Origin: Flavobacteriales bacterium
GTDB lineage: Bacteria; Bacteroidota; Bacteroidia; Palsa-965
Assembly: GCA_002737665.1 (NCBI GenBank)
Contig: NSIF01000006.1
Location: 1 to 47,777 of the forward strand
DNA: 47,777 bases
Reading direction: 5' to 3'
Position numbers and translations under genes: made by a program. Position 1 is the stretch's first letter. The number at the start of each line of letters is the position of its first letter. Positions 1-47,777 of this stretch are shown piece after piece. The notes under the pieces are model-generated. The model was not told where the DNA came from, did no database searches, and was given only the letters and a program-made list of their open reading frames with translations.

Positions 1-1599
1 GGAAGTAAAATTGCCCAGTTCAAAGCGCATGGGCTTACGGATGTAGGTAAACCACTTCACCTATTAGTGCTTTCAGTTGATGGTAAGTTTGATCCTGCTA
101 GTAATGTTTCCAAAACGAAAATATTAATCAATAATGGAATTCATCCTGGAGAACCAGATGGCATTGATGCTTGTATTGAATTGACAAGAAAACTATTGGC
201 CAATCCTGAATTGCTTCCGGCTAATGTGGTAATTTGTATCATCCCTGTGTATAATATTGATGGTTGTCTAAACAGAGGAAGTACAAGTCGTGTAAATCAA
301 AACGGTCCAATTGAATATGGCTTTCGTGGAAATGCTAAAAATCTTGATCTTAATAGAGATTTTATTAAGTGCGATGCTAGCAATACAATTTCGTTTGAAA
401 AAATATTTCAGGCTTGGAAGCCAGATGTTTTTATTGATACGCATGTTTCTAATGGCGCCGATTATCAATATGTAATGACTTTAGTTGAGTCGCAACGCAA
501 TAAAATGAATGCTATTGTTTCCGATTTTGTAAGTAAGGAAATGGTTCCTGCGCTATACATGTCGATGAAAGAAAAAAAACTGGAGATGTGTCCTTATGTA
601 GAATTGCTTGGTGAAACTCCAGCTACTGGCATTAAAGGTTTTTTGGAAACACCTCGGTTTTCTACGGGTTATTCATCACTTTTTAATTGCATCAGTTTTA
701 TTACGGAAACACACATGTGGAAAGCTTATAACGATAGAGTTTGGGCCACTTATGAATTTCTTTTTTCGATGATAGCATTTTGTGAAGATAGGGGAGTAGC
801 TATTAAAAAAGTACATAAGGAAGCAGATCAAAGTGTATCCATTCAAAAAGAATTTTCCTTGAATTGGAGCTTAGATACCACAAAATTTGAATGGATTAGT
901 TTTAATGGTTTTGAGGCGAAACATAAATTGTCACTTATATCTGGTAAGTCGAGATTGTATTATGATCGAAATGCTCCTTATGCTCGACCAGTAAAGTTTT
1001 ATAACACTTATTTTTCTACAACTAAGGTAACAGCACCTGCAATTTACATTCTACCACAGGCTTATGTAGCTGTTGTTGAACGTTTGCAATTAAATGGAGT
1101 TATTACTCAACGCTTGAGCAAAGACACGATAATGAATGTGTCGGTATATTATATTGAAGGTCACGAAACATCTAAAAATCCTTATGAAGCGCATTATTTA
1201 CATACAGGAACAAAAGTTCGGTATGATACACAACGCATTCAGTATTTTAAGGGTGATTATGTAATTCGCACTAATCAAATTTCGAATCGATACATTGTTG
1301 AAACTTTAGAGCCGGAAGGTGGTGATAGTTTTTTTGCTTGGAATTTTTTTGATGGAATCCTTCAGCAAAAAGAGTGGTTCAGCGACTATATTTTTGAGGA
1401 TTTGGCGGATAGTATTTTGAAAAGTAATTCCACTTTAAGTTACCAATTTTATACGAAACAAAAAGAAGATACTTTATTCGCGAATGATCATTATGCGCAA
1501 CTAAGTTTTATTTACAATAATTCTTCTTTTATGGAAAAATCTTTTAACCGTTATCCGGTTGCACGATTGAATAAATTCCTTAAACTTCCGATTGAATAA
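1..1599 (+). CDS. M14 family zinc carboxypeptidase, 5' partial
   Basis: The frame is open from base 1, so the gene starts upstream of the window; the GTG at 67 is only an internal codon. Zinc-ligand signatures of M14 peptidases are visible: an HPGE motif (His at 142-144, Glu at 151-153), an LNRD stretch, the third ligand His in FIDTHVSNG (442-444) and the likely catalytic Glu in ITETH (706-708). The downstream ~260 residues have no motif I recognise and probably form beta-rich accessory domains. The family cleaves C-terminal residues or cell-wall peptides; Bacteroidota members are usually exported, but the signal peptide would lie outside the window. The stop overlaps the NUDIX start by one base (TAATG), suggesting co-transcription. 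The specific substrate is unknown. Confidence 0.85.
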   Translation, partial: GSKIAQFKAHGLTDVGKPLHLLVLSVDGKFDPASNVSKTKILINNGIHPGEPDGIDACIELTRKLLANPELLPANVVICIIPVYNIDGCLNRGSTSRVNQNGPIEYGFRGNAKNLDLNRDFIKCDASNTISFEKIFQAWKPDVFIDTHVSNGADYQYVMTLVESQRNKMNAIVSDFVSKEMVPALYMSMKEKKLEMCPYVELLGETPATGIKGFLETPRFSTGYSSLFNCISFITETHMWKAYNDRVWATYEFLFSMIAFCEDRGVAIKKVHKEADQSVSIQKEFSLNWSLDTTKFEWISFNGFEAKHKLSLISGKSRLYYDRNAPYARPVKFYNTYFSTTKVTAPAIYILPQAYVAVVERLQLNGVITQRLSKDTIMNVSVYYIEGHETSKNPYEAHYLHTGTKVRYDTQRIQYFKGDYVIRTNQISNRYIVETLEPEGGDSFFAWNFFDGILQQKEWFSDYIFEDLADSILKSNSTLSYQFYTKQKEDTLFANDHYAQLSFIYNNSSFMEKSFNRYPVARLNKFLKLPIE

Positions 1600-2033
1600 T
1601 GAAAAAATATAATGTAAGAGTTTACGGTTTAATTATTCTTGATGGTAAAATTCTTATTACCGATGAATTTCGTGGAGGGATGCGCATGACAAAATTTCCT
1701 GGTGGCGGTAATGAGTGGGGGGAAGGTTTATTGGAAACGCTTTACCGTGAGTGCAGAGAAGAACTTTTTCAGGAACCAATTTTTACTGAACATTTCTATA
1801 CATCTGATTTTTTTGTTGCTTCTAATTTTAACACCAACGATCAGCTTATTAGTATATATTATAAAGCGACCATTCCTTTTCCAGAAAAATTAACTACTAC
1901 TGAAATACCTTTTGATTTTCCAGAAGAAAAAGACGGTGCGCAAGTATTTAGGTGGGTTGACTTGAGTCAGATAAATCCCGATCAATTTACATTCCCTATT
2001 GATAAAAAAGTGGTCGAACTATTAGGTAAGTAA
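1599..2033 (+). CDS. NUDIX hydrolase
   Basis: This 144-residue protein has the length of a single-domain NUDIX pyrophosphohydrolase. A NUDIX box is visible at about residues 37-59: G-x5-E-x7-RE-x-REE, ending in EELF, so the usual late Gly is replaced by a hydrophobic residue while the metal-binding REx2EE core is intact. The family hydrolyses nucleoside diphosphates linked to another moiety; the substrate cannot be read from the sequence. The start overlaps the peptidase stop (TAATG), so the two genes are probably translationally coupled. It ends 11 bases from the convergent T9SS protein gene with no clear terminator hairpin between them. Confidence 0.85.
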   Translation: MKKYNVRVYGLIILDGKILITDEFRGGMRMTKFPGGGNEWGEGLLETLYRECREELFQEPIFTEHFYTSDFFVASNFNTNDQLISIYYKATIPFPEKLTTTEIPFDFPEEKDGAQVFRWVDLSQINPDQFTFPIDKKVVELLGK

Positions 2034-2044
2034 TTACTATTTTT

Positions 2045-2893
2045 TTATTTAATAATTATTTTTTGTGTACTAAGGGAAGCTCCGTTTTCCAATTGAATTA
2101 AATATACACCACTCGGAATTTCTGGAATTTGAACTTCTATAGTTGGTGTATTGCCAATTGATTGTTGTAGTTGTGTAATTTCAATCATTTGTCCACTCAT
2201 TGAAAATAATTGAACGCTCGCTTTCTCATTCTCAAGTGCAGTATATGTTACCGAGATGTGATCTTGCGCTGGATTTGGGTAAACAGAAAAGCTGATATTA
2301 TTCTGTGTGTTTGATAAGATTCCATTTGTTGCGGGCATTACCAACTGTGATGTGGAGTAAATGTGATCACCAGAGGTTATTAAATTACCATTTGCTGCAT
2401 TTCCAGTTACATAAAATGTAACATCACCTATATTCGTACTTGGTGCAGTCCAATTAAAAGAGAAAGTGTGCGAGTTTGCAGTATTTCCACCATTCAAAGT
2501 ATGCACCATATTTTTCCGAACAACACTTGAAACTGTTGCGTTTAATATTTGAGTTTGAGAGTTAGTTACAATTAGTGTTCCAGCATTTTGGTTTGTACTG
2601 CTTAGGCATTCGCAATCAAATCCGAAAAGAGAATTCCCCGTACGTGAAACATTAACGTCAATTGAATAGGTTTGGCCGGGTGTGTATTGCCAATTGATTA
2701 AATCTGTTGAACTGATTGTTACTAAACCTGTACCATCATTTAATACTGATCCTGTGTGACATCCGGTACAAGTACCTTCTCCTGGAGAACCAGTTTTCCC
2801 AGCTTTACCACTATCACTAAGTAAATCAAATCCTGAATTTATCGAAATAATTGTTATCCCCATTAAAAGAATTATGATTTTTGATTTTCTCAT
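2045..2893 (-). CDS. Secreted T9SS cargo with CXXCH motif (choice-of-anchor V / Reeler-like)
   Basis: The 282-residue protein starts with a signal peptide (MRKSKIIILLMGITIISI). Just after it comes a Gly-rich segment with CTGCH, a single c-type heme attachment motif, in the GKxGxTGSPGEGTCTGCHTGS context I associate with the choice-of-anchor V group. A beta-sandwich follows (residues ~40-190) that resembles Reeler-like domains. The last ~80 residues are a type A T9SS sorting domain: SVYPNPAQDHISV, a GQMIEI turn and a terminal GVYLIQLENG...KIIIK strand. It is therefore predicted to cross the outer membrane and sit on the surface or be released. It is the last gene of a four-gene minus-strand run with two heme lipoproteins and a barrel protein. 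Heme attachment and electron transfer are inference. Confidence 0.82.
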   Translation of the reverse strand: MRKSKIIILLMGITIISINSGFDLLSDSGKAGKTGSPGEGTCTGCHTGSVLNDGTGLVTISSTDLINWQYTPGQTYSIDVNVSRTGNSLFGFDCECLSSTNQNAGTLIVTNSQTQILNATVSSVVRKNMVHTLNGGNTANSHTFSFNWTAPSTNIGDVTFYVTGNAANGNLITSGDHIYSTSQLVMPATNGILSNTQNNISFSVYPNPAQDHISVTYTALENEKASVQLFSMSGQMIEITQLQQSIGNTPTIEVQIPEIPSGVYLIQLENGASLSTQKIIIK

Positions 2894-2902
2894 TTTGATT
2901 TT

Positions 2903-3838
2903 TTAAGTAGTTGATTTATTTTTATGTTTAATTGCAAACACACGTGAAATGTTAAACCCAAGACGGATATTACCTTTTAACCAATCACTTTTGGTGTAAG
3001 GTATGTATTGCACTTCGTTCATTCCAAATTGATTCGTAAAATGGAATTGAAAAACGTGTCCTCCAGTTTCGAGATCAAATCCAATTCCTAAAGGATCATG
3101 AAATGTTTCCTTTTTACTAGTATAATTTCCAATACGATATGCGTATTCAAACGTGACTGCAAAACGTTTTGATATTTTATAGCGACCAGAAATACCTGTC
3201 GCAAAAATATCATTTTTATCGGATGCGAAATCAACTATATTGTAATGAATGTAAAACTCATTTAATTCTAATGTTAATCTTTGATTTATTTTTCTTCCAA
3301 TAATCAAGCAAGTAGCATAAGAAATTCGATTCACTGGATATCTATATTTATCAATTCCGGTGAATGCATTATTAGGATCTTTAAGAAAAGTATAATTCAT
3401 AGCACTTTGTAAGGTTACCGAAATAGGAATATGGTTATCCGTTGTTTGTCTTAGCATTTTTATTTTAAATGACGCATCGGCTAATTTTTCGTCGGACGTT
3501 CTTCCAATACCAACCATCAACCAATCAGTGATTCCATAATCTAATGATAAACGAATGCATGCATCACCATCTAATCCAAATGCATTGTATGCGGGATTTC
3601 CATTTCCATTTGCAAATTCCCCAAATCGATGTGCGATTCTAAAGTCCATGGCATTTTTACCCATTGTTTCCATAGTGGGAAAATTAATTACACGCGTGGC
3701 TTTAAATGATGCGGATGTAAACTCATGTGTTGGTTTGCCCAAATAATCTAGACTATCTGCCATTCTTTGCATTACATCATCTTGAGCTATTGACCGCTGG
3801 CTTACAAGTAATAAAAAAACTAAAAATATTTTTTTCAT
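2903..3838 (-). CDS. DUF5777 family outer-membrane beta-barrel protein
   Basis: The 311-residue protein has a clear signal peptide (MKKIFLVFLLLVSQRSIAQ) followed by alternating amphipathic strands typical of a small outer-membrane barrel, such as RIAHRFGEFANG, RLSLDYGITDWLMVGIGR, FAVTFEYAYRIGNY and GHVFQFHFTNQFGMNE. The wording of the N-terminal half (RVINFPTMETMGKNAMDFRIAHRFG) matches my memory of DUF5777. It lies 13 bases after a CXXCH lipoprotein and 9 bases before the T9SS heme-motif protein, so it may be the outer-membrane part of the same module. The biochemical role is not established; a pore or scaffold is inference. Confidence 0.8.
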   Translation of the reverse strand: MKKIFLVFLLLVSQRSIAQDDVMQRMADSLDYLGKPTHEFTSASFKATRVINFPTMETMGKNAMDFRIAHRFGEFANGNGNPAYNAFGLDGDACIRLSLDYGITDWLMVGIGRTSDEKLADASFKIKMLRQTTDNHIPISVTLQSAMNYTFLKDPNNAFTGIDKYRYPVNRISYATCLIIGRKINQRLTLELNEFYIHYNIVDFASDKNDIFATGISGRYKISKRFAVTFEYAYRIGNYTSKKETFHDPLGIGFDLETGGHVFQFHFTNQFGMNEVQYIPYTKSDWLKGNIRLGFNISRVFAIKHKNKSTT

Positions 3839-3851
3839 TTAAAAGTTCTAA

Positions 3852-4229
3852 TTAATTGTTAAGCGCCCCAGCAGTAATCCATATTTCAAATTGTCGTATT
3901 TGACATTGGTTAAGTTGAAAATTTTGTGGCATTTGGCTCCAACCACCACTTCCTTCCAAATGACCAAGCAATTCATTGTTAGTCAGTGCATATTGTTGTA
4001 AGGAAGCGTGTGTGTCAATGCGGAAACTACTGGAAGGAGCTGTTCCAGAATGACAGGAAAAACAATAGTTTTCCATTAATGGCAAAATATGGTTTGAATA
4101 TGAAATTGTAGATACAGTATCGCATGGGGTAAACAAATCAGCACCTACATAAAGTTCGCTAAGTTTATCTTTATAGCAAGCTGTAAATAGTGTAGAAAAA
4201 AGAAGAAATACTAAAAATATTTTTCTCAT
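3852..4229 (-). CDS. Monoheme cytochrome c-like lipoprotein (CXXCH)
   Basis: This 125-residue protein has a lipoprotein signal peptide with the lipobox Cys in LFTAC (residue ~18). The CFSCH motif at about residue 56 is a c-type heme site, and a later WSQMPQN...QIRQFEIWITAGA segment matches the C-terminal Met-ligand helix of small cytochrome c domains. It is therefore probably a membrane-tethered monoheme protein of the periplasm or cell surface. It lies 6 bases downstream of a related lipoprotein gene in the same operon. Heme loading is inferred from the motif only; partners and redox direction are unknown. Confidence 0.78.
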   Translation of the reverse strand: MRKIFLVFLLFSTLFTACYKDKLSELYVGADLFTPCDTVSTISYSNHILPLMENYCFSCHSGTAPSSSFRIDTHASLQQYALTNNELLGHLEGSGGWSQMPQNFQLNQCQIRQFEIWITAGALNN

Positions 4230-4235
4230 GCTAAC

Positions 4236-4610
4236 CTAATTGTCTTTTGCTCCTTGTGCAATCCAAACATAAATAGAATTAATATTTTTAGTACTCAAAG
4301 TTAGGTATGGATCTTTTGGCATTTTATCTTCTGTTGAAGAACTGATAAGCGTTTTATATAACTTACTGTTTTTCGGATTGCCAGGAATGATATATTCTGG
4401 GTTACTAATTTCATCGTAGGTAATTAATGGGAATGCACTACCATAAGTTAATTGTCCATGACAGCCTGCGTGTTGGCAGCTATTTGTAATGATTGGACGA
4501 ATAACTGTGTCAAAACTTATTTGCTGATTTGGAATTATTGGCTCATGCGTGCAGGAGCTTAAATAGAGAGCAGAAAAAACAAGTAAAATATATATCCTAT
4601 TTTTTAGCAT
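4236..4610 (-). CDS. Cytochrome c-like lipoprotein with atypical CX4CH motif
   Basis: This 124-residue protein has a lipobox (LYLSSC, Cys at ~20). At the position where its neighbour has CXXCH it has CQHAGCH, that is CX4CH. The rest of the small cytochrome fold is recognisable: EDKMPKDPYLTLS, giving a possible Met ligand, then INSIYVWIAQGAKDN, closely parallel to the end of the next gene product. This suggests two divergent paralogues in tandem. It is the first gene of the four-gene run. A TAnnTTTA-like sequence on the minus strand (4625-4632) might be its promoter, but no TTG is found at the right distance. Whether CX4CH carries covalent heme is uncertain. Confidence 0.75.
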   Translation of the reverse strand: MLKNRIYILLVFSALYLSSCTHEPIIPNQQISFDTVIRPIITNSCQHAGCHGQLTYGSAFPLITYDEISNPEYIIPGNPKNSKLYKTLISSSTEDKMPKDPYLTLSTKNINSIYVWIAQGAKDN

Positions 4611-4700
4611 AAAATTTTATAGAGTAAAGGTAAGTATTATTTTATGTGTATAAATTGATATTTTAGATGCTAAAAAAGACTTTTATGTTAAATTTTGATA

Positions 4701-5405
4701 TCAGTAGGAGCGTATTCTTGTGAATACTGTTGACAATGTTACTTTCAGCATGTAGTAAATTGCAGCTGCTGTATTAATGGAGGAAATTCCGCCCTGCCGT
4801 TCCCGCATTTGTACTTGCACTTCTCCAATTCGAAGTTTATTTTTTGAATACAATACAATTGATTCTGGTTCTGGGTATTCATCTGGATAATAATTATTTA
4901 CTATAGCAATCGCCTTTTTATTTAGCAATCTAAATCCGGAAGTAGTATCGTAAATTTCAAATCCAGTCAATAATTTGTTAAGACGCGAAAAATATTTTAT
5001 TCCGATTCTTCTACTTCTGGTGGATTGGAAACCGTCATTACGGAGGTACCGTGATCCAATTGTTATATCCCAATTATTTTCAGCAGCCCCTGCTATAATT
5101 TTTGAAAGCTCTGAAGCTGGGTGTTGTCCATCACCATCTACTTGAATTGCAAAGTCAAAATTATTTTGAAATGCGAACTTAAAACCTGTTTGCATTGCAC
5201 CGCCAATACCAAGATTGATTGGAAGATGAAGGGCAATGCAAGGGAGTAAATCAATTATATGTGCTGTGTCATCGGTTGAGCAATCATTTACAACAATAAT
5301 AGTGAGTAGCAGTCGTTCTGCTTTTGCAATTGCTATTAATTCCTCCACAACATTTTTTATGTTTTTAGATTCATTGTATGCGGGAACTATAATAGCAATT
5401 TTCAT
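4701..5405 (-). CDS. Family 2 glycosyltransferase (DPM1-like)
   Basis: The 234-residue protein is a GT-A fold enzyme without membrane segments. It shows the N-terminal IIVPAYNES strand, the VVNDCSTDDT nucleotide-binding segment, a Gly-rich NLGIGGAMQTGFKFA, the metal-binding DGDGQHP (DxD) and an IGSRYLRNDGFQSTRSR block, as in the dolichol/polyprenol-phosphate sugar transferases. It probably transfers a sugar from a nucleotide donor to a polyprenyl phosphate or glycan intermediate at the membrane; donor and acceptor cannot be read. It stands alone, divergent from recQ, with no glycan-synthesis neighbours in the window. Confidence 0.85.
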   Translation of the reverse strand: MKIAIIVPAYNESKNIKNVVEELIAIAKAERLLLTIIVVNDCSTDDTAHIIDLLPCIALHLPINLGIGGAMQTGFKFAFQNNFDFAIQVDGDGQHPASELSKIIAGAAENNWDITIGSRYLRNDGFQSTRSRRIGIKYFSRLNKLLTGFEIYDTTSGFRLLNKKAIAIVNNYYPDEYPEPESIVLYSKNKLRIGEVQVQMRERQGGISSINTAAAIYYMLKVTLSTVFTRIRSY

Positions 5406-5611
5406 ATTCTTACGCGGTGATATATCTTTTGAAATTTCGGTGTGATCATTATAGAATACATTTTATAGTACTTAAAACTAAATCGAATAAGGGATTTATG
5501 TTAAAATAGTCAAATTTAGTTATATAAATACAATTTTTAACGGCTTATTTTTTAGACTCACCGACGATATATTGGCCTTTAAATTATTTTTTAAATAATG
5601 ATAATATTCTA

Positions 5612-5642
5612 TTGTAAGAACGAAAAATTCCTTATATCTTTA
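5612..5642 (+). promoter_or_regulatory. Candidate Bacteroidota promoter for recQ
   Basis: TTG at 5612-5614, a 20-base spacer and TATCTTTA at 5635-5642 match the phylum consensus TTG-N19/20-TAnnTTTG except for the last base. Transcription would start near 5648, giving a leader of about 40 bases before the recQ ATG. Found by eye; no scoring matrix was applied. Confidence 0.4.
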
Positions 5643-5687
5643 CTATACAGACATTAATTAAATTTTTTATACAAGCAGATCGATTGA

Positions 5688-7895
5688 ATGAAAACGATAG
5701 CAAGAGAGTCAATAACATTAACTGACGAGTTACAAAAATATTTTGGGTTTAATAAATTCAAAGGTGAGCAAGAGGCGGTAATCAATAGTGTTCTTGAAAA
5801 GAAAGACACTTTTGTAATTATGCCAACTGGGGGTGGAAAGTCGCTTTGTTACCAATTACCAGCATTGTTAAGCAGTGGTGTAGCAATTATTGTTTCACCT
5901 CTAATTGCATTGATGAAAAATCAGGTGGATGCCATTCGTAACCATGGTTCTGAAGATGGGGTAGCACATTTTTTAAATTCTTCACTCAACAAATCAGAGA
6001 TTATTCAAGTAAAAAAAGATATTAAAGATGGCATAACGAAATTGCTTTATGTTTCACCTGAATCTTTGACAAAAGAGGAAAATATAATATTTTTTAAAGA
6101 AATAAAAATTTCATTTTTTGCTATTGATGAAGCACATTGTATTTCTGAGTGGGGGCATGATTTCCGTCCTGAGTATCGTCGACTGCGTGAAATTATTGAA
6201 GCTATTGGTAGCGTTTCTATCATAGCTTTAACAGCAACTGCTACGCCAAAAGTTCAACAAGATATTATCAAAACCTTAGCGATGACTAAGGCAAATGTTT
6301 TTAAAACATCCTTTAATCGTGCTAATCTTTATTATGAGGTAAGGCCTAAGGTGAATGTAGCGATAGAGATTGTGAAGTTCATTAAAAAAAATATTGGTAA
6401 GTCGGGCATCGTATATTGCTTGAGTCGGAAAAAGGTTGAAGAGATTGCTGAGTTTCTTCAGGTAAATGGCATCAAAGCACTTCCATACCATGCAGGACTT
6501 GATGCACAAACTCGTGTAAAAACACAAGATGATTTTTTGATGGAAGAAATTGATGTGATTGTTGCAACAATTGCATTTGGAATGGGAATTGATAAGCCGG
6601 ATGTTCGATTTGTAATTCACCACGATGTTCCTAAATCATTAGAAGGGTATTACCAGGAAACTGGTCGTGCAGGTCGCGATGGAGGAGAAGGGCAATGTTT
6701 ATCTTTCTATGCATTCGCTGATATTCAAAAGTTAGAAAAGTTTATGAAAGGGAAACCTGTTGCCGAAGTGGAGATAGGTAAACAACTTTTGTTAGAAACT
6801 GTTGCCTTTGCTGAGTCTTCTGCCTGTCGTCGTAAAGTGTTATTAAATTATTTCGGCGAAACATATAGACAGGAAAATTGCGGCAGTTGTGATAATTGCA
6901 AAAACCCTAAAGTTAAAATTGATGCTACCGATGATATTTTAATGGTTGTTGATACAGTCATTGATGTAAAAGAAAAATTTAAATCGAAATATATCATTCA
7001 AGTTTTATTGGGCGATGTTACTCCATTGGTTTCATCTTACAAGCATGATAATTTAGAGGTTTTTGGCAAAGGGGATGTAGAAGGGAAAGACGAGGCACAT
7101 TGGAATTCAGTTATACGAACAGCTTTGTTGGAAGGGTTTTTATCTAAAGACATTGACAATTATGGTTTATTAAAGGTTACTAAAGAAGGTAAATCTTTTC
7201 TTGAAAAGCCGCATCCAGTTTTTGTGACACGTGACCATGATTATACAGGTGCCGAAAGTGATGATGATGATGATGTGGATGGTGGTAAAACTGGTGCAGG
7301 GTCCGACCCTGTGCTCTTTACTTTGTTGAAAGATCTTGTAAAGCAAGTTGCTCGCCAAAAAAATCTTCCTCCATATGTAATTTTTCAAGAAACTTCATTG
7401 GATGAAATGGCAATTCAATATCCAATTAACATGGATGAGATGACCCGCATCTCAGGTGTAGGGCCGGGAAAAGCTGCTAAATTTGGAAAGCAATTCATCG
7501 ACCTTATTGCGAAATATGTGGATGAAAATGAAATAGAACGCCCACAGGATTTAGTGGTCAAGTCTGTTATTAATAAATCAGGTTTGAAAGTTCATATCAT
7601 TCAGAGTATTGATCGTAAATTAGATTTGGAAGATGTTGCTGCCGCAAAACGATTGAAATTGGATGATTTGATTTCTGAAATTGAAACTATCGTACTTTCA
7701 GGAACTAAAATAAATATCAGTTATTATATTGACAGTATGATGGATGCTGATAAACAAGAAGAAATTATAGACTATTTCAAAGAGTCAGAATCTGATTCCC
7801 TTGAAGATGCTATTGATGAATTGGGCGAAGAAGATTTTACGCAAGAGGAAATTCGATTGGTACGCATTAAATTTTTAAGTGAGTTTGGTAATTAG
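5688..7895 (+). CDS. recQ: ATP-dependent DNA helicase RecQ
   Basis: This 735-residue superfamily 2 helicase unwinds DNA 3'-5' in recombination and fork repair. Visible parts are Walker A (MPTGGGKS, ~45-52), the DEAH box (147-150), the LTATAT motif (~181-186), motif [11 protein letters not shown] (~323-331), four zinc-binding Cys (380, 398, 401, 404), the RQC winged helix (~415-520) and an HRDC domain with [13 protein letters not shown] (~545-625). Two additions stand out: a very acidic linker with five consecutive Asp (~526-530) before HRDC, and ~110 further residues after HRDC, both of which make it longer than E. coli RecQ (about 610 residues). It is monocistronic and ends in a hairpin repeat. 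Confidence 0.95.
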
Positions 7896-7978
7896 TCATT
7901 CCATGCTTCGATACGACTCGTCGGTTTAATTTTATTTTCAAATCATCTTTTTGGACGACGAGTCTACTCAGCATGACA
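7896..7978. repeat. REP-like hairpin repeat, copy 1
   Basis: Directly after the recQ stop codon, GCTTCGATAC (7905-7914) is followed by the stem GACTCGTCG (7915-7923), a 32-base AT-rich loop, the complementary CGACGAGTC (7956-7964) and TACTCAGCATGAC (7965-7977). The same flanks with a different stem occur at 43091-43136. It may act as a transcript end for recQ, although no T-run follows the stem. It is probably one of a dispersed family. Confidence 0.7.
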
Positions 7979-7981
7979 AAT

Positions 7982-8893
7982 TTATGATTGAGAAATTTGC
8001 CAAACAATCATCGACTGGTCATCACTTCCTGAAATTAATCCCTGCTCATTCCAAATTAGTCTATTCACTGAATTTTTATGTCCATCCTGCCCGTCTTTTC
8101 CGCAGCGCAGTAGTAAATTGAAATTTTCAGCATCCCAAATTTTCATCGACTTATCACGACTTGCTGTTGCGAATAGTTTTTTATCTGGACTAAATACAAT
8201 GTGATAAATTGCAAAATTGTGTGCAGGGATTTTAACAATGGACTTGAAATTATCTTTTGAATCCCATACATTTAAATGTGCATCACGACCTCCACTCAAT
8301 AAATATATTCCATTTGGATGCCAACAAACGGAATTCGCTGATAATCCATGTGCAACAAATGTTTGCACCTCTTCCATTTTTGGTAATGCATATATTTTTA
8401 TTGCACCATCTCCACATGTAACGGCGAGTAAATCTTCATTCGGATGTAAAGCAAAGCCGCGCACTTTTAAATTGGTGATTTTCTTTTGTTCGTTAATTGA
8501 AATTGTTTCTCCATCAAGAATGGTAAAAGTTCCGTCACCACTTGCTGCAAAAATTAAATTATGTTTTTTCGATATGGCTAAATCAAAAATTTGTCCATTA
8601 TTTAATTGAATTGTTCTTGCAATTATTTTATTTTCAATATCAATTTCATGCAACTTTCCGATGCCGTCACCTGCGAGTAGTATATTGTTTTCAGGTAAGT
8701 ACAAAAGGGAATAGACAGGTGCCGAAAATTCAATCGCAAAGTCTTTTTGTTGACCTGAAATCAAATCCCAGGCGCCAACAAATTTGTCGCTACTACCACT
8801 GTAAATAAGTGAGGTTTCATTTCCTTCACTTAAGCCGTAAACACCTCCTTGGTGGCCTCTGAAAACTATTTTTTGAGTTGCGGTAACGTTCAT
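7982..8893 (-). CDS. WD40 repeat beta-propeller protein
   Basis: The 303-residue protein consists almost wholly of WD40 repeats. Repeat ends are visible as SSDKFVGAWD, GDGTFTILD, GDGAIKIYA, GGRDAHLNVWD, SRDKSMKIWD and SDDQSMIVWQ, consistent with a single seven-bladed propeller. There is no signal peptide, so it is probably a cytoplasmic protein-interaction scaffold. Its ATG lies one base after the stop of the upstream gene (8895-9461), so the two are likely co-translated and perhaps functionally linked. No catalytic motif is visible and the partner is unknown. Confidence 0.88.
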   Translation of the reverse strand: MNVTATQKIVFRGHQGGVYGLSEGNETSLIYSGSSDKFVGAWDLISGQQKDFAIEFSAPVYSLLYLPENNILLAGDGIGKLHEIDIENKIIARTIQLNNGQIFDLAISKKHNLIFAASGDGTFTILDGETISINEQKKITNLKVRGFALHPNEDLLAVTCGDGAIKIYALPKMEEVQTFVAHGLSANSVCWHPNGIYLLSGGRDAHLNVWDSKDNFKSIVKIPAHNFAIYHIVFSPDKKLFATASRDKSMKIWDAENFNLLLRCGKDGQDGHKNSVNRLIWNEQGLISGSDDQSMIVWQISQS

Positions 8894-8894
8894 T

Positions 8895-9461
8895 TTAACT
8901 AATTCTTTTTCTGATTATGTCTTCTACAACTTTTAGGAAATCTAATGGAGCTAATGTCCTCCATGGCATTTCATCTAATTGTCCGCCCCAATGTAAGTAC
9001 CAATCTATTCTGGCTTTTTTCATTTCAACTAATACATGTGGTTGGAAGTTAATAAGCGCAATCCAACCGTCTTCCACTTCCTCAAACCATTCTTGGTAGT
9101 AGGAATCATCAGAATAGTGAAAATTTAAAACATTTTCGCCAATAATTACAAACTTGTTTATGCCACTCAGTTGTAGTTCTTCAATAATATCACGTTTTAT
9201 GATCATGATATCGTTATTTAAAGTGTCATTCCATTCGCCGAGTAATTCAATAACGCAAAATTTACTTTCGACATCCACAAAAATTATCTTCATGTAGAGT
9301 GTAAGTGAACCAAATTCATCCCATTGGGGATGAATTAAATAATTGTACAATTGATTTGTAAATTCAAATTCACTGTATTCCCTTCCATAAAAGGGTGATT
9401 TTTCATCTTCTGCTGCATTGTACAAATGTCGCCAATTAAAGAATGGTTCTATGGAATGCAT
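8895..9461 (-). CDS. Conserved-looking hypothetical protein, unknown function
   Basis: I do not recognise a domain in this 188-residue protein. It has no signal peptide or membrane segment and is acidic and rich in aromatic residues. A run of hydrophobic strands alternates with helices (MKIIFVDVESKFCVIELLG, INKFVIIGENVLNF), which would fit an alpha/beta fold. Clustered Trp residues near the C-terminus (DWYLHWGGQLDEMPWRTL) are striking. The gap of one base to the downstream WD40 gene argues for a real gene and tight coupling. Function unknown; an interaction partner for the propeller is only a guess. Confidence 0.75.
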   Translation of the reverse strand: MHSIEPFFNWRHLYNAAEDEKSPFYGREYSEFEFTNQLYNYLIHPQWDEFGSLTLYMKIIFVDVESKFCVIELLGEWNDTLNNDIMIIKRDIIEELQLSGINKFVIIGENVLNFHYSDDSYYQEWFEEVEDGWIALINFQPHVLVEMKKARIDWYLHWGGQLDEMPWRTLAPLDFLKVVEDIIRKRIS

Positions 9462-9465
9462 TTCT

Positions 9466-9648
9466 TAATTAATAATGTGCTGATTCATACTTAATATTTT
9501 TTTTTGCGTGAGGGATTGTAGCAGTTACCCCGCAGCTCACAAATTATTAATTTGATAAAAAAAATGCGAGGAGTAAAAGCGGAAAGCCCGATCTGAGGCA
9601 CGAAGGGCACGCCCGAATGATAATTATTAATTTCCACATTATTAATTA
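9466..9648. repeat. Candidate non-coding dispersed element with GC-richer core
   Basis: The gap between murQ and the next minus-strand gene holds a core (9506-9615) clearly richer in G and C than its surroundings. It contains GTGAG (9508-9512) pairing with CTCAC (9536-9540), a GGAAAGCCCG segment (9581-9590), and GGGC (9605-9608) able to pair with GCCC on either side. The core is flanked by a perfect 14-bp inverted repeat, TAATTAATAATGTG (9466-9479) and its complement (9635-9648). From memory, AGCGGAAAGCCCG-like intergenic repeats occur widely in Bacteroidota, but I could not check this. The AT-rich inverted repeat could be chance. Confidence 0.5.
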
Positions 9649-10448
9649 TTAATTCCTTCAATTGTTTTTCTCACTGATCCAAATTGTTTCAATAAATCAT
9701 TGGATTTTTCATAGTCATATCCTGTTGCATCCATCACCATTTTCGTTCCACGGTCAATGAGTTTGTTGTTGCTCAATTGCATGTCTACCATTTTATTTCC
9801 TTTTACTCTTCCTAGTTTTATCATTACTGAAGTGGAAATCATATTGAGAATTAGTTTTTGAGCAGTACCGGCTTTTAATCTTGTGCTCCCTGTAATAAAT
9901 TCAGGACCAACAGTTGCAACCATTGGATATTTTGCAATTAAAGTGACTGCCGAGCCAGGATTACATGTAATACACGCTGTGAGAATTTCATTCGCATTGC
10001 ATAAATTTAAAGCACCAACTATGTAAGGTGTGCTACCCGACGCTGTAATGCCTATAACTACATCGTCTTTTCCTATTTCATGCTCTTGTAAATCTTTCCA
10101 TCCTTGTTCAATTTCATCTTCAGAAAATTCAACTGCTTTTCTCATTGCGCCATCTCCACCTGCTATGATGCCAATTACCATACCATGTGGCACTCCAAAC
10201 GTTGGTGGACATTCCGATGCATCAACAATTCCTAATCTTCCGCTTGTTCCAGCTCCTAAATAGAATAATCTTCCACCTTTCTGCATTTTTTCAAAAAGTG
10301 TATTAACAAAGGTTTCAATTTGTGGAATACAGCTTTCAATTGCAGTTGCCACAGTTTTATCTTCTTTGTTAATGTTCTCGAGAATTTCTACAACATTCAT
10401 TTGTTCTAGGTTGTTGTAATTTGATTCCGATTCAGTAATCCTTTCCAT
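9642..10448 (-). CDS. murQ: N-acetylmuramic acid 6-phosphate etherase
   Basis: This 268-residue SIS-domain enzyme cleaves the lactyl ether of MurNAc-6-phosphate to GlcNAc-6-phosphate and D-lactate in cell-wall recycling. The family signature is plain: GAGTSGRLGIVDASECPPTFG (~residues 65-85, including the catalytic Glu), then GIIAGGDGAMRKAVEFSEDE, GITASGSTPYIVGAL and the GSTRLKAGTAQKLILNMIST block. It is shorter at the C-terminus than the ~300-residue enterobacterial enzyme. No MurNAc PTS or kinase gene lies in the window. The promoter -7 element ends only four bases before the ATG (see that entry), so the message may be leaderless. Confidence 0.93.
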   Translation of the reverse strand: MERITESESNYNNLEQMNVVEILENINKEDKTVATAIESCIPQIETFVNTLFEKMQKGGRLFYLGAGTSGRLGIVDASECPPTFGVPHGMVIGIIAGGDGAMRKAVEFSEDEIEQGWKDLQEHEIGKDDVVIGITASGSTPYIVGALNLCNANEILTACITCNPGSAVTLIAKYPMVATVGPEFITGSTRLKAGTAQKLILNMISTSVMIKLGRVKGNKMVDMQLSNNKLIDRGTKMVMDATGYDYEKSNDLLKQFGSVRKTIEGINN

Positions 10449-10452
10449 AGGT

Positions 10453-10482
10453 CAAAGGTAAGCAAGAGCTGATTTGATGCAA
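10453..10482 (-). promoter_or_regulatory. Bacteroidota-type promoter for murQ, near-leaderless
   Basis: Read on the minus strand, TTG (10482-10480), a 19-base spacer and TACCTTTG (10460-10453) match the phylum consensus exactly. The murQ ATG begins at 10448, only four bases downstream of the -7 element, so the transcript should start at or next to the start codon. Confidence 0.6.
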
Positions 10483-10705
10483 TCGTTAAAGACAATTATT
10501 ATTTGATTCATTTTTAAATGACTATAAAATAGCCCTTCCAATGAATGCTTAAATACTAGCTTTAATTGAATCAATTTATTATTGAATTTTTGATTTATTA
10601 AAATATAGATTTAAATGCTTGCTTTTAGAATTTGCTAAATACAGAAAATTGCAAATACTTTCAATTTATGGTGAATTGCCTGATATTTTTTGCTTTATTT
10701 ACAAG

Positions 10706-12178
10706 ATGTCTTCTAATAATGTTGAATTAACATCTTCTAAAACACTTCGAAAAGTTATTTTAGCTTCATCAGCTGGAACGCTAATTGAGTGGTATGATTT
10801 TTATATTTTTGGTAGTCTGGCAACGATCATCGCTGAACGTTTTTTCCCTGCTAATAATCCTACAGCTGCTTATCTTTCAACACTTGCAATTTTTGCAACA
10901 GGCTTTATTGTCCGTCCTTTTGGAGCTATTGTTTTTGGCCGAATTGGAGATAAAGTTGGTCGCAAATACACATTTCTGATCACACTTTTGCTGATGGGAC
11001 TTTCCACTTTTGCTATTGGTTTGGTACCTGACTACAAACAAATCGGAATTTTTGCACCTTTACTTGTCTTGTTATTACGTTTGGTACAGGGCTTGGCTCT
11101 GGGTGGAGAATATGGAGGAGCAGCTATTTATGTTGCGGAGCATAGTCCTGAAAACCGTCGTGGATATTTTACAAGTTTCATTCAGACCACAGCTTCCTTC
11201 GGATTATTTATTTCGATTGCGGTTATTTTGACGACTAGGTATTTTCTTACTGCAGAAGAATTTAGTCAATGGGGCTGGCGAATTCCATTTCTACTTTCAA
11301 TTATTTTAGTTCTTGTTTCTTATATCATTCGTCGTAGTTTGCATGAATCGCCGGAATTTGCGGCTTTGAAAAGTAGTGGCAAAATTTCTAAAAATCCGAT
11401 CAAGGAAAGTTTTGGCAATAAAGAAAATTTGAAGTGGGTTTTACTTGCTTTGTTCGGTGCTTGTGCAGGACAAGGTGTGGTATGGTACACTGGACAATTT
11501 TATGCCATGTCATTTTTGCAAAAAATAATGAATATTGAATTTGTGCAGTCAAATGTTATTATTGCAACAGCAGTTTTATTGGCGATTCCTCTTTTTATTT
11601 ATTTTGGTAAACTTTCAGACCAAATTGGCCCTAAGAAAATAATGATGGCAGGTTTGTTATTGGCAGCTCTTTTTTATTATCCAATATATAAATCGATGTA
11701 TTCCATTGGTGATGTAACACTTAAAAAGGAAATTAGTAATCAGGTAGATGGAAAAATACAAGTCAGTCCACTGGCTGATGTAAAAGGAGTCGTTCATACA
11801 TACACAGATGGAAGTGTATTAGTAGAAAGTGTTTCAGGAAAATTGGTAAAAAAAGTATTAACGCTTGCGCCTCGGAGTATTTTATTTTTGATTTTGTTAG
11901 TTTTTATTCAGCTTATTTTTGTAACCATGGTTTACGGACCAATTGCGGCTTTCCTTGTGGATTTATTTCCTGTCAAAATTAGATATACTTCACTTTCTCT
12001 GCCTTATCATATCGGTAATGGAGTATTTGGTGGTTTAACACCTTTTATTGCTACTGCCACTGTTGCAGCAACAGGGAATGTATATTCAGGGTTAATTTAT
12101 CCAATAGCAATTGCGTTGACAACATTTTTTGTCGGAGTTTTTTTTATTAGTAAAAGGAGCGTTATTAATGCTAAGTGA
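10706..12178 (+). CDS. MFS transporter, metabolite:H+ symporter (MHS) family
   Basis: A roughly 490-residue, 12-helix transporter. I chose the ATG at 10706 because the 29 residues preceding it in frame (from a TTG at 10619) do not fit the family N-terminus. MHS signatures are clear: AGTLIEWYDFYIFGSLA in helix 1, GRIGDKVGRKYTF (motif A, loop 2-3) and RLVQGLALGGEYGGAA with ENRRG. Such proteins import organic acids, osmolytes or related solutes with protons; the substrate cannot be assigned. Between two C-terminal-half helices is a hydrophilic insertion of ~65 residues (KKEISNQVDGKIQ... through SGKLVKK) that typical MHS members such as ProP lack. It diverges from murQ and converges with the E1 gene. 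Confidence 0.87.
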   Translation: MSSNNVELTSSKTLRKVILASSAGTLIEWYDFYIFGSLATIIAERFFPANNPTAAYLSTLAIFATGFIVRPFGAIVFGRIGDKVGRKYTFLITLLLMGLSTFAIGLVPDYKQIGIFAPLLVLLLRLVQGLALGGEYGGAAIYVAEHSPENRRGYFTSFIQTTASFGLFISIAVILTTRYFLTAEEFSQWGWRIPFLLSIILVLVSYIIRRSLHESPEFAALKSSGKISKNPIKESFGNKENLKWVLLALFGACAGQGVVWYTGQFYAMSFLQKIMNIEFVQSNVIIATAVLLAIPLFIYFGKLSDQIGPKKIMMAGLLLAALFYYPIYKSMYSIGDVTLKKEISNQVDGKIQVSPLADVKGVVHTYTDGSVLVESVSGKLVKKVLTLAPRSILFLILLVFIQLIFVTMVYGPIAAFLVDLFPVKIRYTSLSLPYHIGNGVFGGLTPFIATATVAATGNVYSGLIYPIAIALTTFFVGVFFISKRSVINAK

Positions 12179-12221
12179 ATCTACCTTTTGAATCTCCCTA
12201 ATTGTTTTACGATTTAATAAT

Positions 12222-14642
12222 TTAATAAATCGCTGGCCATTTAATTGGGTCGGCTTCATTCATTAAAGCATAAACAGCATCATATATATCGACAACCGCA
12301 GGTTTACTGAAGAAATCGCCATCTGAACCATATGCAGGGCGATGATCCTTTGCTGTTAATGTTTTTGGTTCGCAATCTAAATATTTATACCCGCCTTGTA
12401 TTTCAATTATATTTTGAAGGATGAATGCTGACGCACCACCAGGTACATCTTCGTCCACTACAAGCAAACGATTTGTTTTTTTAATTGATTCAACGATTGA
12501 TTTGTTTTTGTCAAATGGCAACAATGTTTGCACATCAATTATTTCAACTGAAATTTCTGCTTCTTCTAATTGTTTTGCAGCATCCATACATAATCGAAGT
12601 GTGGCGCCATACGAAACGATAGTAATATGATTTCCTTCGCGTATTATTTCAGGTATTCCTAATTCCACTTTAAATTCTCCCCAATTTTCTGGTACACGTT
12701 CCTTCAGACGATATCCATTTAGTGGTTCAATAACTAAAGCAGGTTCATCAGCAGTAAGTAGTGTGTTGTAAATACCTGCTGCAATGGTCATGTTGCGAGG
12801 AACACAAACGTAAATACCACGCAAAGAATTAATAATCATTCCCATTGGCGAACCAGAATGCCATACTCCTTCTAATCGATGGCCACGAGTACGAATTATT
12901 ACTGGGGCTTTTTGACCACCAACAGTTCTCCATTGTAATGTTGCAAGGTCATCACTTAATATTTGCAATGCATATAACAAATAATCGAGGTATTGAATTT
13001 CAGCAATCGGTCGTAGGCCCCTCATTGCCATTCCAATTGCTTGTCCAACAATTGTTGCTTCACGAATACCAGTATCGAAGACTCTTATTTCGCCATATTT
13101 ATTTTGAAGTCCTTCTAGTCCTTGGTTGACACCTCCTATAAATCCGACATCTTCTCCAAAAATTACTAACTCAGGATAAACCGACAGTAGTTTGTCGAAA
13201 TTATCTCGGAGTATTTCTCTACCATCGTATAATTTCTCTTCTGCTCCATAAACCGGTTTTATTTCTTTTACTTGGAGCGCTGTTTCGCTATGTAAATTTG
13301 CACTGTATCTGTTGAAATTTGCAAGGGTACTATTTTTTAACCACTCTATTAAATTATTTTTTGCAATATTATTTTCATTTTTCGCATGTCGCAATGCTGT
13401 TTTAGCAGCAGTTATCATATCGCGACGAACGGGTTCTGTAGTTGTCGAAAGATCGTTTTTAACTTTAGAAATGTTAGCTTCATTAGAGGATTGTTTCGCT
13501 AACTCATCGATCAAGGGAAGTAAATCGATTAATTCAGCTTTTAATGGCTCACGATAGGCATCCCATGCAGCTCGACGATCATTTTTAATTTTTTCTTTTA
13601 CTTCTTTTTCTAATTGATCTAATTCTGCTTCTGAACTGATTTTTGTAGCAAGAATCCATTCTCTAAATTTTTTAATACAATCGAAATCATTTTCCCACTT
13701 TAATCTTTCCTGTGTTTTGTAACGCTCATGCGATCCAGATGTAGAATGCCCTTGTGGTTGGCTAACTTCTTCTACATGAACCAAAACAGGGACATGCTCA
13801 TCTCTACACACTTTTGATGCTTTTTCGTAAGTTTCTATCAAATGTGGATAATCCCAACCTCGTGTCTTGAAAATCTGAAAACCTGTATGAAATTCAGTTC
13901 TTTGAAATCCAGAAAGAGCTTCTGAAATACTTTCTTTTGTAGTTTGATATTTTTTGGGAACAGAGATGCCGTAACCATCGTCCCAAACAGAAACTAACAT
14001 AGGTATTTGCATCACTGCCGCTGCATTCATTGTTTCCCAAAATAAACCTTCTGATGTAGAAGCGTCACCAATTGTACCAAATGCAATTTCATTTCCTTTA
14101 GTTGAAAATTTAGAAAAATGAAGCGATTGTAAATTAATATTTTGTCTGTAATGTTTTGATGCAAGCGCCAAGCCTAACAGTCGCGGCATTTGTGATCCAG
14201 TTGGTGAAATATCTGATGAAGAGTTTTTAATTTTTGTTAAGTCTTTCCAGGATCCGTCCGAATTCAAACTTCGTGTTGCAAAGTGGCCATTCATTTGGCG
14301 ACCAGCTGAAGAAGGTTCCGCTGTTAAATCAGTATGTGCATATAATTGTGCAAACCATTCTTGTATGGAAAGATTGCCGGTTGCAAACATAAAAGTTTGA
14401 TCGCGGTAATAACCCGAACGAAAGTCTCCTTCACGAAATGATTTCGCCATTGCTACTTGAGCTACTTCTTTGCCATCACCAAATATTCCGAATTTTGCTT
14501 TGCCAGTAAGTACTTCTTTTCTTCCTGTTAAACTGGCTTCTCGGCTTTCATTTGCAATACGATAATCTTCGAGAACAATGTTTTTGAAATCTCTAATTTT
14601 TTCATCCGAAACAGATGTATGTCTCTCCGCTGTTTTATTCAT
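12222..14642 (-). CDS. Fused E1 alpha/beta 2-oxoacid dehydrogenase (thiamine diphosphate)
   Basis: The 806-residue protein joins both E1 subunits of a branched-chain-type 2-oxoacid dehydrogenase. The alpha half (~1-400) has the thiamine diphosphate segment GTIGDASTSEGLFWETMNAA and SHERYKTQERLKW. The beta half (~460-806) has VFGEDVGFIGGVNQGL, FDTGIREATIVGQAIGMAMRG and the HRLEGVWHSGSPMG His segment. It decarboxylates a 2-oxoacid and passes the acyl group to E2 lipoate; pyruvate or branched-chain 2-oxoacids are the likely substrates. A charged helical linker joins the halves. No E2 or E3 gene is adjacent. Fused E1 proteins of this type are known in Bacteroidota. The upstream 250 bases hold no convincing promoter. 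Confidence 0.9.
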   Translation of the reverse strand: MNKTAERHTSVSDEKIRDFKNIVLEDYRIANESREASLTGRKEVLTGKAKFGIFGDGKEVAQVAMAKSFREGDFRSGYYRDQTFMFATGNLSIQEWFAQLYAHTDLTAEPSSAGRQMNGHFATRSLNSDGSWKDLTKIKNSSSDISPTGSQMPRLLGLALASKHYRQNINLQSLHFSKFSTKGNEIAFGTIGDASTSEGLFWETMNAAAVMQIPMLVSVWDDGYGISVPKKYQTTKESISEALSGFQRTEFHTGFQIFKTRGWDYPHLIETYEKASKVCRDEHVPVLVHVEEVSQPQGHSTSGSHERYKTQERLKWENDFDCIKKFREWILATKISSEAELDQLEKEVKEKIKNDRRAAWDAYREPLKAELIDLLPLIDELAKQSSNEANISKVKNDLSTTTEPVRRDMITAAKTALRHAKNENNIAKNNLIEWLKNSTLANFNRYSANLHSETALQVKEIKPVYGAEEKLYDGREILRDNFDKLLSVYPELVIFGEDVGFIGGVNQGLEGLQNKYGEIRVFDTGIREATIVGQAIGMAMRGLRPIAEIQYLDYLLYALQILSDDLATLQWRTVGGQKAPVIIRTRGHRLEGVWHSGSPMGMIINSLRGIYVCVPRNMTIAAGIYNTLLTADEPALVIEPLNGYRLKERVPENWGEFKVELGIPEIIREGNHITIVSYGATLRLCMDAAKQLEEAEISVEIIDVQTLLPFDKNKSIVESIKKTNRLLVVDEDVPGGASAFILQNIIEIQGGYKYLDCEPKTLTAKDHRPAYGSDGDFFSKPAVVDIYDAVYALMNEADPIKWPAIY

Positions 14643-14842
14643 ATTTGCGGTTTTGTTTTAATTGCTTAAATTTTACTTGAAATTGTATTAAAATTACGTA
14701 TCGCTAAGGTAGGACTAAAATTAAGTATTTTAGCTTGTAAATACTTGTTATGTAAGGACAGGTATGTTTTTATTGTAAAAATCAAATCATTTGATTTTAG
14801 TATAAATAACATTTGACATTAGCACTTCTGCTTTACTGTCAT

Positions 14843-14880
14843 AAAAAAAGGGAAACTGACAAGCAGCTTCCCTTTTAAAA
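14843..14880 (-). terminator. Rho-independent terminator of the 98-residue protein gene
   Basis: A 9-bp stem, AAAAGGGAA (14846-14854) with TTCCCTTTT (14868-14876), is extended by an inner CTG/CAG pair. On the minus strand it is followed by seven T. It lies 15-20 bases beyond the stop codon at 14896. Confidence 0.8.
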
Positions 14881-14895
14881 GTTTTCAGATAAAAA

Positions 14896-15192
14896 TTAAT
14901 GCCCTTTTGCGTGTTCTTCTTCAGCTTTTGTAGCTAAAGTATCTTTTACAACTCCACTTTCGTGATTGGTTGCTGCTGGTTCTGTTTGATGACCTTCGTG
15001 CATCATTGTTTCTTTTCCTTCTGATTTTTCATCTGTTATTCCCCATCGTTCTGTTCCTGAATTACTAAACGCAATGCAACCTATTGTTACAAAACCTAAA
15101 GCAATAATTAGAACTCCAATAACTCCAGCCCACCAGCCCTTTGTATAGGTTTGGCCTTTTCCTTCTGCTTTATGTTCATCGTGGTTGCTCAT
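14896..15192 (-). CDS. Small single-pass membrane protein with His/Glu-rich tails
   Basis: This 98-residue protein has one transmembrane helix (~residues 20-42, WWAGVIGVLIIALGFVTIGCIAF) between a charged N-terminus (MSNHDEHKAEGKG) and a hydrophilic C-terminal tail containing HEGHQ, NHESG and a final EEEHAKGH. Scattered His and Glu residues could bind metal, but no known motif is present. It starts 51 bases downstream of the desaturase stop and ends in a good terminator, so the two may form an operon. I do not recognise the family. Confidence 0.72.
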   Translation of the reverse strand: MSNHDEHKAEGKGQTYTKGWWAGVIGVLIIALGFVTIGCIAFSNSGTERWGITDEKSEGKETMMHEGHQTEPAATNHESGVVKDTLATKAEEEHAKGH

Positions 15193-15243
15193 AAATTTAT
15201 TTTTTTTATTTTTTAAAATAATATTTTTTAACCTTCAATTATT

Positions 15244-16314
15244 TTATGCATGTGCACCTATTGTTTTGAGGTAGAAAATATGTGATTTCAAAGCTTTGAA
15301 TAAATTAGGATATACAACAATTGGAACTTTGTAACTCTTGCAAAGATCTTGAATGATTTGGTGTAATGCAGGGTAATGAACATGACTAATTTTTGGAAAT
15401 AGATGGTGTTCAAGTTGAAAATTTAATCCCCCTGTAAGCCAAAGCATTGTTTTGCTTTTTGTTGAAAAGTTAGCCGTAGTTGCAAATTGATGCAATATCC
15501 AAGACTCTTCCATTTTATTGGTTTCTTCTGAGGGCATCGGAAAATCAACATTTTCTACAACGTGAGCTAATTGGAAAACGATACTTAAAACAACTCCACA
15601 AACAAGAGCAGTAACAAGGTAGCCTATTAATGCAGGAACAATTCCAACCAAATACATTGGTATTAGCAGGTAAACAAAAACGTACATTATTTTTGTAATC
15701 CAAAATATAATGTGTTCACTTACAGTTAATTTTTTCAATTTGAATCCAGCTATTTTTCCAGTAAAATATTTGGAAAAATCTCGTTGAAAAACCCACCATA
15801 GCCATGTGAGAGAGTAGAGTAGTGGGAAGTAAATATGTTGGTATTTATGAAACCAATACCTTTTTTGATGCTCGTTAGTCCGAATAAATGGTTTGATATC
15901 AATGTCGTCATCCTGGCCTTCAATATTGGTATAGGTATGGTGAATGACATTGTGTTTTATTTTCCACATTGAAGAGCTAGCACCCATCATGTTTGCTGTA
16001 TAGGCCATTATCTCATTCAACCAGTGTTTTTGCGAATAACTTCCATGGGCACCATCATGCATCACATTAAAACCAATAACTGCAATGTTAATTCCAAATA
16101 GTGCACAAAGTATTAGACTTATCCATGCTTCAGGTTGAACAAAAACAAGTATCCAATAGTTAGTAATAGCTGCTGAAATTACAATCGCTGTCTTTATATA
16201 TAGTTTCCAGTTTCCAGTGATTTTAATATTTCGAGTCGAAAAATATTCTTCTACTACCTTTTTTAAAGTTGTAGAAAAATCGGTTTGTTTATTATCAAAA
16301 GAAATTTTTGCCAT
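15244..16314 (-). CDS. Membrane fatty acid desaturase (acyl-CoA/acyl-lipid type)
   Basis: The 356-residue integral membrane di-iron enzyme carries all three histidine boxes: HDGAH (86-90), HNVIHH (121-126, followed by TYTN) and QLEHH (300-304). The Gln variant of box three and HHTYTN place it with front-end/linoleoyl-CoA-type desaturases, so it would insert a cis double bond into a fatty acyl chain to tune membrane fluidity. Hydrophobic segments occur at ~42-80 and ~190-245. No N-terminal cytochrome b5 domain is present, so an external electron donor is needed. Regiospecificity cannot be read. The His-rich small membrane protein follows. Confidence 0.9.
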   Translation of the reverse strand: MAKISFDNKQTDFSTTLKKVVEEYFSTRNIKITGNWKLYIKTAIVISAAITNYWILVFVQPEAWISLILCALFGINIAVIGFNVMHDGAHGSYSQKHWLNEIMAYTANMMGASSSMWKIKHNVIHHTYTNIEGQDDDIDIKPFIRTNEHQKRYWFHKYQHIYFPLLYSLTWLWWVFQRDFSKYFTGKIAGFKLKKLTVSEHIIFWITKIMYVFVYLLIPMYLVGIVPALIGYLVTALVCGVVLSIVFQLAHVVENVDFPMPSEETNKMEESWILHQFATTANFSTKSKTMLWLTGGLNFQLEHHLFPKISHVHYPALHQIIQDLCKSYKVPIVVYPNLFKALKSHIFYLKTIGAHA

Positions 16315-16473
16315 TTTTGATTTGTTTTTAATTTATCTTAAAAAGCATGAAACCCTATCTTGTAATTCAATCTATAAAATAAACACAAAGACATGAACTC
16401 GCATTTTATTAAAATGTCAGGTATTTGTTCTTGTGTTAATCTAAATTCTATCTAAATTGATTAAACTAATCGT

Positions 16474-16755
16474 TTAATAGCGGTCTCTTCGATCGTTATC
16501 AGATGGTTTATCAGTTTTAGGTCGGGCTTCATTGACATTGATATTGCGGCCCTTAATGTTAGCGCCATTTAACTCAGCAATTGCCTTGTTAGCGGAATCA
16601 TTGTCTGGCATTTCAGCAAATGCAAAGCCTTTGCTTCTTTGCGTGAACTTGTCAACGATAATTTTTACCGATGTTACTTCTCCGTACTGAGATAGCATAC
16701 CGAGCAAATCTTCTTCTGTTGTTGCCCAGGCGAGGTTGTTGATGAAAAGGTTCAT
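16474..16755 (-). CDS. RRM-type RNA-binding protein
   Basis: The 93-residue protein is a single RNA recognition motif. RNP2 is LFINNLA (residues 3-9) and RNP1 is KGFAFAEM (~42-49), with the conserved helix AIAELNGANIKGRNINVNEA after it. A short charged tail (DNDRRDRY) follows. Such small RRM proteins in bacteria bind single-stranded RNA, probably as chaperones or post-transcriptional regulators; targets are unknown. A TATCTTTG element on the minus strand (16825-16832) would give a leader of about 65 bases, but no TTG lies at -33. It is monocistronic with a long upstream region shared with terC. Confidence 0.9.
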   Translation of the reverse strand: MNLFINNLAWATTEEDLLGMLSQYGEVTSVKIIVDKFTQRSKGFAFAEMPDNDSANKAIAELNGANIKGRNINVNEARPKTDKPSDNDRRDRY

Positions 16756-17242
16756 TTATTTAGGTCTTTATTTATTATTTATTTATAGCCACTGAATTAG
16801 TTCGGGGGCTTTATTTATTAGGGACAAAGATAGGTAGAATTCGCACTATTGCGTTCGGTTGCTATTATTTCATTAACATTCAATTCTTCAAAAATTTAGT
16901 TAAAATTTATAGAACGGCCAAATTTGAAACCAAATAGTACGAAAATACCCTCTGATTTTGAGTAAATTATATCATTTATAGGGTATTAAAATACAGGAAA
17001 CCTCAGTCTGTCTATTTTTATTCTCCTTCCTTTTTTTTGTTAAATTTTTATTGAATCTGCTTGTATTTCAAAATTTAGATTTTTTTTTCATTTTGGTTGA
17101 ATAATATTGGTGCAAATTTATGTGTGTTTTACTTATCCTTTCGGTTTTTGTGTTTATTGAGTTATTCGTTTTTAGCATTTATTGATTAATTACACGCGTT
17201 ATCGGATTTATATATAAGTAGCAAAATCATTCAAAATAGAAT
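16756..17242. other. Long divergent intergenic region between the RRM gene and terC
   Basis: About 490 bases without a supported gene. It holds the TATCTTTG element for the RRM gene at 16825-16832 (minus strand). An 8-bp inverted repeat, AATACCCT (16944-16951) and AGGGTATT (16980-16987), is separated by 28 bases, and a poly-pyrimidine stretch lies near 17020-17040. No tRNA or known riboswitch is recognised. The length is unusual for this compact window, so a small RNA is possible but unsupported. Confidence 0.4.
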
Positions 17243-17266
17243 TAACTTTGTTGGATATATATATCC
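17243..17266 (+). promoter_or_regulatory. terC -7 element followed by a 14-bp perfect palindrome
   Basis: TAACTTTG (17243-17250) matches the -7 consensus, although no TTG occurs at -33. Two bases later comes the perfect palindrome GGATATATATATCC (17253-17266), which ends three bases before the terC ATG. The expected transcription start falls within the palindrome, so it could be an operator or a 5'-end hairpin over the start codon. Confidence 0.45.
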
Positions 17267-17269
17267 TAA

Positions 17270-18016
17270 ATGAATTTACAAGATCAAATAAATACGCTAT
17301 TAACTGTTTCTGGCTTAGTAAGTCTTTTGACATTGACATTACTTGAAATAGTTTTGGGAATCGACAATATTATTTTTATTTCTATTATTGCTGAGAAAGT
17401 TAAAGATCCTGCTCAAAGAAAAAAAGCTCGTGGCTTAGGGTTGTTGCTAGCTCTCTTAATTCGTGTGGCTTTATTGTTTGCAATATCCTGGATTATTAAA
17501 ATGGATAAAGACTTGTTCACTGTTTTTGAACATGGATTCAGTGGTAAAGCGATCATACTTTTAATAGGAGGAGTTTTTTTGTTAGCGAAAACAACTTCTG
17601 AGATTCATGAAAAAATGGAGCAAGCAGATGATAGTGAGAAGGAAAAAAGAATGAGACCAAGTACAACTATCTTATCTGTTATTTTACAAATATGTTTTAT
17701 AGACATTGTTTTTTCCTTCGATTCGATTCTGACAGCAATTGGTATTATTGATGCGCGTCTAATTTTGATTATGATCATTGCTGTCGTTATATCAATGTTT
17801 ATTATGTTTTTGTTTTCCGAAAAAGTCAGCAGTTTTATCGAAAAAAATCCAACTATGAAAATGTTAGCACTGGCGTTTTTATTAATGATTGGATTTTTGT
17901 TAATCTTGGAAGCATTCGATGTACACGTTCCTAAACCCTATGTGTATTCTGCAATGTTCTTTGCATTTACTGTAGAGTTGTTGAATATGCGTTTGCGGAA
18001 AAAAAAACAGATGTAA
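17270..18016 (+). CDS. TerC family integral membrane protein
   Basis: The 248-residue protein has about seven hydrophobic helices and the TerC signatures LTLLEIVLGIDNIIFISII (~22-40) and DIVFSFDSILTAIGI (~144-158), whose acidic residues within membrane helices suggest cation binding. TerC proteins have been linked to tellurite resistance and, in well-studied members (for example Alx, MeeF/MeeY), to manganese export or metallation of exported proteins. No other tellurite genes are nearby, so metal handling is the more likely role. The ATG follows a palindrome (see that entry). The stop is one base from the convergent UbiA gene. Confidence 0.9.
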   Translation: MNLQDQINTLLTVSGLVSLLTLTLLEIVLGIDNIIFISIIAEKVKDPAQRKKARGLGLLLALLIRVALLFAISWIIKMDKDLFTVFEHGFSGKAIILLIGGVFLLAKTTSEIHEKMEQADDSEKEKRMRPSTTILSVILQICFIDIVFSFDSILTAIGIIDARLILIMIIAVVISMFIMFLFSEKVSSFIEKNPTMKMLALAFLLMIGFLLILEAFDVHVPKPYVYSAMFFAFTVELLNMRLRKKKQM

Positions 18017-18017
18017 T

Positions 18018-18893
18018 TTAAGCGAACAGTTCTAATATAACAAACGTTGCAAAAATTACACTTGCAATTCCGTTTGTCGTTCCAAATGCTCTTGTTACTC
18101 TACTCAAATCTGTTGGCTTTACAATGCTATGCTGGTAAACGATTAGCGTAAAGTAAAATCCAAAACCAATCCAATAAAAGAGGCCAAAATGTGCATCCCA
18201 ACCTGCGTAAAAAATAAAAAATAGGGAAATCAAATGAAAAAATTTTGAAACAAGTAAGGCACTTTTAGCTCCTAGTTTTGCGGGAATTGAATGTAGCTTA
18301 TTTTGTTTATCAAAACTTTCATCTTGCAAGGCATAGATCAAATCGAATCCACCCACCCAAAAAATTACTGCAAATGAATAGTAGAGTGGAAGCCAAGCAA
18401 ATTCGCCAGTTACTGCCAACCATGCTCCAATAGGGGCGAGCGAAAGTCCAATGCCTAGAATGAGGTGGCAAAGTGCAGTAAATCTTTTTGTATAGGAATA
18501 TCCCAATACAACAATCAAAGCAAGGGGAGAGAGGTAAAAACAAATTGGATTAATAAATAATGTACTGCCAATAAATAACAACGAGCTCAGAACCACAAAA
18601 AAGATTGCTCTAGAGGGTGAAATTTTACCTGTAGGTATTTCTCGGTCAGCGGTTCTTACATTTTTGGAATCAATATCGCTATCAATGTATCTGTTGAAAG
18701 CCATGGCTGCGCTTCTTGCGAAAACCATGCAAAGTATAACTAATGCGAACTGTTGGATTGAAAAATGTGCATTCTTTGTAAATTTCACCGCAAGAAAATA
18801 GCCAATTATAGCAAATGGCATTGCGAAAATCGTGTGACTAAAAACGATCAATGAAAAATAATCAGAAATTTTTGTTTTTTGAGTCTTGTTCAC
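18018..18893 (-). CDS. UbiA-type polyprenyltransferase, likely menaquinone (futalosine) branch
   Basis: The 291-residue multi-helix membrane protein has both Asp-rich motifs of aromatic prenyltransferases: NRYIDSDID (67-75) and YALQDESFD (~185-193), which bind the Mg-diphosphate of the prenyl donor. It resembles the UbiA-like enzymes annotated as 4-hydroxybenzoate polyprenyltransferase but found in menaquinone-making bacteria, where MqnP serves the futalosine pathway. This assignment is inference; no mqn or men gene is in the window. The start overlaps the stop of the small upstream membrane gene by four bases (ATGA-type). It converges with terC with one base between the stops. Confidence 0.87.
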   Translation of the reverse strand: MNKTQKTKISDYFSLIVFSHTIFAMPFAIIGYFLAVKFTKNAHFSIQQFALVILCMVFARSAAMAFNRYIDSDIDSKNVRTADREIPTGKISPSRAIFFVVLSSLLFIGSTLFINPICFYLSPLALIVVLGYSYTKRFTALCHLILGIGLSLAPIGAWLAVTGEFAWLPLYYSFAVIFWVGGFDLIYALQDESFDKQNKLHSIPAKLGAKSALLVSKFFHLISLFFIFYAGWDAHFGLFYWIGFGFYFTLIVYQHSIVKPTDLSRVTRAFGTTNGIASVIFATFVILELFA

Positions 18894-19147
18894 TTTGTGA
18901 ATTGAAAATATAATAACATAATGATTGGAGTCGAATTCAAAAGAAGACCTACATACCCTAGATTAATCCATTTACTCACAATTTGGTATCGACTGCTGTA
19001 CAAAACATAAATACTAGCACACAAAAACCCTGGTAGCATACACAAAAATGCAATGGGAGTTCCCCAACCTGGTAACTGAGCAGCAATGCAGACAACTAAG
19101 CCAAGAATTAAACCAATCCAACCGAAAACGGGCGTAAGTTTTTGCAT
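18890..19147 (-). CDS. Small two-helix membrane protein, unknown function
   Basis: An 85-residue protein read from the ATG at 19147. The TTG two codons upstream (19153) is rejected because it lies inside a TACCTTTG promoter element (19158-19151). Two or three hydrophobic segments are visible: VFGWIGLILGLVVCIAAQL, IAFLCMLPGFLCASIYVLY and GYVGLLLNSTPIIMLLYF. No family recognised. It overlaps the prenyltransferase start by four bases, so the two are translationally coupled, and it may be a partner or membrane helper. The -7 element ends three bases before the ATG, implying a near-leaderless transcript. Confidence 0.72.
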   Translation of the reverse strand: MQKLTPVFGWIGLILGLVVCIAAQLPGWGTPIAFLCMLPGFLCASIYVLYSSRYQIVSKWINLGYVGLLLNSTPIIMLLYFQFTK

Positions 19148-19290
19148 AGTCAAAGGTACATTTTGTTAGACTAAGGGTAACTTTTTTTAATAATTTAATT
19201 TGTTCAATTATTGTATTAGATTTAAAACAATTTTATCTTAAAATATATTTTAAATATTACTTTTTTTTAATTGATATTTGCAATTAATTC

Positions 19291-19932
19291 ATGAAATTAA
19301 TTATTCCCTTTCTAGTTTTATTTATTAGCTCCTTTAGCTTTGCACAGAGCGATTCTGTAAGGTATGTGCCTGGGTTCAAGTTTAACGAAGGTATTTATCT
19401 TGATTATAGAAGTTTTAAAGCAAATAAGCCCGTCGCCAAAGCACAAATTATTGCTGATTATTCTAAAGAGGAGTTGGATTTTGTTCGTAAAATCATCGCT
19501 AAACGATTTATTACTTACCTCGATACTTTGGGGAGAATAACAGAGGTAAATGCACAAAGTTTATGGGGCTTTTCAGAAAATAATTCCATTTACATTCGAT
19601 ATAATGGTGATTTTAACAAAATTGTAGTATTGGGTGGTCTTTGCCACTTTACAGCATTATTTACTACCTACTTTTCAAGTAGTCCTACGATGGGTGTAGG
19701 GCAAACTACCGGCACGCCTGTAGAAAGTATTCAACAATATATTTTAGATATACAAACTGGGCAAGTGTTTGATTATGTACTTCCTAATATGGAAGAATTG
19801 CTAAAGCGTGATGCTAATTTATACATAGAATTTATGGCATTTAGCAAGAGAAAGCGTAGGCAAATGATGTTTATATATTTGCGAAAGTACAATGAGCGTC
19901 AGGGTTTGTATTTAGGACTTCCATCAAAGTAA
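19291..19932 (+). CDS. Secreted hypothetical protein
   Basis: The 213-residue protein begins with a signal peptide ending near FAQ (MKLIIPFLVLFISSFSFAQ). The mature part is mixed alpha/beta with no Cys cluster, lipobox or membrane segment, and I do not recognise a domain. It has a Thr/Gly-rich stretch (SSPTMGVGQTTGTP) and a basic C-terminal region (SKRKRRQMMFIYLRKYNERQ). It is probably periplasmic. It lies 63 bases upstream of ettA on the same strand, but a functional link is not evident. Confidence 0.68.
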   Translation: MKLIIPFLVLFISSFSFAQSDSVRYVPGFKFNEGIYLDYRSFKANKPVAKAQIIADYSKEELDFVRKIIAKRFITYLDTLGRITEVNAQSLWGFSENNSIYIRYNGDFNKIVVLGGLCHFTALFTTYFSSSPTMGVGQTTGTPVESIQQYILDIQTGQVFDYVLPNMEELLKRDANLYIEFMAFSKRKRRQMMFIYLRKYNERQGLYLGLPSK

Positions 19933-19995
19933 TATTAGAAATGAAGTGCCGAGTTTTTTTCCGATATTTGTATTCTAAATTTAATCAATATACTG

Positions 19996-21675
19996 ATGTC
20001 AGCTGAAGGAAGACAAATTATTTTTTCAATGGTGAATGTTTCTAAAATTCACCCGCCTCAAAAACAAGTGCTTAAGGATATTTATCTCTCTTTTTATTAT
20101 GGGGCTAAAATTGGTGTAATCGGATTAAACGGTTCTGGTAAATCTTCTTTGCTTCGGATAATTGCTGGCGTAGATAAAGATTACATTGGTGAAGTTCATT
20201 TTTCTCCAGGTTATTCCATTGGGATGCTCGAGCAAGAACCGAAATTGGATGAAACCAAAACGGTAATGGATATTGTGAAGGAAGGTGTGAAAGAAATCAA
20301 TGATACACTACGCGAATACGAAGAAGTAAATAATAAATTTTCGGAGCCCATGACTGACGATGAGATGACAAAACTCATTGATAAGCAGTCACGACTTTCT
20401 GAAAAAATTGAACAACTAGATGCATGGAATATTGAATCCCGTTTAGAGCGTGCGATGGATGCTTTGCAATGTCCTGAGGGAGATACACCTGTGAGTGTGC
20501 TTTCGGGTGGTGAACGTCGTCGTGTTGCGCTTTGTCGTCTTTTATTACAACAACCAGATATTTTATTATTGGATGAACCAACTAACCACTTAGATGCTGA
20601 ATCAGTTTTGTGGTTGGAGAATCATTTGCAATCGTATCCTGGAACAATTATTTCTGTAACACACGATAGGTATTTCCTTGACAATGTTGCAGGATGGATT
20701 TTAGAATTGGATCGTGGAGAAGGAATTCCGTGGAAAGGAAATTATTCGGAATGGCTGGATCAGAAATCTAAAAAATTAGCTTCTGAAGAAAAGACGGAGA
20801 GTAAGCGTCGGAAAAATTTGGAGCGCGAGTTGGAGTGGGTGCGTAAAGGTCCTAAAGGACGGCAATCGAAATCGAAATCGCGTCTTGCGAATTACGAGAA
20901 GATGATGAGTGAAGATATTAAACAGAAAGACGAAACTTTAGAAATGTTTATTCCCAATGGTCCTCGTTTGGGAAATGAGGTGATTGAAGCGGTGAATGTG
21001 AATAAAGCATTTGGTGATAAAGTGTTGTATGAAAATCTAAATTTTAAATTACCACCAGCAGGCATCGTTGGAATCATTGGACCAAACGGAGCAGGTAAAA
21101 CAACTTTATTTCGTTTAATAATGGCTGAAGATAAAGTTGATGGTGGTGAATTTAAAGTGGGACCAACCGTAAAAATCGCTTATGTCGATCAGGCCCATTC
21201 AGATATTAATCCAGAGCACTCCGTATTTGAAGCAATTACTGGAGGAACTGAATATGTTGAGTTATCCGGTGTGAAATTAAATTCACGTGCATACGTTTCT
21301 AAATTCCAATTTGCAGGACAGGATCAGGGTAAAAAGGTAAAGGTGCTGTCTGGCGGTGAACGAAATCGTTTACACTTGGCTTTGACCTTGCGTTCAGGAG
21401 CGAATGTATTATTGCTCGATGAGCCGACCAACGATATTGACGTAAATACAATGCGTGCTTTAGAAGAAGCGTTAGATAATTTTGCTGGATGTGCAGTAAT
21501 TATATCTCACGATCGTTGGTTCTTAGATCGAGTTTGCACGCACATTCTTGCTTTCGAAGGAAATGGTTCTGTTTATTTCTTTGAAGGTTCTTTTTCTGAG
21601 TATGAAGAAAATCGTAAGAAACGTTTGGGTGATTCTGAACCAAAGCGATTCAGATTTAAGAAATTGGTAGTTTAA
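19996..21675 (+). CDS. ettA: Energy-dependent translational throttle protein EttA (ABC-F)
   Basis: The 559-residue soluble protein has two ABC ATPase domains and no membrane part. Domain 1 has Walker A GLNGSGKSS (~43-51), signature LSGGERRR and LLLDEPTNHLD. Domain 2 has GPNGAGKTT, LSGGERNR and LLLDEPTNDID. The start (QIIFSMVNVSKIHPPQKQVLKDI) and the length match EttA of E. coli (555 residues), which binds the ribosomal E site and gates the first elongation steps according to ATP/ADP. The arm/linker region between the domains is present (KGPKGRQSKSKSRLANYE). Sited just before hisS, in keeping with a translation role. Confidence 0.93.
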   Translation: MSAEGRQIIFSMVNVSKIHPPQKQVLKDIYLSFYYGAKIGVIGLNGSGKSSLLRIIAGVDKDYIGEVHFSPGYSIGMLEQEPKLDETKTVMDIVKEGVKEINDTLREYEEVNNKFSEPMTDDEMTKLIDKQSRLSEKIEQLDAWNIESRLERAMDALQCPEGDTPVSVLSGGERRRVALCRLLLQQPDILLLDEPTNHLDAESVLWLENHLQSYPGTIISVTHDRYFLDNVAGWILELDRGEGIPWKGNYSEWLDQKSKKLASEEKTESKRRKNLERELEWVRKGPKGRQSKSKSRLANYEKMMSEDIKQKDETLEMFIPNGPRLGNEVIEAVNVNKAFGDKVLYENLNFKLPPAGIVGIIGPNGAGKTTLFRLIMAEDKVDGGEFKVGPTVKIAYVDQAHSDINPEHSVFEAITGGTEYVELSGVKLNSRAYVSKFQFAGQDQGKKVKVLSGGERNRLHLALTLRSGANVLLLDEPTNDIDVNTMRALEEALDNFAGCAVIISHDRWFLDRVCTHILAFEGNGSVYFFEGSFSEYEENRKKRLGDSEPKRFRFKKLVV

Positions 21676-21727
21676 ATTGTTGCATCTTAGTACAACGATA
21701 TATTTTTAAATCGGAATAAATTATTAA

Positions 21728-23128
21728 ATGGCCATCAATAAACCATCCATACCAAAAGGCACACGCGATTTTTCTCCAGATGAAATGGTTCGTAGGAATT
21801 ATTTGTTTGATACTATTCGTTCTGTCTTTAAAAAATACGGTTATCAGCCCATTGAAACTCCTGCAATGGAGAATATTGAATCACTTACAGGTAAATATGG
21901 TGACGAAGGTGATCAATTACTTTTTAAAATTTTAAATTCACGTCCTTACGAAGCGAAAGATAGCGACAAACAAAAAATGCGTGATGCTTTTAATCGTTCA
22001 TTGGCTCAGAATACAAATAATCCAGATTTAACCGAACGTGCGTTACGGTATGATCTCACCGTTCCATTCGCCCGTTACGTTGTGCAACACCAAAACGAAA
22101 TTACATTCCCATTCAAGCGTTATCAGATTCAACCGGTTTGGAGAGCTGATCGTCCTCAGAAAGGACGCTACCGTGAGTTTTTTCAGTGTGATGCTGATGT
22201 TATCGGAAGTAATTCATTAAATAATGAAGTGGAAATGGTGCAAATGATTGATGAAGTTTTTACTGCTTTGAAAGTTTCCGTAACAATCAAAATTAACAAT
22301 CGTAAAATATTAGCTGGAATTGCAGAAGTAATAGGTGAGAAAGATAAAATTGTTGACATCACAGTTTCTATTGATAAACTTGATAAAATTGGAGTGGATG
22401 GTGTAAATAAAGAACTTCTTGAGAAACAAATTTCAGAAACTGCAATTGAAAAACTTCAGCCTCTAATTATTTTTAAAGGTAATTACGATGAAAAAATAAA
22501 ATTGCTTTCGGAAATACTTTCAACTTCTGAAATCGGAATGAAAGGTGTTGAAGAAATAAAAACAATCTTCGATACATACAATACTTTAGAAAAAGAATTC
22601 CGAAACCAAAACTCAAGATCAACATTAGAACTTGATATTACATTAGCTCGAGGTTTGAACTATTACACTGGCGCAATCTTCGAGGTCAAAGCAAATGCTG
22701 GCACTTTTACCAGCAGTATCACCGGCGGTGGACGATACGACGATCTCACAGGAGTTTTCGGTTTAGCAAACATGTCTGGCGTAGGAATTTCATTCGGAGC
22801 GGATCGAATTTGCGATGTGATGGATGAATTGAAACTCTATCCTGAATCTGTCACTGCAGGCACACGTTTATTGTTTATTAATAATGGCGGAAAAAGCGAA
22901 GCAAATTCTCTTTTACTTTTAAAACAAGTTCGCGAAAAAAATATCGCAGCAGAAATTTACCCCGACAATGTAAAATGGGAAAAGCAAGCGAAATATATTG
23001 ATGCAAAAAAAATTCTATATACCGCAACAGTTGAAGACGATGGGAAAATCACATTGAAATTTCAAGATCAAGGGAAATGGAATACACTGAATGTTACTTT
23101 TGAAGAGCTAATAAATAAAATAGTTTGA
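21728..23128 (+). CDS. hisS: Histidine-tRNA ligase
   Basis: The 466-residue class II synthetase charges tRNA-His. Motifs include [12 protein letters not shown] at the N-terminus, motif 2 within [25 protein letters not shown], the histidine-binding ARGLNYYTG, and motif 3 in [15 protein letters not shown] with GISFGADRI, followed by an anticodon-binding domain (~360-466). The N-terminal half carries a longer insertion after motif 1 ([18 protein letters not shown]) than the E. coli enzyme of 424 residues. It begins 52 bases after ettA and is followed after 43 bases by hutH, so two histidine-using enzymes sit together. Confidence 0.95.
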
Positions 23129-23159
23129 ACCGCTCCTTTCCGTCTTTGCGGTTAAAAAA
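23128..23159. repeat. Short hairpin between hisS and hutH
   Basis: AACCGC (23128-23133) and GCGGTT (23148-23153) form a 6-bp stem with a 14-base loop, overlapping the last base of the hisS stop and followed by six A. It lacks a T-run on the plus strand, so it is not a standard terminator for hisS. The CTTTGCGGTTAAAA wording recalls dispersed Bacteroidota intergenic repeats, which is unverified. Confidence 0.3.
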
Positions 23160-23171
23160 CGTATTAAGAAA

Positions 23172-24689
23172 ATGCTAGTCCACGAACTCTGTCCTACCAA
23201 GCCTCTCACACTCGAAGTAGTTGGAAAACTACTTAAGGAACTTCCGCATTTAAACTTATCTGCTGAAGCAGTAAGACGTGTCAATAAATCACACGAAGTG
23301 CTCACCAAAATTATTTCTGAATCTAAAAGTCCCATCTATGGAATAAATACGGGATTCGGCGATTTAAAAAATGTACAAATTTCACTTGATGATCTTTCAC
23401 AGCTTCAAACAAATCTTGTCATGTCGCATGCATGTGGAGTTGGAAATAAAATACCTGCTGAGGTGGTACGTTTGATGCTACTATTTAAAATACAAGGACT
23501 TATTCATGGATATTCAGGTGTGCAATTGGCTACGGTTGAATTGTTGATTGCTTTTTGGAATAAAAATATTTTGCCTGTAGTTTATGAACAAGGTTCATTG
23601 GGAGCCTCTGGCGATCTTGCACCACTTGCGCATTTGGCACTTCCTCTTATTGGTAAAGGAGAGGTCAGTTACAATGGTATTATTTGTCAAACGACAGTAG
23701 CGCTTAAAGAATGTGAACTTTCTCCCGTAAAATTAAAAGCGAAAGAAGGTTTAGCAATTTTAAACGGCACGCAATTTATGAGTGCTTGGGGGGTTTTTAA
23801 TTTATTACGTGCAAAGAATATTGTAGTTGCTGCAGATGTTATCGGTGCACTTTCTCTCGATGGATTTGATGGTTTGAAACAACCTTTTGATGCTCGTTTA
23901 CATACAATTCGTCCTCATGAAGGTCAAATAGAATCAGCGGCTCACATTCTTAATTTAATATCAAATAGTCAGATAGCAAATAAACTACCTGAGAAAAAAC
24001 ATGATGTGCAGGATCCCTATTCGTTTCGGTGCATGCCACAAGTTCATGGTGCTTCTCGTGATGCAATTGCCTATGTTGAAAGAGTATTTTTGACAGAAAT
24101 TAATTCAGTAACGGATAACCCAACTTTGTTTCCAAACGATGGGGAAATACTTTCAGGAGGTAATTTTCATGGACAACCACTTGCCCTTGCATTAGATTTT
24201 TTGGCTATTGCATTGTCAGAGATTGCGAGTATTTCTGAACGGAGAATATTTTTATTGATATCAGGAAAGCGAGGATTGCCTTCGATGCTTATTGCTAAAG
24301 CAGGATTAAATTCAGGATTTATGATTCCTCAATACACAGCGGCGTCAATTGTTAGTCAAAATAAGCAATTGTGCACTCCGGCCTCGGTTGATTCAATTGT
24401 TTCTTCAAATGGTCAGGAAGATCATGTAAGTATGGGCGCAAATGCAGCTACAAAATGTGCACACGTTGTTAAAAATGTGGAATGTGTTTTGGGTATTGAA
24501 CTGATGACTGGCGCTCAAGCTTTGGATTTCAGGTTGGAATCTGAAAAACTGGAAACTTCCTCATGTTTAAAAAAGATACATAGTTCATTTCGTGAAGTTG
24601 TTACATTTTTGGAAACTGATCGCGAATTGTATAATGATATTGCCACTTCAGAAAAATTTATTCGTGAATTTGATTTCCATAAGTTATAA
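23172..24689 (+). CDS. hutH: Histidine ammonia-lyase
   Basis: The 505-residue enzyme removes ammonia from L-histidine to give urocanate. The Ala-Ser-Gly triad that forms the MIO cofactor is at 145-147 within GSLGASGDLAPLAH. The substrate-selectivity pair is Ser-His (85-86, in NLVMSHACGVG), as in true histidine lyases, rather than the HL or FL pairs of tyrosine and phenylalanine lyases. Other landmarks are YGINTGFGDL and QDPYSFRCMPQVHG. No hutU, hutI or hutG gene is present, so the rest of the degradation pathway must be elsewhere if it exists. The stop overlaps the next start (TAATG). Confidence 0.92.
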   Translation: MLVHELCPTKPLTLEVVGKLLKELPHLNLSAEAVRRVNKSHEVLTKIISESKSPIYGINTGFGDLKNVQISLDDLSQLQTNLVMSHACGVGNKIPAEVVRLMLLFKIQGLIHGYSGVQLATVELLIAFWNKNILPVVYEQGSLGASGDLAPLAHLALPLIGKGEVSYNGIICQTTVALKECELSPVKLKAKEGLAILNGTQFMSAWGVFNLLRAKNIVVAADVIGALSLDGFDGLKQPFDARLHTIRPHEGQIESAAHILNLISNSQIANKLPEKKHDVQDPYSFRCMPQVHGASRDAIAYVERVFLTEINSVTDNPTLFPNDGEILSGGNFHGQPLALALDFLAIALSEIASISERRIFLLISGKRGLPSMLIAKAGLNSGFMIPQYTAASIVSQNKQLCTPASVDSIVSSNGQEDHVSMGANAATKCAHVVKNVECVLGIELMTGAQALDFRLESEKLETSSCLKKIHSSFREVVTFLETDRELYNDIATSEKFIREFDFHKL

Positions 24690-25264
24690 TGCGAAAAGAA
24701 TTTCTTTTACTATTTCTATTTTTTATTTGCGAAACTTCATTGTTGGCATGTGATTGCAAAATAGGGCCAATTAGCGAACTAACTATTGAAAATGAGGAAT
24801 TGATATTTCTTGGAAAAGTTGTAGCAATTTCCGGCTGTGATGTTGTGGCAAAAGTGAATTTTCAAGTTACCGAATTGTATCGTGGAAAATGTTTTGAAGA
24901 GACAGCAGTTGAATTTGATTGTAGTAGCGATTGCTTAATGAGTTTTGTTCCTGGACAAACCTGGTTGATTTTTGCTAATTATAAAAAATATGGCGAACCT
25001 AAAGTGAAGTTTTGTAGTTATTCTCGTCAACAATTTGAGCTTAATCAAGCTGACTATAATAGTGCCGTACATGGAATGGGATTTCAAGAGGAACGAGATT
25101 GGTTAAAAATCAAGTTTGGATTGCAAGCACTAAATATTAATAATAAAGGATTGCAGCAACACCACACGAATATTCGTCCTGCAGGTTTACAATTCCTTTG
25201 GTACATAGGTTTGGGTCTCGTAGTACTGGCAGGACTTTATTTTATAGGAAGGAAATTTTTCTAG
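24689..25264 (+). CDS. NTR/TIMP-like CxC protein with C-terminal membrane anchor
   Basis: The 191-residue protein has a signal peptide (MRKEFLLLFLFFICETSLLA) that would place Cys at the mature N-terminus, in CDCKIG. A beta-rich domain with further Cys follows (SGCDVV, RGKCFEE, DCSSDCLMSF, VKFCSY), a spacing like bacterial NTR/TIMP-like OB-fold domains, whose hallmark is an N-terminal CxC. A C-terminal helix (LWYIGLGLVVLAGLYFIG) would anchor it. LLAC also fits a lipobox, so lipidation is the alternative. Coupled to hutH by TAATG overlap, with no obvious functional link. The inhibitory or metal-binding role is not established. Confidence 0.7.
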   Translation: MRKEFLLLFLFFICETSLLACDCKIGPISELTIENEELIFLGKVVAISGCDVVAKVNFQVTELYRGKCFEETAVEFDCSSDCLMSFVPGQTWLIFANYKKYGEPKVKFCSYSRQQFELNQADYNSAVHGMGFQEERDWLKIKFGLQALNINNKGLQQHHTNIRPAGLQFLWYIGLGLVVLAGLYFIGRKFF

Positions 25265-25289
25265 TTGTTTAAATATATTATTAAAAATT

Positions 25290-25973
25290 ATGCTTGACGT
25301 TATTTTTGAAGATAATCATTTGATTGCAATAAATAAGAAAGCTTCTGACATTGTTCAGGGGGATAAAACAGGTGATGTTCCATTGAGTGAATATGTGAAA
25401 CGATACCTAAAGGAAAAATACAATAAGCCAGGTGAAGTATATTGTGGTGTTATTCATAGATTAGATCGCCCTGTTAGCGGTGTTGTTTTATTTGCTAAAA
25501 CGGATAAAGCACTTTCGAGAATGAATGAAATGTTTCGTACTCGTGAAATTAAAAAAACATATTGGGCGATTGTAGGTACAAAGCCAGAAAAGGACGCTGG
25601 AATACTGATTCATTATTTAAAGAAAAATGAAAAAACGAATAAATCTCATGCTACACAATTTGAAGTAGCTGGGTCTTCTAAAAGTGAAACTGAATACAAT
25701 CTTATTGCTTCTTCTGATCGTTATTTTCTTCTTGAAGTTTTTCCACATACGGGTCGGCATCATCAAATAAGAGTTCAATTGCGAACGATGGGTTGTATTA
25801 TTAAGGGTGATTTAAAATATGGAGCGCCACGTTCAAATAAAGATGCTTCTATTTGTCTCCACGCACGACAGCTTGAGTTTATTCATCCTATTAAAAAGGA
25901 ACCAATTGTTCTTGTTGCTCCTGTCCCAAAAGATCCTTTATGGACTGCGTTTGAAAGTATGGTAAAAGGATAA
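25290..25973 (+). CDS. RluA family pseudouridine synthase
   Basis: The 227-residue catalytic domain isomerises uridine to pseudouridine in rRNA or tRNA. The catalytic Asp lies in HRLDRPVSGVVLFAKT (~residues 55-70). Further motifs are KTYWAIV, PHTGRHHQIRVQL and ICLHARQLEF. There is no N-terminal S4 domain, as in the shorter RluA/TruC-type members; the exact target uridine cannot be assigned. The start follows the NTR-like gene by 25 bases on the same strand. Confidence 0.9.
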   Translation: MLDVIFEDNHLIAINKKASDIVQGDKTGDVPLSEYVKRYLKEKYNKPGEVYCGVIHRLDRPVSGVVLFAKTDKALSRMNEMFRTREIKKTYWAIVGTKPEKDAGILIHYLKKNEKTNKSHATQFEVAGSSKSETEYNLIASSDRYFLLEVFPHTGRHHQIRVQLRTMGCIIKGDLKYGAPRSNKDASICLHARQLEFIHPIKKEPIVLVAPVPKDPLWTAFESMVKG

Positions 25974-26057
25974 GTTCTTATTTTTTTAAAATTCATTTGA
26001 AAAAGTAAAAATCAATTTTATTGAACCTCTTTCCCTTTGTAGTTAGTAAATAAATTA

Positions 26058-26471
26058 ATGAAAAATATTTTAGTATTGTGTACTGGTAATTCTTGTCGGA
26101 GTCAGATGGCTGAAGGCTACCTTAGGTATTTCTCAGATGGTATGGCAGTTGTTTTTTCCGCAGGTATTGAAACGCATGGTGTAAATCCAAGAGCTATTTC
26201 AGTGATGTTAGCGGATGGTATTGATATTTCTCATCACACATCTAATAATGTGAATGAATACCTTGCTGTAAAATTTGATTTTATTATTACTGTTTGTGAT
26301 CATGCCAATGAAGTTTGCCCCGTATTTCCTTCTTCAGCCAAAAAGTTTCATTTTAATTTCCCTGATCCTGCAAAAGTGACAGGAGTGGAGGAGGAGATCG
26401 TTTTGGAATTTAGGCGTGTGAGAGAATTAATAAAAGTGTATTGTAAAGAATTTGTAACCTTAAATTTTTAA
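26058..26471 (+). CDS. arsC: Arsenate reductase, thioredoxin-coupled (LMW phosphatase fold)
   Basis: The 137-residue protein reduces arsenate to arsenite. The P-loop CTGNSCR (Cys8 to Arg14, CX5R) is the oxyanion site, and Cys80 and Cys87 (VCDHANEVC) correspond to the Cys82/Cys89 relay of the thioredoxin-linked ArsC of plasmid pI258. A DP pair for the general acid is seen in FNFPDPAKV. It is nine bases upstream of the Acr3-type arsenite exporter, forming a minimal resistance unit. No ArsR-type regulator lies nearby, which is unusual. Confidence 0.92.
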   Translation: MKNILVLCTGNSCRSQMAEGYLRYFSDGMAVVFSAGIETHGVNPRAISVMLADGIDISHHTSNNVNEYLAVKFDFIITVCDHANEVCPVFPSSAKKFHFNFPDPAKVTGVEEEIVLEFRRVRELIKVYCKEFVTLNF

Positions 26472-26479
26472 TATAATTT

Positions 26480-27550
26480 ATGACAGCAACTAATTGTGCT
26501 CCAACTTTAGAAAGAAAAAAACTGAGTTTCCTTGATCGTTATTTGACACTTTGGATTTTTTTAGCAATGGCGATTGGTGTTTCCACAGGATATTTTATTC
26601 CATCATCTGCGTCCTTCATCAATTCCTTTTCAAGTGGAACAACTAATATACCACTTGCTATTGGTTTGATTTTGATGATGTATCCTCCATTGGCTAAAGT
26701 TCGATATGAAAAAATGGGCGAAGTTTTTCGCGACACTAAAATTCTTTCATTATCACTCCTTCTCAATTGGGTTATTGGACCAATTCTAATGTTTGTTTTG
26801 GCAATTATTTTTTTACACGATTATCCTCATTACATGTCGGGACTTATTTTAATAGGACTTGCTCGTTGTATTGCAATGGTAATAGTTTGGAATGAATTGG
26901 CAGAAGGTAATAGAGAATACGCGGCAGGATTGGTTGCACTAAATAGTATTTTCCAGGTTTTATTTTTTAGTGTTTATGCATATGTTTTTATTACTGTCTT
27001 ACCTCCTTTATTTGGTTTCGAAGGCCTGGATGTTAATATAACTATATTACAAATTGCAAAAAGTGTTGCGATTTATTTGGGTATTCCATTTACTGCAGGG
27101 ATTGTCAGCAGATTTTTATTAATAAAATTGAAAGGTGAAGTATGGTTTGAAGAAAAATTTATTCCAAAGATTTCTCCAATAACGTTGATTGCATTACTTT
27201 TTACAATTATTGTTATGTTTAGTTTAAAAGGTCAATTGATTATGCAAATTCCTTTTGATGTGCTTCGTATTGCAATTCCTTTGGTTATTTATTTTGCAAT
27301 CATGTTTTTGGTGAGTTTTTTTATTGGTAAAAAAATGGGAGCTGATTATTCCAAGAATGCTTCAATTGCCTTTACAGCATCTGGCAATAATTTTGAATTG
27401 GCCATCGCAGTTGCTATCGGCGTTTTTGGAATTAACAGTGGCGAGGCATTTGTTGGTGTCATCGGACCTTTAGTAGAAGTTCCCGCTTTAATTGCACTAG
27501 TAAATGTTGCATTTATGCTGCGACGAAAGTATTACGGAAACGGATCTTAA
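26480..27550 (+). CDS. Acr3-type arsenite efflux transporter
   Basis: The 356-residue protein has about ten membrane helices and expels arsenite from the cytoplasm. It matches Acr3 rather than Ars[18 protein letters not shown] at the start, [20 protein letters not shown] and the essential Cys in [17 protein letters not shown] (Cys130), plus the [15 protein letters not shown] segment with a membrane-embedded Glu near the end. The start is nine bases after arsC, so the two are co-translated. It converges with preA at 25 bases. Confidence 0.92.
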
Positions 27551-27575
27551 TTTTGCATACTAAAGGTTGAATTTT

Positions 27576-28844
27576 TTAATGATCATTGAGAGGTAATCCT
27601 CTTTTTTCATATTCAATCCAATTTAAATATTCATCTCCTTTTCTTTGTTCTTCCATAGTAATACAGTCATTTACAGGACAAACAATTTTACATAAATTAC
27701 AACCAACGCATTCTTCTTCTTTTATTGTGTAAGTGTTATAGGGATGACCTTGTTTTATAGCTATGGCTTGGTGAGAAGTATCTTCACAAGCGATGTAACA
27801 TAATCCGCAGTTGATGCATTTGGCAGGATCTATTTTTGCTACTATGTGAAAATTTATATCGAGTTCTTCCCATTTGATTATTTTGGGAACCGACAGTCCT
27901 ATGAAATCATTTATATTTTTATATCCTTTATCATCCATCCAATTGTTCAATCCATCGCATAGATCTGTAATAATTTTAAATCCACTAATCATAGCTGCAG
28001 TACACACTTGTACATTACTAGCTCCAAGTAACATAAATTCTGCGGCATCTTTCCATGTTGATATTCCACCAATGCCAGAGATTGGTACGTTGCGAATTTT
28101 TTCATCTTGTGATAATGTGGTCAGCATCTTTAGTGCAATTGGTTTTACTGCTGGTCCACAGTATCCACCAAAAACAGATTTTCCTCCTACATTCGGATTA
28201 GGCACAAGCGTATCTAAATCAATACCTGTTACTGATTGAATTGTATTGATTAGTGAAAGTCCATTTGTTCCGCCTTCAATTGCTGCCAATGCGCCAGGAA
28301 CAGCAGAATGTACATTTGGAGTAAGTTTTGTTATTACAGGAATTGTTGCTACTTCCATTACCCATTCTACAACCATTTTAGCAATTTCAGGATCCTGTCC
28401 AACCGCAGCACCCATTCCTCTTTCCACCATACCATGAGGACAACCGAAATTTAATTCTAATCCATGCGCTCCCGTGTCTTCTGCTTTCTTAACCATTTCA
28501 TGCCAACTTTTTCTATCGTTATCAGCCATTAAAGAAACAATCATGGCACGATCTGGAAATAATCTTAGCACTTCTTTTATTTCTCTCAAATTCAGTTCAA
28601 GTGGTCGATCGGAAATGAGTTCAATATTATTAAATCCTATTGTTTTTGTTCCGTTGTAATTTAATGAAGAATACCTTGAGGAAACATTTTTCACCTGCGT
28701 TCCAAGCGTTTTCCATACAACACCACCCCAGCCGGCTTCATACGCACGAAGTACATTTATTTTTTTATCAGTCGGTGGCGCAGAAGCCAACCAAAAAGGA
28801 TTTGGAGATTTTATTCCAAGAAATACTGATTCTAAATTTGCCAT
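27576..28844 (-). CDS. preA: NAD-dependent dihydropyrimidine dehydrogenase, subunit PreA
   Basis: The 422-residue protein reduces uracil and thymine to the dihydro forms together with PreT. The FMN barrel holds the catalytic Cys in LNFGCPHGM (~residue 134), the substrate-binding NT pair in SLINTIQSVTG and the GIGGISTW phosphate segment. Two 4Fe-4S clusters lie at the C-terminus (CINCGLCYIAC and CVGCNLCKIVCP). Length fits E. coli PreA (411). It is the last gene of the seven-gene operon. The retained Cys and GERGMG-like loop (ERGMGAAVGQ) support pyrimidine rather than orotate reduction. Confidence 0.94.
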   Translation of the reverse strand: MANLESVFLGIKSPNPFWLASAPPTDKKINVLRAYEAGWGGVVWKTLGTQVKNVSSRYSSLNYNGTKTIGFNNIELISDRPLELNLREIKEVLRLFPDRAMIVSLMADNDRKSWHEMVKKAEDTGAHGLELNFGCPHGMVERGMGAAVGQDPEIAKMVVEWVMEVATIPVITKLTPNVHSAVPGALAAIEGGTNGLSLINTIQSVTGIDLDTLVPNPNVGGKSVFGGYCGPAVKPIALKMLTTLSQDEKIRNVPISGIGGISTWKDAAEFMLLGASNVQVCTAAMISGFKIITDLCDGLNNWMDDKGYKNINDFIGLSVPKIIKWEELDINFHIVAKIDPAKCINCGLCYIACEDTSHQAIAIKQGHPYNTYTIKEEECVGCNLCKIVCPVNDCITMEEQRKGDEYLNWIEYEKRGLPLNDH

Positions 28845-28882
28845 TTATTTTTATTTTGGAAATTCGATAATTAAATATTGAT

Positions 28883-30223
28883 TTATAATCCAAGGTATTC
28901 TAAAATTCCTTTTGCACCCATTTTTCCTGCTTGTACAGCGTCAACTACTTCCTTGCCACCATTTACTGCATCGCCTCCGGCAAATACACCTTTTAGGTTT
29001 GTTGCATTGTTTTTATCAATCATTATTTTTCCAGCTTTATTTTGAAGAGATGATGTGTTTACTATTTTTTCAAATGGAATTTGGCCCGCGGCTTTTATAA
29101 CCATATCTACGTCAATAGTAAATGTTTCACCTGTATCAACTGGCGCTCTTCTACCTGAGGCATCAGGCTCACCAAGCATTATTTTATTGCAAACAAGTTT
29201 TTTTACTTTACCATTTTCACCAATTATTTCTTTCGGACTTGCGAGCCAGATAAAAGTACATCCATCGAGTTTCGCTAAATCAAGTTCTACTTGAGTACAA
29301 GGTTTTTCGTTTTCTGTTCTACGATAAATCATTGTTACTTCTTTTGCACCTAACCTTTTTGATTGTGTGGCGGCATCAATTGCCGTCATTCCCATACCAA
29401 TTACTGCAACATGATCACCAACTGAAATTTTTGAATAATCATTGGTTCGCAAATCATAGATAAATGAAATTGCATCGATGACACCATCTAATTCCTCTCC
29501 TGGTATATTTAGAGATCGAGCAATTCCAACACCGATTGCTAAAAATACAGCATCATAATTTTTGTCAAGTTCTTCGAGAGAAATATTTTTTCCAAGTTCT
29601 TTTTTATATTGTACATCAATACCTCCAATAGAAAGTATATAATCTACTTCATCTTTACAAAACTCTGGAGTAACCTTGTAAGCAGCAACTCCGTAAGTCA
29701 TTAAACCACCACTTTTTTCTTCTTTTTCAAAAATAGTAACATCAATACCTTCTCTTGATAAAGCATGTGCGCATGACAAGCCAGCAGGTCCAGCGCCAAC
29801 AACAGCCACTTTTTTTCCAGTATTTTTTTTTCGGTCGAATAATTTCCAATTATTTGATATTGCTTTTTCTGTTGAGTAACGTTGTAGTTTTGCAATGTTA
29901 ATGGGCTCTTCCTCCATTAAATTAAAAACGCAAGCACCTTCACAAAGTTTTTCCACAGGACAAACTTTAGAACAACCTGCACCCATAATGTTGGATGTTA
30001 AAATTGTTTTAGCTGATCCTTTAACATTGCCAGTGGTAATTTGTTTGATGAATAGCGGAACATCAATACTAGTAGGACATGATTTTGTGCACGGGGCATC
30101 ATAACAATTAATGCATCGACTTGCTTCAATTAATGCACCTTCATCTTGCTCATAAGGAGGATGGATGTCGGAGAAATTTGCAATAAAATCTTTTTCTGTT
30201 AAACGATTACTTTGTATGGACAT
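28883..30223 (-). CDS. preT: NAD-dependent dihydropyrimidine dehydrogenase, subunit PreT
   Basis: The 446-residue flavoprotein passes electrons from NAD(P)H to PreA. The N-terminal Cys-rich domain (CINCYDAPCTKSCP, then GCSKVCPVEKLCEGAC) holds iron-sulfur clusters as in glutamate synthase small subunits. The FAD fold begins with VAVVGAGPAGLSCAHAL (~142) and the second Rossmann fold with VIGMGMTAIDAA (~260). The FAGGDAVNGG motif near the end closes the FAD site. It lies 38 bases upstream of preA, whose product it partners. Confidence 0.93.
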   Translation of the reverse strand: MSIQSNRLTEKDFIANFSDIHPPYEQDEGALIEASRCINCYDAPCTKSCPTSIDVPLFIKQITTGNVKGSAKTILTSNIMGAGCSKVCPVEKLCEGACVFNLMEEEPINIAKLQRYSTEKAISNNWKLFDRKKNTGKKVAVVGAGPAGLSCAHALSREGIDVTIFEKEEKSGGLMTYGVAAYKVTPEFCKDEVDYILSIGGIDVQYKKELGKNISLEELDKNYDAVFLAIGVGIARSLNIPGEELDGVIDAISFIYDLRTNDYSKISVGDHVAVIGMGMTAIDAATQSKRLGAKEVTMIYRRTENEKPCTQVELDLAKLDGCTFIWLASPKEIIGENGKVKKLVCNKIMLGEPDASGRRAPVDTGETFTIDVDMVIKAAGQIPFEKIVNTSSLQNKAGKIMIDKNNATNLKGVFAGGDAVNGGKEVVDAVQAGKMGAKGILEYLGL

Positions 30224-30276
30224 AATATTTTAATTAAATTGTATTCAAACGAATTTAATTTTGTTATATACAATAA

Positions 30277-31143
30277 TTATAATTCAGTGAGTCTTCCGTA
30301 TGTTTCTGGTCTTCTATCTCTGAAAAACTGCCAAGTTCCTCTTACTTCTTCAATCATATCCAAATCAAAGTCAGCAACTAATAACTCATCATTGTCTTCT
30401 GATGCACACGCAAATATTTGGCCACGTGGGTTAACGAAATAAGAATTCCCGTAAAATTTTCCAAGGTTCCATGGCTTTTCTACACCTACACGGTTAATGC
30501 AACCCATGAAATAACCATTGGCGACCGCATGGGCAGGTTGTTCTAGTTTCCATAAATATTGTGATAATCCTTGAACTGTAGCAGAAGGATTGTATACTAT
30601 TTCTGCGCCATTTAATCCTAAGCAACGTGCACCATCTGGAAAGTGTCTATCATAGCAGATGTAAACTCCAATTTTTGCATATTTAGTTTGGAAAACTGGA
30701 TATCCAAGGTTACCTGGTTTGAAGAAAAACTTTTCCCAAAAGCCAGATGTTTGTGGAATGTGATTTTTTCGGTATTTACCAAGATATGTACCATCTGCAT
30801 CAATTACAGCTGCTGTATTATACAATACGCCTTCTTGTTCTTTTTCGTAGATTGGAACAATGATAACCATTTGGTATTTTTTTGCATAGGTAGCCAATAA
30901 TTCTGTTGTAGGTCCAGGTACAGCTTCAGCAGAGGCATACCATTTTCTATCTTGTCCAGGACAAAAGTAGGGTGTGTTGAATATTTCCTGCAGACAAAGT
31001 ATTTGAACTCCTTTTTCTCCAGCTTCTATAATGTATGGAATATGTTTTTGCACCATTGCATCACATATTTCTTTAACGGTGCCTTCCCCTTCTGTGAGTG
31101 GAAGACTCATCTGAATTAGTCCTGATTTGATAATTCTTGCCAT
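30277..31143 (-). CDS. Nitrilase-family amidohydrolase, likely beta-ureidopropionase
   Basis: The 288-residue C-N hydrolase has the full Glu-Lys-Cys triad: Glu in LCLQEIFNTPYF, Lys in GKYRKNHIP and Cys in VYICYDRHFPDGAR. The wording around these sites matches N-carbamoyl-beta-alanine (beta-ureidopropionate) amidohydrolases, which release beta-alanine, CO2 and ammonia. Its position between hydA and preT supports this as the third step of reductive pyrimidine breakdown. The closest alternative is an N-carbamoylputrescine amidase, which would not fit the neighbours. Confidence 0.9.
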   Translation of the reverse strand: MARIIKSGLIQMSLPLTEGEGTVKEICDAMVQKHIPYIIEAGEKGVQILCLQEIFNTPYFCPGQDRKWYASAEAVPGPTTELLATYAKKYQMVIIVPIYEKEQEGVLYNTAAVIDADGTYLGKYRKNHIPQTSGFWEKFFFKPGNLGYPVFQTKYAKIGVYICYDRHFPDGARCLGLNGAEIVYNPSATVQGLSQYLWKLEQPAHAVANGYFMGCINRVGVEKPWNLGKFYGNSYFVNPRGQIFACASEDNDELLVADFDLDMIEEVRGTWQFFRDRRPETYGRLTEL

Positions 31144-31234
31144 ATTTTTTTTGTTAATTAGTTAATTAAAGTAGAATTTTTCTATAATTTTTATTGTGAA
31201 GTAGCTTCTTAATTAATCTGTTGTTATTTTATAT

Positions 31235-32620
31235 TTAAATGATAGATGAAACTTTATTTCTTTTGATAAATTTTCCGTATCCTTTCTTTGTCATTAATTT
31301 ATTATTGTCAACAACAACCTTTCCTCTTAAAATTATTGTTTTGCACTTTCCTTTTATTTCCCATCCTTCATAACTTGAATAATCGCAATTCATATGATGT
31401 GTGTTTACAGAAATTAGGTGTTTTTCATTGGGATCAAAAATTACAATGTCTGCATCTGAACCAACTGCAATAGTTCCTTTTTGTGGATACATACCGAATA
31501 TTTTAGCCACATTGGTTGAGGTTACTTCGACAAATTTGTTTAAACTTATTTTATTTTTAGTTACTCCTTCTGAAAATAGTAATTCCATTCGATGTTCAAT
31601 GGCTGGATGACCATTTGGGATTTTAGAAAAATCATTCTCGCCCATTTTTTTTTGCTCCCACATAAAGGGGCAATGGTCGGTCGCAACAATTTGTACTAAT
31701 CCTTGGTTGATGCCTGCCCACAAAGTAGCTTGATCTTTTTTCTCGCGCAGAGGAGGGCTCATTACCCATTTGGCAGATTCAAATCCTTTGTCGTACAATG
31801 AAGCATCCAATACTAAATACTGAATACAGGTTTCTACATACACTTTTTGATTTCTCTTTGTAGCATCTCTTATATGATTCAGAGCGCCTTCACAGGTCAT
31901 GTGAACTACATATGCAGGAACGCCAGTGTGTTGTGCCATGTCTGCAAATCTGCTTGTTGCTTCGGCCTCTGTAATTTCTGGTTGAGAAATATAATGATAC
32001 AAAGGTGAAAGTTTTTTTTCTGACTTATGTTTTGCAACAAGGAAGTCAATCATGTCTCCATTGGTTGCATGTGTGGTTACCATCCCACCATGTTTTTTCA
32101 CCTCGTTCATTAATCCTACCATTTGTCGGTCATCAATCATTAATGCACCTTTATAGGCCATAAATGTTTTGAATGAACTGATGCCTTCTTTTTCTATTAT
32201 ATCTTTTATCTCAGCTTTAGTGTCCTCATTGAAATCGGTTACTGCCATGTGAAAAGAATAATCGGAAACAGTATTTCCATCAGAGCGTCCTTTCCATTCT
32301 TTTAATGCAGCATGGAGTGATTTACCTTGTGTTTGCAGAATGAAATCAATAACCATAGTTGTTCCGCCGAAAAGAGCTGCTGTTGTACCTGTTTCATAAT
32401 TATCGCTTGAATAGGTCCCCATAAAAGGCATCTCTAGATGTACGTGAGGGTCAATTCCACCTGGAATCACTAGTTTGTTTGCTGCATCAATTACTTGGTC
32501 GCTTTCTCTTGCAATAAGTGATTGTCCAATTGTAATTATTTTTTCATCTTCAATAAGAATATCTGCAACGTAATCGTCCGTAGCAGTTATTATTCTTCCA
32601 TTTTTTATAAGTAAGGCCAT
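31235..32620 (-). CDS. hydA: Dihydropyrimidinase
   Basis: The 461-residue cyclic amidohydrolase opens the ring of dihydrouracil and dihydrothymine (and hydantoins). Binuclear zinc ligands are visible: GIDPHVHLEMPF (His-x-His), the Lys carbamylated in FMAYKGALM, His in VVTTHATNGD, His in YVVHMTCEGA and Asp in VATDHCPF. The usual C-terminal GSDADIVIFDPN of the amidohydrolase superfamily is present. Length is typical. It is 21 bases downstream of the NCS1 transporter gene in the operon. Confidence 0.93.
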   Translation of the reverse strand: MALLIKNGRIITATDDYVADILIEDEKIITIGQSLIARESDQVIDAANKLVIPGGIDPHVHLEMPFMGTYSSDNYETGTTAALFGGTTMVIDFILQTQGKSLHAALKEWKGRSDGNTVSDYSFHMAVTDFNEDTKAEIKDIIEKEGISSFKTFMAYKGALMIDDRQMVGLMNEVKKHGGMVTTHATNGDMIDFLVAKHKSEKKLSPLYHYISQPEITEAEATSRFADMAQHTGVPAYVVHMTCEGALNHIRDATKRNQKVYVETCIQYLVLDASLYDKGFESAKWVMSPPLREKKDQATLWAGINQGLVQIVATDHCPFMWEQKKMGENDFSKIPNGHPAIEHRMELLFSEGVTKNKISLNKFVEVTSTNVAKIFGMYPQKGTIAVGSDADIVIFDPNEKHLISVNTHHMNCDYSSYEGWEIKGKCKTIILRGKVVVDNNKLMTKKGYGKFIKRNKVSSII

Positions 32621-32641
32621 ACAATAATTAAATTTAAATAG

Positions 32642-34126
32642 TTAATCCTTGTTATTTGTTTCAAAAGTTTTGGGAAATTTCTTCATCATTATTATGTAAG
32701 TTATTCCAGAAACAAAAAATCCCACAAACCAGGCGTAATTATAAAGTTGCCCAACCCAATTCCAAACAGCTTCTTTTTCAAGTATTTTTATTTGAATTAA
32801 AAAGCCAGGTACATTTGGAAGTATCCCTGCTAATAGGGCAATTAAAGCAAATTTATTAAATCCATTTGTAAAACTATACTCACCTTTAATTTTATACAAC
32901 TCATCTACATTTAAATGTTGCTTTCTAATAAAATAATAATCTGCAATCATGATGCCGCCAATTGGTCCAAGTAAACTTGAATAAGCAATGAGCCAAGTAA
33001 ATATATAGCCAGATGGATCGGCAATAAGTTTCCAAGGAAAAATTAGTAGTCCAATTACTCCTGTGATATAGCCGCCAATTTTAAAGTTAATTTTTGAAGG
33101 AGCTAAATTGGCAAAGTCATTTGCAGGACTTACAATATTAGCAGCAATATTAGTTGCCAAGGTTGATAGTGCAATGGCAAGCATAGCAATAGTGACAAGT
33201 ATTTTATTCTCAAATTTTCCAGCGAGTACAACGGGATCCCATATTGTTTCGCCGTAGATAATTAATGATGCGGAGGTAACAACAACACCAATGAATGCAA
33301 ATAAAGTCATGGAAGCGGGTAGTGCAATTGCTTGCCCCATTACATGAGCTCGTTGGTGTTTTGCGTAGCGTGTAAAGTCTGGAATGTTAAGTGAAAGTGT
33401 TGCCCAAAAGCCAACCATTCCTGTTAACGCAGGAAAAAAATAAGTCCAGAATTCTACGTTTGATTTAAATTTAGACGGGGAGGAAAGAATTGCCCCTAAA
33501 CCATTTCCAGCATTAATGGCCCAGCATAAAAGTGCTAAAGCTGCAATTGGAAGAAAAAATGCTTTAAATACTAATAATTTTTTTATGCTATCTACTCCAA
33601 GGTAAACAACAAACATATTTATTAACCAAAATAAAAAGAATGTAATTGCAGGTCCTGTTTCTAAACTAAAGGAGGTAGGAAAAATTTGTGGAAGTGTTGC
33701 TAATGCAGGAATCCATATTTTTAGCATTAAGAAAATTGCATAACCACCAATCCAAGTTTGAATTCCAAACCAACCACAAGCCACAATGGCTCTTAATAGT
33801 GCTGGAATATTTGCACCGTACACACCAAAACTAGCTCGTGCAAAAACAGGAAATGGAATACCATATTTAGCACCTACTTTTCCATTTAAAAGCATTGGAA
33901 TTAGCACAACTGAATTTCCAATAAAAATAGTTAGTATGGCTTGCCACCAATTCATTCCACCATCAATAAGTGAACTTGCGAGCATGTAGGTAGGAATACA
34001 TAAGCTCATGCTAATCCAAAGTGCCGCATAATTCCAAGTACCCCAAGTTCTGTCGTCCTGTGCTATGGGCGCAAGATCTTCGGAATAAAGTGAATTATTT
34101 TTAATTCGTTCGTTAGAATCGGGCAT
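32642..34126 (-). CDS. NCS1 family nucleobase:cation symporter
   Basis: The 494-residue protein has about twelve membrane helices. NCS1 hallmarks include the N-terminal DDRTWGTWNYAALWISM, FPVFARASFGVYGANIPALLRA in helix 3, the FWATLSLNIPDFTRYAKHQ block and the LGPIGGIMIADYYFIRKQ segment. Members take up uracil, hydantoin, allantoin or cytosine with Na+ or H+. In this operon uracil, thymine or a dihydropyrimidine/hydantoin is the likely cargo. It lies between the aminotransferase and dihydropyrimidinase genes. Confidence 0.92.
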   Translation of the reverse strand: MPDSNERIKNNSLYSEDLAPIAQDDRTWGTWNYAALWISMSLCIPTYMLASSLIDGGMNWWQAILTIFIGNSVVLIPMLLNGKVGAKYGIPFPVFARASFGVYGANIPALLRAIVACGWFGIQTWIGGYAIFLMLKIWIPALATLPQIFPTSFSLETGPAITFFLFWLINMFVVYLGVDSIKKLLVFKAFFLPIAALALLCWAINAGNGLGAILSSPSKFKSNVEFWTYFFPALTGMVGFWATLSLNIPDFTRYAKHQRAHVMGQAIALPASMTLFAFIGVVVTSASLIIYGETIWDPVVLAGKFENKILVTIAMLAIALSTLATNIAANIVSPANDFANLAPSKINFKIGGYITGVIGLLIFPWKLIADPSGYIFTWLIAYSSLLGPIGGIMIADYYFIRKQHLNVDELYKIKGEYSFTNGFNKFALIALLAGILPNVPGFLIQIKILEKEAVWNWVGQLYNYAWFVGFFVSGITYIIMMKKFPKTFETNNKD

Positions 34127-34174
34127 TTTATTTGTACTTAAAACTTATTATTAAAATGAGTTTTTAAACAATTA

Positions 34175-35533
34175 CTAATTACAATACTCATCGGCAACGG
34201 CAATTGCTTTTGAAATAATATCCATTCCTTCATCTACTTGATCTTTATTAATGATTAATGGCGGCGCTGTAAAAATCCAATTCCATCGAACAAAAGTGTA
34301 CATGCCTAGTTCATTAAGTTTGGTCATCACTTTATTCATAATTACCATTTCGTTTGGACTAGCATTCCATGGCGCCATTGGTTCTTTTGTTTTTCTATTT
34401 TTTACTAATTCAATGCATCCTAATAATCCTGTATTTCTGAAATCACCAATGCTCGGGTGTTTGTCTTTTAATTTTTCAACTTGGCTATCTAAATATTCGC
34501 CCATTAATTTAGCATTCTCAACTAAATTATCTTTTTCATAAATATCAATAACTGCGTTTGCAGCGGCGCAGGCTACTGCATGTCCCGAGTAGGTTAACCC
34601 AATTGGCAATGGCTTATCCTCAAATGCTTTTACAATTTCTTCTTTTACTATAAATCCACCCAATGGAATATAGCCTGAAGTCATGCCTTTTGCCATACAC
34701 ATAATATCGGGCTCTACATCATGGTGGTTGATGCCAAACCATTTTCCAGTTCGTCCAAACCCACTCATTACCTCATCGCAAATTGTTAGTATGCCGTGCT
34801 TATCAGCAATAGCTTTAACTTTTTTCCAATATCCAATAGGATATTTTATGCAACCCGATGAGCCACTTTCACCTTCCATTAAAATAGCAGCAATAGAATT
34901 AGGTCCTTCATAGTTAACTATTCTCTCTAAATGAGCTGCCGCATTTTCAGCACATTCATTTGGAGTTTTGCTATTCCAAGGACAACGGTAGAAATAGGGG
35001 TTTTCAACATGGATAAAATTCGGCACTCCTTGACTGTCATGTGGTAATCCTCTTGGATCTCCACTTGCAGATAGTGCGCCATAGGTAGCGCCATGGTAAC
35101 TTTGAAAAAGCGTAATGATTTTGTGACGGCCTGTGTAGAGTCGTGCTAATTTTATGGCATGTTCAACAGCTTCTGTTCCTCCGTTTGTAAAAAATGTTCT
35201 ATTTAATGTTCCAGGACTTATTTCGGCTAATTTTTTTCCAAGTAATCCCCTTGCTTCAGTTGCCATTCCTGGATTTACGTAACTTAATTCAGCCATTTGC
35301 TTTACGACAGCTTCCGTAACTCGTGAGTCGCCATGGCCAATGTTTACATTCATTAACTGCGAAGTAAAATCTAAATAACGCTTTCCACTTCGATCGGTTA
35401 AATAAACACCTTTTGCATTTGCAATATTTATAGGATTTAATCCATTTTGTTTGGACCAAGAAAAAATTGTATGCGCTAAATTATTTTGTAAAATTTCTTC
35501 TTTACTAGAAATCGTTTTTGATGAAATACTCAT
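34175..35533 (-). CDS. Class III aminotransferase, likely beta-alanine transaminase
   Basis: The 452-residue PLP enzyme shows the class III pattern: FTNGGTEAVEHAIKLAR, FQSYHGATYGALSASGD, the DEVMSGFGRTGKWF segment and the PLP Lys in MCMAKGMTSGYIPLGG. Operon context points to beta-alanine (and beta-aminoisobutyrate) as amino donor, giving malonate semialdehyde (or methylmalonate semialdehyde), the substrate of the MmsA encoded 51 bases upstream. The amino acceptor, pyruvate or 2-oxoglutarate, cannot be read from sequence. Confidence 0.88.
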   Translation of the reverse strand: MSISSKTISSKEEILQNNLAHTIFSWSKQNGLNPINIANAKGVYLTDRSGKRYLDFTSQLMNVNIGHGDSRVTEAVVKQMAELSYVNPGMATEARGLLGKKLAEISPGTLNRTFFTNGGTEAVEHAIKLARLYTGRHKIITLFQSYHGATYGALSASGDPRGLPHDSQGVPNFIHVENPYFYRCPWNSKTPNECAENAAAHLERIVNYEGPNSIAAILMEGESGSSGCIKYPIGYWKKVKAIADKHGILTICDEVMSGFGRTGKWFGINHHDVEPDIMCMAKGMTSGYIPLGGFIVKEEIVKAFEDKPLPIGLTYSGHAVACAAANAVIDIYEKDNLVENAKLMGEYLDSQVEKLKDKHPSIGDFRNTGLLGCIELVKNRKTKEPMAPWNASPNEMVIMNKVMTKLNELGMYTFVRWNWIFTAPPLIINKDQVDEGMDIISKAIAVADEYCN

Positions 35534-35584
35534 GTTTGTTACATTAAATAATTAAAAAATATTTTAGATTGAAGCAATAAATTA

Positions 35585-37042
35585 TTAACTCATCCAATTC
35601 GTCTTTGCTTCAGCATTCCATTTGGTCGTCGTCTTTTTGAGTTTTGTCCAAAATGCAATCGAACTTTTCCCTGTTAAATCACCCACTCCAAATTTTGAGT
35701 CATTCCAACCCCCAAATGAAAATGGTTCGCGCGGTACTGGTACGCCAATGTTCACTCCAATCATTCCTGCACTCGCCTTATCTATTACATAACGTGCCAT
35801 TCCTCCATCTTGCGTAAATACGGAAGCAGCATTTCCATATGGATTAGCATTTTCGATTGCTAAAGCTTCGTCTACATCTTTTGCTCTAATAATAGATATT
35901 ACTGGACCAAAAATTTCTTCTCTTGCAACAGACATGTTTGGAGTAACAAAGTCAATTACAGTTGGCCCAACATAAAAGCCACCTTCTTTTCCTTTTACTA
36001 CAAAATTTCTTCCATCAACAAGAATTTTAGCTCCTTGCTTTTCTGCTTCAGTGATATAATTTTCAATGCGTTCTTTTGCGGATTTTGAAATAACGGATCC
36101 TAAATTTTTTCCTGGAATTATTTTTTTTGCTTCGATGCAAATTTGATCGATAATTGCATCTACTGCGCCAACTGCGACCATAGCAGAAGCAGCCATACAG
36201 CGCTGACCGGCACATCCTGACATTGATGCTGTAACATTAGAAGCTGTCATTTTGGGATGTGCGTCGGGTAATACAATTAAATGATTTTTTGCTCCACCCA
36301 ATGCTAAAGCTCTTTTAAAATTAGCCGATGCTCTTGCATAAACTATTTTCGCCACTTTAGTAGATCCTACAAAAGAAACAGCTTCTATATCTGGGTGGTC
36401 GCAAATAGCTTCTACTATTTCACGATCGCCATTTACAATATTTAATACACCATCAGGTAGTCCCGCTTCTTTTAATAATTCAGCAATTCGTAATGAACTT
36501 AGCGGAACAGATTCAGATGGTTTTAAAATCATTGTATTTCCTAGTGCAATTGCGTTAGGAATAGTCCAATTTGGAACCATGCTTGGAAAATTGAATGGCG
36601 CTATGCATGCTACTACGCCAATTGGATAAAAGTCGGTGCGACATTCCACGCCTTTGCTCACTTCTAAAATTTCTCCACCAATTAATTGCGGAAGAGAACA
36701 AGCAAATTCAGTTAACTCAATACTTTTTTCAACTTCTGCTTTTGCTTCTTCAATTGTTTTACCATTTTCTTCATGCACTAATTCGGATAACTCCAACATG
36801 TGTTTTTCTAGCAATGTTTTGTATCTGAAAAAAATCTGGACGCGCTCTTTAATAGGTGTTTTTGACCAAGTTTCAAATGCTTTTTTAGCTGTAACAACAG
36901 CATGATTCAGGTTTTCACTTGTTGAAAGAGGAATTTTTGTTAATAAACTCCCATCTAAGGGTGATATTAAGTCTAGAAACCTATCGGTTGTGTTTGCTAT
37001 CTGAATTCCACCAACATAATTTTTTAGTTCTGGGTACTTCAT
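35585..37042 (-). CDS. mmsA: CoA-acylating (methyl)malonate-semialdehyde dehydrogenase
   Basis: The 485-residue aldehyde dehydrogenase carries the catalytic Cys in SGCAGQRCMAASA (~residue 280) and NAD-binding segments (IAPFNFPSMVPNW, LKPSESVPLS, SFVGSTKVAK). The GQRCMA context and PREPFSFGGWNDSKFG tail identify the CoA-dependent MmsA/IolA group. It would convert malonate semialdehyde to acetyl-CoA, and methylmalonate semialdehyde from thymine to propionyl-CoA. It is the first gene of the pyrimidine operon and has a near-consensus promoter 41 bases upstream. Confidence 0.92.
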   Translation of the reverse strand: MKYPELKNYVGGIQIANTTDRFLDLISPLDGSLLTKIPLSTSENLNHAVVTAKKAFETWSKTPIKERVQIFFRYKTLLEKHMLELSELVHEENGKTIEEAKAEVEKSIELTEFACSLPQLIGGEILEVSKGVECRTDFYPIGVVACIAPFNFPSMVPNWTIPNAIALGNTMILKPSESVPLSSLRIAELLKEAGLPDGVLNIVNGDREIVEAICDHPDIEAVSFVGSTKVAKIVYARASANFKRALALGGAKNHLIVLPDAHPKMTASNVTASMSGCAGQRCMAASAMVAVGAVDAIIDQICIEAKKIIPGKNLGSVISKSAKERIENYITEAEKQGAKILVDGRNFVVKGKEGGFYVGPTVIDFVTPNMSVAREEIFGPVISIIRAKDVDEALAIENANPYGNAASVFTQDGGMARYVIDKASAGMIGVNIGVPVPREPFSFGGWNDSKFGVGDLTGKSSIAFWTKLKKTTTKWNAEAKTNWMS

Positions 37043-37082
37043 AAGATTATTTTTCTGCTATTAGCTTCATTGATTACCTAAA

Positions 37083-37112
37083 CAAAATTAGCATTTTTAA
37101 TGAAATCTCCAA
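37083..37112 (-). promoter_or_regulatory. Bacteroidota-type promoter of the pyrimidine operon
   Basis: On the minus strand, TTG (37112-37110), a 19-base spacer and TAATTTTG (37090-37083) match TTG-N19-TAnnTTTG exactly. Transcription would start near 37077, leaving a leader of ~35 bases before mmsA. I see no clear operator, although 130 further bases upstream lack genes. Confidence 0.6.
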
Positions 37113-37278
37113 ATAGAATTACTATAACTAATAAAGTAAAATACAATGATTTTTGCGCACTTATTTTTAACAAAATAGGTGGCCTTATTTAAATTATTTC
37201 AGAGGGGAGCATTGGCTTATGCAAAGTAGGATACTAAGTAGCCATTTAAGGCACTTGTCAAATTAAATTTCTTTTGAA

Positions 37279-37821
37279 CTAAATTTTTGACAAGGAAGGT
37301 TTCCAAGTTTTAGCAAAATGGAAAGCGCCAAAAAATAGAATTCCGTAAGCAAATTGGCTAATGAGTGTATTGGTGAAGAACGGAATTCCAGCATTCAATG
37401 CTAAGATTAATCCATCTATCGATTTTGGATATCCTATGGGTACTGAAGACCAAAAACCTGCCAACCATACTGCCGAATTGGTGATGACGAAAAATAGTAT
37501 AGATGCCGTAATTGAAGTACCAACAAATCCTAAAATATTTTGTCTATCGCGCATCAACCATCCAATCATTGTAATCAACGAAAAGGATAAGTAAACTGCT
37601 CCTAAAGTATCATGGAACCCAATGACAGCATCTGTGATCAGCATTACAGTTATTGGAAGGAGTAAGCTTAACCATTTGTTAGGGATGCAAGCACCTGCGA
37701 ATAATGCAATTCCTCCAATAGCGGTAAAGTTTGGTGGATGAGGGATAAACCTAGTTAGTGCAGCAATAAATAGCGCTCCTAAAACAAAAAGTAATCGTGG
37801 TGTCAATGAGAAATTTTTCAT
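37279..37821 (-). CDS. DUF6580-type integral membrane protein
   Basis: The 180-residue protein has five to six hydrophobic helices. The sequence LTRFIPHPPNFTAIGGIALFAGA near the start, LITDAVIGFHDT in the middle and WLAGFWSSVPIGYPKSIDGLILALNAGIPFF toward the end fit my memory of the DUF6580 putative transport family, which resembles the S (substrate-binding) components of ECF transporters. A substrate is not known. A TAATTTTG element on the minus strand (37846-37839) may be its -7 box. It is probably monocistronic, between the pyrimidine operon and a small lipoprotein gene. Confidence 0.78.
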   Translation of the reverse strand: MKNFSLTPRLLFVLGALFIAALTRFIPHPPNFTAIGGIALFAGACIPNKWLSLLLPITVMLITDAVIGFHDTLGAVYLSFSLITMIGWLMRDRQNILGFVGTSITASILFFVITNSAVWLAGFWSSVPIGYPKSIDGLILALNAGIPFFTNTLISQFAYGILFFGAFHFAKTWKPSLSKI

Positions 37822-37905
37822 AATTTGAAATATATATACAAAATTAACTTTTTTCTTCGATTTTCAGCTAATGAAAAACATGACTTTTGAATATTGATTT
37901 GTGTG

Positions 37906-38148
37906 CTATTTAAAGGTGTATTGATTTTTCTTATTTCCCCACAATCGACGTTTTTTACGAGTGTTTTTCTTATTAATCTTTTGCTGTTTCAAAAAAACTT
38001 TGCGAACTACTTTTTCCGCTTTTTTACCTTCATTTGCTACTTTTTCACTTGGCTGGTGTTTTTCATGCATGTATGAGTTGCCAACTTCGTGGCTCTTACA
38101 CGCTACGAGTATGCTAAAACTTAAAAGGACTACTATTATTTTAAACAT
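37906..38148 (-). CDS. Small basic lipoprotein, unknown function
   Basis: This 80-residue protein has a lipoprotein signal peptide (MFKIIVVLLSFSILVAC, lipobox LVAC with Cys17). The mature part is very basic and Lys/Arg-rich (KKAEKVVRKVFLKQQKINKKNTRKKRRL is the general character), suggesting contact with acidic polymers such as nucleic acid, LPS or cell wall. No family recognised. Other open frames on the opposite strand across this region look like shadows. Confidence 0.6.
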   Translation of the reverse strand: MFKIIVVLLSFSILVACKSHEVGNSYMHEKHQPSEKVANEGKKAEKVVRKVFLKQQKINKKNTRKKRRLWGNKKNQYTFK

Positions 38149-38185
38149 ATTTTAGTTAATACAGGTACAAATTTGAGGTATGAAC

Positions 38186-39676
38186 TTAATTCCCCCCGTC
38201 TGCTTTTTTATCTTTTGTAATTTGCCGATTCAAAAATCCTTTCAAACCATCTACATCTAATCGCTTGCCAATTATTTTTTTCTTTTCATCAAGTACATAA
38301 AGTGTAGGTGTACTGTACACATCGTAATAATATTTTGCATTTTGTAATTCTTGTGGGTCTTTCCCCTTCACATTGACCCAATTTAAATTGTTTTCTTTTA
38401 CAAATTTTTTCCAATTAACTGTATCCATATCTGATAGTATAGCATATACTTGAAGAGAAATGCCAGCGCTGCGAAGTGAGTCGTAATAGTTTTTCAAAAT
38501 TGGCATTTCTTTTTTACAATGCGAACAGGTGGGCTCCCAGAAAATAAGTACAGTGTATTTACCTTTCACGGTTTGCAACATCGTTAATTTATTGGAAGTA
38601 TCAGGCAACATAATATTTACGGCTGTCTTACCCATTAATGAATAATCTAGCTGTTTGGCGCGATTAATTATTTTGGTGTTTTGTTCCTCTGTAATCCAGT
38701 TGGCTTGGTTTGTTTCATAATATTTTTTAACTAGATGAACAAATATGGCATCATAACCCATCACTTTAGAAGTTTCATAGGTAACTGTATTGGTAGCTAA
38801 AGTGTATTTAAAAAGATCGTTGGCTGTTTTTGTTTTTTCAAGGAGCCAATCAAGGGATTTTATAATTGAATCGGGATGAGGTGATGTTAGTTTTTCTATA
38901 TAGAATTTCATTTTGTTTGCATATACAGGTGTACGCACAAGTCGTTCATCTGAAAAATTCATTCCGTCCCAATAGTGATTACGGAAATTCCAATAGTTAA
39001 AAGTTGAATCAATTGTTCCATTTGCTTTTTTGGGACATTTATCATATGGAATTTGGTCTGGCTCATCCATAGCTGCTAAAACTTCAGCCATAAAAGTTTT
39101 TGGATGATTCGTTTTGTAGTATGCCCGCTTATAAACTTTAACAGTACTATCTATGCCGGCAGCCTGTTTTTGAAATATTCTAATAGAATCTCTGTTTTTT
39201 ATGCTTTTTAATTTCAATTGAATTGGTTCAAGAAGTTTTTGTTTATCTAAAAGATAATTTAAATATTCATAGAAAAATTTATTTTCATCGCTACCAGAAA
39301 TTTTAGTTTTGCGAATGAAATCAGTTGTATCTGTTTCAAGCGAAAAATTTTGGTCATCAGTAAGAATAATTTCAAAATATTTTTTACTAGGCAACACAAT
39401 AAAATAAATTCCACCTGGAACAGCTTCCTTATTTTTAAATTCCATCCATCCAGAAGTATTGATTTTAGCAGTATCAATAATGGAATTTTTGTCTCCGAAG
39501 TGATGGCCCAATAAACACTGTCCGCCTGTCATTCCTTTAATGTTCACTTTTAGATTGAGTGGTTGGCCTTTTTGCTCGGTTTTTTTTAGCGCTGCACCTT
39601 GTGCAAAACCATTAATTGAAATGACAGCAAGTATAATTGTTTTAGTAAAAAATTTCATTGCATTCATAATTGACAT
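38186..39676 (-). CDS. TlpA-like thioredoxin-fold protein with DUF4369/DUF5106-type N-terminus (paralogue 2)
   Basis: The 496-residue exported protein may start at Met1 or at Met7 (39658), which opens a better signal peptide (MKFFTKTIILAVISINGFAQ). A beta-rich DUF4369-like domain (~35-130) precedes a helical DUF5106-like region (~140-350, with FMAEVLAAMDEPDQIP). A TlpA/thioredoxin domain follows, with redox motif CSHC at 384-387 in FWEPTCSHCKKEMP and the cis-Pro in YSTPTLYVL. It probably reduces or isomerises disulfides in the periplasm. It lies three bases after a close paralogue, so the pair arose by tandem duplication. Confidence 0.88.
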   Translation of the reverse strand: MSIMNAMKFFTKTIILAVISINGFAQGAALKKTEQKGQPLNLKVNIKGMTGGQCLLGHHFGDKNSIIDTAKINTSGWMEFKNKEAVPGGIYFIVLPSKKYFEIILTDDQNFSLETDTTDFIRKTKISGSDENKFFYEYLNYLLDKQKLLEPIQLKLKSIKNRDSIRIFQKQAAGIDSTVKVYKRAYYKTNHPKTFMAEVLAAMDEPDQIPYDKCPKKANGTIDSTFNYWNFRNHYWDGMNFSDERLVRTPVYANKMKFYIEKLTSPHPDSIIKSLDWLLEKTKTANDLFKYTLATNTVTYETSKVMGYDAIFVHLVKKYYETNQANWITEEQNTKIINRAKQLDYSLMGKTAVNIMLPDTSNKLTMLQTVKGKYTVLIFWEPTCSHCKKEMPILKNYYDSLRSAGISLQVYAILSDMDTVNWKKFVKENNLNWVNVKGKDPQELQNAKYYYDVYSTPTLYVLDEKKKIIGKRLDVDGLKGFLNRQITKDKKADGGN

Positions 39677-39679
39677 TTT

Positions 39680-41131
39680 TTATTTTTTTGTTAGCGTGTG
39701 ATTCAAAAACCCTATTAGTGCTTTGGTATCTAATCGTTTTCCTATAATTATCTTTTGTTCATCGAGTAAATACATGGTGGGCGTACTGTAAACATCGTAG
39801 TATTTTTTTAAATTGTTCAGCTCTGTTAAATTTAATGAAGCAACATTAACCCATGTCAATTGGTTTTTTTTAATGTACGCTCTCCATGGCGTTAAATCAG
39901 CTTCGGCTATAATAGCATATACTTCCAGCGAAACGTTGGCCTTGCGAAGAGAATCGTAATAGGTTTTCAAAAGAGGTATTTCTACCGTACAATGAGAGCA
40001 AGTTGGGTCCCAAAAAATAACTACTGTGTATTTTGCATTTATTGAGTACAATGGAACTAAACGATTATTTGTATCAGGAAGATTGATATTCGTTGTCTTT
40101 TTACCCAGTAGTGTATTGGAAAGTGTATTTGCCCTTTTGATAATTTTTTCTTGCTGTTCTTGTGAAAGCCAGTAAGTCTGGTTATTTTTATAATAGTTAT
40201 TTACAATGTGTACAAAAATTGCATCGTAGCCCATTATTTTTGAACTTTCATAAGTGTAGGTGCAATAATATACAGTGTATTTAAAAAGTTCTTTGGATGC
40301 CCGTGTTTTTGCAATTAGCCAATCGCAAGCAGTCATGATAGAGTCAGGTTGTTGTGGCGTAAGTTTATCCAAATAAAATTTTAACTTATACGAAAAAACA
40401 GGAGTTCGAATTAATCGATCATCCGTAAAGTCCATTCCATCCCAGTAATGATTTTTGAAATTCCTATAGTTGAAAGTCGAATCAATTGAACCGTCTGTTT
40501 TTTTAGGGAAATCTGAATAAGGAATCTGATCGGGTTCGTCCATAGCGGCTATCACTTTAGCCATGAAGGTAGTTGGATGTTTTGTTTTGTAATATTCACG
40601 TTTGTAATTTTTTACGCTGTTATCTATGGCTAATGTTTTCTTATTTAATTGTTCAATTGAATCTTTACTATTTGTGACATCAATTACCTTTTTTACCAAC
40701 TCCATTTCCTTTTGACGATCGTTCAAAAAATTTAAGTATTCATAGAAATACTGGTTTTCAGTTGAACTTGTGACTTTCATTTTCGTAACAAAATTATCTT
40801 TTTCGGTTTCAATAGTAAATTGTTGATTCTCATCTAAAATAATTTCAAAATAGGTTTTGTCAGGGAGAACAATTAAGTAAATGCCTCCATCTCTTGGTTT
40901 TGTTGACTTAAATTCAAACCAACCGTTGGCATTTACTTTTACGGAGTCTTGTATGTACTGCTGGTTACCAAAGTAATTTGCTAGTAAGCAGGTTCCTGAA
41001 CTAAGTCCTTCAATGTGAATTTTTAAGTGTAAGGGGTAGGATTTTACTGCATTTGGTTTGGCAGTTGTTTGGGCCGTCACCAATATTGAAAAAGCGATGC
41101 CAATCAGTAAATTTATTATCCTATAGTTCAT
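39680..41131 (-). CDS. TlpA-like thioredoxin-fold protein with DUF4369/DUF5106-type N-terminus (paralogue 1)
   Basis: The 483-residue protein has the same layout as its downstream neighbour: a signal peptide (MNYRIINLLIGIAFSILVTAQ), a DUF4369-like domain (LHLKIHIEGLSSGTCLLANYFG), a helical region containing FMAKVIAAMDEPDQIP, and a thioredoxin domain with CSHC at 378-381 and the YSTPTMYLL cis-Pro loop. Most blocks align residue by residue with the second copy, but the residues after CSHC differ (TVEIP versus KKEMP), which could change partner choice or redox potential. A TATTTTTG sequence on the minus strand (41157-41150) may be the promoter -7 box. Confidence 0.88.
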   Translation of the reverse strand: MNYRIINLLIGIAFSILVTAQTTAKPNAVKSYPLHLKIHIEGLSSGTCLLANYFGNQQYIQDSVKVNANGWFEFKSTKPRDGGIYLIVLPDKTYFEIILDENQQFTIETEKDNFVTKMKVTSSTENQYFYEYLNFLNDRQKEMELVKKVIDVTNSKDSIEQLNKKTLAIDNSVKNYKREYYKTKHPTTFMAKVIAAMDEPDQIPYSDFPKKTDGSIDSTFNYRNFKNHYWDGMDFTDDRLIRTPVFSYKLKFYLDKLTPQQPDSIMTACDWLIAKTRASKELFKYTVYYCTYTYESSKIMGYDAIFVHIVNNYYKNNQTYWLSQEQQEKIIKRANTLSNTLLGKKTTNINLPDTNNRLVPLYSINAKYTVVIFWDPTCSHCTVEIPLLKTYYDSLRKANVSLEVYAIIAEADLTPWRAYIKKNQLTWVNVASLNLTELNNLKKYYDVYSTPTMYLLDEQKIIIGKRLDTKALIGFLNHTLTKK

Positions 41132-41326
41132 TGCAGTGTAATCCTAATTCAAAAATACAAAAAATCGTTTATTGCCTATATATAATAACAAAAATTAAGC
41201 CATTTTTTTATGGTTAAGTGTTGAATAACAGGTTTAATTATTTGTTTGTAATTCTAATTATAAATTCATTTATGGAAAGGAAGAAATGAATAAAATACGG
41301 TTAACTATTTTGCCAATCGTATTAAT

Positions 41327-42577
41327 TTATCGATGTGGTCTATTGGTTGACCTTGGAGTTCCTTTGAAATTAGGTCTACCACCTTTTTTCCCCCCACTAG
41401 GTTTTCTGCGTTCGGCCTTTGCATTTTTATCATAGATTGGACCATCACCTATAGCTTTAGAAAGCACCCCTTTTTCAACTTCATAGCCAATTAATTGTTC
41501 AATGTCGTTGAACCGTTTCATATCAAGAGTTGTAATAAAGGTTATGGCTTCTCCCTTAGATTCGGCGCGTGCGGTTCTTCCAACTCTGTGTACATAATCT
41601 TCCGCATCACCAGGCACATCATAGTTTATTACTAACGAAATATTTTCAATGTCAATGCCGCGTGAAAGAACGTCTGTAGCAACAAGTATTTTCAATTTTC
41701 TACTTCGGAATTGACGTAAAACTTCTTCCCTGTCTTTTTGCTCAAGGTCAGAATGAATAGCGGCCACAGAAAGTCCTAATCGTTTTAATTCCTTCTCCAT
41801 ATTTTTCACATTCACTTTCGTCGAAGAGAAAACAATAACACTAATAAATTCCTGACTTTTAAAAATTTCCAATAGCAGCGGAATTTTCTGCAAATCGTAA
41901 ACACAATAGGCAAGTTGTTTTATTCCCGCTGCTGGTTTCGACATAGCAATATTAACTGATTCAGGATTTATTAGAATCTGTTGCGCCATGTGACGAATGC
42001 GTTGGGGCATTGTGGCTGAAAACATCAAAGTCTGTCTCTGCTTGGGAAGCATATTCACGATGCGCATGATGTCATCAAAAAAGCCCATGTCCATCATTCT
42101 ATCCGCTTCATCAAGTATTAATGTTTGAAGTTTATCAAATTTCACATATCCTAAGTTCATGTGCGCGAGCAGGCGACCGGGTGTTGCAACAATAATATCG
42201 GTTCCTGTTGAAAGTGCTTTTTTCTCTTTGTCGAAACTTTCTCCTGATCCACCACCATATACAGCAATGTTGCTGATGCCCGTGAAATAGGCGAAACCTG
42301 TTATGGCATTGTCAATTTGAAGGGCTAATTCTCGTGTTGGCGAAATAATTAATGTGCTAATTCCAGCACGATTTTTATTTTGTAAAATTCGATGCATGGT
42401 TGGCAACAAATAAGCAGCTGTTTTGCCCGTTCCCGTTTGTGCACATGCAATTAAATCGCGCCCCGATAGGGAAATAGGGATAGTCATTTCTTGAATTGGG
42501 GTGCTGTTGGTATATCCCATCGCCTCAATTCCATCTAATACTTTATCGTCAAATCCAAATTCGTAAAATGTTGCCAT
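41327..42577 (-). CDS. DEAD-box RNA helicase (RhlE-like)
   Basis: The 416-residue ATP-dependent RNA helicase shows the Q motif (FGFDDKVLDGIEAMGYTNSTPIQ is the region), Walker A AQTGTGKTAA (~46-55), PTRELA, the DEAD box in LILDEADRMMDMGF, SAT in MFSATMPQRIR and HRVGRTAR in motif VI. The C-terminal tail is short, basic and Gly/Lys-rich (RRKPSGGKKGGRPNFKG), as in RhlE-type proteins that bind RNA during ribosome assembly or cold adaptation. It is monocistronic. Confidence 0.92.
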   Translation of the reverse strand: MATFYEFGFDDKVLDGIEAMGYTNSTPIQEMTIPISLSGRDLIACAQTGTGKTAAYLLPTMHRILQNKNRAGISTLIISPTRELALQIDNAITGFAYFTGISNIAVYGGGSGESFDKEKKALSTGTDIIVATPGRLLAHMNLGYVKFDKLQTLILDEADRMMDMGFFDDIMRIVNMLPKQRQTLMFSATMPQRIRHMAQQILINPESVNIAMSKPAAGIKQLAYCVYDLQKIPLLLEIFKSQEFISVIVFSSTKVNVKNMEKELKRLGLSVAAIHSDLEQKDREEVLRQFRSRKLKILVATDVLSRGIDIENISLVINYDVPGDAEDYVHRVGRTARAESKGEAITFITTLDMKRFNDIEQLIGYEVEKGVLSKAIGDGPIYDKNAKAERRKPSGGKKGGRPNFKGTPRSTNRPHR

Positions 42578-42647
42578 AGGCTATAAAGGTAAGGGGAATT
42601 GGTTAATTAGGGGAAATGAGTATTTAGGGTAGTTTAGGAGAGGAGTG

Positions 42648-43031
42648 ATGGCAATATTCAGGAGAAAAAGTCGTTTTCGAGAAGTGAAAACTATTTCATT
42701 GATTCCTTACAGAATTGTATGGTACTTGCAAACGGGCTTTCTCTTTTCATTCTGGATATTTTATTTCCGGGCATGGGCGGAACTTGGTCATCCGCCTGTT
42801 TCAAGTCTTGATGATCCTAAGTATTTAGGACTATTTCTTCACCACGTCCTCACATGGATTTTGATGTTACTTGCATTCTCTTCATTCTGGATTTGTTGTC
42901 TCTGCCTTGTCATTAAAATATTCTTCCGAAAATTTTCATTCTTCAAAATAGATGCAATAATTTTTGGAATAACTGCAATTATAACTTTTCTAACTTTTTG
43001 CAGCTATCAAATGGAATGGTTTATGGATTAA
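42648..43031 (+). CDS. Small three-helix membrane protein, unknown function
   Basis: The 127-residue protein starts at the ATG at 42648; a GTG one codon before is possible but less likely, because AGGAG at 42636-42640 sits seven bases from this ATG, one of the few Shine-Dalgarno-like sites in the window. Hydrophobic segments are WYLQTGFLFSFWIFYF, HHVLTWILMLLAFSSFWICCLCLVI and IIFGITAIITFLTFCSY. The N-terminus is basic (RRKSRFREVK). No family recognised. A strong terminator follows. Confidence 0.7.
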   Translation: MAIFRRKSRFREVKTISLIPYRIVWYLQTGFLFSFWIFYFRAWAELGHPPVSSLDDPKYLGLFLHHVLTWILMLLAFSSFWICCLCLVIKIFFRKFSFFKIDAIIFGITAIITFLTFCSYQMEWFMD

Positions 43032-43033
43032 TA

Positions 43034-43067
43034 AAAAACGGCAACCATTTCTGATCGCCGTTTTTCT
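43034..43067 (+). terminator. Rho-independent terminator
   Basis: AAAAACGGC (43034-43042) pairs with GCCGTTTTT (43057-43065): a 9-bp stem with a 14-base loop and a T-run, starting three bases after the membrane protein stop. It could also serve the opposite strand because of the A-run. Confidence 0.8.
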
Positions 43068-43090
43068 AAAATTTCTGAAATAACAAAATT

Positions 43091-43136
43091 GTCATGCTGA
43101 GTAGTTGCGCGTTTTTCCAGCGCAACGTATCGAAGC
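43091..43136. repeat. REP-like hairpin repeat, copy 2
   Basis: GTCATGCTGAGTA (43091-43103) and GTATCGAAGC (43127-43136) match the flanks of the copy after recQ. Between them a different stem, GTTGCGC (43104-43110) and GCGCAAC (43120-43126), closes a 9-base loop. The GTATCGAAGC end touches the stop codon of the alpha-oxoamine synthase gene, the same polarity toward the host gene as in copy 1. Confidence 0.7.
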
Positions 43137-44381
43137 CTAAAATGCTGCAATTTTTTCGCTCATGTATTTCCCTGTCATTAATTTGTCTTTTATTTTTGAA
43201 AAACAATCAATGGTATAATTCACATCTTCTATTGTGTGAATTGCAGTTGGAATCAATCGTAAAATAATTTGTCCTTTGGGAATTACCGGGTACACAACCA
43301 TGGAGCAGAATAAATCGTAATTTTCGCGCAAATCGAGAATTAAATTTGTTGCCTCAGGAATTGATCCACTCAGATAAACAGGAGTAACAGGCGAAGAGGT
43401 TGTTCCTATGTCGAAACCATTATTCTTCAATCCGTTTTGCAATGCTTTTGTAATTTTCCATAAGTTTTCTCGAAATTCTGGATGTGCACGTATTAATTCC
43501 AATCGTTTAATTGCACCAACTACCAAAGGAAGAGGTAAAGATTTTGCGAAAATCTGTGAGCGCATATTGTAACGCAGGTATTCCACAATATTTTCAGTAG
43601 AAGAAATAAATCCTCCGATCAAGGCAAATGATTTTGCGAATGTTCCGAAGTAAATATCAATTCCATCCTGACATCCTTGCTCTTCACCGGTTCCGCCACC
43701 TGTTGGTCCCATTGTTCCACAGCCGTGTGCATCATCAACAAATAGTCGGAAAGTAAATTTCTTTTTGAGTTCAACAACTTCTTTTAATTTCCCTTGGTTA
43801 CCACTCATTCCAAATACGCCCTCTGTAATGACAAGAATGGCACCACCAGTTTCATTCACCATTTTAGTGGCACGCTCCAGTTGTTTTTCCAAACTTGCCA
43901 TATCGTTGTGAGGATACACAAAGCGTTTGCCCATGTGTAAGCGTACGCCATCTAGGATACAAGCATGCGATTCCGCATCATAAACGATAACATCGTGACG
44001 ATCAACCAAGCAATCGATTGCAGAAACTGTAGCTTGATAGCCGAAATTGCAAAGTATAGTATCTTCTTTTTTAACAAGCTCAGATAGACCTGCTTCCAGT
44101 TGTTCGTGGTAATTAGAATTTCCCGACATCATTCGTGCGCCCATAGGAGCAGCAAAACCGAATTTCTCCGCTGCCTCTGTATCAGCTTTCCTAACCTCTG
44201 GATGATTTGCTAATCCGAGGTAATTATTCAAACTCCAAACTAGTCGTTCCTTTCCTCGAAAAACCATTCTGCTACTTATTTCACCTTCTAATTTTGGGAA
44301 AGTAAAATAACCATGACTTTCTTTAGCATGCATCCCAATCGGACCGCGGTTATCTCGGAGTTTATCGAAAAGATCTTTCAT
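43137..44381 (-). CDS. Alpha-oxoamine synthase (serine palmitoyltransferase / glycine C-acetyltransferase-like)
   Basis: The 414-residue fold-type I PLP enzyme condenses an amino acid with an acyl-CoA. Visible are the NNYLGLANHPEV start, the GARMMSGNSNYHEQLE block, the PLP-stacking His in YDAESHACILDG, FVDDAHGCGTMGPTGGG with the PLP Asp, and the Schiff-base Lys in GTFAKSFALIGGF. The HNDMASLEKQLERA stretch resembles serine palmitoyltransferases of Bacteroidota, so sphingolipid synthesis is plausible, but Kbl or BioF activity cannot be excluded. Monocistronic; promoter and repeat entries flank it. Confidence 0.82.
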   Translation of the reverse strand: MKDLFDKLRDNRGPIGMHAKESHGYFTFPKLEGEISSRMVFRGKERLVWSLNNYLGLANHPEVRKADTEAAEKFGFAAPMGARMMSGNSNYHEQLEAGLSELVKKEDTILCNFGYQATVSAIDCLVDRHDVIVYDAESHACILDGVRLHMGKRFVYPHNDMASLEKQLERATKMVNETGGAILVITEGVFGMSGNQGKLKEVVELKKKFTFRLFVDDAHGCGTMGPTGGGTGEEQGCQDGIDIYFGTFAKSFALIGGFISSTENIVEYLRYNMRSQIFAKSLPLPLVVGAIKRLELIRAHPEFRENLWKITKALQNGLKNNGFDIGTTSSPVTPVYLSGSIPEATNLILDLRENYDLFCSMVVYPVIPKGQIILRLIPTAIHTIEDVNYTIDCFSKIKDKLMTGKYMSEKIAAF

Positions 44382-44411
44382 ATAAATGGGTTAGTGTTTA
44401 TTATAATACTG

Positions 44412-44441
44412 CAAAAATAATGGATTCGTTTTGATTGACAA
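44412..44441 (-). promoter_or_regulatory. Bacteroidota-type promoter of the alpha-oxoamine synthase gene
   Basis: On the minus strand, TTG (44441-44439), a 19-base spacer and TATTTTTG (44419-44412) match the consensus exactly. The leader would be about 25 bases. Confidence 0.58.
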
Positions 44442-44567
44442 GGAATTTGGAAAGAGTTATCACCGATAAAACTTGATAAATCCTTTTTTGTCTGCTTATA
44501 AGCCTATTAAACCTAATATTATTGTATAAAAATAGCTAGCAAAATTCTTTAATTTCCACTACTAAGC

Positions 44568-44600
44568 AAAAAAAAGCCCCCCAAAATGGGAGGCTTATTA
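44568..44600 (-). terminator. Rho-independent terminator of the ssb pair
   Basis: On the minus strand AGCCTCCC (44595-44588) pairs with GGGGGGCT (44582-44575) around a 5-base loop, with one G-U pair, followed by a run of T (from the A-run 44568-44575). It lies 30 bases after the downstream ssb stop. Confidence 0.8.
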
Positions 44601-44624
44601 CTAAAAAAACCATGGCAAGATTTT

Positions 44625-44966
44625 TTAGTCTTTTTTTCCACCCATTAGCAGAATGTCGGAAACAAGAATTTCGGTAGCATTGCATGCTTTCCCGTCTTTG
44701 TCGGTCCAGTTTTTATTCACCAGCTTTCCGGAAATAGCAACTTGTTTTCCTTTTACCATGTATTTTTCGGCAATTGTTGCAAGGCCTTCCCAGGCAGTTG
44801 CTCTGAACCATTGTGTGGTTTCAATTTTTTTGCCTTCTGCATCTGTATGTGTTTCATTACAGGCAATGGAGAAGTTGGCAACTTTCTTTCCGCTGTCGAA
44901 GTTTTTGATTTCAGGATTCTGTCCGAGAATCCCTACTAGTTGTACGTTGTTACGAATCATGTTCAT
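44625..44966 (-). CDS. Short single-stranded DNA-binding protein, paralogue A
   Basis: The 113-residue protein is a single OB fold of the SSB family: NNVQLVGILGQNPEIK at the start, KKVANFSIACNE, TTQWFRATAWEGLATIAEKYMVKGKQVAISGKL, then TEILVSDILLM. It ends in GGKKD and lacks both the flexible linker and the acidic DDIPF-type tip that recruits replication and repair partners. Housekeeping SSBs are usually longer, so this is probably an accessory or specialised copy. It is the second gene of a two-gene unit, 51 bases after paralogue B. Confidence 0.9.
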   Translation of the reverse strand: MNMIRNNVQLVGILGQNPEIKNFDSGKKVANFSIACNETHTDAEGKKIETTQWFRATAWEGLATIAEKYMVKGKQVAISGKLVNKNWTDKDGKACNATEILVSDILLMGGKKD

Positions 44967-45017
44967 AAATATAAAATTAAGGGTTAATAAAAATTTAAAA
45001 GTAAAATAGGTTTTGTT

Positions 45018-45371
45018 TTATGCTGCTAAAGGCAGCGCTGTTTGTTTGTTTTTGTTTAGTAGAATAAAATGTGTTGCCATAATTTCTTTTTTGGTTTGCT
45101 CTACACCGTTTTTGTCGGTCCATGTGTTTGTTATTAAATGACCGTAGATCATTACACGTTTTCCTTTTTCAAGACAACGCTCTGCCATATCAGCAAGGGT
45201 TCCCCAAGAAACGACCGAATACCATTTTATTTTCTTTTTGTTTGTGCCTGCTTCGGCCTCCAGTGCGGCTGCTGAAAAGCGAGCCATTTTTCGTCCACCG
45301 GTTACTGTTTTGATTGTCGGCTTGGTGCCCAAGTTTACGACCATTTTCACGCTGTTGTTTTGCATAATCAT
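45018..45371 (-). CDS. Short single-stranded DNA-binding protein, paralogue B (divergent)
   Basis: The 117-residue OB-fold protein is more divergent than its neighbours but keeps the SSB pattern: NNSVKMVVNLGTKPTIK, RKMARFSAAALE, KKIKWYSVVSWGTLADMAERCLEKGKRVMIYGHL, NTWTDKNG, and a final strand HFILLNK. The tail (QTALPLAA) is not acidic. The first gene of a two-ssb unit, transcribed from a promoter with a long ~143-base leader and the shared 30-bp upstream block. Binding to ssDNA is likely; the special role is unknown. Confidence 0.88.
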   Translation of the reverse strand: MIMQNNSVKMVVNLGTKPTIKTVTGGRKMARFSAAALEAEAGTNKKKIKWYSVVSWGTLADMAERCLEKGKRVMIYGHLITNTWTDKNGVEQTKKEIMATHFILLNKNKQTALPLAA

Positions 45372-45736
45372 TAATTAAAATTTAGATAAATAAAAGAATT
45401 GTGTTTAAAATTGTAAAGGGATATTTGCTTATTGTTGCCTATTTATATGGTGCTGTATATTCTTTTGTGTGTAGTTGAATTTCGATAGGTGATTTATTGG
45501 TGCTTGAGTTTTGACGGTGCAAAGATGTAGGGCGTTTTTTTGTTTATTCGGTTCATAAACATTTATAGTCGATAGTAAATGTTTGTTGTCGGTTAAGATA
45601 TTGTTTTTATTGGGTTTTATAGATTTTTTAGAAAAAAATAAATTCGTATAATTTGAGTAATTTCGCATGTATTAGTATTTTTCTTGTTTATTTCAAGACC
45701 TATTCTGATGTTTAGGGAGTAATTTTTTTCAACAGA
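45372..45736. other. Intergenic region with ssb leader and upstream control region
   Basis: This gap of 365 bases contains the ~143-base leader of the two-ssb unit, its -7 element (45520-45527), the shared 30-bp block (45563-45592), and ~140 AT-rich bases upstream of the metallo-hydrolase gene. A 79-codon open frame on the minus strand spans the control elements and shows no protein-like features, so I do not call it a gene. Confidence 0.6.
45520..45592 (-). promoter_or_regulatory. ssb promoter with shared 30-bp upstream block, copy 1
   Basis: On the minus strand the -7 element is CATCTTTG (45527-45520). A 30-bp block at 45563-45592 (plus strand begins TTATAGTCGATAG, ends TTTGTTGTCGG) is identical to one at 47184-47213. 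TCG half-sites start at 45548, 45569 and 45589, that is 21 and 20 bases apart. The nearest sits 20 bases from the -7 box, at the -33 position, where no TTG is seen. An activator site array is the best reading. Confidence 0.6.
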
Positions 45737-46504
45737 ATGATTTTAACTTTTTTAGGTACGGGTACTTCACAGGGTGTTCCATTAATTGGATGCCAGTGTT
45801 CGGTTTGTAAATCTGATGATGTTCGTGACAAGCGTACGCGTACCTCTGTGCTAATAGAAATAGATGGAAAAACTATTGTTGTGGATGCAGGTCCCGACTT
45901 TAGGCAGCAATTGCTGCGGGAGGATATTTGCAAATTAGATGCGGTATTACTTACGCATGAACACAAGGATCATCTTGCTGGATTAGACGATGTGCGAGCA
46001 TTTAACTTTTTGCAAAAAAAAGCGATGCCTGTGTACGCTAGTACTAGGGTGCAACAAGCAATTCGAAGAGAATTTGCATATATTTTTGATGCTTCTGCAT
46101 ATCCTGGAATTCCTAAAATTGATTTACGCACAATTGATAACACACCTTTTGTTGCCGAAGGGATTGCTGTAATGCCGATTGAAGTGATGCACCACACTTT
46201 ACCTGTTTTAGGATTTAGGTTTAAAAATGTTACATACATCACCGATGCTAATTATATTTCTCCTTTAGAAAAGGAAAAAATTAAAGGGAGCGATGTGCTT
46301 GTTTTAAATGCGTTGCGAAATGAAAAACACATTTCGCATTATACATTAGAGGAGGCCCTGGAACTCATTGAAGAATTAAAACCTCGTCAGGCCTATCTTC
46401 TTCACATTAGTCACCAATTGGGATTACATGCTGAAGTTGAAAAATTATTACCGCCAAATGTTAGACTTGCTTACGATGGCTTGAAACTTCATATTGAAGA
46501 TTAA
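45737..46504 (+). CDS. MBL-fold metallo-hydrolase, PhnP-like
   Basis: The 255-residue protein has the metallo-beta-lactamase HxHxDH motif in LLTHEHKDHLAGLDDVR (~residues 74-90), an Asp in VVDAGPDFRQQL, and later His ligands in EVMHHTLPVLGF and LLHISHQLG. Near the N-terminus, GTGTSQGVPLIGCQCSVC carries the CxCxxC group that binds a structural zinc in PhnP phosphodiesterases. It probably hydrolyses a cyclic phosphodiester or related metabolite, but no phn genes are nearby, so the substrate is open. It is placed between the two ssb transcription units and transcribed away from them. Confidence 0.88.
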   Translation: MILTFLGTGTSQGVPLIGCQCSVCKSDDVRDKRTRTSVLIEIDGKTIVVDAGPDFRQQLLREDICKLDAVLLTHEHKDHLAGLDDVRAFNFLQKKAMPVYASTRVQQAIRREFAYIFDASAYPGIPKIDLRTIDNTPFVAEGIAVMPIEVMHHTLPVLGFRFKNVTYITDANYISPLEKEKIKGSDVLVLNALRNEKHISHYTLEEALELIEELKPRQAYLLHISHQLGLHAEVEKLLPPNVRLAYDGLKLHIED

Positions 46505-46588
46505 GATTAGAAGAGTAGGGGACTTTCACTTATTCAATATTTTAGTAGTTTTTTTCATACTTCGAATCCTTTCAAGTTTCGTTAAATG

Positions 46589-46612
46589 AAAAAAGCCCCA
46601 TCGCTGAGGCCA
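46589..46612 (-). terminator. Rho-independent terminator of the third ssb gene
   Basis: On the minus strand GCCTC (46610-46606) pairs with GGGGC (46599-46595), including one G-U pair, with a 6-base loop and a following T-run (from A 46589-46594). It starts 23 bases after the ssb stop. Confidence 0.7.
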
Positions 46613-46632
46613 TTTCAAAAACAATATGCTAT

Positions 46633-46989
46633 TTAAGCAGCTTTAGCTACTGTTGGCTCATCCATCATTACAATATCGTTTACAACAATTTCTGTTAAGC
46701 TGTGTTTCTTACCGTCTTTGTCTTCCCATGTTCTATTCACAAGGCGTCCTGTAATTCCTACTTTTCTTCCTTTAAATAAATATTGTTCTGCAATGTCGGC
46801 TTGCGTTTCCCATGCAACAAGGTTAAACCAATTGACAGCTGATTTTGTTTCACTCCCTTGTGTTTTGTACGATACATTCGCTAATGTGAAGCGGGCCACT
46901 TTTTTTCCTGTTGAGGTTGATTTTACTTCCGGATTCATTCCTAAATTTCCGATCAACTGCACGTTGTTGCGTTTCATTTCCATTTTCAT
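46633..46989 (-). CDS. Short single-stranded DNA-binding protein, paralogue C
   Basis: The 118-residue OB-fold SSB resembles paralogue A: RNNVQLIGNLGMNPEVK, KKVARFTLANVS, VNWFNLVAWETQADIAEQYLFKGRKVGITGRLVNRTWEDKDG and TEIVVNDIVMM. It has no acidic tip; the tail is DEPTVAKAA. Met1, Met3 or Met5 could start it, and Met5 (MKRNNVQ) aligns best with paralogue A. It is transcribed alone from a promoter whose upstream block is identical to that of the A/B unit, so all three are probably co-regulated. A terminator follows. Confidence 0.9.
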   Translation of the reverse strand: MKMEMKRNNVQLIGNLGMNPEVKSTSTGKKVARFTLANVSYKTQGSETKSAVNWFNLVAWETQADIAEQYLFKGRKVGITGRLVNRTWEDKDGKKHSLTEIVVNDIVMMDEPTVAKAA

Positions 46990-47346
46990 TCTTGTGATTT
47001 GTTTTAAAAATTAATAATTGTTTTATATATACTCAATTAAATAATGTTCTGTTTTTTTTGATTGCGTTCCGTGCTTTGTTTTTGTTTTTTCATCAGGACG
47101 TCAATTCAAATTATTTCAGGACGATATTTTTTTGATGCCGCAAAGGTGTGGTGAAGAAATTTCAATACTCGGCTGCTAAGTAATTATAGTCGATAGTAAA
47201 TGTTTGTTGTCGGATATATGATTGAAATACAATATATTAAACTAAATTTTTTATTTAGCACAAATTTGAAGTTTGGCATAATTCATCTAATTATATTATC
47301 TTTAATACTGAAAAACTATTTAATATTGTTTCAATTATTTATTAAA
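46990..47346. other. Intergenic region with ssb leader, control block and lipoprotein promoter
   Basis: About 357 bases without a gene. The first ~145 bases are the leader of ssb paralogue C. The -7 element and shared 30-bp block follow (47141-47213). A weak promoter for the plus-strand lipoprotein is seen as TTG (47273-47275), a 21-base spacer and TATCTTTA (47297-47304). An in-frame upward extension of the lipoprotein frame to 47200 would overlap the 30-bp block and is rejected. Confidence 0.55.
47141..47213 (-). promoter_or_regulatory. ssb promoter with shared 30-bp upstream block, copy 2
   Basis: On the minus strand the -7 element is CACCTTTG (47148-47141). The identical 30-bp block lies at 47184-47213, exactly 35 bases from the -7 box as in copy 1. 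TCG half-sites start at 47169, 47190 and 47210, again 21 and 20 bases apart, with the nearest 20 bases from the -7 box. Between block and -7 box the sequence is otherwise mostly diverged, so the conservation is unlikely to be a recent large duplication. Confidence 0.6.
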
Positions 47347-47766
47347 ATGTACAAATTGAAAAAAATCACAACCTTTTTTTTAATAGTACTTCCTGTATTT
47401 TGGGGTTGTAATAATGATGTTAATGATAGCGTAGTGCCTGCTGATGGAGTTCGTGCAGTTTTGTTCGTGCAGCACCATGGAATTCCCATTCCCAATGCAA
47501 GTGTTTTTTTAAAAATTGGAACTTTAGTTTTTCCGGGAACAGATACAACACTTTATGATTCGCGTTTTGTTACCGACTTTAATGGGCAGTATATCGTCAG
47601 TGGTTTACCAAATGGCCAACAAGCGTATACTTTTTATGCCAAAGGAATTGATCCAGGTTGGGATTCTACAAACACAACTCCAGTATGGGGGTATCAATTT
47701 TTAATGACCGACACAAGAATAGGTGAGGTATTGGATTATGCCGTTTCGATTCCTGTAAGTGAATAA
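47347..47766 (+). CDS. Small lipoprotein, unknown function
   Basis: The 139-residue protein read from the ATG at 47347 has a standard lipoprotein signal peptide (MYKLKKITTFFLIVLPVFWGC, Cys21). The mature part is beta-rich and resembles a carboxypeptidase-regulatory or Ig-like fold: VRAVLFVQHHGIPIPNASVFLKI, then FVTDFNGQYIVSGLPNGQQAYTFYA. I infer a surface or periplasmic lipoprotein with a single such domain. The longer reading from 47200 adds 49 hydrophobic, AT-driven residues that hide the signal peptide and overlap the ssb control block. Confidence 0.72.
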   Translation: MYKLKKITTFFLIVLPVFWGCNNDVNDSVVPADGVRAVLFVQHHGIPIPNASVFLKIGTLVFPGTDTTLYDSRFVTDFNGQYIVSGLPNGQQAYTFYAKGIDPGWDSTNTTPVWGYQFLMTDTRIGEVLDYAVSIPVSE

Positions 47767-47777
47767 TATTTATTTTC

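Follow-up and report, generated by a model that had tools for sequence, protein, structure and literature searches.

DUF5777 barrels and their cytochrome-type lipoprotein neighbours: a candidate outer-membrane redox module of Bacteroidota

The outer-membrane beta-barrel family DUF5777 and its probable cytochrome neighbours point to an electron route at the outer membrane that has so far escaped attention. In the window (the whole 47,777-nucleotide stretch of Flavobacteriales DNA analysed here), a DUF5777 gene is preceded by two genes, A and B, for cytochrome-type lipoproteins and is followed by a gene for a choice-of-anchor V (anchor-V) protein with a T9SS tail. The core of the locus consists of the three genes A-B-DUF5777, and anchor-V is a facultative fourth. 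On balance, we favour a Bacteroidota outer-membrane redox module in which a 12-strand barrel and the lipid-anchored one-electron carriers A and B would engage in Cyc2-like exchange with a small substrate. This reading offers a concrete role for a barrel whose name a search found in none of 5.39 million open-licence papers, through its ties to exchangeable one-electron carriers, to quinone-type modules at some loci, and to a T9SS surface protein. If so, redox traffic at the outer membrane would have a compact version peculiar to Bacteroidota.

Gene layout and the two lipoproteins

All four open reading frames lie on the minus strand, with intergenic gaps of 6 bases between A and B, 13 between B and DUF5777, and 9 between DUF5777 and anchor-V. 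Gene A (4236..4610, 124 residues) and gene B (3852..4229, 125 residues) each encode a lipoprotein with one cytochrome-type domain; the lipobox cysteine is, by pattern, Cys20 in A and Cys18 in B. Sequence inspection finds one heme motif per protein, which is the CX4CH motif CQHAGCH at residues 45–51 of A (4458..4478) and the CXXCH motif CFSCH at residues 56–60 of B (4050..4064). Met97-Pro98 of A (4317..4322) is the likely distal heme ligand, a role assigned from His/Met cytochromes c. The barrel gene (2903..3838, 311 residues) belongs to PF19089, and the anchor-V gene (2045..2893, 282 residues) to NF041895 with a type A sorting domain (TIGR04183). Reading frames, gaps and family matches agree with the original prediction of two cytochrome-type lipoproteins, a DUF5777 barrel and a CXXCH-bearing T9SS cargo in tight spacing. 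The difference that it drew between CX4CH in A and CXXCH in B, with the MP...WI..GA end kept, also holds (M97-P98 ...WIAQGA in A, M100-P101 ...WITAGA in B). Its term "four-gene module" has to be narrowed, because the cargo gene is facultative: it adjoins this DUF5777 in two of six congeners and lies in the operon at 33 of 189 DUF5777 loci.

CX4CH had been presented as a peculiarity of A, but domains of this type normally carry it. Two-domain lipoprotein relatives carry CX4CH in 48 of 53 first domains and CXXCH in all 53 second domains. In a tree built from 126 of the 284 A/B domains, 25 first and 25 second domains form separate groups with none misplaced (support 0.74); A of the window groups with first domains and B with second domains. 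Judged from these sequences, A and B are each the counterpart of one domain of a widespread lipoprotein, which many relatives make as a single polypeptide. Both cysteines and the CH are kept in 284 of 284 distinct A/B domains (at least 56 residues, found by profile), a retention that is not proof of heme binding because profile-based detection could hide domains without CH; Met-Pro is kept in 280 of the same 284. The A2 alignment (40 rows) has invariant C45, C50, H51 and P98, with M97 in at least 90% of rows; since CX4CH was the criterion by which its rows were selected, the invariance of this motif in it is no evidence. Across the family, the two cysteines are separated by 2 to 8 residues, a drift that is unusual for heme c. 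The family is a natural C-Xn-CH series (n from 2 to 8) within one domain type and can be used to probe the strictness of cytochrome c maturation. A degenerate heme site was considered as an explanation of CX4CH and was rejected, given the full retention of the two cysteines and CH and the prevalence of CX4CH in first domains.

The predicted fold of A matches c-type cytochromes (FoxE, PccH). Its model aligns with FoxE (PDB 5MAB) at Z 9.6 over 94 residues with 29% identity, with hydrazine synthase alpha at Z 8.2, and with PccH (PDB 4RLR) at Z 7.6. All nine PDB matches returned by Foldseek for the model are c-type cytochromes or c-type-heme enzymes, at weak scores (best E 0.036). The A2 profile matches FoxE in the PDB at E 1.6e-7; a single-sequence PDB search with the two-domain relative L115 gave chance-level matches only, and FoxE was not among them. 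Against the PSCyt1 family (PF07635, cut-off 22 bits), A scores just below the threshold (21.5 bits), B scores 14.0 bits, and L115 scores above it (33.3 bits). In a Pfam scan at E up to 1, neither A nor B matches PF09698, which we take to be the Geobacter family with paired CX4CH and CXXCH motifs. The window's genome has two matches to cytochrome c assembly, a short distance from each other. The literature that mentions CX4CH or CXXXXCH in connection with cytochromes or heme includes PMC5566968, as far as its excerpt goes. A and B are predicted, with considerable confidence, to bind heme c.

The DUF5777 barrel and its genomic partners

The barrel protein matches DUF5777 at 290.3 bits over residues 45–301 (cut-off 23.1 bits), and its AlphaFold2 model (pLDDT 90.7) has 12 strands. 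A fold search with this model returned small barrels of many kinds, the nearest being KdgM, FapF and NanC, and a profile search of the PDB gave no match. A C-X2-6-CH motif occurs in none of the 195 DUF5777 proteins of the fetched loci, and no fusion to a cytochrome was seen among them. Three histidines are conserved (H70 in 64 of 64 sequences, H198 in 62 of 64, H261 in 64 of 64). They were considered as a metal site in the pore and set aside because H70 and H261 fall on the hydrophobic, probably lipid-facing side of predicted strands.

Of 99 genomes scanned, counting that of the window, 88 have DUF5777, and A-B-DUF5777 occurs in all six congeneric genomes that have DUF5777 (the window's and five congeners). 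Clustering of A-type and anchor-V genes with DUF5777 is far above chance. In a test on 40 of these genomes, among them that of the window, with expectations that assume random placement, an A/B-type gene lies within 3 kb at 49 of 55 DUF5777 loci; 80 of the 150 A-profile matches among those listed start within 3 kb of DUF5777 (0.39 expected), and 15 of 65 anchor-V matches lie within 6 kb of a DUF5777 gene (0.34 expected). An A/B-type gene is in the called operon at 141 of 189 distinct DUF5777 loci, so the rarity of co-occurrence that would have spoken against the original prediction was not what the survey returned for A/B and DUF5777. Cytochrome genes are mostly upstream of the barrel (positions −1 to −4, 196 matches; +1 or +2, 19; +3 to +9, 1); the simple gene caller fails in some GC-rich loci, and position and operon counts include loci at contig ends. 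Named hosts include Dyadobacter, Runella and Niastella, which are ordinary aerobes, a point against the favoured module; the 80 named loci are the best 80 of 589 and are therefore biased towards close relatives of the query. This co-occurrence supports the predicted cluster of outer-membrane redox genes, in which two lipoproteins of cytochrome type go with DUF5777.

At the remaining 48 of the 189 loci, the operon as called has no A/B-type gene, partly through contig ends or GC-rich gene-calling failures (L131, L182, L184). They comprise nine loci with a Rieske protein, four with another C-Xn-CH protein, 26 with YceI and no recognised redox gene, and nine with none of these. At eight loci the Rieske gene is directly upstream of DUF5777 with no A/B-type gene, and one more Rieske gene is at −2; Pfam Rieske was confirmed at L164, L169 and L221, the three tested. 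YceI is in the operon at 128 of the 189 loci; it occupies position −1 in 95 of 187 loci and position +1 in 29 of 186, so that the barrel's constant partner may be YceI nearly as much as the cytochrome. Thirteen loci place an inner-membrane quinone-type module in one operon with a cytochrome lipoprotein and DUF5777. NrfD with a 4Fe-4S protein accounts for eight of them and NapH-like proteins for five, with NrfD and NapH-like identities tested in L088, L096 and L101 only and NapH-like genes counted by inspection with a cysteine filter, as TPR repeats cross-match.

Electron exchange and competing readings

A, B and DUF5777 very probably act together, and electron transfer is the probable function in preference to another redox role. 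A and B would each bind heme c by two thioether bonds with His/Met ligation and would be docked beside the barrel, on the inner side of the outer membrane. Single electrons would pass, in a presumed direction of flow, between A/B and a periplasmic carrier supplied from the quinone pool, and between A/B and a small substrate admitted by the barrel, as proposed for the pore and single heme of Cyc2. Entry of a substrate through the barrel in the manner of Cyc2 is a tentative element, drawn by analogy. T9SS-exported anchor-V would add a surface component at some loci. A broader and more speculative version, which we hold to be rather doubtful, makes DUF5777 a Bacteroidota-wide minimal electron gate: lipid-anchored cytochromes of the CX4CH and CXXCH family, or Rieske proteins in their stead, would dock on a 12-strand pore and trade single electrons with small extracellular substrates, the menaquinone pool would be fed or drained, T9SS-exported heme proteins would be a surface extension in some lineages, and both thioether cysteines would be kept while their spacing varies from 2 to 8.

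The original prediction went further and suggested that the chain could carry electrons or heme from the periplasm to the surface. In a conduit for electrons, electrons would run from the quinone pool to A and B, past or through DUF5777, and on to surface anchor-V with heme at its CXXCH; we consider this unlikely. The fourth protein is a T9SS cargo by family: it scores 95.1 bits against NF041895 (cut-off 42) and 54.5 bits against TIGR04183 (cut-off 23), its C-terminal sorting domain spans residues 204–282 (2048..2284), and SprA of the T9SS is found in the window's genome. It has a CTGCH motif at residues 42–46 (2756..2770), and 36 of the 37 distinct anchor-V entries share a C-X2-5-CH motif; the lone entry without it is one piece of a gene split by the gene caller or by a frameshift. 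Anchor-V is also commoner at the quinone-type loci (10 of 13 versus 23 of 176 others, p 1.4e-6), a descriptive figure, since the NapH-like group was picked after gene order had been seen, the count omits the divergent loci L104 and L108, and kinship among loci makes them non-independent. Against the conduit, we infer that a barrel of 12 predicted strands is too narrow to hold an embedded cytochrome, which leaves passage of electrons to the surface unproven and the claim of a chain across the membrane unsupported as it was worded. Anchor-V is, moreover, absent beside this DUF5777 in four of six congeners and from the operon at 156 of 189 loci. Of its six PDB matches by sequence (E up to 1), four fall in the tail and the other two, among them cytochrome c'' at E 0.96, are no better than chance; its heme is putative. 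A literature search found no paper on choice-of-anchor V, and titles and abstract openings of the literature on Bacteroidetes surface redox hold nothing on an A/B-DUF5777 module.

Another reading of low probability, built on analogy, is quinone or lipid maintenance, in which YceI would carry an isoprenoid quinone, and the cytochrome or Rieske protein would reduce or oxidise this quinone again, protecting outer-membrane lipids. Ubiquinone-8 and isoprenoids are ligands of YceI lipocalins, and BcnA, a member of the YceI family, works with the cytochrome b561 LcoA in lipid-peroxyl detoxification (PMC9113575, in the portion available), which provides a precedent. The frequency of YceI in DUF5777 operons, including the 26 without a recognised redox gene, fits this reading. 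The locus itself does not: no YceI adjoins this DUF5777 in the window or its five congeners, and among the 13 NrfD/NapH-like loci YceI occurs only at L074, where it adjoins a second DUF5777 copy.

It is quite improbable that DUF5777 serves as a porin for some unrelated small molecule and that the cytochromes share no more than its regulation. The nearest folds do include the sugar-acid porins KdgM and NanC, and the uniform lack of heme motifs in DUF5777 and the 26 YceI loci would suit such a porin, but the cytochrome position and short gaps recur across many families and Rieske can replace a missing cytochrome. Least credible is heme trafficking, in which A and B would bind heme non-covalently or transiently and hand it to or from DUF5777: in its favour, three of the four gene products carry a C-Xn-CH motif, yet the eight loci with Rieske in the cytochrome's place fit electron transfer better than heme delivery, and the two cysteines, the histidine and (280 of 284) Met-Pro are kept as in electron-transfer cytochromes c.

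Comparison with known systems

The favoured redox module shares parts with several described systems. Like the monoheme cytochromes PSCyt1 and PccH, A and B are small c-type cytochromes with C-Xn-CH by prediction, whereas A falls just short of PSCyt1 membership; we know of neither PSCyt1 nor PccH in a gene context of the A-B-DUF5777 type. The pairing of BcnA and LcoA resembles the many DUF5777 loci at which a YceI gene adjoins the gene of a redox carrier, as far as the available part of that report goes; here, in contrast, the carrier gene codes for an exported protein of cytochrome c or Rieske type, there is also a barrel, and the window locus has no YceI. MtrAB, MtoAB and PioAB also have a porin gene adjoining a cytochrome gene, as here with gaps of 6 and 13 bases. 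MtrAB-type complexes have 26 strands with a decaheme cytochrome and the Cyc2 barrel has 16 (PMC8406198, in excerpt), and the embedded decaheme of the former contrasts with the 12 predicted strands and single heme motifs of the present module. FoxE, in the excerpt of PMC10654088, is a diheme c-type iron oxidoreductase with CXXCH at both hemes and FoxY/FoxZ as partners. Its domain is similar to that of A by profile and model, and the two-domain relatives should also be diheme; on the same partial account, the module differs in its lipid anchors, its CX4CH first domain, its barrel partner, and the separation into two genes in the window. Cyc2 has an AXPXFAR[Q/K][T/Y] motif upstream of CXXCH (PMC8406198, same excerpt), and inspection finds this motif in neither A nor B. 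Cyc2 is a fused cytochrome-porin and an iron oxidase, unlike the separate lipid-anchored A and B, and differs further in its 16 strands against 12 predicted for DUF5777, in the CX4CH of A, and in the candidate role proposed here, which invokes no link to iron. What Cyc2 and the module have in common is the pairing of a small barrel in the outer membrane with a cytochrome domain of one heme, expected on the periplasmic side.

The gene cluster and its conservation

Four minus-strand genes run leftward from position 4610 of the window, a single contig from a 1.65 Mb source genome of 67% completeness, and the tight spacing originally noted is borne out by gaps of 6, 13 and 9 bases. They encode lipoprotein A (4236-4610; 124 aa), with a lipobox, CQHAGCH, MP and WIAQGA; lipoprotein B (3852-4229; 125 aa), with a lipobox, CFSCH, MP and WITAGA; a DUF5777 (PF19089) outer-membrane barrel (2903-3838; 311 aa; 290 bits in the family scan); and a choice-of-anchor V (anchor-V) protein with CTGCH and a T9SS tail (2045-2893; 282 aa; 95 bits, sorting domain 54.5 bits). 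A and B do differ in CX4CH versus CXXCH while sharing the MP...WI..GA end; their PSCyt1 scores (21.5 and 14.0 bits) fall below the cut-off of 22. A convergent NUDIX protein gene lies next downstream, and cytochrome c assembly and T9SS, both needed by the proposed module, are found in the genome. Elsewhere in the window, adjacent exported thioredoxin-like CXXC proteins of 496 and 483 aa (38186-41131) look by eye like a tandem duplication, and translations at 27576-37042 read, likewise by eye, like reductive pyrimidine degradation, with dihydropyrimidine dehydrogenase-, dihydropyrimidinase- and ureidopropionase-like proteins, an NCS1-type transporter, an aminotransferase and an aldehyde dehydrogenase.

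A scan of 99 genomes that included the source genome finds DUF5777 in 88, and database records with related DUF5777 (best 80 of 589 loci) are nearly all titled Bacteroidota. A 5 kb contig titled Comamonas (L213) has Bacteroidota gene order and is probably mis-binned. Across 40 genomes, 80 of the 150 A-profile matches listed lie <3 kb from DUF5777, where random placement would give 0.39. Among the matches listed, such a neighbor is present at 49 of the 55 DUF5777 loci. Anchor-V matches lie <6 kb away in 15 of 65 cases (0.34 expected) and near 14 of the 55 loci, and are thus rarer there than A-profile matches. Among 189 distinct DUF5777 loci, drawn from genomes of relatives and from database records and counting same-strand genes within five genes, operons contain A/B-type cytochromes in 141, YceI in 128, anchor-V in 33 and Rieske proteins in 11. 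Cytochrome genes occupy places -1 to -4 (upstream), less often +1 or +2 (downstream), and YceI occupies -1 or +1. The 48 called operons that lack an A/B-type gene divide into nine with Rieske, 26 with YceI but without a recognized redox gene, four that encode a different C-Xn-CH protein, and nine with none of these.

A four-gene surface redox module carrying electrons or heme from periplasm to surface had been proposed. A-B-DUF5777 recurs in all six congener genomes with DUF5777, but anchor-V adjoins it only in the window and one other (G003), so the constant core in this genus is three genes. DUF5777 was not found in a seventh, 72% complete congener genome, and YceI adjoins DUF5777 in none of the six.

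CX4CH and the two-domain relatives

Many relatives are single lipoproteins of ~235 aa with two A/B-type domains, of which the first has CX4CH in 48 of 53 and the second CXXCH in all 53. A tree was built from 126 of 284 domains after the stretch between the cysteines had been cut out; it parts 25/25 first from 25/25 second domains with moderate support (0.74). A from the window and from five congeners groups with first domains and the B proteins with second domains, which makes A and B counterparts of the two halves; B could equally descend from the additional one-domain B lipoprotein commonly found alongside the two-domain form. Spacing is not strictly tied to type: by better-scoring profile, CXXCH occurs in 8 of 98 A-type and CX4CH in 34 of 186 B-type domains. 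All 284 domains keep both cysteines and CH, with spacings of 4, 2, 3, 5, 6 or 8, and 280 keep MP. Such drift across the compared loci (L032-L228) is unusual for heme c; the anchor-V motif drifts likewise, from 2 to 5. From the lipidated cysteine onwards (4551-4553 and 4176-4178 in the window), C.HE/D occurs in 27 of 41 long two-domain lipoproteins and C[YF].D in 57 of 142 short ones, with 38 further proteins lacking a lipobox by the pattern used; these N-termini are perhaps sorting signals or functional residues.

Predicted folds and redox neighbors

AlphaFold2 models A confidently as a small helical fold (pLDDT 88.4). All nine Foldseek matches in the PDB are c-type cytochrome chains or c-type-heme enzymes, albeit weak (best E 0.036); two of the enzymes presumably carry c-type heme. 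A structural aligner, for which Z 7 to 8 alone can arise by chance, places A closest to FoxE (Z 9.6, 94 residues, rmsd 2.8, 29% identity), followed by hydrazine synthase alpha (Z 8.2) and PccH (Z 7.6), and a profile search agrees on FoxE (E 1.6e-7). DUF5777 is modeled as a 12-strand barrel (pLDDT 90.7) with KdgM, FapF and NanC as nearest folds; its sequence has no match in the PDB. Charged or polar residues 46, 70, 90, 125, 131, 183, 200, 219, 257, 261, 269 and 299 are invariant in 64/64 DUF5777 sequences.

The carrier type can be swapped. In eight loci whose operon lacks an A/B-type gene, a Rieske gene lies directly upstream of DUF5777; these loci come from Dyadobacter, Emticicia, Runella and two records titled Cytophagales. 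Three of three tested (L164, L169, L221) match Pfam Rieske and have a lipobox by eye. An Emticicia MAG (L158) carries two redox genes alongside DUF5777 and YceI, one for a Rieske-type protein and one for a two-domain CX4CH/CXXCH lipoprotein. Thirteen operons combine a cytochrome lipoprotein and DUF5777 with an inner-membrane quinone-type module, namely a 4Fe-4S/NrfD pair in eight (resembling DsrOP in L101 and Qrc in L088) or a NapH-like protein in five (identity tested in L096), each with a soluble cytochrome c gene. Anchor-V occurs in 10 of these 13 versus 23 of the 176 outside this group; the p of 1.4e-6 is descriptive, because groups were formed after gene orders were seen, divergent L104 and L108 were omitted and the loci are related to one another. 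Six loci encode ethylbenzene-dehydrogenase-like proteins (identity tested in three). The NapH-like operons (L095, L096, L098, L102, L105) encode an extra ~690 to 750 aa protein, with a lysyl-oxidase-like domain and T9SS tail in the two tested (L096, L105). In L088 (7446-12102), anchor-V, cytochrome and DUF5777 are joined by NrfD, a seven-CXXCH protein and a 993 aa protein like QrcB/QrcC, an arrangement reminiscent of operons for Qrc or alternative complex III.

Proposed function and known systems

Carrier swaps, quinone-type modules in the operon and the greater frequency of anchor-V there argue for one-electron transfer, and the favored reading is that the module relays electrons at the outer membrane. 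Judging from the model, a cytochrome would not fit inside 12 strands, and a small-substrate pore is the simplest picture: DUF5777 would admit a small substrate to cytochromes on the periplasmic side. Two points count against the relay: the 48 called operons that lack an A/B-type gene, and the common aerobic lifestyle of several host genera, which makes respiration to external acceptors less evident. One main rival is a conduit to the surface through anchor-V; anchor-V is more frequent in quinone-type operons, which speaks for it, and adjacent in only two congener genomes, which speaks against it. The other main rival, favored by YceI in 128 operons and disfavored by its absence beside DUF5777 in this genus, is a YceI-linked quinone or lipid-protection system (PMC9113575).

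A search of an open-licence literature library for the names DUF5777 and choice-of-anchor V gave no paper on either. Defining features of Cyc2, FoxE and MtrAB-type systems were each tested on the module, and none of these systems fits. The picture of a pore with a periplasmic-side cytochrome is similar in principle to Cyc2, as described in PMC8406198. The module would work like porin-cytochrome pairs, yet it lies outside the Cyc2, FoxE and MtrAB-type families.
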